Below the pieces are notes generated by a model that had not been told where the DNA came from, searched no databases, and saw only the letters and a list, made by a program, of their open reading frames with translations. Positions 1 through 64,000 of a DNA stretch of 64,000 bases are shown in pieces. The position numbers and the translations under genes were made by a program. Location: the NCBI GenBank assembly GCA_026770025.1, contig JAMXDE010000053.1, forward strand, positions 124,001 through 188,000. The letters run 5' to 3'. Each line of letters opens with the position of its first letter. Position 1 is the first letter of the stretch. Source of the DNA: Craspedostauros australis. Lineage: Eukaryota > Bacillariophyta > Bacillariophyceae > Mastogloiales > Achnanthaceae.

Positions 1-1
1 C

Positions 2-418
2 GACGTCAATATCCAAGACAGTGGCGGCTTCACCCCACTTCATATTGTATGTCAAAATGGTCACTTGAATGTTGTCAAGTATCTACTGGAATCTTCCAAC
101 GCCGATGTCAACGCACAAACTACCATCGGCGTCACCTCACTTCATGTTGCATGCTTAAACGGTCACATGAATGTTGTGAAGTATCTACTGGAGTCTTCCA
201 ACGCCGATGTCAACGCACAAAACAACGAAGGCCTCACCTCACTTCATGCTGCATGTGTCCGCGGTCACTTGGATGTTGTCAAGTATCTGGTCGAGTCCAG
301 CAATGCTGACATCAATGTGCTATGCCGCAACTGCACACCTGCGATTATTGCTGCAGATCTTGGACACACTGAGATCGTTGATTTCCTTGCGACTTGGCAA
401 CAGGAGCATGGAGCGTAG
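2..418 (+). CDS. ankyrin-repeat protein, 5' end outside window
   Basis: The frame is open from base 2 and ends at a TAG at 416-418, so about 138 C-terminal residues are visible. It consists of three near-identical 34-residue ankyrin repeats with the consensus TSLHxACxxGHxxVVKYL followed by LESSNADVNAQ, and a fourth degenerate repeat (TPAIIAADLGHTEIVDFL) that caps the array. Ankyrin repeats are protein-interaction scaffolds, and no enzymatic domain is seen in this part. The repeats are also nearly identical at DNA level (the stretch encoding VVKYLLESSNADVNAQ recurs almost unchanged), which suggests recent expansion by unequal exchange. The start codon and any N-terminal domain lie before the window. 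Confidence 0.85.
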   Translation, partial: DVNIQDSGGFTPLHIVCQNGHLNVVKYLLESSNADVNAQTTIGVTSLHVACLNGHMNVVKYLLESSNADVNAQNNEGLTSLHAACVRGHLDVVKYLVESSNADINVLCRNCTPAIIAADLGHTEIVDFLATWQQEHGA

Positions 419-563
419 GTGCATAACACAGACTCATTGATGAATATACCTACTACCAATTAGAAGCACCACGACTACTCTGTGTTTCACAGTTTTATTG
501 TATGTATAATGCCATAAAGACGTCGGCACGGCCATCCACTCATGGCGCGGTCAAGTGCCAGTT

Positions 564-612
<49 letters not shown>

Positions 613-671
613 CCAATCAACCAACCACCAACCAACCAATCGATCCAGCTGGCCAATAGAGCTATTGCGAC
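419..671. other. intergenic, with tetranucleotide repeat
   Basis: Space between the convergent ends of the ankyrin gene and the glycosyltransferase gene. The only recognisable element is the AATC microsatellite listed separately. Confidence 0.7.
566..640. repeat. (AATC)n microsatellite
   Basis: About eleven uninterrupted AATC units grade into AACC/AATC variants. This is a simple tandem repeat in the intergenic space between two convergent genes. The same AATC motif recurs at 56130-56150 and 60600-60640. Confidence 0.95.
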
Positions 672-4086
<3,415 letters not shown>

Positions 4087-6249
4087 CGTTCCAATCTCGT
4101 GTGGTGCACTGTGGTGTGCGTTTGTGGTATCACATGTATGTTGAGCAGTCTTCGTGCCATGTGCGTCAGCAGTTGCGGCAGAAAGCAGAGCGTTCTGCTG
4201 TGCCCATGGTCATTTGGGAGAGTCCATCATCGCAGGTTGTGGATGGACACAAAGGACGAGGGCGTGTTGTTGAGATCCTTCACCTTTCTCACGTTCACAT
4301 GATCATGAACAACACACCAAGTTCTCATTTTCATTTTGTCTGTTTGATTTGATTTGATTTGATTTGTGAGGTTTTCTTTATTCGTACTAGTCGATACCGT
4401 CTTTTTGCCGGTTGATCGGCTTGGTCGATTGTTGGTATCTGAGTGTTCGGGTTCCAAACTCGAGTGAGAGAGGTTGGTTGGATTTCCGTCCCGCATTCGT
4501 GTTCATCTCTGTGGCACCAAACGCGAAGACTCGCCCGGACAACAGCCGCTCGATGATCCAACAAGAAGGCAAAGGAGACCATTGGTGCTCGTATCACACA
4601 CGCGGGTGCCGTACGCGTACTCCGCTCCGCTCTGCTCCATGCGATACTCCCTCATGTTTCTCGCGACCCATGGCTATCTCGATTCTTGCGCGCGCAGAGC
4701 CTGAGTGTGTCTTTCTCCTTCCGCGTCTGCTCCGTCGATCCGTGGCACAATCGCTTGTCCGGCCTCTCAAAATGTCAGGCACAGGAGCTTGTTTTGCCGT
4801 CCCTCTGTCACCAGTCTTCGAGACAGCACCGGCAGTCTTGTGCAACGGATCTTGGCGATGTGGTTGATGCTTCAGACGAAGGGGAACAAGGCCTTGCCGA
4901 GTGCAACGATGTTCATTCCAATAGTGAAGAAGTTGGAGTTATCCTACGTCATTTGCTTTCGGGATGTCTCATCTGCTGAACGATCCAACGAAGAGCCGCG
5001 ATGGGCGCTGTGTTCCATGGTCTTCGCCGATCTCAAGTCTGCGATGGATCCCAAGGCACGCATTCGCAGAAAGTGAGAAGTTGCTGAATGCGAACCATTT
5101 GCTTGTCGATCGCGGTCCCGTGGATGAGTTTCCTTCCTTTGGCAATTGGTTGTTTGGATAGAGCCCTTGCACGAGTGGAGAGAGAGAGAGAGACGATCGT
5201 TGATGGCGGCAGCGTCATGCACTTGTCGCAGCCAGCAAGCCGATTTGTAGTTGTATGAAGTGGTCAAACCACGAGCTACGAGCGACTGCCTTGTTCCGCA
5301 AACACAAACATCCACAACAACACGCACCTCTTGGAGCTCATTCGGAATTTTGTGAGACTTGCCCATGACAGCCCAGAAAGTCGTCGATCGAGGATTCTTT
5401 GTTCGTTCATCACTAACCGAGGGATACTCCACCGAGAGCGACAAGACAGCGACATCGACTGAGGAATTGTCATTGCGGCGTCTTATGCCTTTTGATGACG
5501 TCGAGTGCAATACTCTCTTTGCTCTGTGTTTTTACAGTGTTTTCTCTTGGGTGATCGTCGCAGTACGAGTAGTAGTATGGCAGAGTACATTGAAAGCACA
5601 GAAGGGCCTTCTTCTTCGTGTACACTGGAGAAATCATTTGTGAACGTGGTATTGCATTGGGCCTAGCCACGAAGAAGGCAGAAGTGTGGCGAAAGGCACA
5701 AAGTGATGATTTGTGTTCCTCGTGGTTGCTCCGGGTGGAAACAACGGCGAGAATTGGCGATTGCGGATCGTTCAGGTCGCGCTGCCATGACGCACTGCCA
5801 TGACGCGCCACCAGCACCAGGGTGTGTGTATCAACACCAACACTGCACCCATTTGTTGTCGGAAGCGCTGTGACCCCACAGATACGCCAAAGTCGTCCTG
5901 AGCACACCAGCCATAAAATCGCTCCACCCTCCTGTCGGAATTGACTTGCCCTCGTCCCACGAGCACGTACGTACCGGCAGTATCATTATCAACATTATCA
6001 ACATCTACATTGTCAACAGCAGGAGTGAACAAGCGAAAGGAAGGATGATCCAAACTCGTTCCGTTGGTTGAGATGCAATCCTCCCATTCTCCTGACTTGC
6101 CAATTCATTCCTCACATCTCTCACCACATCTCTTCAACCATTATCACGTCACAACCTTCACTATTGGAACAAGTGCAGCAACCGCACAATACATGCGACC
6201 ATAGGCACCGTATACTACATCGAGCAGCACAAGCATCGACCCGCGCGCC
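4087..6249. other. intergenic, no gene supported
   Basis: This 2.2 kb lies between the divergent starts of the glycosyltransferase and the cyclase. Short open frames exist on both strands, but none shows recognisable domains, a biased composition or splice-joined continuity. A TTTGA pentamer repeat lies at about 4344-4367 and a GA run at 5177-5192. Both 5' regulatory regions must be here, but I see no specific site. Confidence 0.5.
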
Positions 6250-9200
6250 ATGATGGAGCACAGTGTGAATAGCACCACCAACATGGACAACATCAGCATC
6301 GCCAACGGCAACGATGGTGAAGACAAGTATGATGACTCAAGCGCAGGTGGTGACTTGGCTGGGACTATGGAGAGCCATAACCACAGACACAGACAGAACA
6401 TCGACTCTCAGCAACAGCAGCCTGGCGACGCCGAGGAACACATGCAGAGCGAAGTCGACTCGACGATCGAAGAAGAAATCTCCATGAATTCCTCGCGATC
6501 CGTGGCCACGAGCCATGCCACCGCAGCTGGACACATGCGACACCTCGATGCGGAGCAGCACAGATTGGGGAGACGTGAAACGAAGAGGGTCACGTGCGCC
6601 CGGTTCATCGTCTTTGGAATCCTCATGACATCGGCCATCACAGTGTCCACCCTTGTGTACTACTTCGTCCGCAACGATGAGGAGAAGGACTTTTGCAATC
6701 ACTTCGATGCGCATGTAAGTTCAGATCCTCTCGAGCTGGCTGGGTGATGGTGTTGACTTTGGACGAAGAAGGATCCTATTACATCATGGTTCTTCTGAGA
6801 TTCATGTCAGGTCCGCTCCTTCCTATTTCCCAGGCGTGTCTCTCGCCTTCCCCCCTTATCATCGATTTTATCACTCATCTGATCTCATCCTCGCTATCAT
6901 CACCGCCTCCCTCTCTTCTTGGAACCACCTCCACTCATCGCCACCATGTCGTCGATTGCAACACTCTGCCTTGCTATACTGCAACGACCACTGTTTGCCA
7001 CGCATACGTACGAGTAGGCCAGCCGCATCCTGGAGCTCTTTCACAAGTCCGTCGAAAACAAACTGAAGGCGCTGGACTCCTTTTCCTCATCCGTTACATC
7101 CTACGCGATCGACAGCGGATCGACGTTCCCAAATGTCACGATTCGTAAGTCTTCTGGCGCGAGTATGGTCAAGAGTTGGTGGCGCCGTTCGTTTGCTCAT
7201 TCGTTCTATTGCTCCTTCTGTAGGTCGGCCACCTGCACTTTCTGCTCCAGACATTCTGATCGCTCACCGCTCTACTTGCTGTTTTCATCTCTGTCTGTCT
7301 CTTTCGTAAATCGTGGCACTTGTACTGTTCCGTCACCATCGTTGACGCTCCTACCCGTGATTCGACGCCTCAGCCAACATGGAGGTTCGAGGTAATGCTG
7401 CCCGAGTCAACGCGGAGGCTCTTCTCATTTACTATCTGCCTCTGGTCCACGACGAGGATCGGGCTGGATGGGAGGCGTATGCGAAAGCGCATGCCAATCA
7501 TCTACCAGCGGCATTGGCGGCCGATGATGTCCTTCGCCGACAGCAAGACGTGGAGTTTGGATACGATCCCACTCGCCGCATGCTTCTCAACAGCCTCAAC
7601 GGCAACGAACAAGCACAGCAGGCCAAGCAAGGGCATGCTTCCCAAACGAAGCGCTCCCTGGAGGAATCGCCTCCACCGGGTTACCGTGAGCACATCTTTG
7701 ATATCACAACTTTGGGAGCAGACAGTTACGGACCAGAACCGATCGGTTCCGGGCCCTTCCTTCCAATCTGGCAGATGACACCGGTGATCGACCTTGTCCC
7801 GGCCTTGAATCTCAACATGCTCAGCTACAATTTCCTGAAGGGCGTGCTCACAGCCGCTTACACCAGCGGGGAGGCAGTCGTCGGCCGAGTCATCAACCTC
7901 CAGGATCCAGTCCTGTCGGACAAAATCCGGGAAGACAATGTTGATACCTTCCAGATCTTTTTGGATCGTGGGCAATTCCGACACGACAGCCAGGGCTACT
8001 TCGGTGACCCCGTCAGCCCCGTGAACTACCCCGTCTTTGATAGCTTCGGAAAAGACAGGAAGGTCGTCGGCATCATGTACACCTCCATCTACTGGAGGTT
8101 GTACTTTGAGAGTCTGCTGTCGGAGGACGTGAAGGGCATCGTGTGCGTCCTGGAAAACACGCTCAACCAGACCTTTTCCTTCCGTTTGGACGGATCGCGG
8201 GTGACCTACATTGGCAAGAGCGATCGCCACGATCCCAAGTACGACAGCATGGGGCATGAAGCCAACATCGCCGAGTACGTGGCGAGCATAGCATCGCCCG
8301 AGACCCGGTCCTACACATCCGTCAAGCTCAACCGCGATCACTCCAACTACAGGATCCGAGTCTACCCGACATCGAACCTTGAGGATGAGTTCGTCTCGAC
8401 GCGACCGATTTGGTACGCCCTCGTCGTGGGCCTGGTCTTTGTGTTCACGTCGGCCGTCTTCATCTTTTACGATTACTTGGTGGAGCACCGCCAACGGCTC
8501 GTCATGGACCAGGCCATCAAATCAGGCGCCGTCGTTTCATCGCTGTTCCCAGAGAACGTCCGCGATCGGTTGTACAGTCATCACGGGAACGACGGCGGCA
8601 ACAAGGGCAACAACGGGAATGGTATCGGCGGAATGGCAATTGCTGGTCGAGGCGGTGCACTCAACATCACAAAGGGCCGGCAACAAGCATCTCTGCATCC
8701 TCAGCCCAACCAACCGTTGAATGCGTTCCTGGATAAGGAAGAAGTCAAGACGGACGCCACCGTCGTCAGCAACACCACCAGCCGCCCCATCGCCGACAAG
8801 TTCGAACACACGACTATCCTGTTCGCGGATATTGCGGGCTTCACCAAGTGGAGTTCGACGCGCACACCAGAGCAAGTGTTTGACTTGCTGGAGACGTTGT
8901 TCGGGACATTCGATCGGTTGGCGCGGCGCCACAACGTGTTCAAGGTCGAAACGATCGGAGATTGTTACATGGCGGCAACCGGATTGCCGTCACCACGCGT
9001 ACGTCATGAATTGCGCCGGGACGTTTGTACATTGCGTATGGTATGTTGAGTGTTGTCAAGGGCTTTCACCATGGGAGAGCTCCGAGGGTTCGAACCATCG
9101 GAGCGTCGCTGAAATGACGATGATGACGCATGATCGTGATCATGACCTTGGTGATACCATTGTCGATGATAACAAACTCACGAACTCTCTTGCTCATGGT

Positions 9201-9759
9201 CCTAAACGTGACCACGAATACACAATTTTGAACGCACAACTTTGAACGCAACAATCACAACGACATAAACGAAATCGAAATTTGCGTTGCGCAGGCCGAT
9301 CACGCAGTAGCGATGGTGCAGTTCGCGCATGACTGCCTTCGGAAGATGCATTCTCTGCGACACTCCCTGTCCAAGACCCTGGGTTTGGATACGCTGGAGC
9401 TGGAGATGAGAGTGGGCCTGCATTCGGGACCTGTGACGGCTGGCGTGCTGCGCGGAGAAAAGTCCAGGTTCCAGTTGTTCGGGGATACCGTGAACACGGC
9501 ATCTCGGATGGAGAGCAGCGGAGAACGAAGCCGAGTGCACTGCTCGCAGGCCACGGCGGATGAGCTGATAGCCCAAGGATACACGGAATGGTTGCAGAGG
9601 CGGCATTCCACGGTGGAAGTGAAGGGGAAGGGGGAGATGCAAACCTACTTCGTCTCTATCAAGGCGGAGCGGAGTCAGCGGTCGTCAGGCAACGGTGACA
9701 TGCTCTCGTTGCCGGGACACAACGCACTGCTGAATGCCAACAATGACGAAGAGCAGTAG
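6250..9759 (+). CDS. membrane class III nucleotidyl cyclase, four exons
   Basis: Exons 6250-6714, 7018-7144, 7374-8998 and 9295-9759 join in frame to 893 residues; donors are GTAAGT, GTAAGT and GTACGT. The order is an acidic, Gln-rich N-terminus, TM1 (about 118-140, FIVFGILMTSAITVSTLVYY), an outer sensor-like region of about 400 residues, TM2 (about 543-568), a Gly/Asn linker, and a class III cyclase domain from about 673. Metal ligands are in FADIAGFT and VETIGDCY; the transition-state Asn/Arg are in FGDTVNTASRMES. The domain makes cGMP or cAMP on the cytosolic side. Glu in VETIGD is the guanylyl-type base-selecting residue, but the second position is Gln (RFQLFGD) rather than Cys, so substrate is uncertain. 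Paired TMs around an outer domain are common in diatom receptor-type cyclases. Confidence 0.9.
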
Positions 9760-10028
9760 GTACGCAGGTAGAGGCAGGTATATATGCAGGCAGGCAGGTA
9801 GGTAGGGGATACGACTCCAGTAGACATTTTACACATATCCAAGTATGCTATGCTATGCTATAGTATGATACGGGATTGCATCACTCTGCTGCACACTGCT
9901 CTATGCATATCTCCAACTGCGTACCGTGCGAATACTACTCCTGGTATGCAATGGAGTTGTCTAATGTATGATGTAATACCATACAATGATAGTTCTTGCA
10001 GACAACCACACGATGCGCACCTCTATCC

Positions 10029-10811
10029 CTAGAACCTCGCCAGAACATCGGGCATCTCCACCACCGTGTATTCCTCTTCCTCAATGACGACCTCACCGCC
10101 CGCGTAATCCCTGAACTTGATGGTGTCGCCCTGCGAGACCGACATGGGTGATAGCTGTCCGTTGGAGGCGATGCGTCCCGGACCCACCTTCATGACGGTG
10201 CCGGTCGATGGCCGCTTTTCGGAATTCTTGGTGCTACCCAGCAGCAATCCGCCTTCCGTCTGCGTTTCGCTGAAATCGACGTGCACGAGCACCTTGTCGC
10301 TGATCGTGTCGACGCTGTCCAGCTTCAACTCGCCGCCGCCGAACTTGACGAGCACGTCAGTATCGCGGATTAATGTGTGCTTGACGCCGTCGACGTCGAG
10401 CTCGGTGCCGTCGAATTCACCGTAGACGACGCCGTCGCCGGGCTGCAGCGGGATGGGACAGTACTTGCCCGTCTCGGAGTCCGTGATGCCGGGTCCCACG
10501 GCCACCACGGTGCCTTCCGTCTTTTGGATTTTGGCGGATTCTGACAGCAGGATGCCAGCGTCCGTCTTGTCGGCGGCTTCGGCGATCTTGACGAGGATGA
10601 AGTTGTTGACGGGTTGCACGGCTCCCACGATCTCGCGGTTCTCGACCTTCACGGACAGGCGCGTGGCGGGGGCATTGCCATGCGAGGCCTGTCGTTGTGC
10701 CGATGGCACCACGGTCTGCGTGGCTGCTGTGGATGGAAGGAAGGCTGCCGTGAATGCCGATGCGCTGCTGGTGGCCAAAGCCGATGTCAGAAGCAAGGTT
10801 GCGAATTTCAT
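10029..10811 (-). CDS. CPN20: plastid 20 kDa co-chaperonin (tandem Cpn10 domains)
   Basis: 260 residues from ATG at 10811 to TAG at 10029. The N-terminus MKFATLLLTSALATSSASAF is a signal peptide ending in an ASAF motif, the bipartite targeting signal of diatom plastids. Two Cpn10-fold domains follow (about 60-155 and 165-258), each with the GTVxxVGPG signature (GTVVAVGPG; GTVMKVGPG) and each with a mobile-loop-like segment (AGILLSE; EGGLLLG). Such double co-chaperonins cap the stromal Cpn60 chaperonin and assist folding of Rubisco and other stromal proteins. The frame stays open upstream to 11162, but the ATG at 10811 gives the targeting sequence, so the extra part is taken as 5' leader. Its paralogue lies immediately upstream on the same strand. 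Confidence 0.93.
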   Translation of the reverse strand: MKFATLLLTSALATSSASAFTAAFLPSTAATQTVVPSAQRQASHGNAPATRLSVKVENREIVGAVQPVNNFILVKIAEAADKTDAGILLSESAKIQKTEGTVVAVGPGITDSETGKYCPIPLQPGDGVVYGEFDGTELDVDGVKHTLIRDTDVLVKFGGGELKLDSVDTISDKVLVHVDFSETQTEGGLLLGSTKNSEKRPSTGTVMKVGPGRIASNGQLSPMSVSQGDTIKFRDYAGGEVVIEEEEYTVVEMPDVLARF

Positions 10812-11658
10812 GGTGTGTGTGTCGTGTTTGCGTGATTGTGATTGTGATTGTGTGGATGTATGATGGGTATGATGGGTATGATGAGTCTCGGGACGCAGAG
10901 AGGGCTGATGGGAGGTGATGTGATGATCGCTTTGATCGATGATGCGTTGACTGCTTTGATGTGTCTGGTGTCGTCTGTGGTCGGCTTTGAATTCCATGGT
11001 AAAAATCAAACAACCCAAACATTTTGATGGGCAAACGTCAGTTCGGTGGCACGGACAGACGGGAATCACGCCACGGATTGACCAAGAAGGTGCCGACCAG
11101 TATCTTTTGATTAGAGGTGAGGACGTGTCGCGAGTGTTGCAGGAGAGTAGAGTAGAGTACATTTTATTAGTATTGTATTATAGCAGAGTAGAGTAGATGG
11201 GACCACCTTCTCTGCGGATGGAGCACCCTGCCTCTCCAGTTCCTCTCTTTGGTGTATCGCACCTTCAACAATGGAACAATACCACATGTGCGGGGACTGG
11301 TAGCCGAAGCAACCATATCCGTAGTACGTAGACATACCAGCATGATCAGAAGAGAATTGAATAACGTCTCGCATTGTACAATAACGATGTTCGAAGATAC
11401 CAGCACAGCCGAAAGAAAAACTTTGAAGCAGGGCACAAGTGCTCTCTACTCCTAGGTGCCAATACTAGTGATGCTCTAACCCATGTAGCCTGGCCTAGTC
11501 TAAGGTACCGACCATTGTGGCGTCGTTGGTGCTGTCGTTGCTGCCATTGCTCTGGTCGTTCACGTGAAGCGAGTGCTCGTTTTGTTTGAAGCGCGTGCAA
11601 CCGATCAATGGACCGGTCCACCATGTCAACTATTCCGCCTTTTGCTTTGCCTTGATCT
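10812..11658. other. intergenic between the two Cpn20 paralogues
   Basis: Holds the leader and presumably the promoter of the Cpn20 gene at 10029-10811 and the 3' end of its paralogue. Nothing else is recognised apart from a small AGAGT-rich patch near 11145-11195. Confidence 0.6.
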
Positions 11659-12462
11659 CTAGAATTTGGCCACGATGTCCATCATCCGCACGACGATGTA
11701 CTCCAGGTCATCGATGGTCACAGATGCACCTGCGAAGTCACGGAATTTGATCATGTCGTCCACCTGGACCTCCATCGGCATGATCTCACCGTTCGTCGCC
11801 AGTCTGCCAGGTCCCACCTTGACGACGGTACCGACCGATGGTCGCTTTTCCGACGTCGAGGACTTGGCAAGCAGGATGCCGCCGGTCGCCACAGCGTTCG
11901 TCTTCTGCTTCTGCTCCACCTCCACCAGCACGTTGTCCCGAATCACCGCGGCGTTGGCGATGGTCTGATCGGTCTCGCCATCCTCGCTGCCTGGGTACCG
12001 CACCAGGACGTCGTCGTCCATGATGAGCAGGTACTTCTCGCCATCAATCTCGAGGTCCGTGCCGCATCCCTTGGGGTACACGACGACGTCGTGGACGGAC
12101 ACTGGCATGGGGTAGTACGTGCCGGTGTCCTGATGCGTCTTGCCAGGCCCGGCCGCGATCACGACGCCCTCCGTCTTCTTCTCCTTGGACTTGCCCGTCA
12201 GGAACAATCCGCCTTCCGTGGCCTCGACGGGTCCCGTCTTCTTGAGCAGCACCATGTTGTTGGTTGGCACGAATGTCTCGATGCCGCCCTCGGTGGTCTT
12301 GCCATCGACGCGCAGGAATAGCCGCGTGTCGCATTGTGGAGCGATGGCGATGGCGCTGCGGGTGGCTGGCAGGCTTGGTGCGAAGGCTAACGTCGTTCCA
12401 TGGTTGGAACGCTGCCAGGCCAGACACAGGCCGAATGTCGCGCTGAGCATCGAGAGTCTCAT
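11659..12462 (-). CDS. second plastid Cpn20-like co-chaperonin
   Basis: 267 residues from the ATG at 12462 to TAG at 11659; an upstream GTG in the same frame was not used. The N-terminus MRLSMLSATFGLCLAWQ is a short signal peptide, and TLAFAPSLPATR carries the plastid phenylalanine motif. Two Cpn10-type domains follow, with GVVIAAGPGK and GTVVKVGPGR signatures and loop-like EGGLFLTG and GGILLAK segments; the end is MDIVAKF, close to PDVLARF of its neighbour. It is the same family as the gene at 10029-10811 but clearly diverged through most of its length, so the pair is an old tandem duplication. The role is probably stromal Cpn60 co-chaperone; specialisation is possible but not shown. Confidence 0.9.
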   Translation of the reverse strand: MRLSMLSATFGLCLAWQRSNHGTTLAFAPSLPATRSAIAIAPQCDTRLFLRVDGKTTEGGIETFVPTNNMVLLKKTGPVEATEGGLFLTGKSKEKKTEGVVIAAGPGKTHQDTGTYYPMPVSVHDVVVYPKGCGTDLEIDGEKYLLIMDDDVLVRYPGSEDGETDQTIANAAVIRDNVLVEVEQKQKTNAVATGGILLAKSSTSEKRPSVGTVVKVGPGRLATNGEIMPMEVQVDDMIKFRDFAGASVTIDDLEYIVVRMMDIVAKF

Positions 12463-15402
12463 GATAATCACTTTGGTCGAGAATTATTTGCTTCGCGTAG
12501 CGTGACGTATCGTCGAGTGCAGTGCAATGCTGTGCTGTGTAGTGCTGTGTAGTGTTGTGGAGCAAGGTCTTTGGCTCAGAAGAGAGATGGCGCGGCGGTG
12601 TTGTTGATCTTTCATCATGGTCGGCAGCCATCACCCCAAGCAACGTCGTGAGGTTGTTGGTGATGCCTTTGATGTTCTTGCGTTGATTTTTTTGATGGCT
12701 CGACCCAAACCATCGCAACGTCAGCTATCGTACTACCGGACGGACGCATTATATGATCGTTGATTCATTCATGGAAGCAAACGTGCACGTTGTACTCCGT
12801 TTTGTTCGTTCATCGATGATACGACTCGAACAAGTCCAGAACGGACATATCACGACTCATTTCGGGGATTGTCCATGTCTGTCAACTCCGACTTGTCACT
12901 GTTGTCACCATTCCCACATCCAACGGTCCGAAAAGGAGTCGACCCCAAACTCGTGACACATCGATGAGGCAACCGCTCCTGGATTGGTTGTGGTTTGTCG
13001 GCGGTCAGACGGTGGAAAATGGGTTTCTCGTTGCGCGGTGAAGTGGAAACGTGACGTCACGCCGACGTTCGCATCTTCACGCAGACAACGTGACGCGCAA
13101 ACACCCCCTCTGTGGAATCGCGCAATCTGCCGATGACTGGCAACTTGAAGTGAGGAACGGAACCGTTATCCTCATCGTTGTGCGAATGCGGTTTCAATTG
13201 ATTTCCACGTGACAATTCGATTTGTCACATTCACGAATGCTGGGGATGTGCTCAAAGTCATGGATGAAGACGCTTCGCGATGACCGCCTGTGATGTGGTT
13301 GTGGCAGCACCTGTGGGAGGAAAGATACGAAGTTTGTTTTCTCACTGAACGAAGAAAAATGATGCCAAGGGCAGCAGATGCCGAGGCGAAGACAAAACAG
13401 ATCGGTTTGGGGGAGGGGGAGAGAGACTGGGGGGATGGAGATGGAGGGAGGAGCTTTCCCGCGACCTGGATGTTTGCGTTCGCACAGACGAAGACAGGTG
13501 TGCGAGTGGAAACACCAGCACTGTGGCGACAGCCATAGGCGACCATGGGGCACAGAGTCGGCGAAAGCCTCCCTCTTTCTCTCGCTTGTGACCGCATCAT
13601 GCGTTTCTCACCATCGCGATAGCAGCGACAACAACAACAGCCGCCACAGCTGGTTGGTGCGCATGGCATGGCATGACACGAACATGTTTGTTTGGATGGT
13701 GACGATGTCTCATTCGCCGAGGTGGAGAGGGCGGGACATGCATGCGATTGCCTTCATCTGTTCCCCTTCATTTTGGTTGGATGAAAGGAATGAATTCCTC
13801 CAGCCAGACGGGCGGTGACCAACTTCGATGCAGAGCGAGGGGAGGAGGAGATAATTGGGCCTCATCCATCTTGCCCCGTCTCTTGTGTCTTTGTTGTGTG
13901 TGTGATTGGCCTCCGAGCCTGATGTCCCTTGGTGTCATTCGACCTCAGCAACTTGTAGTAGGGAGTACTATTGCTCGTTGGAGTGTGGGGCAGGAACGCG
14001 AAGTATCAGAGGAAGATGAACATGAGAGTCACAGCGTCGTCCACCAAATGGCAGCAACGACAGTCCCGCCATGGGTGGCTGCGACCATTCCGGCAGCGAG
14101 AACAGAAAAACTGGAACGCTGCAACCTTTCGTGGACATTTGCATCGGCAGATCGTGGATCGCGAGGTTGAGGATGAAATCAAGACCAGGGACACTTGGTT
14201 TTGCTCTGGGTGATGAGTGAGGCCTGATGAAAAACAGAGGGGCGATAAATAGTCTTCCACCGCTGTGGATTCCGCTCGGCCAACTGGCAATTGCAGCAGA
14301 TGGCGGCATCTTCATCGGATGGCCCCCTGTCTGAAAATGAGAACAGTTGCCAAACGCAGAGTGCCAGCATTTGTGACGGTGCCAGCGACTACTGGACAAA
14401 CACGGATGATGAACGGCTGTTGGTTTGGTTGCGTGGAGGGGCCGTGTGCGTACTTGCGGGGGTGCATTTGTCCCATGATGCGCCCTTCATGGGCCTTGTG
14501 GTTTGCGTGTATGGCCATGATGCGGCTGTTTGAGTATTGGTGTTGAGTGTCGATGATGAACGACGACGATGATGACATCGTGTGCGGAGGGGTGTGTGGT
14601 CGCCGACTCTGCGATGACAGTGCACTCTCGCGCGTTTTAGCATAACCGCCGTGCAAGTCACATTCACATCTGCATCTGTGAAGAAGAGAAGCCTTTTCCT
14701 ATTCGACCTAATTCTCATTTTATCAATACCCGCTTGCATCCTCTGTCAGCTGCCTGCTGGCACCGATCAGCGACATCGTCCAGCGTGGTGAGTGTTGGAA
14801 GGCCTCTGTGTGTGACTCTCTCTTCTTCCACTTCTCCACAGCGCAAACACCGTTTCGCTTTGTGGTGTTGGCATCACCCACATGCGGTTCTGCGTCAAAA
14901 CGAGGGGGTCATTTTTCTTCCCACACAAGATTTTTGAATCCCACCCCAAAAGAGACACACGGAGATCCAATCACTGCACTGTTCCCACGTACTCTCAACC
15001 GTGCATGTCATCGTGTGCGCGTACAACACAAAGCCAAAAACTGATTCCTTCTCATTCTTCCACACTCTCCAACATCACACAAATTTGGGAACTCCACCAC
15101 GCAAAAAGCAAGGGACGCGTTGCAAACAACACGAAACAGGCACAAAACGAACACGCGCGAAAGTGCTCTTCACTCAACCACCACAACCATTGATAGCCGA
15201 AGCCAAACCACAAAACGCAAGTGCGCTCATCCAAGCCCACACAAGGCCAGACACTTCATCACAAATCCAACAACAGCAACAGCAACAACAACAATAGCAA
15301 GAGAGACATTGACAGACACAGACACTTGCTCCTCAACACTCATAAAGACGCAAAGACACCAACGCAAAGCATCCAACAAGAAGCGAACAAACAAACGAGA
15401 AA
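12463..15402. other. long intergenic region, no gene supported
   Basis: This 2.9 kb lies between the divergent Cpn20-like gene and the Gln-rich protein gene. Several open frames of 60-165 codons overlap on both strands, but none has a recognisable domain or consistent coding look. The last 400 bases before 15403 are rich in CAA/ACA and depleted of T, like a long 5' leader of the following gene. Confidence 0.5.
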
Positions 15403-17481
15403 ATGATGGCAAGAAATCCACATGTGATGTATGACATCAATGGTCCTCCTCAGAGTTCGCACCCGATGACAGTCTTAGGCGGAGGCAGCGACCATAGCAA
15501 TGGCCTCGACAGTGTCAACTACAACAACAATGGCACCACCACCATCAACAACAACAACAACCTGCAACCATCCTCCCGCACGATTGTGCACAACATGGGG
15601 TCACGCCATCAGCAACAACGACAGCCACAAAGACCGCAGCGTGACATCATCGCGCCAAACCACAACAAGACTGATGATGACGCTGCGACGCCCGGCCTCG
15701 GCCAATCCAAACAACATGGCAGCACTGCCGAGCTCGCCAGCTTCCTCATGGCATTGAAGCACCAGCACGTCGCACCTGACGATGATCTTCACAATGACAA
15801 CAAGAACAGGAAGACGAACGCAACCAAAACGAATGTGACATTCGAAACTCCAACAAAGACCACCACCATCAGCAACAACACCATCAGCAACAACAACACT
15901 AGCACCACCAACAACAACAGCATCAACAAAAAGAACAAGAGATCGAACGCCATCATGACCGGCTTCATGGATGCCCTTCCGCACCATCCTCACTTCTCCA
16001 CCCACGTCCCACCCTCGCCGACGCCCAGTTCCACCACCAGCGCTGTCACCGCCATCATGATGCACCATCGTCACCGACACATGACAGCCAACAGACAGGC
16101 CAGCCCCCACAACATATCCTTGGACGGAAGCGACCACAGCCGTTCTCCGGCCAACCACAACCACGCCTTCTCCAACCATCGCCAACTGCAGCAGCAGCAA
16201 CAGGACAAGCGCAGAGTCGGCTCGCCATCCATGTCACCTTTCCGTGGCAAGGCGGGATACCCAGCCACGGTCAGTGTTCGCGAGGGATCACCAGGGGCGC
16301 GAACAACGAAGGAACTCCTCATGTCGCCTGTCTCCCCCTCCACCTGCGGAAGCAACATCAACCAACGTCACCGCCAACAGCAGCAACAACAACAACAGCA
16401 GCAGGCCGGATACCGACAGGTGCCAACAACCATCTCCACGGCAGCATCCTTCACCTCGTCCTCGCTGTCTTCGCCAGCATCATCGGCACCACCTTCGCCT
16501 GCGACAACGCCTCCATCCGCACGCCGCATCGTCAGCACGGGCCTTCCGGACGCCGCTCCAGGTCGCCGCAACCAGCGACAACGCAAGGCAACGCCTGCCC
16601 TGGTCGAGGACCCTGCGGCAGCTCGTGGCCCCGCCATGCCCGCCAGCGACATCCAGTGGGATGGACTCTTGCGCGACTCCGACCTCGTCCTCCCGAAGGA
16701 CCGCGACCTTGTGCCCGACGCTCTCTTCGTTGCCATGGCGCAGATGATGCCATGCGACCTCACCCAGGCCGATCGCGTCGGTTGCTACAAGTCGCGTGAC
16801 ATCGGCTTCACCGGCATGTGCTGCCGACACTGCGGCGGGCAGCCAGGATTCGGTCGCTACTTCCCCAACTCCGTGCGATCCTTGGCACAAACCACCACAT
16901 CGCAGACCATCCTCAAGCACGTAGGTCTCAAGTGCCGCTTCTGCCCGCCGGAGATCCGTCAGGCAATCCTCGAGCTTCAGCGTCAGCAGGCCGAGAAGGA
17001 ATCCGCAGCAGCAGCGGCACCGGCAGCCGCATCCACCGCGGCTGGTCGTCCCCGATACGGCAGCCGCAAGGTCTTCTTCCAGCGCATCTGGTCACGGCTG
17101 CACGCCGCACGCGAGCAGCAGGCTGCCAAGATCAACGGCTCCTCCCTTGCCTTGTTGGCCCCGGCCCCCACTCCAAGAGCTGGCGCCACCAAATCGCCCA
17201 CAAAGAGCAAGGGCGGAAAGAGGACCAGCAAGAAGAGCGCAACATCCAAGCGCGGTGCCAAACGCACCATGACCGATGACGTCTCATCCTTCTCCGATTC
17301 GGCGCCTCTTTCGGCTGTCACCACCGACCAGGACACCGACAGCGAGGATTCCTCGGCCATGCACGCATTCAGCGCTGCAACACGCGCCACGTCAGGGCAT
17401 TACCAACGTCGGCAGCAGCCGAAGCAGGTTCCTTTGACGGCGGATCATGTCACCAAGAGGCGCAAGGTCATGATCTCCTAA
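15403..17481 (+). CDS. Gln/Asn-rich protein with CCxxC...CxxC domain
   Basis: 692 residues in one exon from tandem ATGs at 15403 and 15406. About the first 430 residues are low complexity: Asn/Thr runs, Ser/Pro-rich stretches and glutamine runs near 16375-16405. At about 440-515 lies a compact conserved-looking domain: DRDLVPDALFVAMAQMMPC, then GMCCRHCGG, FGRYFPNSVRSLAQTTTSQT, ILKHVGLKCRFCPPEIR. The CCxHC and CxxC pairs plus a His could bind zinc. A basic Lys/Ser/Arg tail (GGKRTSKKSATSKRGAKR, about 605-622) looks like a nuclear signal. I recall this Cys domain from many uncharacterised diatom proteins but know no assigned function. A nuclear regulatory role is inference only. Confidence 0.85.
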   Translation: MMARNPHVMYDINGPPQSSHPMTVLGGGSDHSNGLDSVNYNNNGTTTINNNNNLQPSSRTIVHNMGSRHQQQRQPQRPQRDIIAPNHNKTDDDAATPGLGQSKQHGSTAELASFLMALKHQHVAPDDDLHNDNKNRKTNATKTNVTFETPTKTTTISNNTISNNNTSTTNNNSINKKNKRSNAIMTGFMDALPHHPHFSTHVPPSPTPSSTTSAVTAIMMHHRHRHMTANRQASPHNISLDGSDHSRSPANHNHAFSNHRQLQQQQQDKRRVGSPSMSPFRGKAGYPATVSVREGSPGARTTKELLMSPVSPSTCGSNINQRHRQQQQQQQQQQAGYRQVPTTISTAASFTSSSLSSPASSAPPSPATTPPSARRIVSTGLPDAAPGRRNQRQRKATPALVEDPAAARGPAMPASDIQWDGLLRDSDLVLPKDRDLVPDALFVAMAQMMPCDLTQADRVGCYKSRDIGFTGMCCRHCGGQPGFGRYFPNSVRSLAQTTTSQTILKHVGLKCRFCPPEIRQAILELQRQQAEKESAAAAAPAAASTAAGRPRYGSRKVFFQRIWSRLHAAREQQAAKINGSSLALLAPAPTPRAGATKSPTKSKGGKRTSKKSATSKRGAKRTMTDDVSSFSDSAPLSAVTTDQDTDSEDSSAMHAFSAATRATSGHYQRRQQPKQVPLTADHVTKRRKVMIS

Positions 17482-18329
17482 CTGCGACAGCATCAGGTGA
17501 CAAACCATACCACACCATATCCGCACATCAGTCCACACTACCATGCCATACATAGCGCACCATGCGATGACGTCGCACACAACGATGCGTGCGATGTTCG
17601 TACATGGTGCAAGGCAGTAGCATCAGAGTCATCATTAGCAAACACGCGATCTGATCATCAGCAACACAACACAACGCAACAAGCCATCCAGCTCTCGGGA
17701 GAGTGAGTGAGTGTTGCAATCCATAGTACTCGTAAACACAATAGACTGCGTATTTTCATTCGGCTACGAACAAGCTTCAACCACACGAAACCTCTGCGGA
17801 TTGCCCCTCGATGCAACTGCACGGCTGTCGACTGGTGCAGTTCGCACAAGTTCGCTGTCAACCAACCAAGAATGGGTCACCTCACTTGATGTGGGTGGAG
17901 AACAAAACCTTGCAACCTGCTGGTCTTCACGCCATCTGTCCCGTTTCTTCTCCCCCTCGGATGCAAAAGTGTCTGTTCCCAAGTGAAGCGAAGGAATCCA
18001 CGTTGACACCTTGTCGGCCATCGGCACGTCGCCTCATCTGTTGAGTCGTGTGGTGAATGGCAAATGAGAACCCTAATATTGATCAGTGTTTCCGACGTTC
18101 GTATTTTACGCAATAGCTAAGCTATAGCGCACAAAAGAAGTTTCGAAGAAGTTCCAGCCGCATCTGAGAGAGATGATCTCACCACAACGATCATTCATCA
18201 TCGCCGATGCATTCCACAGATTGGAGCCGAGCAGAGTGCTTGAGTGCCCAGGGAGCATCGTTGATGAATTGCATAGTGCATTATCCTCACTTGAATAAGC
18301 GCACGCACACAACGATAACCGTGTCACAA
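17482..18329. other. intergenic, no gene supported
   Basis: Between two genes on the same strand. Only short overlapping open frames are present. The frame of the amine oxidase stays open from 18207, but the first 41 codons look like leader sequence. Confidence 0.5.
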
Positions 18330-19586
18330 ATGAACTTCATCGTGCGAAGTGGCAAACGTATCCTGCGATCAACTTCTTCACGTGCATTGGCACTTGCGGC
18401 TGCAACAACGACGACGTTGGTGCTGACGGTTGCAGCATCATCCGGATTGCCACCAAATAGTGGAATACTAGCAGACAACACTGCAACGAGCACCAAACAC
18501 AATCCTGCCATGATCTACGATGTCGTCATCGTCGGCGGCGGCTTGTCCGGTGTCTTCCTGGCCAACCGGCTGCAGCAACAGCAATCGCCAGCGTTCCATC
18601 TCCTGGAAGCATCGGACCGATTGGGCGGTCGATTGCGCAATGATGCGGTCCACGATGAAATCGATCTGGGCGGTGCATGGATCTGGCCGGATCATCAACC
18701 CAAAATGAGACGCCTGGTCAAGGAACTGGATATCGCCACTATCCAGCAGCGGCCCGTCGATCCGTACACCTTGACGATGCGCCTGCAAGGCGGGGCCGTC
18801 CGCATTGTGAACGAATTGGCAAAGCCCTTGGCCGATCGCATTCAATACAATGCGCCCGTACGGCAGTGTCGCCATTTGGACGACGGCACCGTGCAGTTGC
18901 AGTATGAAGATGCCTCAGAAACGACCGCGTCGATCCATGCCAAGCACGTCGTGTTCGCCGTGCCACCGCGACTTCTCCACAAGCACGTGACGTTTGATCC
19001 GCCCTTATCCGCGGCGAAGCAAGCCGCCATGCAACGCAGCAACACCTGGATGGCCGGTGTCACGAAGGTGACGTTGGTGTATCGTGATGGATTTTGGTTG
19101 CAAAACCCCGCCGCCATGCAAGCGTACGGTCGCATCGGTGTCGTGTCGGGGCCTGCCTTTCAACTGTACGATGCCTCCACGACATCGTTGCATGCGCTCA
19201 CCGCCTTCACGTTGTCCACGACGACGAAGGAGGACGAATTGATCGAGCAGGTCGCGCAGCAACTGGCCAAGGTGTGGAAAGCGACTGGCAACTTCGACTT
19301 GTCCGACAAGGCGGCGTCGTACACAGAAGCAGCGGTTCAGTTTTGGCCTCACGAGACGTACATCAGCGAAGAGGCGCGGCCCACGACGATCCAGCCGCAT
19401 CCGCATCCCGTGGCGGCTTTGGCGACGGCGGAATGGAATGGCGCGTTGCTGTTTGCGGGGACTGAGACGGATCAAGCGTCGGCAGGTGTGATGGAAGGTG
19501 CGGTGGGATCCTCGGAACGCGTTTTGAAGGCGTTGATGGATTCTATTGCACGGGATGGCAATTGTGCGCAAGCGGGGGAGCTGTGA
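18330..19586 (+). CDS. flavin-containing amine oxidase
   Basis: 418 residues from the ATG at 18330 (MNFIVRSGKRILRSTSSRAL), chosen because it begins a basic, then hydrophobic N-terminus that looks like an organelle or membrane signal; the frame is open further up to 18207. The FAD-binding Rossmann motif is YDVVIVGGGLSG (63-74), followed by LLEASDRLGGRL and EIDLGGAWIWPD, the classical amine-oxidase signature. The C-terminal FAD motif is GALLFAGTETDQASAGVMEGA. The family oxidises primary or secondary amines, polyamines or related substrates with release of hydrogen peroxide. It is somewhat shorter than typical monoamine oxidases (about 450-520). The exact substrate cannot be read from the sequence. 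Single exon, TGA stop. Confidence 0.9.
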   Translation: MNFIVRSGKRILRSTSSRALALAAATTTTLVLTVAASSGLPPNSGILADNTATSTKHNPAMIYDVVIVGGGLSGVFLANRLQQQQSPAFHLLEASDRLGGRLRNDAVHDEIDLGGAWIWPDHQPKMRRLVKELDIATIQQRPVDPYTLTMRLQGGAVRIVNELAKPLADRIQYNAPVRQCRHLDDGTVQLQYEDASETTASIHAKHVVFAVPPRLLHKHVTFDPPLSAAKQAAMQRSNTWMAGVTKVTLVYRDGFWLQNPAAMQAYGRIGVVSGPAFQLYDASTTSLHALTAFTLSTTTKEDELIEQVAQQLAKVWKATGNFDLSDKAASYTEAAVQFWPHETYISEEARPTTIQPHPHPVAALATAEWNGALLFAGTETDQASAGVMEGAVGSSERVLKALMDSIARDGNCAQAGEL

Positions 19587-19846
19587 TGGCATTGCACCTT
19601 CGCGAGCAAAGAAACGAAGGCGAGGCAACGATGGTGCAAATGATCGCGGCGAAGTTCATGCCAAGTTTGGCGGTATCGCCTGCGATGCCTGGACACGTGT
19701 TACTCTCTAGAGAAGAGAGGAGAGTGGAGTGCTCTGATTCATCCCTTCGTGCGAAGTATAGTCCCATCTAGAGAGAGAGAGAGTTGTGAGTATTGTATAA
19801 AATGTATGCAATTCTGTATTGTCTATTGGGTTTAGCGTTCTTCGTT

Positions 19847-22650
19847 TCAAGTGTGTTTGTACGAAGAAGTGGCATCTATCTGCGCGTCGCCGTTGATACC
19901 TATGCAGGTTGGCGGATTGTCGTACAGCGCCAGAATCCCTGGATGCTTGCCATTGACGGAGAAGCCGATGAAGCCGCTCTGCGCGAGGCTGACCCACACC
20001 GCGCGATCCAAAGTCAACGAGTTTGACTCCTGCGAGGGTGCGACGTTTTTGAATGCGGACGTGCGCATGGGTATGATGCTTCCATCCGCAATGTTGACAT
20101 CGGTGCGACCAAAGTCAATGCGCGCGCGAGAAGCGTCGAATGCGATGAAGAGTCCCATCCAGTAGGGATTGCTGCTCTCGACGAGTCGGACGTTGCATTC
20201 CACCGATGGCGGTCCCGGCGTAGGTTCGTCCGTTGGTTCCGATGTTGGCGCGCTGGTCGGTGCGGATGTTGGTGCCGAAGTCGGGTTTGATGTCGGCGCG
20301 CTGGTCGGTGCGGATGTTGGTTCATCGGTTGGTTTTGATGTCGGCGCGCTGGTCGGTGCGGATGTCGGTTCATCCGTTGGTTTTGACGTGGGCGCGCCGG
20401 TTGGCGCCGAGCTGCGAAGATACGATGGCCTTGCCGTTGGCTGCGATGTTGGCTTTGAGGTAGGCGCTGATGTCGGTGCTGATGTGGGTGCGCTCGTCGG
20501 TCGGCTGGTCGGTGCTGATGTGGGTGCGCTTGTAGGCCTGCTGGTCGGTGCCGATGTTGGCGCGGATGTCGGATTGCTCGTTGGCGCCGAAGTTGGAGTG
20601 CTGGTCGGCTCGGGTTGCTCCGGCCCTGGCTGCAAGCCCCCTCCATTCATGGCATCCATCCCAGAGACATCGAATTGGAACGCACCGGAACCAAGACGGC
20701 GAAAGTTGGAAATGGTGATTCCGGTCACCTTGATCTTTCCGTACGCGTAGGAATCGGTGTTGGGGTAGGTGCCTTGGTCGGTCGCCACCAGCTCACCGTT
20801 GCCCGGTCCGAGAATCTGATCCGATCTGTAGAAGAAGTCATCGGCGCCGCCGTGTCCGTTGCACCGTTCCAAATCGTAGCGACCATCCGCGCCGAGGAGG
20901 GAGACACGGTAGTGCTCTCCGGAGCTGGGCCATGCCGCACGTGGCAAGCCCGGGAATCCTCTATCCATCAGACCCCATCCGCGGATGTGTCCATTACTGT
21001 GCCTGTTCTCGTCGACGTGGAAAATGAGCATGCCGCTGTTCCACAACTGGCTCTCCCATTCCGCTGGGACTCTGTTCTCCAGAACTGTTGGGGAGCGATT
21101 GAGTGAATGCGTGAGCAATTGCACAATCGGATGTTTGTGTGTGTAGTGTGTGTGAGAGGGAATGACACGATTGCTTGTTAGTAAGGCAGCCAAGCCAGAT
21201 CAGCTCCATGCCGCACGTCACGCCACCACCATCGATCAATCATGCTGCAACCACACGATCAACCGAGTAACGAATCAAACTTACTCAAATACTCTCCATC
21301 TTCGTACCCCCGCTTAATGACGAAGATACTGTCGTCGTAGATGGACGGGAGCGCCGTGTAGGTGCCATCCTGCACGATCTCCGTCGGCTCGCTCCATCCC
21401 AGAAGGTACTTGGAATAGGCGCTGAGGATGGGCGGCTGGGCGGGACGACCCAGAACACCGTTGGACTTGGCCATCATGTCGTAGGCACCCAATCCTGACC
21501 AGATGCCGCATTGGCCGTACATATCGGGCAGACCGAACGTGTGCAGGAACTCGTGCGAGATGATGTTGAGTCGCGCCAGCTTCTGCGTGCACATGCCGCG
21601 GTAGGCCGAGTTGACGCCGAAGTTACCGAGGCGGTAGAGACCATCGCGGCTGACCCAGGTTTTGGTGGGTTCGCCGGCCGTGGCGTGGCTCGTGACGCGT
21701 CGCTTGTTGCTGGTGTAATGGCCGATGTACTCCTCGGGACAGCGCCAGTCGCCGTTCTCGCCGGCGTAACCGGAGTGGAAGAAGGAGACGGAGTCGAGAA
21801 AGCCATCGCCGTCGACGTCGTAGGGCGAGAAGTCGAAGCCGGCGGCGTCGAGCTGCTCCAGCACGTAATGCCAGGCACCTCGCATGTCGTCCTGGTGCAT
21901 GTGGAGGGGAGGCATGGCGGCGTAGTACTCCTCCGTGCCGTTGGTGGGGATCCAGTCCACGATGTCCGCGTGCAGATTGAGCTTGCCGTAGGAGTTGAGG
22001 TGCATGTAGCGCTTGATGCTGCCCGTGGGGATGGGGCCGCTGCCGGTCGGCGAGAAGCCATCGCCGTTCCACAGCTCGTCGAAGTCCGATTTCGGCAGCA
22101 GCGTCTTGGTCTCCTCCTGCCACTTGACGAGGATGGCAAGGACCTTGATCTCGCCGTTGTTCGTCTTGGCGATGGTCTGCGCATGGTGCGAGTTGGTCCG
22201 GAAGAAGTTGTCCATGGTCTTGCACTCATCCTCGGTCGTGAACTTGCACAGCTCCTTGTTGATGGACTGCGGTTCGAAGAAGAACTTGATGTTGTTGCGC
22301 GCGCGGTACTCATCGACGGTCTCGTGAGGGTCGTCGCCATCGTCGCGCTCGTACTCCGACATGAACGGGGCGATCTGCGGCTTGCCGTCGTCCACGCCGC
22401 CGCGCGAGCTGATCTGGAAGCTGCTGCTGCTGCTGCCGTCCAGGAAGGATTGCGTGCCGTCCTTGCTTGCGTAGTCGGGGCCGAAGACGTCGTCGTCCAG
22501 GGCGTTGTTCTCTGGTTGGTACGGCTCCCAGCCCTGCACGCTGTTCGTGCTTGCCATCATCAGGATGGACATCAGCGCGATGGAGACCATCGTTGATGGT
22601 CGGCCTCCTGTTGTTGCCGTACAGATGCTACTATTGGAATGAGCAGCCAT
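19847..22650 (-). CDS. secreted M6-type metalloprotease with PTS stalk, two exons
   Basis: Exon 1 runs 22650-21285 and exon 2 21084-19847; the 200 bp intron has a GTAAGT donor and CAACAG acceptor. The join creates GEYLI-LENRVPAEW, the conserved M6 element, giving 867 residues. There is a hydrophobic signal-like segment (MVSIALMSILMMAS) near residue 21. The zinc site HEFLHTFGLPDMYG starts at H366, with the Met-turn GAYDMMAKS after it, and GMLIFHVDEN follows. The family is zinc endopeptidases of the immune-inhibitor-A type, here predicted secreted or wall-attached. After the catalytic part comes a Pro/Thr/Ser stalk of about 130 residues (SAPTSAPTSKPTDEPTS type) and a 120-residue C-terminal domain of unknown fold. 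Start choice between 22650 and an inner ATG is uncertain. Confidence 0.88.
20210..20620 (-). repeat. PTS-repeat coding tandem array
   Basis: A degenerate array of 12-bp units encodes xPTS in the stalk of the M6 protease. The opposite strand reads as an artificial Val/Gly/Ala/Asp-rich open frame and is not a gene. Confidence 0.9.
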
Positions 22651-24193
22651 TGTGTGTGATGCGCCTTTCCTGCTTGATCTCTGGCTTGGCGCGATGTTTG
22701 TGATTGCCACTGCTTCGATGAATCTTCCTGGTTGGTGTATGGGTATTCGAGCACTTGTATTTGTACTCGTGCTCGTGCTTGTGCGAGTGATGGGTGATGT
22801 GAGGTTTGGCGCGCTCGATTTTATGGCTGTTGGGTGCTTCTTCTTGTTGGTTGAATTGTGAGCTCCCGACTCTGCGGATACTCGCACAGTTGGTCGTACT
22901 GTACTTGTACTGCCTTGGCCACGCTGGTCGGTGAAGCTGGCGGCGGGTGGCGTCCTGGGAGTGATGGAGACAACAACGGAGATGATGTGATGGCAAGGAG
23001 CGTTTGACTTTAGCTCACTTCAGCTCGATCTGGTTTGGTTTGGAATCGGTCTTGTTTGTTATCGATACCGCCGTTACGTTCCTGCACGAGTACTTCACAA
23101 CACCGAAACAATTCCCCGGTGACGGTCTTGCGGTTCCGTTTCTCTGAAAGAGCACTGAAAGGTATGTAGTCGTGCTAACGCTGTACGCTGCTCTGCAATG
23201 AATGTGACGCAGCACGAGATTCCGCTGGGACCAAGACGTACTATTGGCACTTTGTTGTTGCAATACTCAACACCCTTTGCGCAAATGAAAGATGGTGCGA
23301 CGATAAGTTGTGGACCCGTAGAGACACGCGAGATTGAGTTCCATTTACTGTTTGGTTTTTGTGAGCCTTAAACGGAACCTCGCTTTGGGCACCATTGTCG
23401 GTTTTCGCCAACGCGGCCAACCACGGTTTTGGGCGTCCCACGCTGCTACGTGGTGTTGTGCTCTGTTTGCTCTTGCAGTCGCAACGCGGCAACCCAACGG
23501 CTAATCTGTCCGCAACGGGATGGAGATTTCGGACACAAAGGGGCTTAATGCACAATCGACATTTTGCGAATGACCAACATTTATAAGATCGAGTGACTCC
23601 GGGGGACTCGGACAGAACCCGCTTCGGTCCCGCCACGATACCACACGTATCAGACTAATAGTCGAGTCAGTCCAAGACTTCTCACGATTCAGACGCGAGG
23701 AATTCACATGAGATTTGCCTCCGATGAGGAAGTACTCGTACAAGGAAAAGCAGTGCGCAATGTTGCGTCACACACAACTAACACATCATCCACATTGCAT
23801 GGCAAGATCCCTCTGGATTCGTGGGCGGCCATTCCTCTCTCTTGTGGACGAACAAATGATCAATTCGGCGTTGACCGAGTCATCTCCGATTGCCAGAAAC
23901 CCTTTCGCTTGTCCAGCTCGTACTCTACCAACTCCTTCTGCTTCTCCTACTTCTCTCTCTCTCTCTCTCTCTGCCTTCTTGATTCTCGTGCATCGCAGAT
24001 TCAATAATACCTCCACCCTTCCTCCGCGAGCACGAGTACTAGACACTGTTCTCCAACCACGACTTCTCTCCGACCATTCTCCGACCAAGTCCATGCATCT
24101 CATACCAATACCATCCTATTCTCATTCTGCTCCTTTCTTTGTTCTACACGATCGATAATGCCTTGTTCTACAATATTCTAGTATACTTCAGAT
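22651..24193. other. intergenic, no gene supported
   Basis: 1.5 kb between the protease start and the end of the first DUF4291 copy. Short frames on both strands show no recognisable domain. The right end from 23955 belongs to the 1.1 kb duplicated block. Confidence 0.5.
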
Positions 24194-24892
24194 TTATTCA
24201 CCATCCTCTCGGCTCCATTGGCCCACGGTGTCCATCCCGATCTTTCGCAAGTCCTCCAACTCCATGTGCGGCACATACTCACGTTCCTGCGGCAAGTCCA
24301 CACGAACGGACTTCATGGCCTCCTCGGCGTCTTTGCCATTCACCGCTTTTTGGTGCGCTGCGTGCACCTGATGTGCCAACTCGGTCACGTCCTCGATCTT
24401 CCGAATGCTGTGTACGTACAGGTGAGATACATCGCGCGACAACCCGATTTGAATGGCTCGTGTCATTGGCATCTTGCGTGGGTCTTGCCCATCGCCGTGC
24501 TGCAGATCGCGTTCCGGATCCCACTGGATGCGACCCATGCTGCCACCGCCGCCATGTCCGCAAACACACCACGATAGCAACTCCGCGACGTCTTCGTGGC
24601 TCACTTGGATGCGGAGGATGCGTTCTTGGTTGGCTTTCGTGGCGTACCCCGATCGGTACAGGACCCATCCGAAGGATGGTTTGATCCATGTCATGCGCGT
24701 GGCGTGAAAGTCAGGACAGTCCGTGAAGGTCTGGTTCGCGACAGCGTACTCGGCGATGGAAGGGCGGAAGGCCTGGTAGAAGTACACGCCGTCGGCATCC
24801 CACATGGCGCGGAAGATGCGGGTGGGGCGGTCCTTGTGTTGGGCACTTGGTTTGGCGGTGTTGCTGCTGGGCATGTTTGTTGTTCTTGTCAT
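24194..24892 (-). CDS. DUF4291 family protein, copy A
   Basis: 232 residues from the ATG at 24892 (MTRTTNMPSS) to TAA at 24194. The segments RIFRAMWDADGVYFYQAF, DFHATRMTWIKPSFGWVLYR, GYATKANQERILRIQVSHED, RIQWDPERDL and RAIQIGLSRD are the hallmarks of DUF4291, a family found mainly in bacteria and scattered microbial eukaryotes; its biochemical function is unknown to me. No signal peptide or membrane segment is visible, so it is probably cytosolic. The frame is open upstream to 25066, but that stretch translates a minisatellite and is treated as leader. Differences from copy B include Asp/Glu at ADG/AEG, Ser/Gly at VSHED/VGHED and Lys/Glu at MKS/MES. Copy B lies 3.9 kb away on the same strand. 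Confidence 0.88.
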   Translation of the reverse strand: MTRTTNMPSSNTAKPSAQHKDRPTRIFRAMWDADGVYFYQAFRPSIAEYAVANQTFTDCPDFHATRMTWIKPSFGWVLYRSGYATKANQERILRIQVSHEDVAELLSWCVCGHGGGGSMGRIQWDPERDLQHGDGQDPRKMPMTRAIQIGLSRDVSHLYVHSIRKIEDVTELAHQVHAAHQKAVNGKDAEEAMKSVRVDLPQEREYVPHMELEDLRKIGMDTVGQWSREDGE

Positions 24893-24965
24893 CTTGTTGG
24901 TGTTGATTTTGTTTGTTTTGTTCGATTTTGTGGGGAGATGTTTCTTGTTTTGTGATCTGATTCTC

Positions 24966-25029
24966 CAAACGTGTATGTATGTACCAAACGTGTATATGTG
25001 TACCAAACGTGTATGTATACCAAACGTGG
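24966..25029. repeat. minisatellite, ACCAAACGTGTATGTAT-type units
   Basis: Four imperfect 14-19 bp units lie in the leader of the DUF4291 gene copy A; the same array sits at about 28850-28914 in copy B with different unit spacing. Confidence 0.85.
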
Positions 25030-25059
25030 ATTGAGTCCACGATCGCAGCCGAGAAAGAA

Positions 25060-25909
25060 GTCCCAAGGTCGTTCCTCGGCTTCGAGCTGAAGGACAGTTC
25101 CAGACGGTGATGCTGTGTGATCGTATTGTTGGTAAATCAGATAGTTACAATTGAATTGCATGCTGGTTGTTTCATCTCTCTCTCTCTCTCTTGTTGTTGC
25201 CATCTGCTGCTGTTGTGGTGCTGTTGTCGCTGCTTTGTTCCAGCTGTCGCGTCGTCTCGGTTGGTCCTGGTTGCCTGATCTGTCCGTCGCTGGGGCTCGA
25301 CAAAACCACAGGTGCTCGGGAAATAGGCCCTTTCGCCAACACAGCCAACGCCGCGGAGAATGTGTGGTGAACATGTCTGTGAGATCTGCGCAGGGGAGTT
25401 CACTTGGAGATCTTCACACGAAACTTTCAGTTCCTGTTGGACCAGCGAAGTCCCACCAACCTCTCCGTTGGCCGCTCAACCCTGGCAGTTCGGCGCCCAC
25501 TGGCCGCAATTGGAGGTGACAAAGTCGGTGATTTCGTCAAAGAGGCGCGCGTTTGTGCCAGGGGCAACTGCTTCCCAACCCCCGTTTCTCTTGTGGCGAG
25601 CAGCAAGGAAACAAACAGAGAAGTTTGGCGATGCCTCTGCACACCGATACACCGATACACAGGCAAACAAGGCAAACAAGGCAACAAACACACGAGGCGG
25701 CAAACACACAAGCCAGCCACTGTGGAGCAGAGTTGTCGTATGCACGAGTTTTGATACACACGGATAACGACAACTGGATCCATCTCTTCCTTGCACCCTG
25801 CATCCCCTGAATGCTCCTGTTCTCATAATTCGGAAAAACAAAGCAACACAGACACAGACACGCATTCGCACCAATTCGCACCAATTCGCACCAACAACCA
25901 CCAGCAACC
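25060..25909. other. intergenic / leader of the silaffin-like gene
   Basis: No gene is recognised. Just before the ATG at 25910 there is a short tandem repeat of CAATTCGCAC (about 25863-25893) in an A/C-rich leader. Confidence 0.55.
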
Positions 25910-27568
25910 ATGCCAATCATCAGGAAAGACATCCTCGCTCTCGTCTTGGCTCAGAGCCTCGTCTCCAATGGCGTCGACGCGGTGCTGAACACCAACAAGA
26001 AGGCAGCCGCAGATGACAAAATTGACGTCAATGTCGACGCCAGTATCAACGCCGCCAAGGCGAAGCTCCTGGAGTTGACAGCCAACCACAAGAGGGAAGA
26101 TGCCAACATGCCATACTCGCAATCGCACTCTCACCTGCACTCTCACTTGCACTCTCACCTGCACTCTCATGATGGAAAGGTCGAGACCACAACAAACAAG
26201 GTCGCAGACAGCATCCGCCGTCCACGTCCTTCCATCACCACCAACATCAAGGACACGTACGCCGATCTCGGTCGCCTTCAAGCCCAAGATGCGTCCAACG
26301 ATGAGGATGAGCATGCATCGCACGAGCACGGCACTCTGTCTGTTGGAATGGAGACAGACGAGGCTCACGACGCCAACAGTCGTCAGCTCAAGTCCTCGAA
26401 ATCCGCCAAATCGGCGAAGTCCTCCAAGTCCTCGAAATCGGCCAAGTCCTCCAAGGCATTCAAATCATGCTTCACTGGAACAGCCGAAGCTGTCACTGCC
26501 AAGTGCGCGGTCGAGGATGCCAGCTGTTGCGAAGCTTCGGTCAACGCCACATCCCCCGCATGCTCTTGGAGCAGTGAGAGCTCTGTAACCGTCTGCCCCA
26601 ACTCCTGCAATGGCGAGCAAGCTTGCTTCTTCAATCCCAACGTCACGACGACCATCCAGATTGCCTCCTACTCTTGCAACAGTGACAGAGCCTGCCAGTA
26701 CACCGCCGTGTCTGTGCCCTCCCGTGCTTGCAATGGCGAGGATGCTTGCGGCAAGAATTCTGGCCCGGTCGCCGATGACGCTTGCAATGGTGATCGTGCA
26801 TGCCTGGCCAACACGGGGGCTATCGGCAAGGGCTCTTGCTTTGGAGACCGGGCTTGCTTTGAAAACAGTGGCACTGTCGCCGATGACGCTTGCAACGGCA
26901 ATGGTGCATGCAGGTACAACGAGGGGAGCATCAGCAAGGGTTCTTGCTTTGGGGGCGATGCTTGCGAGAAGAATTCTGGCCCGGTCGCCGATGACGCTTG
27001 CAACGGTGATATTGCATGCTCGTCCAACGAGGGAGCCATCAGCAAGGGTTCTTGCCTCGGATACTTTGCTTGCTTCCAGAACTATGGCAATGTTGCCGAT
27101 GACGCTTGCAGTGGTGAATATACATGCATGTACAACTACGGAAGTGTCAGCGACGGCTCCTGCGTCGGCACAAGGTCCTGTATGTACAATTCTGCCGATG
27201 TGGGCGAAGGATCGTGCTTCGGCCTTTATGCGTGCTTCGGAAACGCTGGAAACATCACGTCAAACGCATGCATTGGCCAAAGCTCTTGTAGCCTGAATCG
27301 TGGCATCATCGGTGAAGGCTCCTGTCATCTTGAGAACGCTTGCAACAGAAACTCCAAAGACATCGCCAACTACTCTTGCATTGGAGAACAAGCCTGCTAC
27401 TCCAACGACGGCAAGATCGGAGCGGATTCGTGCCAAATGTACCAAGCGTGCTACCGCAACACCGGCGATGTTGGCAATGGAGCTTGCCTTGGTGCCATGG
27501 CATGCTATTCCAACGTTGATCCGGTGGCTGACGGGGCCTGCATCGGCAATTCTTCCTGTTCCGCGTAA
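25910..27568 (+). CDS. secreted silaffin-like protein with 18-residue Cys-rich repeats
   Basis: 552 residues, one exon. The N-terminus (MPIIRKDILALVLAQSLVSNG) is a signal peptide. Then: an acidic/Asn region; a histidine-rich patch about 67-88 (SHSHLHSHLHSHLHSH); an acidic segment; nine lysines at exact three-residue spacing from K161 to K185 (KSSKSAKSAKSSKSSK and onward); and from about 186 to the end a Cys-rich region. That region contains 16 units of exactly 18 residues with the pattern C-x-G-x-x-A-C-x-x-N-x-G-x-V/I-x-x-x-A/S. Lysine clusters of KxxK type are known in diatom silaffins and promote silica targeting. The repeat region probably folds as a disulfide-stabilised solenoid. The function is likely extracellular or in the silica deposition vesicle; this is inference. 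The gene is bracketed by the DUF4291 direct repeats. Confidence 0.9.
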   Translation: MPIIRKDILALVLAQSLVSNGVDAVLNTNKKAAADDKIDVNVDASINAAKAKLLELTANHKREDANMPYSQSHSHLHSHLHSHLHSHDGKVETTTNKVADSIRRPRPSITTNIKDTYADLGRLQAQDASNDEDEHASHEHGTLSVGMETDEAHDANSRQLKSSKSAKSAKSSKSSKSAKSSKAFKSCFTGTAEAVTAKCAVEDASCCEASVNATSPACSWSSESSVTVCPNSCNGEQACFFNPNVTTTIQIASYSCNSDRACQYTAVSVPSRACNGEDACGKNSGPVADDACNGDRACLANTGAIGKGSCFGDRACFENSGTVADDACNGNGACRYNEGSISKGSCFGGDACEKNSGPVADDACNGDIACSSNEGAISKGSCLGYFACFQNYGNVADDACSGEYTCMYNYGSVSDGSCVGTRSCMYNSADVGEGSCFGLYACFGNAGNITSNACIGQSSCSLNRGIIGEGSCHLENACNRNSKDIANYSCIGEQACYSNDGKIGADSCQMYQACYRNTGDVGNGACLGAMACYSNVDPVADGACIGNSSCSA

Positions 27569-27839
27569 ATGAGAAGCCATCGCACAGGGTGGATCGTAGG
27601 GTAATCTCCCTTTCGCCACAAGAAGTGATAGCAATTGTATTTCTCATCAATTCCGATGTTCGTTTGTGGTAGAGAGAGAGAGAGAGCATGGTCTCTCTGC
27701 GCATTGCTGTACGACTACTTGTGTCGAGGATGTCGTCGCCCCCATGATCGTAGAACAGTTCTTCGTCTCGGGGCTTTGCTCTGATCGGACGGAAAGCCCC
27801 AGTTGCGGTATGACGACTGAGTCGAGCATCGTAGTACTT
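27569..27839. other. 3' flank of the silaffin-like gene
   Basis: No gene seen; a GA microsatellite lies at about 27672-27687. Confidence 0.5.
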
Positions 27840-28944
27840 CTCTCTCTCTCTCTCTCTGCCTTCTTGATTCTCGTGCATCGCAGATTCAATAATACCTCCA
27901 CCCTTCCTCCGCGAGCACGAGTACTAGACACTGTTCTCCAACCACGACTTCTCTCCGACCATTCTCCGACCAAGTCCATGCATCTCATACCAATACCATC
28001 CTATTCTCATTCTGCTCCTTTCTTTGTTCTACACGATCGATAATGCCTTGTTCTACAATATTCTAGTATACTTCAGATTTATTCACCATCCTCTCGGCTC
28101 CATTGGCCCACGGTGTCCATCCCGATCTTTCGCAAGTCCTCCAACTCCATGTGCGGCACATACTCACGTTCCTGCGGCAAGTCCACGCGAGCGGACTCCA
28201 TGGCCTCCTCGGCGTCTTTGCCATTCACTGCTTTTTGGTGCGCCGCGTGCACCTGATGTGCCAACTCGGTCACATCCTCGATCTTCCGAATGCTGCGTAC
28301 GTACAGGTGAGATACATCGCGCGACAACCCGATTTGAATGGCTCGTGTCATCGGCATCTTGCGTGGGTCTTGCCCATCGCCGTGCTGCAGATCGCGTTCC
28401 GGATCCCACTGGATGCGACCCTTGCTTCCCCCGCCGCCGTGTCCGCAAACGCACCACGATAGCAACTCCGCAACGTCTTCGTGGCCCACTTGGATGCGCA
28501 GGATGCGTTCCTGGTTGGCTTTCGTGGCGTACCCCGATCGGTACAGGACCCATCCGAAGGATGGTTTGATCCATGTCATGCGCGTGGCGTGGAAGTCGGG
28601 ACAGTCCGTGAAGGTCTGGTGCGCGACAGTGTACTCGGCGATGGAAGGGTGGAAGGCCTGGTAGAAGTACACGCCTTCGGCATCCCACATGGCGCGGAAG
28701 ATGCGGGTGGGGCGGTCCTTGTGTTGGGCACTTGGTTTGGCGGTGTTGCTGCTGGGCATGTTTGCTGTTCTTGTCATCTTGTTGGTGTTGATTTTGTTTG
28801 TTTTGTTCGATTTTGTGGGGAGATGTTTCTTGTTTTGGATCTGATTTTCCAAACGTGTATTTATGTACCAAACGTGTATGTATGTACCAAACGTGTATGT
28901 GTACCAAACGTGGATTGAGTCCACGGTCGCAGTCGAGAAAGAAG
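27840..28944. repeat. 1.1 kb direct repeat, copy B
   Basis: Second copy of the block at 23955-25059, same orientation, containing the second DUF4291 gene. Both edges are sharp: a CT run on the left and GAGAAAGAAG on the right, after which the flanks are unrelated. Confidence 0.95.
28079..28777 (-). CDS. DUF4291 family protein, copy B
   Basis: 232 residues from the ATG at 28777 to TAA at 28079, the same length as copy A and about 95 percent or more identical by eye. All family motifs are kept (RIFRAMWDAEGVYFYQAF, MTWIKPSFGWVLYR, RIQWDPERDL, RAIQIGLSRD). The reading frame is intact, so both copies may be functional. Substitutions are spread over the protein rather than clustered, and some are non-conservative (Arg/His in QAFR/QAFH, Met/Lys in GSM/GSK). 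The neighbouring minisatellite differs slightly in unit spacing between the copies. Confidence 0.88.
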   Translation of the reverse strand: MTRTANMPSSNTAKPSAQHKDRPTRIFRAMWDAEGVYFYQAFHPSIAEYTVAHQTFTDCPDFHATRMTWIKPSFGWVLYRSGYATKANQERILRIQVGHEDVAELLSWCVCGHGGGGSKGRIQWDPERDLQHGDGQDPRKMPMTRAIQIGLSRDVSHLYVRSIRKIEDVTELAHQVHAAHQKAVNGKDAEEAMESARVDLPQEREYVPHMELEDLRKIGMDTVGQWSREDGE

Positions 28945-29504
28945 CCTATGTATGCGCCGTAGACATGATCGAAAATAGACATACAATCACGTAGAAAAGG
29001 GCACTGCGTGTGGTTGGGGCAAGTACCACGCGTACACAAGAGTATCAGGACACACAGCTACTACCGAATGTTGAGCTTGCATCGATAAAACATGCCCATG
29101 ATACCCGCAATTGTACAGGCAACACGACCACAGAAACAACCGAGAGAAGGAAACAGAAATGGAAACAGAAAGACCAAGAAGATGTGAATCGGAATGTATG
29201 GTATCGTGGGGTGACTTGTGATGGATTGATTTACTCTATGACTATTACACATGCACCATACAAGTACGATGAGAGTACTCTGCTGGTATCATACTCGTAC
29301 AGTGGCTGAATTCCATCAGAACACTTCGATGGTGTGCTACAACACGAGTGTGGATCATCAGGGTGGCCCGTTCTCCCCGGAACCGCCCCATGCCCTCCAT
29401 CCGCCGTGTCCTCTCCCTTGGAATCATCCTGTGAGAAGTGGTTCTTGGTCCCCTCTCTTATTCTCATTATCGTTGAAGGCGTCTGCGCGCGGAGGATGAG
29501 CAGG
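28945..29504. other. intergenic, no gene supported
   Basis: Only short open frames are present, with no recognisable motif. Confidence 0.5.
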
Positions 29505-30041
29505 TCAAAGAATCACGCAGCACTGCGAATCCGCCACGACCGCCTTGGATGGAGCCGCCAGCCCTGTCGATGTGCCTTCTGATTCGGACGTCGCGTCATC
29601 CAGAGAGTGGCTGCTGTACCTGTCGATCTTGTCATCCTTGCTTGGGTTGGTGCGAGAACTGCGGTCGCCTCGTCTGTTGCCCAAGTCGGAACTCCCGCTG
29701 TCACTCTCACGGCTAGTGATGGATAATCGTTGGCGGCGTCGAGACTTGCCTGCGTTGGGCGTATTCAGTTGCTTGTTGCTTTTGGCCTTCATGTTGCCAG
29801 CCTTCACAACGCGAGCATCCTCCAGAAGGTTGTCCAGGCTTTGCCTCTGCATTCTCATATCATTCTGCTGTTGTTCTGGCTGCGCCACGAACAAGCGGAT
29901 GGCTTCCTTCAGCATTTCCCTTTCCTGTTCCGCTGTCGGGTAACCGCGGACATGGAGATTGAGCTTGGCCTCTGACGTGAGCTTCCTTGCATCGATGAAG
30001 CGGATGTCAAGGACTTTGGTGAGGGAGGCTTCGATCGGCAT
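29505..30041 (-). CDS. small protein with C-terminal CaaX box
   Basis: 178 residues from the ATG at 30041 to TGA at 29505. I do not recognise the family. The N-terminal half is charged and probably helical (SEAKLNLHVRGYPTAEQERE, then MLKEAIRLFVAQPEQQQNDM). The C-terminal half is a Ser/Arg/Asp-rich disordered tail. The last five residues are CCVIL: CVIL is a CaaX box, and a terminal Leu favours geranylgeranylation; the Cys before it could be palmitoylated. That predicts a peripheral membrane protein held by lipid, as for small G proteins, although no GTPase motif is present. No signal peptide. The intact frame and meaningful C-terminus argue that it is a real gene. Confidence 0.7.
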   Translation of the reverse strand: MPIEASLTKVLDIRFIDARKLTSEAKLNLHVRGYPTAEQEREMLKEAIRLFVAQPEQQQNDMRMQRQSLDNLLEDARVVKAGNMKAKSNKQLNTPNAGKSRRRQRLSITSRESDSGSSDLGNRRGDRSSRTNPSKDDKIDRYSSHSLDDATSESEGTSTGLAAPSKAVVADSQCCVIL

Positions 30042-32225
30042 CTTGTTGCGTCAGATGGTTCAAATGTGGATGCGGTTGGTGTTGACGAGTGCGTTTGCAG
30101 AGGATGGTGTTGGTGTGATGCGATGTGAAACGGAACGATGACCTGTAATGGAGGTCGACGAGGTTTGATCGATGTGATGGTTTTATGAGCAATTGCGATG
30201 CAGACGATGCCGCCAAACAACTGCACCCGTGCAGTAAGGGTGCGTTTTGGATGTGTGTGTGCTGTAGCCGCCCGTTCATTCAACGAGATGGTAGCGGCGA
30301 GCTGAAAAGAGACGTGCGGAGATGGATGGAGTTCGGCGAGTGCGTGAGAGGCGCGAGAGCGTACTATCACATGGATGAATGATGGAAGAAGCGGATCTGT
30401 CTCTGGGTGGCATACAATTTCGTTTGGGGGCGGACGGGTACAAGAGGGTGAATGCTTCGCTGTGGCCACGCTGCCTTGGGATGATGAAATACTGAACGAG
30501 ATGTCAATCAGGATTGTCAATGTGACGGATGGAAATGAAAATGGTTGAGTGCGCAAAAGGGCTGAACGAAACCCCAAGGGATGGGAACACAACAAAGAGG
30601 TAGGTAGAGAGAGAAAGTGGAGCGGACGTATCGTCGTTGCGATGGCGCCTTCAGATCTGTGAATGCGCGTCCTCCGATGAGAGTGATACAGTGCAGCATC
30701 GCTGATTGCAAGTCGCTGATCGCGGATCGACCATTTGTGATTGTGCCCCCGGGTGGAGTGCTGCGTTTGATGCTTGGGAGTGTTTGGTACGTGCGAAGAG
30801 GCATCAGTCTCTCCACGTTTGCTTCAATCGCACGACGATGATGCCTCTCGTCAAGAGGTTGACAAAGGACAATCCACCACACAACGAATTCGCTCGAGCA
30901 TCTCATCCCATCATGTTCGAACAATCCCACCATTCCAAAGGCAAGGCATGCTGAGTCAAGCGTTGGAGCACGGCCAATCTCGATCAGAGCACCAAGAGAT
31001 GCATTGTATTATACCATCTGTGGCAGATGCAGTGAGGCCACACACTCTGTGGAGACCTGCAGGAATGAGGCAGACAAAGCGCGTTGATGGACGCGTCCAC
31101 ATCCGAAAAGGTATCTTACCCATCACTTTGGCCATCCCCAGAAGGGCAGGGAATTGTTCTGTGCGGCAACAGAAGGATTCTGCGACCCGCCCGCCGGTGT
31201 TGATTGGCTCTGCGGCGTCCACGAAGAACAAATTGATGATTTTGATGTTTGGCACGACATTCGCCATTGGTCGTCGAAGACTTGAGGGATGGTGCACCCA
31301 ATTTTCGACATGACGCGTTGGAAAGAGCGCGATTATCAAGACAGCTTGATTGACTGCTCCGATGTGGTCAACCGCTTCTCTCTCACAGAGTACGATCCAG
31401 TGCCCCGTTGCATCGGAACGGTTCTCATGATGTACGCACATCGTGATTGTGCATTCTGTTGTGGGCGTCTGTTGACTATTGTTCTCGTCTGCCCCGAACA
31501 GGGGGGACAGCTGCGATGGCCTTTCTGTCCTCCCCATGGTGACAGAACCCATGACGACCATCTCGGGTATTGGACAGGAGACCTCTTCTGCACCCACATG
31601 AACCACCATCCATGTCCTCCCCCGCAAACGCACACTTCGTTTGCCTTCACACAGGTACGCCAAAGAGGTCACAGGCCACATCCGAACATGTCATCTCATC
31701 GTGTTCCCTCTTGGCTAGCCAACGTAGTTGGAGAGGATGAAGAGTTGTGGTGAAGTCGACATCATAGCTTTGTCGTTGTTGTTGAAGTTGTTGTCGCAAA
31801 CTCTCTCTCTACCCGCAGACATCGCTCGTACGAGCGTAGCGTGATGCCAAAACACGGTCCATTGAGTCCATGTAGTCACAATGGTCGATGGTGTCGATAA
31901 TCATACATGACTGAAATTCTCGAAGTCGACGATTTTGAAAATTGTCCTTTCTTGCCACAGGTCTGGTTTCTTGGTGGACTGCTTGTTTCCTCGGCGAACT
32001 GTCTTGGTGGTGTTGGATCTGTCCTTTGTTGCATCACTCATGTTGGCACGACATCCTCATCGAACCGCCACAATTTCGGACCCACCAACCTTTTCAAATG
32101 GACTCATTGTCCCACCAATTGAACTTTTGCCTCTGTCATCATCGTCGTTGTCCCCTGCCACCATCACCACCATCCTCGCTGTCCCTGCCCTTGCCTCCAA
32201 CGTCGAAGCCAAGCACGTCGCCAAC
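30042..32225. other. intergenic, no gene supported
   Basis: 2.2 kb between divergent genes. A 241-codon minus-strand frame (30956-31681) and a 179-codon plus frame (30774-31313) overlap each other and show no family motif, so neither is called. Confidence 0.45.
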
Positions 32226-33294
32226 ATGACGCAGTCACCACCAAGAACGTTCGCATCGATTGTTGCGAAGCACGGTCAAGTCTCACAATCGCGCAGGCTC
32301 TGCGACGATCCTGTCATCATCCCCAAGCAGCCGCCGCAACGCAGCGCCGAGCTCAAGGAGAACAGTTGCTGCAAGTCGCCGCGTGGTCACATTGCGGCAC
32401 GCACTGGTGTCTTGGTGCCGCAAGCCTCGACGCAACGTCCATCACGATGGTCATCGCCGCTTCCAAAGTCGGTGATGCAAGCCAAGGCAACCGTGCGACG
32501 TGCGGCGCAGTGGTCGATCCCGCATTGCAAGACGCAACGTCCGAGTTCCTACGCCAAAGCACTCGCGAGTCCACAAGTCAGCAACGACAAGGAGGATGGA
32601 GCAGTCGAGCTAGCGAAACTTTCCACGGCGCGCAGCCCTGCGGTGACGACACCGCGCCTGTACAAGCAAGGCATGAGATGTCGACAGAACGTATTCATTT
32701 GCAAGTCTCGAGCTGCGACATTTCGAAAGAACGCGATGCGATCGCCGCCGGGGTTCAGTCCACAAGGTATGTCCATGACGGTGGCGCGATGGGAAGAATA
32801 CTCAAGCACATATCGTGCCTTGCTATCGCGTTGCTTAGCGTGGAGGTTGAATTCTGTTGCAGTGCACTCGATGCTCAAATCTCACTCACGTTCATCCTTC
32901 GTTTTCCTTCGCTTCGCCACATTTCATTTCACGGCTCTCCATTGCCAACATAGCAGAAACAGCAGCATCATCATCGGAAGCGGCCACCACGATGACGACG
33001 ACCCCCAAGGATGAAACTCGCGAGAACAGAAGCGACTCTTCCACAGGCACTGCGGACGCAGCCGTCGTAGACGCAACAGAAACCCGAGATCTGCCCGGGT
33101 TGCAATTCATCCATCGCGTGTCTCGCGACTCCCTGCGCCGCCACCGCTACTTGGGAGGCGACGCAGCAGTCCCAAGTCAAGCGTCGTCGTATTTCTTCTT
33201 CGACCCCGTCAAGAAAATGAGTCCTGGAGGACCAGATGTCAGCAGCATCCTTCGCTTGGCGATGGATGAAGGGGCTCGTGTGTCCAACGAATGA
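32226..33294 (+). CDS. hypothetical basic protein, two exons
   Basis: Exons 32226-32766 and 32954-33294 join through a GTATGT donor and a TAG acceptor to give 293 residues; the intron is 187 bp. The start (MTQSPPRTFASIVAKHGQ) was chosen as the ATG after which the protein becomes Ser/Arg/Lys-rich; the frame is open further upstream but in an unlikely composition. Exon 1 is basic and Pro/Ser-rich and ends in MRSPPGFSPQ. Exon 2 is acidic, then has LPGLQFIHRVSRDSLRRHRY and SYFFFDPVKKMSPGGPDVSS, which look like short linear binding motifs. I recognise no domain. No signal peptide or membrane segment. The gene call rests on the clean in-frame splice and coherent C-terminus; the function is unknown. 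Confidence 0.6.
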
Positions 33295-33403
33295 GTGAAT
33301 GGGAAGGGAACAAGATCGGTCTGTCTCGCGTGGGACAGGCGATATCTGATTGTAGCATGTAAGACGTAGAGTAGTGAAAAGTAAAGTAAAGTGACGTGAC
33401 ACA

Positions 33404-34048
33404 TCATGGTGCACCTTCTGCGATCCAATCGTTGATCGCCTTCATCGCAGTCTCATCATCGAAAGGGTACGAGTGACCGCCTGGATGCATCACGGTGGAC
33501 ACATCCATGTTTGCACATTCAAAGCAATTCCTCACTTGCGCCGCGCTCTCGATGGGATTGATGCGATCGTTCGCTCCCATCACGAACAGAGCTCGTCGTG
33601 GTGGTGAGTTCTTATTGCCATCGTCGTGGAACTTCAGATTCTCCAACTCCTTCGTGTACGGATTCGGAAATGCCGCCCCATTCAGCACCATCCCAACCGA
33701 TGGATAATACGGCAACGCATGCAACGCCACCAACGCCGACATCAGGATGGCACCTTGCGAATGCGCCACGACCAGATCCACCTTGCGTTCCGCAAATTCT
33801 TGCGTCACCAACGCGCGTGACGTCTCAAATCCAATGTACTCCGTCGCCGTGAAGGACCGCGTGTTGGGTGCCATGGTCCACCACGCGTATCCATTGCCCT
33901 TCTCGAATGGTGCGTTGGGTGCGCTGGTGGCATCCGGAAAGTCTTTCCCGCTGCCTTCGCTGCCGTGCAAAGCGAGAATGTTCATGGCGTGGCATGTCGT
34001 CATGCATCGATGTGTCGCAACAAAGGCGAGGGTTGTGAGGAATCGCAT
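33404..34048 (-). CDS. FSH1-like alpha/beta serine hydrolase
   Basis: 214 residues from the ATG at 34048 to TGA at 33404. The N-terminus MRFLTTLAFVATHRCMTTCHA is a possible signal peptide; the hydrolase fold starts at MNILALHGSEGSG. The catalytic triad can be read as S97 in VVAHSQGAILMS, D161 in MGANDRINP and H192 in HPGGHSYPFDD, all at the positions expected for the FSH1 / ovarian-tumour-suppressor OVCA2 type. Such enzymes hydrolyse small esters or thioesters; the substrate is not known. The length is typical (200-250). It ends about 110 bp from the end of the convergent two-exon gene and starts 660 bp from the divergent transaldolase gene. Secretion is uncertain because the downstream ATG (MNILALHG) would give a cytosolic form. 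Confidence 0.85.
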   Translation of the reverse strand: MRFLTTLAFVATHRCMTTCHAMNILALHGSEGSGKDFPDATSAPNAPFEKGNGYAWWTMAPNTRSFTATEYIGFETSRALVTQEFAERKVDLVVAHSQGAILMSALVALHALPYYPSVGMVLNGAAFPNPYTKELENLKFHDDGNKNSPPRRALFVMGANDRINPIESAAQVRNCFECANMDVSTVMHPGGHSYPFDDETAMKAINDWIAEGAP

Positions 34049-34707
34049 GATGGATCTGTTTTTGGCAGAATAGACAAGTGAGCATGGTTGGTGTGGGTGT
34101 CGACATGTCGGTGACTGGTGTGTTGACACAACAACAAGCCGCACACACACGAGTCCCATCGCAACCAAGACCGAGAGTCGACAGGTGTGATCGTGTCAAC
34201 TTCTGCAAGATACTTGATTCGGACGCAAACCAAACGTGCGTGCGTGTCACACAACAAGCGTTCTGATTGGCGAGCCACACGAGAACACGATCGAATTCAA
34301 CGCGGTGGACCAATCGGATCCGATGTGGTGTGAGAGGTGACCTCGTCGCAAGTTCGTGACGATGACGAAACACAATGAGAAGGATCCAAGAACATCGTCG
34401 TTCTGCTTTTCTTCTTCGCCGACTGCGCAGATTCATCAGAAGACCTTCATCGAACTTTCCCCGTTCGTCCAAGCAACAAACGATCCCCTTCTCAAAGTCA
34501 TTCCCCACTTGTCCGAAGCACAGCGGGGAACCAAGGAAAGCAATCAAGGCAGCAAAGAGAAGGATCCAATTCACAACATTCACACAGACCAGGTGTCAAT
34601 CCACACGCACACATACACAGAGAGCAACAGGTGACGAGAACAATCCGATCATAAATCAATCAGATCCGCAACCACAACCACCCACCAACAAGCAATACCA
34701 AGCAACC
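34049..34707. other. divergent intergenic region, hydrolase / transaldolase
   Basis: Shared upstream region of two divergent genes. The stretch before 34708 is A/C-rich and T-poor, as seen in front of other plus-strand genes here. No specific site is recognised. Confidence 0.5.
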
Positions 34708-36037
34708 ATGTCCGCCGTCGAACAACTGAAGAAGCACACCATCATCGTCGCCGATACCGGCGATGTCGATGCCATCAAGAAGATCAAGCCGCAGGATGCC
34801 ACGACGAATCCGTCCCTCATCTACAAGGCCGCTGGGATGGAGCAGTATGACAAGCTCATCACCGACGCCGTGGAGTACGCCAAGGGTGACCTTGGTTTGG
34901 CCATGGTAAGCATCCGTGCGATGGTGCCACATGGACATGAGACAGTCGCAGAACGGAGTCAAGTGGGCATGGATATGATGACATGAAGCCCAAAGCGAGC
35001 CAAGCTTTGCCACATCCAAAGAGCCGATGCAAATTGCGAATTCAGCTTCTCACATCCATCTTCATTTTCATGTTCCTGTCATATTTCGCTTCTGCCATGC
35101 CGTGTAATGCAATCCGTAACGATGCGATGCGATGATCATGGATGATACCTCTGCGTCCACATCGCGAAACGAAACCAAACGACGACTTCGACAATCGATG
35201 ACCATGCATGACCGTCCATGACAACATCCGCAATTTCAATGCCCACCCCTCCCGCCTTCCAAATAATTACAATTGCGCCCCAAATGAAAACAGGACAAGG
35301 TGGCCGTCAACTTTGGAATTGAGATTTCCAAGATCGTTCCAGGCTACGTCAGCACAGAAGTGGATGCACGACTTTCGTTCGACAAGGAGGCCACGCTCGC
35401 AAAGGCCCGCAAGATCATCGAGCTCTACAAGGAGGCTGGCATCGACAAATCTCGCATCCTCATCAAGATCGCCGCCACGTGGGAGGGCATCCAGGCCGCA
35501 CGCATCCTCGAGGCCGAGGACGGCATCACCTGCAACCTCACCCTCATCTTCAGTCTCGCGCAAGCCATCGCCTGCGCCGACGCTGGATGCACCTTGATTT
35601 CGCCATTCGTGGGACGTATCATGGACTGGCACAAGAAGGCCCAGGGCATCGACGGATTCGATGCCGACAAGGACCCCGGCGTCCTCTCCGTCACCAAAAT
35701 CTACAACTACTACAAGAAGTTCGGACACACGACCATCGTCATGGGTGCCAGCTTCCGTAACACGGGGGAGATTCTCGAACTGGCCGGATGCGATCGACTC
35801 ACGATATCGCCAAATCTGCTGAAAGAGCTGGAGAACAGCAAGGGCATCACCGTCACGAAGAAGCTCGACTCCACGGACGCCATCACCATGGATATTGCCA
35901 AGATCGAGGTCGACGAGAAGAAATTCCGCTGGATGATGAATGAGGATGCCATGGCAACCGAAAAGCTCGCGGAAGGAATTCGCAACTTCGCAAAGGACAT
36001 CGTCAAGCTCGAGGACATCATCAAGGCCAAGATGTAA
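34708..36037 (+). CDS. transaldolase, two exons
   Basis: Exons 34708-34905 and 35294-36037 join phase 0 (GTAAGC donor, ACAG acceptor; 388 bp intron) to 313 residues. Transaldolase moves a dihydroxyacetone unit between sugar phosphates in the pentose phosphate pathway. The Schiff-base lysine is K124 in [12 protein letters not shown]; the acid/base residues are D16 in VADTGD and probably E98 in SFDKEAT. Other signatures are [39 protein letters not shown] and [18 protein letters not shown]. The length matches the TalA/TalB class (about 315). There is no plastid-type ASAF leader, so a cytosolic enzyme is likely. The initiator is preceded by an A/C-rich leader. Confidence 0.95.
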
Positions 36038-36803
36038 ATTCGCCTTTCACAGAGAATCGGAAAGCAGCGCCAGTGGCAGCGGCGGTTGATCGCCGTGACT
36101 TTGTGAATGGAAGCACAGCAGCGTCGATCTCATCACAAGACCTCAAGGGATAACGACGGTCGGATGAGGTGATTCTCCGCGGTTCACACAAATCTACTTT
36201 ATGAATGGCGCATCAGCGCACTGCGCTTGATGCCAAAATCCTTAGTATATCATTTTATATTATATAACATAATACATGTTACCATAACAACTCCGTATGT
36301 TGCGCAGACTGCTGATTTGCCATCAATCGTACCACCGACTCCACGTTGCGTTTTGTTGCGGCGGTGGGAAACATCCACGAAGTTACACGTCGCTCGCGGA
36401 ATGTGAGGAGGCGGTACATGTCGAGTTATTTCCATCGAATCTGGGACAGTCTGGATTCGTGATGTTTCAATAGTTATGTAACACTCGGATTAACTATCAA
36501 TGAATGACAATCAACATAAGGGATTTGCTTATCGGAAGATGTACGGGCTGAGTATTTGGCAATCTATCAGCAAACAGCAAGCAGAATCGATCATTTCGGC
36601 AGCAGCAATGAAACAAGAACAGCCCCACCCAACAACCAAAAACAGCAACAGTTTTGACAACAACCTGTCTTCGCGAAAACACACACACACGCGCATACGC
36701 ACACATACGCACACCCGCACACACGCACCACCACTATCACCACCATCATCACCATCGTCAACTACTGCGTCCTCCATCCACCTGAAGAACAAACTGCGCC
36801 AAC
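36038..36803. other. intergenic with imperfect hairpin and AC-rich tract
   Basis: Contains an imperfect inverted repeat at about 36207-36234 (GGCGCATCAGCGCA against TGCGCTTGATGCC), a short AT-rich stretch near 36245-36275, and an AC-dinucleotide-rich tract at about 36677-36730 in the leader of the next gene. No other gene is supported. Confidence 0.5.
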
Positions 36804-37775
36804 ATGAGAACCGTTTCTGGCATCGTCCTCGTTCCGCACTCGCTGAACAAGGATTACAAGCACTTGGCCATTGAGACATGCCAACATAATCCGCACATCA
36901 CGGTGGTGTCATTGGACAGAACGCGCAAACTCAATGCCATCGATGCATGCATGTGGCTGGAGATCGGTGATCTCTTTTCCAAAATCGGAACCTTGGGAGA
37001 CGGATGCCGTTGCATCCTGCTGCGCGGCAATCGTGCCTTTTGCAGCGGCATCGACTTTCGAGATCCCAAATTCTCCGTTCTCAACGACAGCAGCAACAAC
37101 GACGGCATGGACGTGGCGCGCAGTGGATTGGCGTTTCTGCCGCAATTGAAACAGATGCAGGCCTGCTTCACAGCAATCGAGACCTGTCCCGTTCCGGTCG
37201 TCGCCTGCATGCACGGGGTTTGCATCGGCGCGGGCATCGACATGGTGTGCTGCGCCGATATTCGGCTGTCCACGGCAAACACCGTCTATTCCGTTCGAGA
37301 GGTCAAATTGGGTCTGGCGGCCGACGTGGGCACGTTGCAACGATTGCCCAAGATCGTGGGGCATTCCTCGCGGGTCAACGAGCTGTGTCTGACAGGGCAG
37401 GATTTTGACGGCAACGAGGCTTGTCGCATCGGCTTCGTCAGCAGGGTCTACGGTACCGAGCACGAGCTGATGCACAGCGCCATCTTCGGCGTCTGCGCTG
37501 AGATCGCCAGGAACAGCCCGCTTGCGGCAACAGTCACGAAGCAGTCCCTCCTGTATTCGCGCGATCACAGCGTGACGGAAGGGTTGGATCAGATCGCGGT
37601 GCAGAACATACTGGCGTTGCAATCCGATGACACGATGAAGACCATCCTGGCGCAGGTCGAGGCCAGACGAAAGCAGCAACAACAGGGAGACGGCAAAGGG
37701 AAGCGCAAAGATGGAAAGAAACAAACGGATGTGACGGTTGAATACGATGAGATACCCAGGCTTTCCAAGCTGTAA
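36804..37775 (+). CDS. ECH1: peroxisomal delta(3,5)-delta(2,4)-dienoyl-CoA isomerase
   Basis: 323 residues in one exon. It is a crotonase-fold protein with LDRTRKLNAIDACMW, GNRAFCSGIDF, and the diagnostic stretch from GAGIDMVCCADIR through VREVKLGLAADVGTLQRLPK. The three acidic catalytic residues of mammalian ECH1 (D176, E196, D204 in rat) have counterparts D146, E166 and D174 with identical 20- and 8-residue spacing. The protein ends in SKL, a canonical type 1 peroxisomal signal. The reaction converts 3,5-dienoyl-CoA to 2,4-dienoyl-CoA during beta-oxidation of unsaturated fatty acids with odd-numbered double bonds. A Gln/Lys-rich insert sits before the C-terminus (ARRKQQQQGDGKGKRKDGKK). No upstream targeting leader is evident. 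Confidence 0.95.
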   Translation: MRTVSGIVLVPHSLNKDYKHLAIETCQHNPHITVVSLDRTRKLNAIDACMWLEIGDLFSKIGTLGDGCRCILLRGNRAFCSGIDFRDPKFSVLNDSSNNDGMDVARSGLAFLPQLKQMQACFTAIETCPVPVVACMHGVCIGAGIDMVCCADIRLSTANTVYSVREVKLGLAADVGTLQRLPKIVGHSSRVNELCLTGQDFDGNEACRIGFVSRVYGTEHELMHSAIFGVCAEIARNSPLAATVTKQSLLYSRDHSVTEGLDQIAVQNILALQSDDTMKTILAQVEARRKQQQQGDGKGKRKDGKKQTDVTVEYDEIPRLSKL

Positions 37776-39939
37776 TCGATACGACAGCTCCACAGTCATT
37801 GCGTACTCATCAATGTAAAGCGCAATGCTCTGCTTTCACTTCGAAGTCGTACCCGTGGTTCGTTGAGCATGGCGCTTTGCCAGCCAGAGTTCGAGGGGGA
37901 TTGTTGAAGATCTCAGACAGCGAGCCAAACGCGCCTTGGTGAGATCGTTTTGGTTGCGAGTGCAGAGCAAGGTCGGAAGATTATTTGGCTCTCTCACTCT
38001 TTCATGAAGGAATTGGAAGAGAAGACAACGAAGGGTCACGCAAACAATGCCAAAGGCCGCCGTTCTGAGAGAGACCGCAAATGGCGACCTCCAGACGAGA
38101 TGAAGCCTCAAGCGAAGGCCGAAAACTGCACAGAGTCGCAGGTGTTGTGACTCTGCTCGTGGAGACCAGAGTATTCCACGCAGACGACGCGCATAGGAGT
38201 GGATGCCATCGCCATTTCTCCATATTTCTCGTAGTGGTCGCGTACTCCACCCGACGACGAACCTCCTCGGTCATTGTCGATCGTCGCTCTGCACAGGACA
38301 TAGAATTATGCTGTGTTCGTTCTTCCCTTTCTTCCTGCCTCTAGAGAGGAACAAAACCGGTACAGCACGCCGTTTATCATCGTGGTGATTGCTTATCCGG
38401 AAACAGCTCAGATACGTTATTGCGAGAGAAACCGTCTCGAACGCCACAGTCACCCCCCGCAATTACAACAGATATGCCAACTAGTCAACGAGTAGCTCGT
38501 ACTTTGTGCGAGAACTGGTCAACACAAGCTGCACAAGTCGCACCATGACCATGACTGCCGTACCTACGGTCTAGCCATATATGTTGGGTTGGAACTACGA
38601 GTAGAGGAGGTCCGCAGTTCGTGCCAATCCTACTCACAGATCAGAGCACTCTATCACACGAGTGCTCCCGATACGATTGTCACCGCGCACAAGAGGGACA
38701 CGAACATTGTTCCTCTTCAGCTTGTTCGTTCTCGTGCTATGCTCTCCATCCCCTTCGCTCTGAATGTCTCCCACGGACATAATGTCTACTAAGAGTCAAG
38801 AGCAAGATGGACCTCACCATCCACGCACTTTGCCGCAACTGTGACCAGGGTGGCGAGTTCCGCATTCGTTGTCACCCCATTCGTATCAACTCTCGCATCT
38901 GCCAATTTGTACTCCATCTTGCGTAGGTTTGGCTACGCGTTTGATGGTGAAGCATCACTATGCCTGGCTCAGGTTAGCGAAGACTTTTCGTGCCTGTGGA
39001 GATCGTGAAATCACTCTTCTCACTTCCGATCGATTCAGCAGATGTCCAACGCGTGATTTCCTGTACACATTCCACTCTGATGGGGTGACCAAACCTAACG
39101 TCAGTGCGCGAGGACGGACACAGAACGTGTGGTAGAAACTACCGTACAGTACTCCAAATTCGTATTACTTACAGTGCTGAATGCGAAGTTTACAGAAGTG
39201 CGAATAGTGCAACAACGATGACCCAATCAGTGTGATAAAATAGTGTCCAGAGACATTCCTCAAAAACTATAAATGTTCACGCTTTCTAACGAAGAGCAAA
39301 AGCCATTCCGTTCAACATGGAAGCTGAAAACGGTTTTACTTCGTGGGATGCGTGACCATGGAATTCGTGTTTGCTGTGTCAACTACGCACTCTGTGCGCA
39401 GACTTGGAATGACCGACTGGCGAAGGCTGCACAGTGGTGCACAAAGTATATGCCCCCGTAAAACCGCTCACTAAATCCCTTGGCTGTTGGCTTTTCGCAT
39501 CCTGTTGTGCTTGTGTGTGTTATTCCGAATCTCTGTTCGGGAAGAAGACAACCAGCACGAACGCGCCATGCGCTGCTAACGCGCGTCCACTGCGATGGGT
39601 AAACCCATTCGATCGCTGCCTCTCCTCGTTGTCCGTGCGTTGCAATTAAGGCAAACTTGATTGTGTGGGTTGTGTGGCGATGTCGTTGTGAGGACTCTCT
39701 GACTTTCTTCCCTCCCACACGACAACTGCATGCATGGCTACGACCAAACGCGCCAACTTCAGCACATCTCATCCTCCTCATAAAAATGGATCAGCCACAT
39801 CCTCAAACAAACACCATACGCATACGCACACCATACATATACGAATACGCACAACTGAACCAATCCCCCTCCAAACAACTAACTCAAACAGAACAAGACA
39901 CCAACGAGGCCAACGAAGGTAGGGCACGAGTACAGGACA
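37776..39939. other. intergenic, no gene supported
   Basis: 2.2 kb between two plus-strand genes. Overlapping short frames on both strands were inspected, and none shows a family motif. The segment 39780-39939 is an A/C-rich leader of the following gene. Confidence 0.5.
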
Positions 39940-42900
39940 ATGAAGTTCTCGGTTCCGACCTCCGCCTTCGCCCTTCTGGCAACATGCGTCGCTTCGGCTC
40001 CCATCGCCTCCGTGCGTGGTGCTGCTTCCGGCAACTGCAAGGCCCCCGTGCGGATCTCCAGCACATGCCCAGCGCAGGCTTTGGCGCAGATCGATGTCAA
40101 CGATGACGAGGCTGCTCTGCCCGTCCACGTGCTCGACACCAACCCATCGGAATCGACCGTCACGGTCCTGTTCCAGCAGGCCCTCATCGACTACGCCTTC
40201 CTCAGCAAGAAGGAAAAGCCATCCGTGGACTGGATCGGCACCATCGGCGCCCAGCCCGGCGACGTCGATGAGTTCCGCACCTGCGGAGATTTCGACAGAG
40301 TCCCCATCCACGGCGTCTTCGGCAACCAGACCTACGCCTGCGATGCATCGACGAACACCGCGCGCGTGGAGATCTTCTTCGTGGACGATCAGCTTCCAGC
40401 GCATGACTCCCTCGCGATCCCCGAATCATGCGACCTCGGCGAGTTCGGCACCATGCCCAATCGTTGCTCCATGGTCTACGAGATCCCGTGCGGCTGCGAC
40501 GTGACGCAAGACATGAAGGCCGACACTCAACGTCGGTTGGATGCCACCGAAGCTGGCTCCAAGCCAACCGAGTCGCCCACCAGCAACTTCCCTTCCATGG
40601 CCCCGACCAGCCAGCCCACAAACAGTATCGCCCCGACCACCACCTCCGCGCCAACCCCTCCCAAAGGCCCCGAGTGCACAGGACTCGTGGAGATCCCGGT
40701 TGGTTTCCAGGGCGAGTTGCCATTCTGCTACGATGGACGCGGTCGCGGCGGCCGTGGCCGTGGACGCAAGGGCTACACCACGTGCTACACGTTGGATTCC
40801 GACGAGATGTGCGGAGCGAGGACCTTCTACATCGAAGGTTACAGCAAGTCCGACTTCCTCAGATGCGGAGACGTCTGGCTCTGGTTCCGAACCTGCGTCG
40901 ACTCGTACGGCTGCACCTTCAAGGGCACTGGCGCCAAGTTCAAGTACGGCACCCCAAACCGGTCCATCATCGACCGGGCCTACAAGAACGAGTACGAGTT
41001 CAGGATCTCTGGCAACGGCGTGAGCGGAACATTCAAGTGGGTCTGCGAAACGCCAGATCAGGCCGAAGGCATGAAGGACTTCGCGGATGTGGTCTTCAAC
41101 ACGCAGGTCAGCGTCGACGGCAACCAGCGCAGCATGTTCACTTCTCCTGTCACCGCATGCGAGAGCGAGGCACCATCTTCCAGCATGGCGCCCTCCATGA
41201 GCGGCGCGCCCACGTACCCCGTCCCAATCAGCTGCAAGGACGAGCTCGGATACCACTTCCCCTGGTTCAGCAAGAAGGGGCTCTTCATGAACAAGAAGAT
41301 CGACCTGCCCACCATCAAGAACAAGTCCAACGTCGTGGTAACGAACGATTGCAAATTCACTCTCTCCGGGCACGGAGTCGAAGGCACGGAGGAGTTCGAG
41401 TACCCACTTGAGTGGGTCAAGCGCATCAACGAGGTCTGGGGCGGAACCATGCTCCCGAGCAACGCCGAGTTCATCGGGACCGAAGGAATGCCCAAGGAGG
41501 ACATCATCTACGACGACTGCGCTCACGATGCAACCTTGAAGTGCCTCACCTTCAAGCAGGGTGCTGGTGTGAGAAATGCCGACCTCGTCTTCACCTACCC
41601 AAGCAATAGAGTCAAGGAGGGCAACAAGCTCCGCTCGACTCTGGCAGACGCCGACGAGAAGATCTGGCAGACGTACGATCCTGTCAATAGATGCGCCCGA
41701 TCGCCTCCTTGCAGCGACGAGCAGTACGCCACTTGCTACGCCACGTGGAACAGCGAGAACTGCGCGAAGTGGGACTTCAGGATTGCTGGCGATCCCAACA
41801 AGGCGGGCATGGTCTGGACCGATTCCTACGACTTCCTCGCGGCCTGCGCCGAGAGCACGCGCAGCTGCACACCAGACCTCACCACGAAGAACAAGTTCAA
41901 TTACGGTACTCCAAACCTCAGCACACAGACGAAGGATGGCATCGATAGGCTCAAGTTCTCCGGAAACGGTGTCTCCGGCCAATTCTTCTGGAATTGCAAC
42001 ACTGCCGAGGATGCGTCCTACCTCCGCAACTTCGCACTCTCCATGAAGAGCGCCGATATGTTCAGACAGGATCACCAAGAATGCACGACCGTGCCGACCC
42101 AATCGCCAACCGCCTGCCAGGACGGTTTCCTTACCAATCCACCCGTCAACATCCTTCTCGCCATCGACATCTCGTACAGCACCTTCAACTTCACGTTCGG
42201 TGGCGCCTACAGCACCAACGACAACGCGAACACCATCAGCGACCATGCCGACGACCCGGCCTTCATCGCCGACATGAACGGAGACGGACGTAGCAACACC
42301 ATCCTTGACGCCGAGATCGCGGCCGCCATTCGCATGCTCAAGGTCATCGAGAACGACAATGACCTCAGCAACGACAACGTGAACATCGGTGTTGTGCTGT
42401 TCGAGACCTCAGCCTACTACGGCACCTCCTTCATGACGCAGGGAACCTACAACCCTCTCAACAGTGATGGTGACGGCATCAACGAGCAGCTACTGACGGA
42501 CCTCAAGAGCATCATCACCCTGAACAACGACTACGATGTGATCCATCAAAACAAGGGCTTCACCAACTTCGACGATGCCCTGGACAAGAGCGTCCTATAC
42601 TTCGAGGACCGCCAAAAGGATCTCCAAGAAGAGTATTCCGAATGGACCAACCTCATGGTCTTCCTGTCTGACGGCGTCCCGAACATTCGTGGCGACGGTG
42701 ACGACGAAGACTGGTGCAGCGTCGAAGGTTTGACTTGCGAAGGCAACGCCAAGGCCAACAAGCCCGATCCAGCGAACGTCTCGCCATGGGAGAAAGGCGA
42801 GCTGTCCTTTTGCCTCGCGGGCGACGACGAATGTCACGACTACCAGTACGCGAACTGCGCGCATGGCGGCGCCTGCGAGGGCGAAGAAGCCGTCAAGTCG

Positions 42901-44508
42901 TTCAAAAGCGAGCTGGACAGGTTGGACGCACTCAGCGTGATGCGATTGGCGGTTGGTGTCGGAACAAAGAGCGACGTGTCATTCGACTCCGCCTTGTACC
43001 GCATCGACAGCAACCCCTTCAAGGATGAGCTCAAGTTGCTACCGAAGCAGGTGGACAACAACCTCGACCTCGCCAACGTACTGCGCAACTTGTGCTTCGA
43101 AAGCACCAGCAACCCGACCGCGTTGCCATCCGCAATGCCCACATCCATCCCAACCGCGCTGCCGACAGATCTGCCGACTGGCACACCGACGAGCGCACCG
43201 ACCGACACGCCGACAAGAACGCCGTCATCGGAACCGACCTTCGTACCAACCGTCGATGTGTGCGACTACGAGGTCGTGGACTTCACCACCACCTCCAGCA
43301 ACTCCGTCACTCTCCCCACCGGTGACGGCGACGTCACTCCCAACAGCTGGAATGACTACGGAATGCGTATCATCACCAACTCGAAACATGGCATCCAGAA
43401 CGCCAAGTACCACAACACCGGCGACAATGAAGCTGGAAAGGGCATCATCGTGCCAGACCCGAGCAGCGGAAGTATGGAGATTCAGGGCGGTGACATCATC
43501 ATCACTTTCGCCATGATCCATGAAAAGCACATGAGGCTCCACATCTTCGATGCCTCGGATGGGTTCAGCATCACCAAGGTGGCGCCACCGAACGAGGATG
43601 GATCCGCCGGAGTCTCAACCACCGACCAAACTTTCACGGGAGCCAGCGGCTTGCAGCCCGTCGTCGTCACCATGGAAGGCGTGTACCAGCTCGTCATCAG
43701 CTTCGACGGCCCGGGAGTGCTGAGCAAGATCCAGCTCTGCCGCAATCCGGATAGCACGCCAGCGCCGTTCGGTCTGTCCAGCCACGGCAGCACCGATGCT
43801 CCGACCAAGGCACCCGTCGCCGAACCTCAGAACTTCCTGGGCGACAAGTGCCCAGGCGCCACCCTCATCAAGAAGAACGGTGATGCCTTCTACAGCAGCT
43901 TGCCGATCGAGGTGGTCGAATACAAGGGCAGCTCCGTGAGGTTCAAGGTGAAGCAGACCTTCCAACAGAGCGTTGCCGAATTGTACACGCAGTACAAGAC
44001 CGACGCATTCGACGAGGCTTGTCCCATGGTTGAGAACGCAGTGATCAACAGCGCCGAGACCCACGAGGCAAGCTGCATGATGATGGAGAAGATCGCCATC
44101 GTCGACCTCTACGTCTCCGATCCGTTCCTCATACCACCCTTGAACACAGCAGTGATCCCTCGATGCTGCCACGGACCAAATGGACAGTCTCATCCAGCCA
44201 CGGTCTTCACGTTCGAGATCAAATGCGCAGATCCTTGCCCATCCTCCGAGGAAGAGGGTCTCATCGAAGAAAAGAACCGCAAGCTCGCATCCGACAGCGA
44301 GGCCGAACCGGCGAAGCATTACTGCGACCCAGTGCAGCACCCGTGTGGTGACAAACCAGGCATGGTGCAGGTCTGCCACTTCTCCTCCAAGGATGGGTAC
44401 AAGACGTTCTGCGTTGCAGCCACGGAGAGTGACATGGTCGCGTACATGCCCAAGGATTCGTGCGGCCCATGTGCAAGCGACCAAGCACCTGATGTGGCTT
44501 CTTCCTAA
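39940..44508 (+). CDS. large secreted multidomain protein with vWA domain
   Basis: 1522 residues in a single exon. Signal peptide MKFSVPTSAFALLATCVASA. Order: Cys-containing domain A (about 30-190); Pro/Thr linker (about 207-240); domain B with an RGRGGRGRGRK insert (245-407); a different central domain (430-580); a second B-like domain (591-715); a von Willebrand factor A domain (about 735-1055); a second PT linker (about 1057-1105); a beta-sandwich-like domain (about 1106-1268); and a C-terminal domain that resembles A. The vWA domain keeps a full metal-ion-dependent adhesion site: DISYS, GFTNFDDAL and FLSDG. The two B domains share YGTPN and SGNGVSG followed by Cys. No membrane anchor is visible. 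An adhesive or cell-covering role is inferred. Confidence 0.9.
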   Translation: MKFSVPTSAFALLATCVASAPIASVRGAASGNCKAPVRISSTCPAQALAQIDVNDDEAALPVHVLDTNPSESTVTVLFQQALIDYAFLSKKEKPSVDWIGTIGAQPGDVDEFRTCGDFDRVPIHGVFGNQTYACDASTNTARVEIFFVDDQLPAHDSLAIPESCDLGEFGTMPNRCSMVYEIPCGCDVTQDMKADTQRRLDATEAGSKPTESPTSNFPSMAPTSQPTNSIAPTTTSAPTPPKGPECTGLVEIPVGFQGELPFCYDGRGRGGRGRGRKGYTTCYTLDSDEMCGARTFYIEGYSKSDFLRCGDVWLWFRTCVDSYGCTFKGTGAKFKYGTPNRSIIDRAYKNEYEFRISGNGVSGTFKWVCETPDQAEGMKDFADVVFNTQVSVDGNQRSMFTSPVTACESEAPSSSMAPSMSGAPTYPVPISCKDELGYHFPWFSKKGLFMNKKIDLPTIKNKSNVVVTNDCKFTLSGHGVEGTEEFEYPLEWVKRINEVWGGTMLPSNAEFIGTEGMPKEDIIYDDCAHDATLKCLTFKQGAGVRNADLVFTYPSNRVKEGNKLRSTLADADEKIWQTYDPVNRCARSPPCSDEQYATCYATWNSENCAKWDFRIAGDPNKAGMVWTDSYDFLAACAESTRSCTPDLTTKNKFNYGTPNLSTQTKDGIDRLKFSGNGVSGQFFWNCNTAEDASYLRNFALSMKSADMFRQDHQECTTVPTQSPTACQDGFLTNPPVNILLAIDISYSTFNFTFGGAYSTNDNANTISDHADDPAFIADMNGDGRSNTILDAEIAAAIRMLKVIENDNDLSNDNVNIGVVLFETSAYYGTSFMTQGTYNPLNSDGDGINEQLLTDLKSIITLNNDYDVIHQNKGFTNFDDALDKSVLYFEDRQKDLQEEYSEWTNLMVFLSDGVPNIRGDGDDEDWCSVEGLTCEGNAKANKPDPANVSPWEKGELSFCLAGDDECHDYQYANCAHGGACEGEEAVKSFKSELDRLDALSVMRLAVGVGTKSDVSFDSALYRIDSNPFKDELKLLPKQVDNNLDLANVLRNLCFESTSNPTALPSAMPTSIPTALPTDLPTGTPTSAPTDTPTRTPSSEPTFVPTVDVCDYEVVDFTTTSSNSVTLPTGDGDVTPNSWNDYGMRIITNSKHGIQNAKYHNTGDNEAGKGIIVPDPSSGSMEIQGGDIIITFAMIHEKHMRLHIFDASDGFSITKVAPPNEDGSAGVSTTDQTFTGASGLQPVVVTMEGVYQLVISFDGPGVLSKIQLCRNPDSTPAPFGLSSHGSTDAPTKAPVAEPQNFLGDKCPGATLIKKNGDAFYSSLPIEVVEYKGSSVRFKVKQTFQQSVAELYTQYKTDAFDEACPMVENAVINSAETHEASCMMMEKIAIVDLYVSDPFLIPPLNTAVIPRCCHGPNGQSHPATVFTFEIKCADPCPSSEEEGLIEEKNRKLASDSEAEPAKHYCDPVQHPCGDKPGMVQVCHFSSKDGYKTFCVAATESDMVAYMPKDSCGPCASDQAPDVASS

Positions 44509-45112
44509 ACCGCATCATAGATCGGAGGGGAAGTCGGGTGGAACAGAGCACAAGGTTGAAAGTGGAGCGATGGCTGTATCGACCGTTTGATGTTGACGAC
44601 ACCTTGTCACGCCAATCGCAGTGGACGCCATCGTACTCGCACTCGTACTCGTACTGATGCATTAATACAAGACAATTAGAAATAGCAACACCAGCAACAG
44701 ATTGCCGTCGTGGGAACGCACAAGAGAACGCGATCCACGTTTCCGTAGTTCTTTGCTCGGTTCGCAGCATCCTCGGTAGATTGCAAAACGAGATGACGGT
44801 TCACGAAAGTGATGTGGCAAATCCGTGGGTTGGCGATACGCTCGTTTTCCGGTCAACGGAGGACCGCCTTCGCCCGCACCATGCACTTCTCTCTTGTCTC
44901 CATCTCCCTACGATTACTTTCTGGAGACAGAGAGAGAGCCTCATTGCCATGCTTGTACCGAACGTGCGGAATTCAATAAAAATATGTATCTGCTATCTTA
45001 CTTGTGTGGCATTCTGTTGCTGTTCGACGTGTGAGTGCCATGGTTTTCATTGGTTGCGGTTCGTCGTCATGAAATCCATGGTCATTGTCGTGTGGTTGTT
45101 ACCACTGCCTCT
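44509..45112. other. convergent intergenic region, no gene supported
   Basis: Lies between the 3' ends of two long genes. Only short frames are present; a TCGTACTCG-like pentamer cluster at about 44632-44657 is the only repeat seen. Confidence 0.5.
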
Positions 45113-48100
45113 TTAACAGCTGAATTCCTTCAGACTGCACTTCTGCAGCTCCAGAGCGGTGCCCTGTTGCGAATAGAAGTAGCTGTTGGTGATCACGATG
45201 CGCCTGCTCGAAGTCCAGGCACTCAGCCGTGACAGCATGTCGCTCATCTCCGCACGCGTGGTGGCCATGATGTCTTCGCGGATCTTTCGTCGCTGCTCAT
45301 CGGTTTCCTTTCGGAAGTAACGGCGCATGGAGATATGGCCTGCACGATCCGCCTGTGGTGTCGGTCCATCGAGCTTGGCAACGGCACCGATCATGGCGGC
45401 TTGCAGCTCGATGGGGAAGTCACCGCTGGTGCCCATGTTGTTGTAAACGAAGGCGGCGCCCGCGTCGTAAATCTTGATGGTCGCGCCGGGCGATGGATCT
45501 TCGTCGCTCTGGTACACGAACCAGCCGGAGTCCATATCGATGATGGCCGTGGCGTCATGCGCGCCCAAGACGGCGAGCTTGTTCCACAGGTAGAATCCTT
45601 CGATGTACTGCGCGACCGTCAGGTCGCTGCCGGTGATCTTCGCGCCTTCCTCGAAGACGCGACCTCCTTCTCCCACATGGCTGAGACGCGTGGGAACAAC
45701 GAACGCTTCGTTTGTGTGGCTGGCGGTGCGGGCATTTTCCAAGCTCTTGTAGCCCTTCGTGTACCATGGATGATCGAACTGGCTGAAATCGGGGAAACGT
45801 GGAGTTCCAGTCGTGATTGCCGGAAGGCCTTCCGTCAGGAACTTGCGGATGCTCGGGCTGAACTTCACGATGGTGTCGTAGTCCGCCGCGATGCTGAGAG
45901 TCTGGCCATTACGGCTTCCGCCCAGAATGATCTTGCGCATGGTGTTGAAACGGGCAGTGTAGGTCGACCAGTTTCCATCCTCTAAATCTTGCAGCATCTG
46001 TCGCAGCTGGTAGAGCTGGTTGATTCCGTACCACTTCTCGCGGACGAATCCCGGCAGGCTGTTCAAGGATTCCAATCGAAGCGTGGTGTACTTGTGGCCG
46101 TTCACCTGGATATCATCCTCCATGTCATCAATGAGCTTCCTCAGCAGCTGTTTGGCGACCTTGGCATCGGAGAAATCCGCGAAGTTGATCGAGTCGGTGA
46201 TCATGAGGAACGCCGAGTGACTGTTGGACACAGCAGCGTTTCCGCGCGCAACGATCTTGGTGATCAGGTGCTTTCCGGATGGGATGTAGTACCCGTTGTC
46301 AGACGAGAGCGGGAGAATATCCTCGATCAGTGGCTCGATCTCCAAGCCGCCCGTGTTCGCTTCGATGTGACGGATGAATTCTGCTGCGGAGCGGTCGTTG
46401 TTGCCCGTCCTTGTGCTCATGTAGCAGTAGAATGGGAGGAGGATGACATCATCGAAGTCCAGCCCGGACGTATCGATGGCGAAATTGATATGCGCGATTC
46501 CGTTGGTATGGTCCAGCCTGTGCTCCAGAACGTCGACGCCTGATTCCACGACGTCCTTGTCGACCTTCAATGGGATGACGTTGCCGTCGAGCGGGATATC
46601 CTTGGGCGTGAGGCGTGGGATCTTGGCAAGATCCTCCGGATCATCATCGGTGCCATGGACGGCCTTCATGGCTGCTGACTCGGCAAGCAATGCGGCGCCT
46701 TCCGACTTCTTCAGGTTCTTGGTGAGATCGGCGAGGAACTTGGCCTCCTGCTCTCTGTGGATGGAGGCGACCTTGAGGCTTGGGTAGAGCTCGAGCGTGA
46801 GTTTGTGGCCGTTGTCCATCATGTGCAGCGTCATGAGGTCCAGGAAGTACTGCTGACCGTTGCGATGGACTTCGTCGCGAAGGAGCTTCATGTGATTGGT
46901 GACGTCCAACGCGGCGATTGGTTCACGATCGTAGTTCCAGTCGGTCATGAGGCGTTTGAAGATATCGACACCGCGTGGCAAGCCTGGTGCGTGCTTGTGC
47001 AACAGCTGTGGTGTGGCAAAGCGAACGTAGCAGAATATAGTCGAGCATGGTAATGAATGAATGTGTGTGTGCGTGTGTTTGTGTGCGCGCGTTCACAAGG
47101 GAGGAGAATGACGACAGTAAAGACGAGGATGAGACGAGGTGAGGTTCCGTAAGCGTTGCGTAAGGTATGATACCATTGGAACATTGAAAACATCCAGCCT
47201 GCGCCATTGCCATTGCTTTTGTTGCTGCTGCCACCGGCTTTGCTTCTCACGCATACACTACTGTATTGCAGTTGCAACTGCAACTAACTGCAACAGGCTT
47301 CAACAGAACACGCACCTGATATTCGATCTTGTTCATGGATGCCACCATGGCGGTGTCATCGAAACCGTTTGTGACGACATTGAGGAGGAGCTGATTCATT
47401 TCATCGACGACGCGGTCGACATCATCCTCGCTTTGGATGCCGCTGGCACCGATGGCCAGGATCCACTGCTGATAATCGCGCTCGAGCTTTCCGATGACGT
47501 CGTCACCCCACTCCTGCTCCGAGACGACGGGACCCAGCGCCGCCGCGGTGTTGCCCATGAGCATGTCCTCAATGACCATCCATGCGATTTGCGTGACGTG
47601 GTCCAGCTCACGCCCGTTGATGGCCCATGCCAAGACGACGCGGAAATCGACGTCGTCGCGGTACGATGCGTAGGGCATGCGATCGCGGCTGGCGAAGTTG
47701 GTATCGAGGGTCTGGAAGGGTGGCACGGTGTTGTCGCGGATGACGCTGTTCTCGGGTTCAGGGAAGAGCTCATCGAGAACGAGGTGTATCTCGGAGACGC
47801 AGGCGTGCACCATGGCGGCGGATCCGTAGCACATGGCCTGCGCGTTGTTGGGGTGGTAGTACTTCCTCCAGAAATCGATGACCTCGTCGTGCGTCATCTT
47901 GAGGATTTCGCTCTGTTCGCCGCGCTCGTTGTAGTGCGTGGGAGACTCTGGGAAGAGCTTCTTGAAGAGGAAGTTGTTCATGTACTTGTTGGGGTGCATC
48001 TGATCGATCTTGGCGTGATCGTATGCATTTCTGTCGTGTGAATTTGTGCAGCATGGTGTGGGTATGGGTGTGCGTGGGGTTGTGTGAGTTTTGGAATGTC

Positions 48101-49154
48101 GTCGTCGTGAGAATGGTTGTTGATGTGTTGATTGTTCATGTGTTGATTGTTCATGTGTTGATTGTTCATGTGTTGATTGTTCATGTGTTGATTGTTCATG
48201 TGTTGATTGTTCATGTGTTGATTGTTCATGTGTTGATTGTTCATGTGTTGATGTGTGAGAGTGATGAGAAGGAGACGCAGACGGCGGTGTGCAATTGACA
48301 ACATAGATCGTACAAGAAATGCGAGTAAGAACGCGTGCAACCATGACTCACCCGTGCAGAAAGATGGTTTTAGCATCGTCGGACTGCTCCAACCGCCAGG
48401 CCTCCTGCCTGAAGGCCCAGGTATGCGATGGAAGGATCATGTTTGGCTGGAAGAATGAGTCGAGCATGACCTGCATGGAGTTGGTGAGATCCTTGGCGGA
48501 CGGCGTGGCCAGCAGGTACTCCGTGCGGTCCCTCATGGTGTTGGCCTCGAGGTGGGTCTGCAGCGATCCCTGGCGGATCTGATTCCACGCGTCCTTGACG
48601 GGGAACTTGGTGGATCCCAGCTGGATGGCCTCCGAGACGACGTGCGCCGTTCCGTGGGAGTTGGTGGGCAGCGTGCGGAAGGACATGCCGAAGACGCCAT
48701 CCTGCGATGCGCCGTCCTTGGGCTGCTCCAGCGTGACGAGCTGCAGGCCGGTGTTCTTGTGCTTGTAGACCTTGGCCTCGGCGTGGAAGTGGTCCAGCGA
48801 GGCCTGCTTGACCCTCTCGAAGGCGCGGAAGGGGTCACCGGAGTGGCGATGGCGGCTGCTGCTGCTGCCGTCGCTGTTCTTGGCATGGTGCACGATGAGG
48901 CCCAGCACGACGGCGCACAGCACAGCGAGGATGAGCACGCGACGCAGCTTGGGCCCGTTGAGGCCCGTGCCCTTGGACAGCGAGATGCCGGCCGCCGCCT
49001 CGTAGTAGTCCGCGTTGGCCGTGTGGGCGCCCCTGCTCAGGTTCGTGGTCGAGCGGCGTCCCTTGCGCCTTCCGCGGCTTCCCGATCGAATCACGCCATC
49101 GCCATGTCCCAACGTGCGCCGTCCTCGGCTGCTGCGGCTGCTGGATCGCGGCAT
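45113..49154 (-). CDS. membrane-anchored M16C/PreP-like protein, zinc site lost, three exons
   Basis: Exons 49154-48352, 48030-47316 and 47005-45113 join in frame (donors GTGAGT and GTGCGT, acceptors ACAG and CACAG) to 1136 residues. A basic N-terminus precedes one membrane segment (about 73-88, VLILAVLCAVVLGLIV), so it is a type II membrane protein. The rest follows presequence protease / falcilysin (M16C) along its length: GSTKFPVKDAW, FWRKYYHPNNAQAMCYG, ASMNKIEYQLLHKHAPGLPRG and more. However, the zinc motif HxxEH reads H171-VV-S174-E175, losing the catalytic Glu and second His, and the third ligand (NEMKG in PreP) reads DQMHP. It should therefore be inactive as a protease. It may have a scaffolding or peptide-binding role. 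Stop TAA. Confidence 0.85.
48123..48252. repeat. 15-bp minisatellite (GATTGTTCATGTGTT)8
   Basis: Eight perfect 15-bp units from 48130, with a partial unit at each side, lie inside intron 1 (48031-48351) of the M16C-like gene. In the other strand they read as repeated Asn-Asn-Gln-His-Met, but splice sites exclude this from the coding sequence. Confidence 0.95.
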
Positions 49155-50080
49155 CTTCTGATTCTGCGTTTATTTGTGGTTGTGGCAGTGTTGGTAGCAA
49201 CAGGGTCCTTTCTGTCCTGGTGGTGCTGTCGCTGTGGTCTCTTGCGCGCCAAAGTCTCACGATTGATGACAGATGCGATGAGAAATGACTCCGCAAAACG
49301 AACGAACGAACGAACGGGTTCTCGTTGATGGCGTTGCTGATGTTCGTTCTTGGCGATGCTCTCTCTCTCTTGGTTGTCGATGATTGTGCAAACGCAGTCT
49401 TCACCTCGTTCCACTTCACTCTTCCTCTCTCACTTGGATGAGATTGGGTGGCGATGCTCGTTGAGTACAGATTTGTGTTGTTGCTGCTGCCAGAGGTTGC
49501 AAGAAGAGCTTCGCTTTCGACTGTTGCGCAACGTGCATCCGTTTCGATTCCTTGGCACAAAAGAAACCCTTTTGGGTTTTTGGCCACCGCGTATCTTTCC
49601 GCTGGCGCGCACCTTGGGATAAATTGGTCGATGACCAACAGCGTTAACTTCCACCCAGTGAGACCGAGGTATCCGGTTGGGTGTTTCTCACACTCTTTGA
49701 TTCGTTTGAATACACATTGTGATTAGGAGGACTGCATGGAAATCGATTCGCCAGACTAACTTCAACAATTAATCGGATATTGTCCACGCCAAAAGCATTT
49801 CACCGGGTATCCCATGATTCAAATCCAACTTCATTTTGATGCCTCCAGATTGCTTGCATTCATTTCAATCTGGGCCATTGAGTCAACCCATCATACCAAC
49901 GTGAATAGATTTACTCTGCCCGATGCACTGAGGGCAGGCTCTCGTTCTCTTGCGAATATACTTCTGCAACCGTGGGTTGCAATGGTCGTGTTCAATCTCT
50001 CTCCTCTCATTTATCTCATTACTCAATACCACCCAGCCGCATGTCAAAACACAACGCCTGCAATTTGCATGCCGCGACAC
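49155..50080. other. intergenic, no gene supported
   Basis: Upstream region of the M16C-like gene and 3' flank of the oxidoreductase. No domain-bearing frame was found; a short (AACG)n run is at about 49300-49317. Confidence 0.5.
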
Positions 50081-51873
50081 TCACGCAAACTTGTGAGCTT
50101 CCATGCCGATCGGTTCGTGCCCATCACCATCGTACAGGATATCGACGGGAATGCCATCACCGTCAAGACTCTGGCGACCCGCCTGCAGAATCGCGGTGCC
50201 CTGCAGGGTGGTGTGCACGGTCGCCAACGATCCGTCATCAAAGTCCGACGGCGCGCTCTTGCCATCGTTCACAGCTCGGCACGCATCGATGAACTTCTCG
50301 AACGACTTCACGCCGTAGCTGCCTTGCCCCGAGAACATGCCGTTCGTGGGCGTGTACTTCATGAACAGGGGATTCACCGATCCGAATCCGGTGGCGTCCG
50401 TGGCCACCGTGCAACCGCGATGGGCCTGGTCCACGTTGATCTCGCCGCCCGTGCCCATGTAGAAGAATCGCTGCTGGGAATGCACGTCGCTCTTGGGTGC
50501 CACCCACGACGACGTGTAGACGGCGCAGCCCAGCGTCTTGTCGTTCAGATTCTCCCATTGCACGGTCAGGGTGATGGAGTCCTCCGTCGGCATGCCCTTG
50601 GCGTGCGCCACGCCCGTGGATCCCGTCGCCGTGACGCGGATGGGCCGCGCGATGCCGGCCAGCGTCCATTCGCTCCAATCGATGTGGTGGCTGTTCAGGT
50701 AGTACGAAATGTCCGACGATTTGCCGGCCCACGCCTTGAAGGTCTCCAGCTGGTGCTTGGGCTGGGACATGTAGGCGTACATGTACTGAAAATTACCGAG
50801 ATGATCGCTGCGTGCGCGGTCGCGCGCGTCGGCGTAGAATGGATCCAAGCGTTTGTGAACCTCCACGGCGACGAGGACGTTCTTCTCCTTAGCAGCTGTC
50901 GCCAATTTTTGGTGATGTTCCAGAGTCTGGACGATCGGCTTTGTGACCATGACGTGCATGCCCTTGTTGATGCATTCCAACGCGATGTCGAAATGGGTGT
51001 CATCCGGGGTGAAAATGACGGCGACATCACCAGCGGTGAAGGCGGAGCTGGCCGCGACGTAGGCCTTGGGATCGACCTGATCATCGCCGGGGAACGTCTC
51101 GCACGTCAGGTCCATGTCCTTGTACACATCGCCGATGCACTTTTGCATGTGGGTGCGGATGCCTGGGAATTTCTTGCCCTGTTGCAATAGGATTGTTTTG
51201 GCATAGTTTGGATATCGCAGTGTCGTCGTTGTCGTTTTCGTCGATTTTATGGTGGTGATGATGACGGTGATGACGGCAGAAGCGAGGTTGGTTTTGGTGT
51301 TTTTGGGGCGGCGACGTTGTGCAAGCAACAAGTTGATCATGTCCAGAGTCACCAGAGATGGAAAGAAGCGGGCGTGCGAGTGGGCAGTGCCATGGAGTTG
51401 CATTTGGATGTGCGTAAGCGAAGTTGGGATGAATGGAATGGAATGAAGTTGAGTCGGAATGAAGTCAAGATGAAAGAATCAAACTGGCATGAAGCCTTGA
51501 AGCACATCGACACTTCTCTGCCAAGCGGAAAATGAAAGTGGCGGGTCTCTCCACGACTACTGCCCGCCAACCCACCCACCCACCCGACGCAATGCGATGC
51601 AACGCAACCTGCATCTATCACTGTAAGCACAGATGATGCCCATAGCACTACGCACTTCAATGCTCTGCACGACGTTGCTCTACTCTGCTCTCTCTCTCTC
51701 GTACTTACGTTGACACCGCACATTCCGAGACGATCGACCTTGTCTCGTCGCCGCAGATCGAACATGGTCAACGCCACCACACCGGCACCCTTGTCCGAAT
51801 CGGAAGCCGTGCCACCGACGTATCCGGTGGTGTACTCCCCCGTTCCCATCATCAATACGTTCACCTTCTTCAT
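50081..51873 (-). CDS. Gfo/Idh/MocA family oxidoreductase, two exons
   Basis: Exon 1 51873-51709 and exon 2 51178-50081 join phase 0 (GTAAGT donor, CAACAG acceptor; 530 bp intron) to 420 residues. The Rossmann start is [40 protein letters not shown] and [16 protein letters not shown] follow, the latter with the family's KP dipeptide (usual form EKP). The second domain has SHHIDWSEW, with the conserved His/Asp pair, and [14 protein letters not shown]. The family comprises NAD(P)-dependent dehydrogenases of sugars, inositols and related polyols. The specific substrate is not predictable. No targeting peptide is seen. The gene is divergent from the UDP-glucose dehydrogenase about 1 kb away. The alternative long open frame upstream of exon 2 is intron sequence. 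Confidence 0.9.
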
Positions 51874-52923
51874 GGTTATTGCTTCGCAGTATGATCTTAG
51901 CTACTCGTTGTTCCGTCGCTTGTTGTACAACTATTAGGTGCGCTATGCTCTCTGGCTCCGCAAGAGTGTAGAGAAGCTAGTATCTGTGGATTGACGCGTT
52001 GTCGTTCCTGTCGGCCCTTCGAATGGGAATCGATCTCCTCTTGGAGTCTTCTGTCGTCTCTTTTGATGTGCGTGGTGCCTCTCTCCGGATCTGTTCTGTG
52101 AAAGAGGAAGGGAAAGATCTCGTCCGTCGCTGACGCCTTCGCGGAGTCGTTGGATGAAACGGTGGATTGGTTGGTGGTGATGTGGTGTGATGCGATGTGA
52201 TTCAACACATGTGTGATGTGACGCTCATGATGCGACGAATCATTCCCATCCCAACACATCATCGCAACATGACCACAACGACCCCTGCAAATGGGAACGA
52301 CACATCACCCACCACGATTCGCCAATCCCGCCACATCTCCCAACTCCGTCATCGAATCCGGTTTTACCGTCACTCGAACCCGAATGCACCAATGCGCACC
52401 AACTCAACCGCATGAGAATCTGAATTGTCTGGCCAGAGACCTCGCATTGGAGCTCTCAAGGTTCTCATTCTGTTGGCGGACGTCACACATGACTAATGTT
52501 GGCCAATAATACATGGCCGTAATCGTGAACTGATCTACGTCACACCAACAAACAATGACAAAATCGCTCGGTCATTGTTTTGGCCAAAAAGGGTCACAAC
52601 CCACACATCATCCACAAGACACAAACAACTCCCACACACCACACACGCACAACCGATCGACGATAACCGCCACATGCGAGGCATCTCACGTCGCCCACCA
52701 GCACCGAGACAGAAGCAAAGCAAAGCCAAAGTGGGGGAGAGACACTGGGGCAAAGGCAAGCGTCCAACGGATCGCAAAACACGCGCAGCTTCTGCCTTTG
52801 CATTCCGAGATCCGCTGCCGCCCACTCGTTCTCACAACACAACAAAAGCCAAAGACCGATACATACCTCGTCTCCACATCCGCAACACATACCAACGACA
52901 ACAACAGCAACACGAAAACCAAG
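51874..52923. other. divergent intergenic region, oxidoreductase / UDP-glucose dehydrogenase
   Basis: About 1 kb with no supported gene. An A/C-rich, T-poor leader precedes the ATG at 52924. Both promoters must lie here. Confidence 0.5.
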
Positions 52924-55176
52924 ATGACTGATTTCAAGCTCAAGATCTGCTGCATGGGTGCCGGATACGTCGGTGGACCAACCATGGCCGTCATTGCCAA
53001 GAAGTGCCCAGATGTGAGTAGAGTATCGCCTTTCGGTTTCCTCCGTTTCCATCCATCTTCCTTCAGGGTCATTTGTGCTCGTATCGTTCCCTCTGGTCAC
53101 ACGCACACGGATGCATACATGTACACAAACACGGAGGCGGGCAAACAAGTGTGCGAGGATGGACCCGACCATGGAGATCGGATCATTCAGCGACGGCCAA
53201 GTTCTTTGCTCTGCGATCCCCTCTGCGCCGCACGTTTGGCAGCGCATGGTGGCGGTTGGCTGTTTCAAGAAAATCTTTTCGGTCACTCTGTCTCGGGTCT
53301 TCTCAATTGCGCACTGTCCTCCCAGCAACCAGCCACATTCATTCATCCAATTCATGAAGCAAACTCTCACACAACATTCCTTCCATGACCACCCATGCTC
53401 CAAATGCCATCCTATCTCAATGCCGTTGCCGGATTCGTTCGTTCTGCATCATCGGGCAACTTGATGCACGACATTCTGTCATTCAATCCTCCACCATACT
53501 AATACACTGGACCGACAATGACTCCAACAATGACGACGCTTCAACGATGGCACATTACACTCCACACCACGAATGATGACAACGGCGATGATGCGCTGCT
53601 CGAACTGAAACAACAACCCATCTTCGTTATCCTCATCGGCACATTGGTCTCACGTGGAAATTCAACATATAATCGAATGACCGGCCGCAACCACGACACA
53701 ATTACAACACGCCATCGACAACAACTGCAAATGACCGATACGATGACGCATTTCCATTCTCGATTCCCATGTTCATGAATCTTCCGATTGGCACTTTGCA
53801 TCAAATCGCTTTGCCGCACGAATTCGCAGATCAAAGTGACCGTCTGCGACATCTCCCAGAAGCAAATTGATGCATGGAACACCAATGACCTCCCAATCTA
53901 CGAACCAGGTCTCCTCGAGGTCGTCAAGGAGTGCCGCGGAACGAACCTCTTCTTCTCCACTGATCTCGACACCGAGATCGACGCCGCCGACATCATCTTC
54001 ATCTCCGTCAACACCCCAACCAAGACCCAGGGTATCGGTGCCGGACGTGCCGCCAACATCAAGAACTGCGAGCTGTGCGCCCGTCACATCGCCAAGGTCT
54101 CCACATCCGACAAGATCGTCGTCGAAAAGTCGACCGTGCCGGTCAAGACTGCACTGGCCGTCGAGCGCATCCTGCGCTGCAACGACAAGGGCATCAAGTT
54201 CCAGGTCCTCTCCAACCCAGAATTCCTTGCTGAGGGTACCGCCATGGATGACCTCTTCGCCCCAGACCGCGTCCTTATCGGAGGACAGCAGACCCCAGAC
54301 GGTTTGAAGGCAGCCGCCGCCCTCTCCGATGTCTACGCCCGCTGGGTGCCACGCGAGCAGGTGCTCACCACCAACCTGTGGTCCTCCGAGCTCTCCAAGC
54401 TCGTTGCCAACGCCTTCCTCGCCCAGCGCGTCTCCTCCATCAACTCCATCTCCGCCCTCTGCGAGGCCACCGGAGCCGATGTGTCCGAGATCTCCCGCGC
54501 CGTCGGTATGGACGACCGTATCGGAAAGCGCTTCCTGCAATCCAGCGTCGGATTCGGAGGGTCGTGCTTCCAGAAGGATATCCTCAACTTGGTCTACCTC
54601 TGCGAGACCTACGGCCTTCAGGAATGCGCCGACTACTGGAACCAGGTCATCCTCATGAACGACTTCCAGAAGAAGCGATTCAGCGAAAAGGTCGTCTCCA
54701 GCATGTTCAACACTGTCACTGGCAAGAAGATCGCCATCCTCGGATACGCCTTCAAGAAGGACACCGGTGATGTCCGCGAAACACCAAGCATGTTCGTCCT
54801 CCGCGACCTGCTGCAGGAGCAGGCCAAGCTCCACATCTACGATCCAAAGGTGTCCCGCGAGGAGATGTGGAGCGAGATGAACTACACATGCGGAGTCAAC
54901 CACGACAACACCCCAAAGCTCGACGAGTCCGTCACCACATCCCCAGATGCCTACGCTGCCTGCGACGGTGCCCACGCCCTGTGTACGCTGACCGAATGGG
55001 ATGAGTTCAAGACCCTTGACTACCAGAAGATCTTCGACAGCATGGCCAAGCCAGCATTCATCTTCGACGGACGCAACATCCTGGACCACGCCGCACTTCG
55101 CGAGATCGGATTCGAGGTTTACGCCATCGGAAAGCCAGACCCAGTCAAGTTCCCAGAGGCTGTCTTGCAGAAGTAA
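52924..55176 (+). CDS. UGDH: UDP-glucose 6-dehydrogenase, two exons
   Basis: Exons 52924-53013 and 53830-55176 join phase 0 (GTGAGT donor, CGCAG acceptor) to 478 residues. The enzyme oxidises UDP-glucose to UDP-glucuronate with two NAD+, supplying precursors for acidic wall and extracellular polysaccharides. The NAD site is [18 protein letters not shown] at the N-terminus; the join [14 protein letters not shown] completes the nucleotide fold. Further motifs are [35 protein letters not shown], and [14 protein letters not shown] with the nucleophile at C276, the same number as in human UGDH, then [15 protein letters not shown]. It is of normal length and cytosolic. Codon choice is strongly biased (CCA for Pro, C-ending codons), suggesting high expression. 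The 816 bp intron is long for this region. Confidence 0.96.
53014..53829 (+). other. UDP-glucose dehydrogenase intron, 816 bp
   Basis: GT...AG intron, longer than the others found here (187-530 bp). No inserted gene or repeat was recognised in it. Confidence 0.8.
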
Positions 55177-56060
55177 ATGCACATCGCGTCATCGTGAGCG
55201 GCAGCAGCAGTAGCAACGCTTCACGACCCCTCGTTGGCAATTGTGCGCCAGCGGCAGACATTGGCTGCGTGCCTGAGACAAAGGAAGGCGGGAAGACAGC
55301 GACAAAAGTTCGGCTATTGGCTCGACATCCGTCCCTGGCATTCCTTGCTATTCGTTTCAAACACGCACTCAGCGGAAGTACATAGTGCAAAGAAGCAAAA
55401 GCACACAAACAGAAAAAAGAAACAGCAACACTGAATCAAGAACATTAACCATAACATAAAAATTTGATATATCTCAGGGGAGATACTGTGTCCATGCAAA
55501 GCAGCAGCAGGCAGAGATGCTGGAGATGGGAATAGTTTGTTGCGACTTTGTCTGTCTCGCACGTTGATGGCACCGTGCCACAAGCGTCACGAGCAACATC
55601 GCGCTCAAAGGAAAAAGGTATCCTTGACTCGTTGGATTAAAACGGACCTCACAAAATGGAGAGTTTCGTAAAAGCGCGAAGTGCCAAGGAATCGGAGGCA
55701 ACGATGTCCTTCTCTCTCTCCTCTCTTGGGTAAACGGAAGAGCGCTTTGTTGGAAGCATTGTCGGGGAGTTGCCGTCGCTCGTCTCGTGTCCTTTGCATC
55801 CGAGAGCATCATTGGGACGCCGAAGTTATTGCATTCATTCGATGACCAACTTCGCTCGTACAGGGGAAAGGGTTCAATTTCGTAGACGCAGAGTACTGGC
55901 TCTCTTCCGTCTTCTTTCCACGCCACAGGCTTGGCAACATCAACTTTCCTTTTCGTTTACCGATCGTGGATCATGCGCAATGTGCCTGTATGATGATGTT
56001 AAGTTCGGAGTATGCGTCATGTCGCAAGTGATGCGGGCCGTGGAGGATGTAAGTCCCTCA
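55177..56060. other. intergenic up to the tandem duplication
   Basis: No supported gene. The stretch 55975-56049 could be read as a short exon ending at GTAAGT (56050), but nothing upstream or downstream confirms it. Confidence 0.45.
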
Positions 56061-56234
56061 AGACATTCCATACTTCTCACCAACCACAACACTCAATCAC
56101 AATCATTATCATAATCACAAGTGAACACCTCCCAATCAATCAATCAACCAACCAACCATCTCCCTTTTCCATCTCACTCGTACAACAACACACTCACATG
56201 CACCAGAGTATCAATACTGTCTTCATGTGCTGTT

Positions 56235-57692
56235 CTAATTACTCGACGACCAGAGTACTCCAAGGCAATGCAGGATCGCATCAATCATCGATGTGCCTTT
56301 CTTTTCCACACCGCAAGCAGAAGCATCATCAACTCGGACGAGCCGATCCTCTCTCTTGTCATCCCACGCCTGTTTCAACGTCTCACTGCCCTGCAGCAGA
56401 ATGTTGAAAGTCTCGCTCGTAGGATCCATTGTACCCATTAGACCCTCTTCAAACATTGGACCACGACGTTTGCTTGTTCTCATCAGCATCTCTCCAAACA
56501 GGGCCAGTGGCCGCGACCATGTCGGAAGGGAACTCAGCACTGCTGTCACCTTGTTGCGATGATTTCGCCGCAAGTTGCATTCAACAAGCGCATTGTACGA
56601 ATGGACATGTTCGTCAGGCGGGTCTCGATAAATGTGGAGATGGGTGAGTTGGGTAGTCTGCTCCAAGGCTTGCTGAAGTGCTTCCATTTGTGCCGAGAAG
56701 ATCTCGGGCGCAACCTCAAACATGCTGGGATCCTCAAAGGGATTGTATCTGAGAGATGACAAGCCCTTGTTTCCCAGGAGCGAGATGAAAGAGTCGAACC
56801 GTGTATCCTGCTGTTGTTGTGATGGCCCAATCCAAAAATTGAAAACCTTGAGCTTGTTCAGGTGTGATGCATCTGAAAGAAGTTTGATGATCTGGTCGAT
56901 TTCTTGTTGTGAGTAGATTCGTTCGGCGCTGAAGACCAGACCGAAATCGATGTAGAGCTTGTTGATGCGCTTGTTTGACTGAAATAGCTTTGCCAAGCTA
57001 TCGCAAGTGACTCGGATGTAGAAAAAGGATACTTCGGTGACGCTACAATTGTTTGGAGACAGCCATCTGCACAAATCAGCGCCCCCATTGGCGAGCTTAC
57101 AATTATTAAACTCAACGTATTTGGAGTTTCGGGAGATGTTGAACATGAGCTTGTCACAATCAACAAGATCACATGAATACAAACGCACACGATGTGTCAC
57201 AAGAGGGATATCATGGAGCTGCTTCATCTTCACGAAGCCCCGAGTCAAGTAGATGCCTTCGTCGAATGGAAATTTGGGCGGGTGTTTGGCAGCCAATCGA
57301 AGTACGAAGCAAATCGCTTGCTTGTCTTCTTCTCCGAATTGGTCATTGCTGCCGAAGTTCAGATTCAGGGATCGAATACGTATCCACCCGCAGCCTCTGT
57401 AACACGCACCGCTCAGTAGAACACGAGGTGATAAAGCAACGTGTTTGTGCCGCCGCTCCATCGATTCCAAGTCAGCAAAGGTGAATCCTGCTTCGATGGC
57501 CATGTCCCAGTATTCCGTCCGCTTGGGTGTGACACTGTAGCAGTCGATCTGCTGTCTTGGATGACTCTGTATATTGAACACGGTCTTCGGTGACAGCTCT
57601 TTTCGATGGAGTTGTTTCCAGAAAGTCTTGAAGTCTGGATCATGATCGCTGTTGGTATTGGTGTTGGCGACAGTATCCATGTTGTGGTTCAT
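56235..57692 (-). CDS. leucine-rich-repeat-like protein, copy 1
   Basis: 485 residues from the ATG at 57692 to TAG at 56235. The frame stays open upstream to 57854 but without an ATG, and that part is Gln/Asn-rich, so it is treated as leader. Residues about 120-420 contain irregular leucine-rich units, for example HRVRLYSCDLVDCDKLMFNI, SKYVEFNNCKLANGG, INKLYIDFGLVF, LNKLKVFNFWIG and TQLTHLHIYRDP, consistent with a degenerate LRR solenoid. No signal peptide, membrane segment or enzymatic motif. LRR proteins usually bind other proteins; the partner is unknown. The copy at 60726-62183 differs at only about five residues (Cys/Arg, Val/Gly, Arg/Gln, Glu/Gly, Asp/Asn). Confidence 0.72.
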   Translation of the reverse strand: MNHNMDTVANTNTNSDHDPDFKTFWKQLHRKELSPKTVFNIQSHPRQQIDCYSVTPKRTEYWDMAIEAGFTFADLESMERRHKHVALSPRVLLSGACYRGCGWIRIRSLNLNFGSNDQFGEEDKQAICFVLRLAAKHPPKFPFDEGIYLTRGFVKMKQLHDIPLVTHRVRLYSCDLVDCDKLMFNISRNSKYVEFNNCKLANGGADLCRWLSPNNCSVTEVSFFYIRVTCDSLAKLFQSNKRINKLYIDFGLVFSAERIYSQQEIDQIIKLLSDASHLNKLKVFNFWIGPSQQQQDTRFDSFISLLGNKGLSSLRYNPFEDPSMFEVAPEIFSAQMEALQQALEQTTQLTHLHIYRDPPDEHVHSYNALVECNLRRNHRNKVTAVLSSLPTWSRPLALFGEMLMRTSKRRGPMFEEGLMGTMDPTSETFNILLQGSETLKQAWDDKREDRLVRVDDASACGVEKKGTSMIDAILHCLGVLWSSSN

Positions 57693-58705
57693 CCTTTTCT
57701 TGTTGTCGCTGTCGTTTCCGATTGTTGTTGATTGTTGTTGATTGTTACTGATGATGATTGTTGCTGTTGCTGCTGATTGTTTCTGTTGGTGGTCGTCCCT
57801 GTTGGCGAGTGGAGCAGGTAGAGCTGATAGAGCAGGCAGAGTGTGTGGTCCCAAATCAGTTGCGCTTGGATGGCGATTGTGAGCTCATCTGCTCGAGCTT
57901 GATGTCCTCCATTTCATGATCCTGTGCATTGATCACGAAGCAACGTGTCGTCAGTCAACGTGCCTGCACGGACTTGCGCAGTTCCACCACGGTGTATGGT
58001 GTGGTGTGGTTCGGTATGGTATAGTATGGCATGGTACGACCGTGCACAGCCACATCATGATCCGAAGCTGGCTTGCTCGCTCGCTCGCACGATACAACCT
58101 TCGATGATGCCCAACTTGGCCACGCTGTGCAGTTGTGCCTCTTCATGTGATACCATAGTACATCCCTCTGTGATGGTCTTGGGGGGAGTCAACCACGATA
58201 CCACTCCGATCGATACACTTCTTCGGGAGTTGCATGTTATCGAACGACTCCAATGGGCAGATCCGCGATGCGACGAACCCACCACGATGGCTTCTTTGCT
58301 GGGCATCAGAGACTTTTCTCGCGTTTTGTCAAGAACATGACGATGGTGATGATGAGCATGACACCACTCGTGTTTCAATCGACAACAAACGTATCCAGGA
58401 CTCATCTCGCCTCATCCAATCGTCGCGAACGACAAATAGCACGGGAAGCCATTCGTTGTGTGGCGGTGGCGGTGACGATGACGACAGTGATGGTGGTGGC
58501 GCAACAGAAATCGCCGCTGAGAATACTGATGCAGATCGCCACAACCACAACCACAACCACAACCGCGGCGCTCAACGACGATCACCGTCGGCACCAAGCA
58601 TCTATCCACAGAGTACGTATACCAATACTCTCTCTCGTTTCTCTCTGCTTCTTGAGAGAGACTTCGAACAATGCCGGCTGGTTGACTTGGTTCCTCACTC
58701 ATTGA
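57693..58705. other. spacer between LRR-like gene and pseudogene, unit 1
   Basis: Repeated almost unchanged in unit 2. It contains a TATGG/TGTGG-rich patch near 57990-58040 and a His/Asn (CACAAC) repeat near 58545-58565. Plus-strand frames here are low complexity and may be remnants of the monooxygenase N-terminal region; no gene is called. Confidence 0.5.
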
Positions 58706-60428
58706 TTGCCCAACCACAGAGACAGCCGCAACCAGAAGAATCACAGCAATGGCACCAATGGCTACAGTGAAACCAATGGCATCGTCGATGCATCAAAAGA
58801 GGATGATTGGTGCCATCTGCATCGCTTGCATGGTGGTGGCAACGAACTCACGGTCATCGCCGTCGTCCCCGTCATCCTCACCCCAACGCAGAAGCGAATC
58901 AGCAGCAGCAGCAGCAGCAGCAGCAATGGGAGTGGGAACCACCAACCAATACGGAAGATTGCCGTGATCGGCGGTGGCAGCGCTGGTCTCTCCTGGTGCA
59001 GGCTTTCGAGAAATTCCGACAACGGCGGCATGGAGGCATGTCAGTGCTGAAGCAGATCTCTCCGTCCCTGTAGCGTGCGGCGGCCGATGGCGCGCTGCCG
59101 TCGACGACCGTGAGTTCCAAGACCACCAACTGGATCTCATCCAGACAGATGATCATGAATGTGGAGTGACGCCACGACGAAAGCGCTGATCCAGGAGGAA
59201 GGCGAGGCCATGGCGTACCCTCCTCCATCATGCGGAGAGCGCTGTAGTAGGCGCTGCAGGAGGCGCTGGAGGTGACGCCCGTGCATCTCAACAAGCAGGT
59301 GGTGGATGTGGAATGTCAAAAGACGGAAGAGCGAGATTCCATCCATCTCGCGTTTGAAGATGGAACGAGGGATGGGCCGTATTGGTGCGATATGGTGGAG
59401 GGCTGGAATGGTGTCGACAGCGTCGTCAAGCAGTACATCAACGGTGCTGGTGGTGGCAATGGTAATGGCGATGACAGTGGTGATGGAAATGTGCGGTCTT
59501 CAGCAGGCAACAAACGCAGGTTCGGCGACTGTGCACTCTGGCATCCGCATCCGGTACGCCATCCAGGATGTCGCCACAGAGGTCAGCGAGAATAACAGCA
59601 GGAGTAGCAGCAGGAGTAGCGGTGACTGAATGAACACAATGGAACAAGATTCCATCCTGCATCAACACTTTGGCAACGGCGCCTACTGCCTCACTGGCAA
59701 CTATGGCAACGGTATCAAACACGACACCACCAGAGGCTGCTTCATCATCTTCCGGAACACCTTCCCCTTCTCCAGGCCCACTGCCAGCAAGGATGACGAG
59801 AGCGTCCCTTGGAAGGCATGATCCGAGGCCGAGCGCATCCAGCAGCAGATGTGACAGAAGATCGATGATGCCAAGATCCCCACGCACACCATCAGGCCCA
59901 TCATCGATCGACTCATCGACAATGCCGATCGTTTCTTCGAGTTGGGGATCTACCTCCACAATCCCTTTGCGTGATGGACCAAGGCGATGGTGGCCACCTA
60001 CTGAAATCGCAATCGCGACTGCAACCGCAATGGAAACGCTTGCAAAGACGCAGATGTGGAGACGGCCGCCATCCTGACTGTCTGTGGTGATGCGGCGCAC
60101 GTCATGCCACCGTTCCTTGGACAGGGCACCAATCAAGCCATCCAAGACACCTACTGTCTGATCGACGCCATTCAGCAGTACACCATGCAGTGCAATGGAC
60201 AAGCCAATGGTGGCAACAGCCTCAAAGACATCCTGCAGATAGAATACATGGACAAGCGATGGTCCACCATCGGGACCATCACGTCCAGCATGGCCAACCC
60301 TGGTCTGATGGGATACCTGAAGGCCTTGTGAGGACCGTTGGCCAAATTCCGGGATGTGTGCTTCTTCATCATGGACAAGACGAGCGTTGCAAAGAAGATC
60401 TTTCTGGATGCTGCTGTTCCGAGGATAT
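58706..60428 (+). pseudogene. FAD-dependent monooxygenase pseudogene, copy 1
   Basis: Pieces of one protein appear in order but in more than one frame and with stops. They are the FAD dinucleotide motif IRKIAVIGGGSAGLS (about 58945), VHLNKQVVDVECQ and HLAFEDGTRDGP (59284-59380), ATVHSGIRIRYAIQDV (about 59527), IIDRLIDNADRFFELGIYLH, and the second FAD motif LTVCGDAAHVMPPFLGQGTN QAIQD near 60080-60145. The C-terminal GPLAKFRDV and VAKKIFLDAAVPRI follow. At least two frameshifts and about seven in-frame TGA codons (for instance at 59811, 59851 and 59972) rule out a product. The parent would be a PHBH-fold flavin monooxygenase of the FAD_binding_3 type. Low-complexity Ser (AGC) runs precede the first motif. 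Confidence 0.85.
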
Positions 60429-60725
60429 GAGGATGTATGGAGCGGTGTGAAATCGCGGTGTGATGCAGATAGGTTCTGTGGACGGCTTTCGCTTGTTGTT
60501 GACGGACCAGCCACACTCGTCCGATCCAGACATTCCATACTTCTCACCAACCACAACACTCAATCACAATCATTATCATAATCACAAGTGAACACCTCCC
60601 AATCAATCAATCAATCCATCAACCAACCAACCTTCCAATCAACCAAACATCTCCCTTTTCCATCTCACTCGTACAACAACACACTCACATTCACCAGAGT
60701 ATCAATACTGTCTTCATGCGCTGTT

Positions 60726-62183
60726 CTAATTACTCGACGACCAGAGTACTCCAAGGCAATGCAGGATCGCATCAATCATCGATGTGCCTTTCTTTTCCAC
60801 ACCGCAAGCAGAAGCATCATCAACTCGGACGAGCCGATCCTCTCTCTTGTCATTCCACGCTTGTTTCAACGTCTCACTGCCCTGCAGCAGAATGTTGAAA
60901 GTCTCGCTCGTAGGATCCATTGTACCCATTAGACCCTCTTCAAACATTGGACCACGACGTTTGCTTGTTCTCATCAGCATCTCTCCAAACAGGGCCAGTG
61001 GCCGCGACCATGTCGGAAGGGAACTCAGCACTGCTGTCACCTTGTTGCGATGATTTCGCCGCAAGTTGCATTCAACAAGCGCATTGTACGAATGGACATG
61101 TTCGTCAGGCGGGTCTCGATAAATGTGGAGATGGGTGAGTTGGGTAGTCTGCTCCAAGGCTTGCTGAAGTGCTTCCATTTGTGCCGAGAAGATCTCGGGC
61201 GCAACCTCAAACATGCTGGGATCCTCAAAGGGATTGTATCTGAGAGATGACAAGCCCTTGTTTCCCAGGAGCGAGATGAAAGAGTCGAACCGTGTATCCT
61301 GCTGTTGTTGTGATGGCCCAATCCAAAAATTGAAAACCTTGAGCTTGTTCAGGTGTGATGCATCTGAAAGAAGTTTGATGATCTGGTCGATTTCTTGTTG
61401 TGAGTAGATTCGTCCGGCGCTGAAGACCAGACCGAAATCGATGTAGAGCTTGTTGATGCGCTTGTTTGACTGAAATAGCTTTGCCAAGCTATCGCAAGTG
61501 ACTCGGATGTAGAAAAAGGATACTTCGGTGACGCTACAATTGTTTGGAGACAGCCATCTGCACAAATCAGCGCCCCCATTGGCGAGCTTACAATTATTAA
61601 ACTCAACGTATTTGGAGTTTTGGGAGATGTTGAACATGAGCTTGTCGCAATCACCAAGATCACATGAATACAAACGCACACGATGTGTCACAAGAGGGAT
61701 ATCATGGAGCTGCTTCATCTTCACGAAGCCCCGAGTCAAGTAGATGCCTTCGTCGAATGGAAATTTGGGCGGGTGTTTGGCAGCCAATCGAAGTACGAAG
61801 CGAATGGCTTGCTTGTCTTCTTCTCCGAATTGGTCATTGCTGCCGAAGTTCAGATTCAGGGATCGAATACGTATCCACCCGCAGCCTCTGTAACACGCAC
61901 CGCTCAGTAGAACACGAGGTGATAAAGCAACGTGTTTGTGCCGCCGCTCCATCGATTCCAAGTCAGCAAAGGTGAATCCTGCTTCGATGGCCATGTCCCA
62001 GTATTCCGTCCGCTTGGGTGTGACACTGTAGCAGTCGATCTGCTGTCTTGGATGACTCTGTATATTGAACACGGTCTTCGGTGACAGCTCTTTTCGATGG
62101 AGTTGTTTCCAGAAAGTCTTGAAGTCTGGATCATGATCGCTGTTGGTATTGGTGTTGGCGACAGTATCCATGTTGTGGTTCAT
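60726..62183 (-). CDS. leucine-rich-repeat-like protein, copy 2
   Basis: 485 residues from the ATG at 62183 to TAG at 60726, the same length as copy 1 and about 99 percent identical. The reading frame is intact, which with the near identity suggests either a very recent duplication or ongoing gene conversion. The substitutions seen are AIRF for AICF, DLGD for DLVD, ISQN for ISRN, SAGR for SAER and AWND for AWDD. Otherwise the description of copy 1 applies: irregular leucine-rich units in the middle, an Asn/Asp-rich start, no targeting signal, unknown partner. Confidence 0.72.
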   Translation of the reverse strand: MNHNMDTVANTNTNSDHDPDFKTFWKQLHRKELSPKTVFNIQSHPRQQIDCYSVTPKRTEYWDMAIEAGFTFADLESMERRHKHVALSPRVLLSGACYRGCGWIRIRSLNLNFGSNDQFGEEDKQAIRFVLRLAAKHPPKFPFDEGIYLTRGFVKMKQLHDIPLVTHRVRLYSCDLGDCDKLMFNISQNSKYVEFNNCKLANGGADLCRWLSPNNCSVTEVSFFYIRVTCDSLAKLFQSNKRINKLYIDFGLVFSAGRIYSQQEIDQIIKLLSDASHLNKLKVFNFWIGPSQQQQDTRFDSFISLLGNKGLSSLRYNPFEDPSMFEVAPEIFSAQMEALQQALEQTTQLTHLHIYRDPPDEHVHSYNALVECNLRRNHRNKVTAVLSSLPTWSRPLALFGEMLMRTSKRRGPMFEEGLMGTMDPTSETFNILLQGSETLKQAWNDKREDRLVRVDDASACGVEKKGTSMIDAILHCLGVLWSSSN

Positions 62184-63196
62184 CCTTTTCTTGTTGTCGC
62201 TGTCGTTTCCGATTGTTGTTGATTGTTGTTGATTGTTACTGATGATGATTGTTGCTGTTGCTGCTGATTGTTTCTGTTGGTGGTCGTCCCTGTTGGCGAG
62301 TGGAGCAGGTAGAGCTGATAGAGCAGGCAGAGTGTGTGGTCCCAAATCAGTTGCGCTTGGATGGCGATTGTGAGCTCATCTGCTCGAGCTTGATGTCCTC
62401 CATTTCATGATCCTGTGCATTGATCACGAAGCAACGTGTCGTCAGTCAACGTGCCTGCACGGACTTGCGCAGTTCCACCACGGTGTATGGTGTGGTGTGG
62501 TTCGGTATGGTATAGTATGGCATGGTACGACCGTGCACAGCCACATCATGATCCGAAGCTGGCTTGCTCGCTCGCTCGCACGATACAACCTTCGATGATG
62601 CCCAACTTGGCCACGCTGTGCAGTTGTGCCTCTTCATGTGATACCATAGTACATCCCTCTGTGATGGTCTTGGGGGGAGTCAACCACGATACCACTCCGA
62701 TCGATACACTTCTTCGGGAGTTGCATGTTATCGAACGACTCCAATGGGCAGATCCGCGATGCGACGAACCCACCACGATGGCTTCTTTGCTGGGCATCAG
62801 AGACTTTTCTCGCGTTTTGTCAAGAACATGACGATGGTGATGATGAGCATGACACCACTCGTGTTTCAATCGACAACAAACGTATCCAGGACTCATCTCG
62901 CCTCACCCAATCGTCGCGAACGACAAATAGCACGGGAAGCCATTCGTTGTGTGGCGGTGGCGGCGACGATGACGACAGTGATGGTCGGTGGCGCAACAGA
63001 AATCGCCGCTGAGAATACTGATGCAGATCGCCACAACCACAACCACAACCACAACCACAACGCTCAACGATGATCACCGTCGGCACCAAGCATCTATCCA
63101 CAGAGTACGTATACCAATACTCTCTCTCGTTTCTCTCTGCTTCTTGAGAGAGACTTCGAACAATGCCGGCTGGTTGACTTGGTTCCTCACTCATTG
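62184..63196. other. spacer between LRR-like gene and pseudogene, unit 2
   Basis: Same content as 57693-58705 with a few base changes; no gene is called. Confidence 0.5.
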
Positions 63197-63391
63197 ATCG
63201 CCCAACCACAGAGACAGCCGCAACCAGAAGAATCACAGCAATGGCACCAATGGCTACAGTGAAACCAATGGCATCGTTGATGCATCAAAAGAGGATGATT
63301 GGTGCCATCTGCATCGCTTGCATGGTGGTGGCAACGAACTCACGGTCATCGCCGTCGTCCCCGTCATCCTCACTCCAACGCAGAAGCGAAT

Positions 63392-63427
<36 letters not shown>

Positions 63428-64000
63428 TGAAAGTGGGAACCACCAACCAATACGGAAGATTGCCGTGATCGGCGGTGGCAGCGCTGGTCTCTCCTTGCGC
63501 AGGCTTTCGAGAACAACAGCAATACCGACACCAACGACACCAACGACACCAACGACAACAGTGACAACAGCGACAACAACGTCGCTTGGAAGGCATCATC
63601 CAAGGCTGAGCGCATCCAGCAGCAGATGCGACAGTAGATCGATGATGCCAAGATCCCCACGCACACCATCAGGCCCATCATCGATCGACTCATCGACAAT
63701 GCCGATCGTTTCTTCGAGTTGGGGATCTACTTCCACAAGCCCTTTGCGTGATGGTCCAAGGCGATGATGGCCACCCACGGCAACCGCAATGGAAGCACTT
63801 GCAAAGACGCAGATGTGGAGAAGGCCGCCATCCTGACTGTCTGTGGTGATGCGGCGCACGTCATGCCACCGTTCCTTGGACAGGGCACCAATCAGGCCAT
63901 CCAAGACGCTAACTGTCTGGCCAACGCCATTCGGCAATACAATATGCAATACGATGAACAAGTCAATGGTGGCAACAGCCTCAAAGACATCCTGCAGATA
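63197..64000 (+). pseudogene. FAD-dependent monooxygenase pseudogene, copy 2 (truncated)
   Basis: Has the first FAD motif (IRKIAVIGGGSAGLSLRRL, about 63452-63508), then jumps after about 75 bp of repeat to the C-terminal third: IIDRLIDNADRFFELGIYFH, CGDAAHVMPPFLGQGTN and NGGNSLKDILQI, where the window ends. The substrate-binding middle, present in copy 1, is missing. Stops are a TAG (63637, where copy 1 has AAG) and a TGA (63749) shared with copy 1; conversely, copy 1 has TGA where copy 2 keeps CGA or TCA. The gene was therefore already dead before duplication at one site, and the copies decayed separately after. Confidence 0.82.

Follow-up and report, generated by a model that had tools for sequence, protein, structure and literature searches.

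A predicted secreted diatom protein joining a regularly spaced lysine cluster to DUF7640 cysteine repeats

The gene, its locus and its host genome

The window—the whole 64,000-nucleotide stretch of Craspedostauros australis DNA analysed here (contig JAMXDE010000053.1, positions 124,001 to 188,000 of the forward strand)—carries at 25910-27568 (+) one unbroken open reading frame, from an ATG at 25910 to a stop codon at 27566-27568, which requires no intron and encodes a protein of 552 amino acids. The unit of homology shared with paralogous loci is 25347-27829, comprising the gene together with about 0.56 kb upstream and about 0.26 kb downstream. The features of the locus are as follows.

25347..25909, plus strand: upstream sequence (promoter/5'UTR) common to paralogues, in pieces 82-95% identical at seven paralogous loci
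25910..25981, plus strand: signal peptide predicted by inspection, residues 1-24, MPIIRKDILALVLAQSLVSNGVDA
25982..26389, plus strand: putative propeptide, residues 25-160, net charge -7, ending in R-Q-L, its cleavage presumed
26126..26170, plus strand: His-rich patch HSHLHSHLHSHLHSH, residues 73-87, within the propeptide
26381..26389, plus strand: RXL motif R-Q-L, residues 158-160, directly before K161
26390..26467, plus strand: lysine cluster KSSKSAKSAKSSKSSKSAKSSKAFKS, residues 161-186, net charge +9
26468..26674, plus strand: non-repetitive cysteine domain, residues 187-255, CFTGTAEAV...CC...VTVCPNSCNG
26675..27565, plus strand: cysteine repeats, DUF7640, a probable beta-solenoid, residues 256-552, 17 repeats
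27569..27829, plus strand: downstream sequence common to paralogues, 86-87% identical at four paralogous loci

Downstream, paralogue homology breaks off 10 bases short of a 1.1-kb direct repeat, the two copies of which (23954-25060 and 27839-28944, 97% identical) flank the DUF7640 gene; a search of the genome found no further copies beyond these two. Each holds a minus-strand ORF of about 280-290 amino acids, that of the first copy matching DUF4291 in Pfam, and it seems that a copy of the gene unit was inserted into, or between, the members of a tandem duplication of a gene unrelated to it. Elsewhere in the window lie a nearly perfect TGT trinucleotide array of 1.1 kb and about 369 copies (2298-3404), about nine near-perfect copies (99% matches) of the 15-base unit TTGTTCATGTGTTGA (48117-48252) and, on the minus strand, two 539-aa ORFs (56235-57854 and 60726-62345), 4,491 bases apart, that have the same tandem-repeat pattern and are probably a tandem gene duplication; a Pfam search with the first of the pair gave no match.

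Against five PDB chains, which we take to be diatom enzymes, the rubisco large subunit of the genome reaches 1049-1072 bits, and at most 926 against the other 55 among the matches listed. The silicon-transporter family PF03842 has 88 matches in the genome, examples being L029-L036—28 of them near-full-length and stop-free, four with stops, with fragments besides—where published copy numbers in diatoms and Parmales reach above 30 (PMC13403384). Silicon transporters and a diatom-type rubisco are sound grounds for regarding the host as a silicifying diatom.

A large family built on cysteine repeats

Searches of the 74.8-Mb assembly (90 contigs) gave at least 74 matches to the window protein (79 of 196 candidates scored) and at least 163 to the Pfam DUF7640 model (PF24646; 150 of 358 scored); the protein is one of a large, little-studied family and not a one-off. 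DUF7640 is a domain of unknown function whose 121-position model spans the cysteine repeats, and a literature search by its name found no paper. From 33 stretches around the protein matches we obtained 34 ORFs past a repeat filter, of which 28 have an intact start and a common N-terminal plan and make up, with the window protein, the set of 29 intact members used below. Left out were the minus-strand frame of L038 (a chance frame), L044 (another N-terminus and no lysine cluster), two 102-aa pieces (L042 and L043), a 243-aa piece of L043 without an N-terminus, and L010 (C48:204314-206197), which has ten lysines in register and an upstream in-frame stop, and is a pseudogene, holds an intron or reflects an assembly error; L045-L049 yielded no ORF past the filter, L049 being only an N-terminal piece. 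Two closely similar DUF7640 genes with KSSKSSKSSKSSK clusters, L026 and L042, lie in opposite orientation on contig C2, the first near 2.95 Mb and the second near 2.57 Mb, which points to a segmental duplication in inverted form. In collections not meant for diatoms, relatives were absent from viral contigs (searched with the single protein and with the family alignment) and from phages, and in a genome-contig collection the family alignment gave one pattern in 36 stretches, none of which was confirmed; the DUF7640 model matched none of 14 control genomes, which were not meant as diatoms either.

Of the N-terminal features named in a sequence-only reading of this DNA, the His-rich patch is present and the signal peptide is predicted. 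Judged by inspection (A at -1, V at -3) and by hydropathy, the protein's start resembles a signal peptide, and a similar n-region and hydrophobic core occur in all 29 intact members, a set picked by its start motif. In none of the 29 did hydropathy reveal a transmembrane-like 19-mer past residue 30, and from its start we infer that the window protein is secreted. The His-rich patch stands in the propeptide, and histidines ahead of the cysteine domain number 10-13 in the window protein's clade of eight genes and 2-11 in the other 21 members. RXL motifs occur in the precursors of silaffins, frustulins, cingulins and silacidins, where they are taken as a likely protease site (PMC4557024), and the motif is likewise described as a probable processing signal in PMC9650480. 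The propeptide ends in RxL followed by lysine in 27 of the 29 members, in RKM-K in one and in HQLK in another. Because R-Q-L stands downstream of the His patch, with RxL or RxM at that place in 28/29, the patch is probably lost with the propeptide; we considered it as a piece of a silica-directed tail and rejected this on account of its position ahead of the RXL motif.

All 42 cysteines of the protein fall at residue 187 or later, as do its five N-glycosylation sequons (two in the cysteine domain, three in the repeats). From Cys256 onwards, 34 of these cysteines form 17 C-x5-C pairs with an exact period of 18 residues, and 479 family repeats in exact register, in which the cysteines were fixed by the search, give the consensus C-x-G-x-x-A-C-x-x-N-x-G-x-[VI]-x-x-x-[SA]. 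About 365 residues of cysteine repeats had been claimed; the 18-residue C-x5-C repeats are there over about 297 residues, but the first 69 residues of the claimed stretch are a separate, non-repeating domain, whose cysteine pattern is invariant in an alignment of ten members (A1). Pfam matches the protein to one family, DUF7640, in four stretches (E 1.3e-55; 187.3 bits against a curated cut-off of 28.1), and the lysine tail falls outside the best of these (residues 255-366). With net charges of -5 in the first cysteine domain and -16 in the repeats, the cysteine part totals -21; joined to a +9 tail, it would make the mature protein zwitterionic.

Two single-sequence structure models place regular strands at 18-residue intervals, with low confidence (mean pLDDT 53.6 and 60.3); a disulfide-braced beta-solenoid with one 18-residue turn per repeat is a plausible fold for the cysteine part. 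Foldseek searches with the two models gave no match at E<=0.001, and phmmer against PDB sequences gave none at E<=1. Median dN/dS was compared between two parts of the protein. Among the eight genes of the window protein's clade (28 pairs) it is 0.55 (range 0.34-1.45) ahead of the lysine cluster and 0.26 (0.09-0.48) within the first cysteine domain, and among the seven genes of a second clade (21 pairs) the corresponding values are 0.59 (0.31-0.92) and 0.49 (0.09-1.13). The first cysteine domain is thus under more constraint than the part before the cluster, clearly so in the window protein's clade only.

The lysine cluster within and beyond the subfamily

Lysines stand at residues 161, 164, 167, 170, 173, 176, 179, 182 and 185, separated in order by SS SA SA SS SS SA SS AF, so that the nine lysines at perfect three-residue spacing with mostly Ser-Ser or Ser-Ala spacers, noted earlier from the letters, are borne out. 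Shuffling never reaches nine: spaced runs attain at most five lysines in 20,000 shuffles of the whole protein and at most seven in 100,000 shuffles of residues 156-192 alone. Five of the lysines lie within 13 residues, which makes this a pentalysine cluster by the published definition of five non-consecutive lysines in 12-14 residues (PMC9650480, PMC5501833). The lysine codons are mixed (five AAG, four AAA), and therefore the run is not one repeated DNA word; a simple DNA repeat was rejected as a full account of the run on the grounds of these mixed codons, the diverse spacers of the paralogues and a register that is mostly kept. Differences in cluster length between close copies do suggest slippage. 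Across the linkers of the 29 members, the first spacer of 164 K-x-x-K units is serine in 125 and threonine in eight (133/164 together), and the second is S, A, E, F, T, P, N, V, L or others; the family motif is best given as K-[S/T]-x.

Conservation of the cluster among orthologues had been put forward as a check on its importance, and among the intact paralogues it is partial: five lysines within 14 residues precede the cysteine part in 21 of the 29 members, the window protein included, but are lacking in eight (L011, L015, L020, L022, L023, one of the two L024 genes and both L041 genes). The eight include the two nearest relatives by tree path—L011, whose linker has six lysines with asparagine at one register position, and L015, whose linker has four. 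In a tree computed with the cluster columns left out, for which the program warned of long branches meeting, presence of the pentalysine cluster requires at least four changes; these changes agree with a cluster that would be old in the family and was shortened or lengthened several times. The repeat part varies as well, from 11 to 37 C-x5-C pairs among the intact members, as does the number of lysines.

All 19 matches to a short lysine-cluster query in the genome, a query that includes flanking family residues, are DUF7640 genes, as are all 11 matches to a second such query; both missed the clusters of L047 and L051, and the queries are therefore not exhaustive. Among 518 ORFs of at least 150 aa in 306 kb of sequence, a single ORF outside DUF7640 has five lysines in 14 residues with no lysine pair, namely a basic stretch at position 15345 (+) of the window without a Pfam match. 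Since this non-random sample consists of the window and the surroundings of DUF7640, silicon-transporter and rubisco genes (L001-L008 excluded), the specificity of the cluster to DUF7640 genes is suggestive only.

More distant DUF7640 genes vary further in their N-terminal parts. Behind the signal-peptide-like start of L047 come RKL-A followed by KSSKSPKASKAFKK, then Pro-Thr repeats (PF04886) and DUF7640. In L051, DUF7640 is joined to a K-S-P-rich stretch and to Pro-Thr-type repeats recognised by eye, and in L052 and L045 to K-S-rich stretches. Pro-Thr repeats also occur in silaffin-like proteins of Thalassiosira pseudonana (PMC5501833). In L044, which has cysteine repeats, the lysine run never exceeds two, and the parts read of L046 (DUF7640 by Pfam) and L048 (repeats by eye) show long Ser/Pro/Thr repeats without a lysine cluster. 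For L053, a short piece, the N-terminal start lies outside the sequence examined. The Ser/Pro/Thr tracts of L046 and L048, which are several hundred residues long and precede DUF7640-type cysteine repeats, are reminiscent of mucin-like surface proteins. With lysine-rich stretches in four of these distant genes and none in others, the joining of lysines to cysteine repeats extends more widely than the window protein's subfamily and is not universal.

Proposed role, alternatives and known systems

We lean towards the reading that the window protein is a secreted, RXL-processed structural protein associated with biosilica, in which a disulfide-braced beta-solenoid is brought to silica by a K-S-x tail. 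Its predicted signal peptide would lead it into the ER, and a protease of the secretory path or of the silica deposition vesicle would, by the RXL rule, cut after R158-Q-L160, removing the acidic, histidine-containing propeptide and leaving a mature N-terminus that would read exactly (K-S-x)7-K-A-F-K. By analogy with silaffins, lysines of the tail may then be methylated or modified with polyamines and its serines phosphorylated. In T. pseudonana, pentalysine clusters 12-14 residues long take part in the targeting of eGFP fusions (PMC9650480), and by likeness to these Thalassiosira clusters the tail could direct the protein to the silica deposition vesicle, bind silica and hold the protein in it, while the acidic cysteine part, if folded as a disulfide-braced solenoid, would make a stiff rod within the organic matrix or on its surface.

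Two other readings of the same features seem to us unlikely, to a similar degree. The protein could be a secreted adhesive or structural protein of mucilage, its disulfide rods forming extracellular matrix and its lysine tail binding acidic polysaccharide or surfaces and not silica—a role that would suit a repetitive, Cys- and Gly-rich protein with a signal-peptide-like start and five sequons, from a large family of variable repeat number, and one search for diatom adhesives looked among lysine-rich proteins. Yet AC3362, a lysine-rich protein from that very search, proved to be a cell-wall component (PMC4220933), and an RXL motif followed directly by K-S-x repeats recalls the precursors of silica proteins (PMC4557024). 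Alternatively, the lysine cluster could be a feature of processing or transport (serving, say, as a substrate for a kinase or methyltransferase, or linking the propeptide to the cysteine part) with no role in silica, the cysteine repeats being the functional part, for instance in recognising or binding a partner. The variable length and partial loss of the cluster point this way, as do the two cluster queries, which matched DUF7640 genes only and so make the cluster look like a family trait; moreover, mutation or deletion of two lysine-rich regions of T. pseudonana CinW2 left the location of that protein unchanged, so that lysine clusters need not be required (PMC9650480). Against this stand the recurrence of lysine-rich stretches in divergent DUF7640 genes with other N-termini and the fact that, although the second spacer drifts, most units hold to the three-residue register and to Ser/Thr in the first spacer.

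An ice-binding or other ligand-binding Cys-braced beta-helix, like the beetle antifreeze protein, would likewise pair its cysteines in a short, regular repeat and plausibly form a beta-solenoid, but it is very improbable here: the repeats carry no regular Thr ladder (threonine exceeds 18% at none of the repeat positions listed), the period is 18 residues where that of the beetle protein is 12, and the Foldseek and PDB sequence searches gave no significant match.

Extending the biosilica-associated reading from the window protein to its family is a tentative step, which we put forward as possible and no further: DUF7640 may be a large, unrecognised class of biosilica scaffolds, in which an RXL-exposed K-S-x tail nails to silica a disulfide-braced solenoid rod whose length can be adjusted, and the cassette, duplicated to dispersed sites, may supply many rods of varied length and charge for the patterning of the wall. 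If true, DUF7640 would become a candidate silica-scaffold family with a definite layout of cut site, tail and rod; the differences among paralogues in lysine number and rod length would be a natural experiment on lysine-cluster function, and a disulfide rod that carries a silica tail would lend itself readily to use as a display scaffold. What is new is that a Cys-repeat family shows a targeting layout of the silaffin-like kind: as far as the excerpted descriptions of diatom wall proteins go, none of those compared joins a known silica-targeting motif to such a Cys-repeat domain, and judged by titles and the openings of abstracts, the literature offers nothing fitting on a lysine cluster joined to cysteine repeats in a diatom protein.

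How silaffin-like the protein is can be gauged with the composition rule of Scheffel et al., which asks for at least 18% serine and at least 10% lysine in 100 residues (as quoted in PMC3478156). The protein barely passes (18% S and 10% K, for example in residues 81-180), in company with nine other members, while 19/29 fail; shuffled versions of it pass in 47 of 2,000 cases. Calling the protein silaffin-like, as the sequence-only reading did, therefore finds agreement in the signal-like start, the pentalysine cluster, the RXL motif and the Ser/Lys rule, but not in the eight members that lack the cluster or in a His patch that lies upstream of the RXL motif. Like the silaffins proper (T. pseudonana Sil1 and Sil3; Cylindrotheca fusiformis Sil1p), the protein combines a predicted secretory signal, RXL, a Ser/Lys-rich segment and clustered lysines that in silaffins are often three residues apart with serine spacers. 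Unlike them, it has one short lysine tail fused to a large acidic Cys-repeat domain, and it is known from sequence alone; the excerpted descriptions of silaffins that we compared mention no Cys repeats. Further marks of the silaffin-like class would be liberation from the wall solely when silica is dissolved, polyamine-bearing lysines and phosphoserines.

Among other wall-associated proteins, cingulins alternate Trp/Tyr-rich regions with KXXK-containing ones, whereas the window protein has a single lysine cluster. Pleuralins (HEPs) are likewise Cys-containing repeat proteins and are bound tightly to the wall, although their PSCD repeats of about 90 residues and their Pro-rich domain (PMC4557024) differ from the 18-residue C-x5-C repeats seen here. 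SiMat7-like proteins of T. pseudonana and Phaeodactylum tricornutum share RXL and conserved cysteines with it, are secreted and silica-linked as the window protein would be, and differ in having eight conserved cysteines and a C-terminal TM domain (PMC5501833), both absent from the window protein. The closest precedent is Tp5357 of T. pseudonana, which was found in the valve when GFP-tagged (PMC9650480): compared by its description only, it has 593 amino acids against 552, a lysine-rich stretch at 148-171 against 161-186 in a similar K-S-x style, two RXL motifs, a signal peptide and no TM domain.
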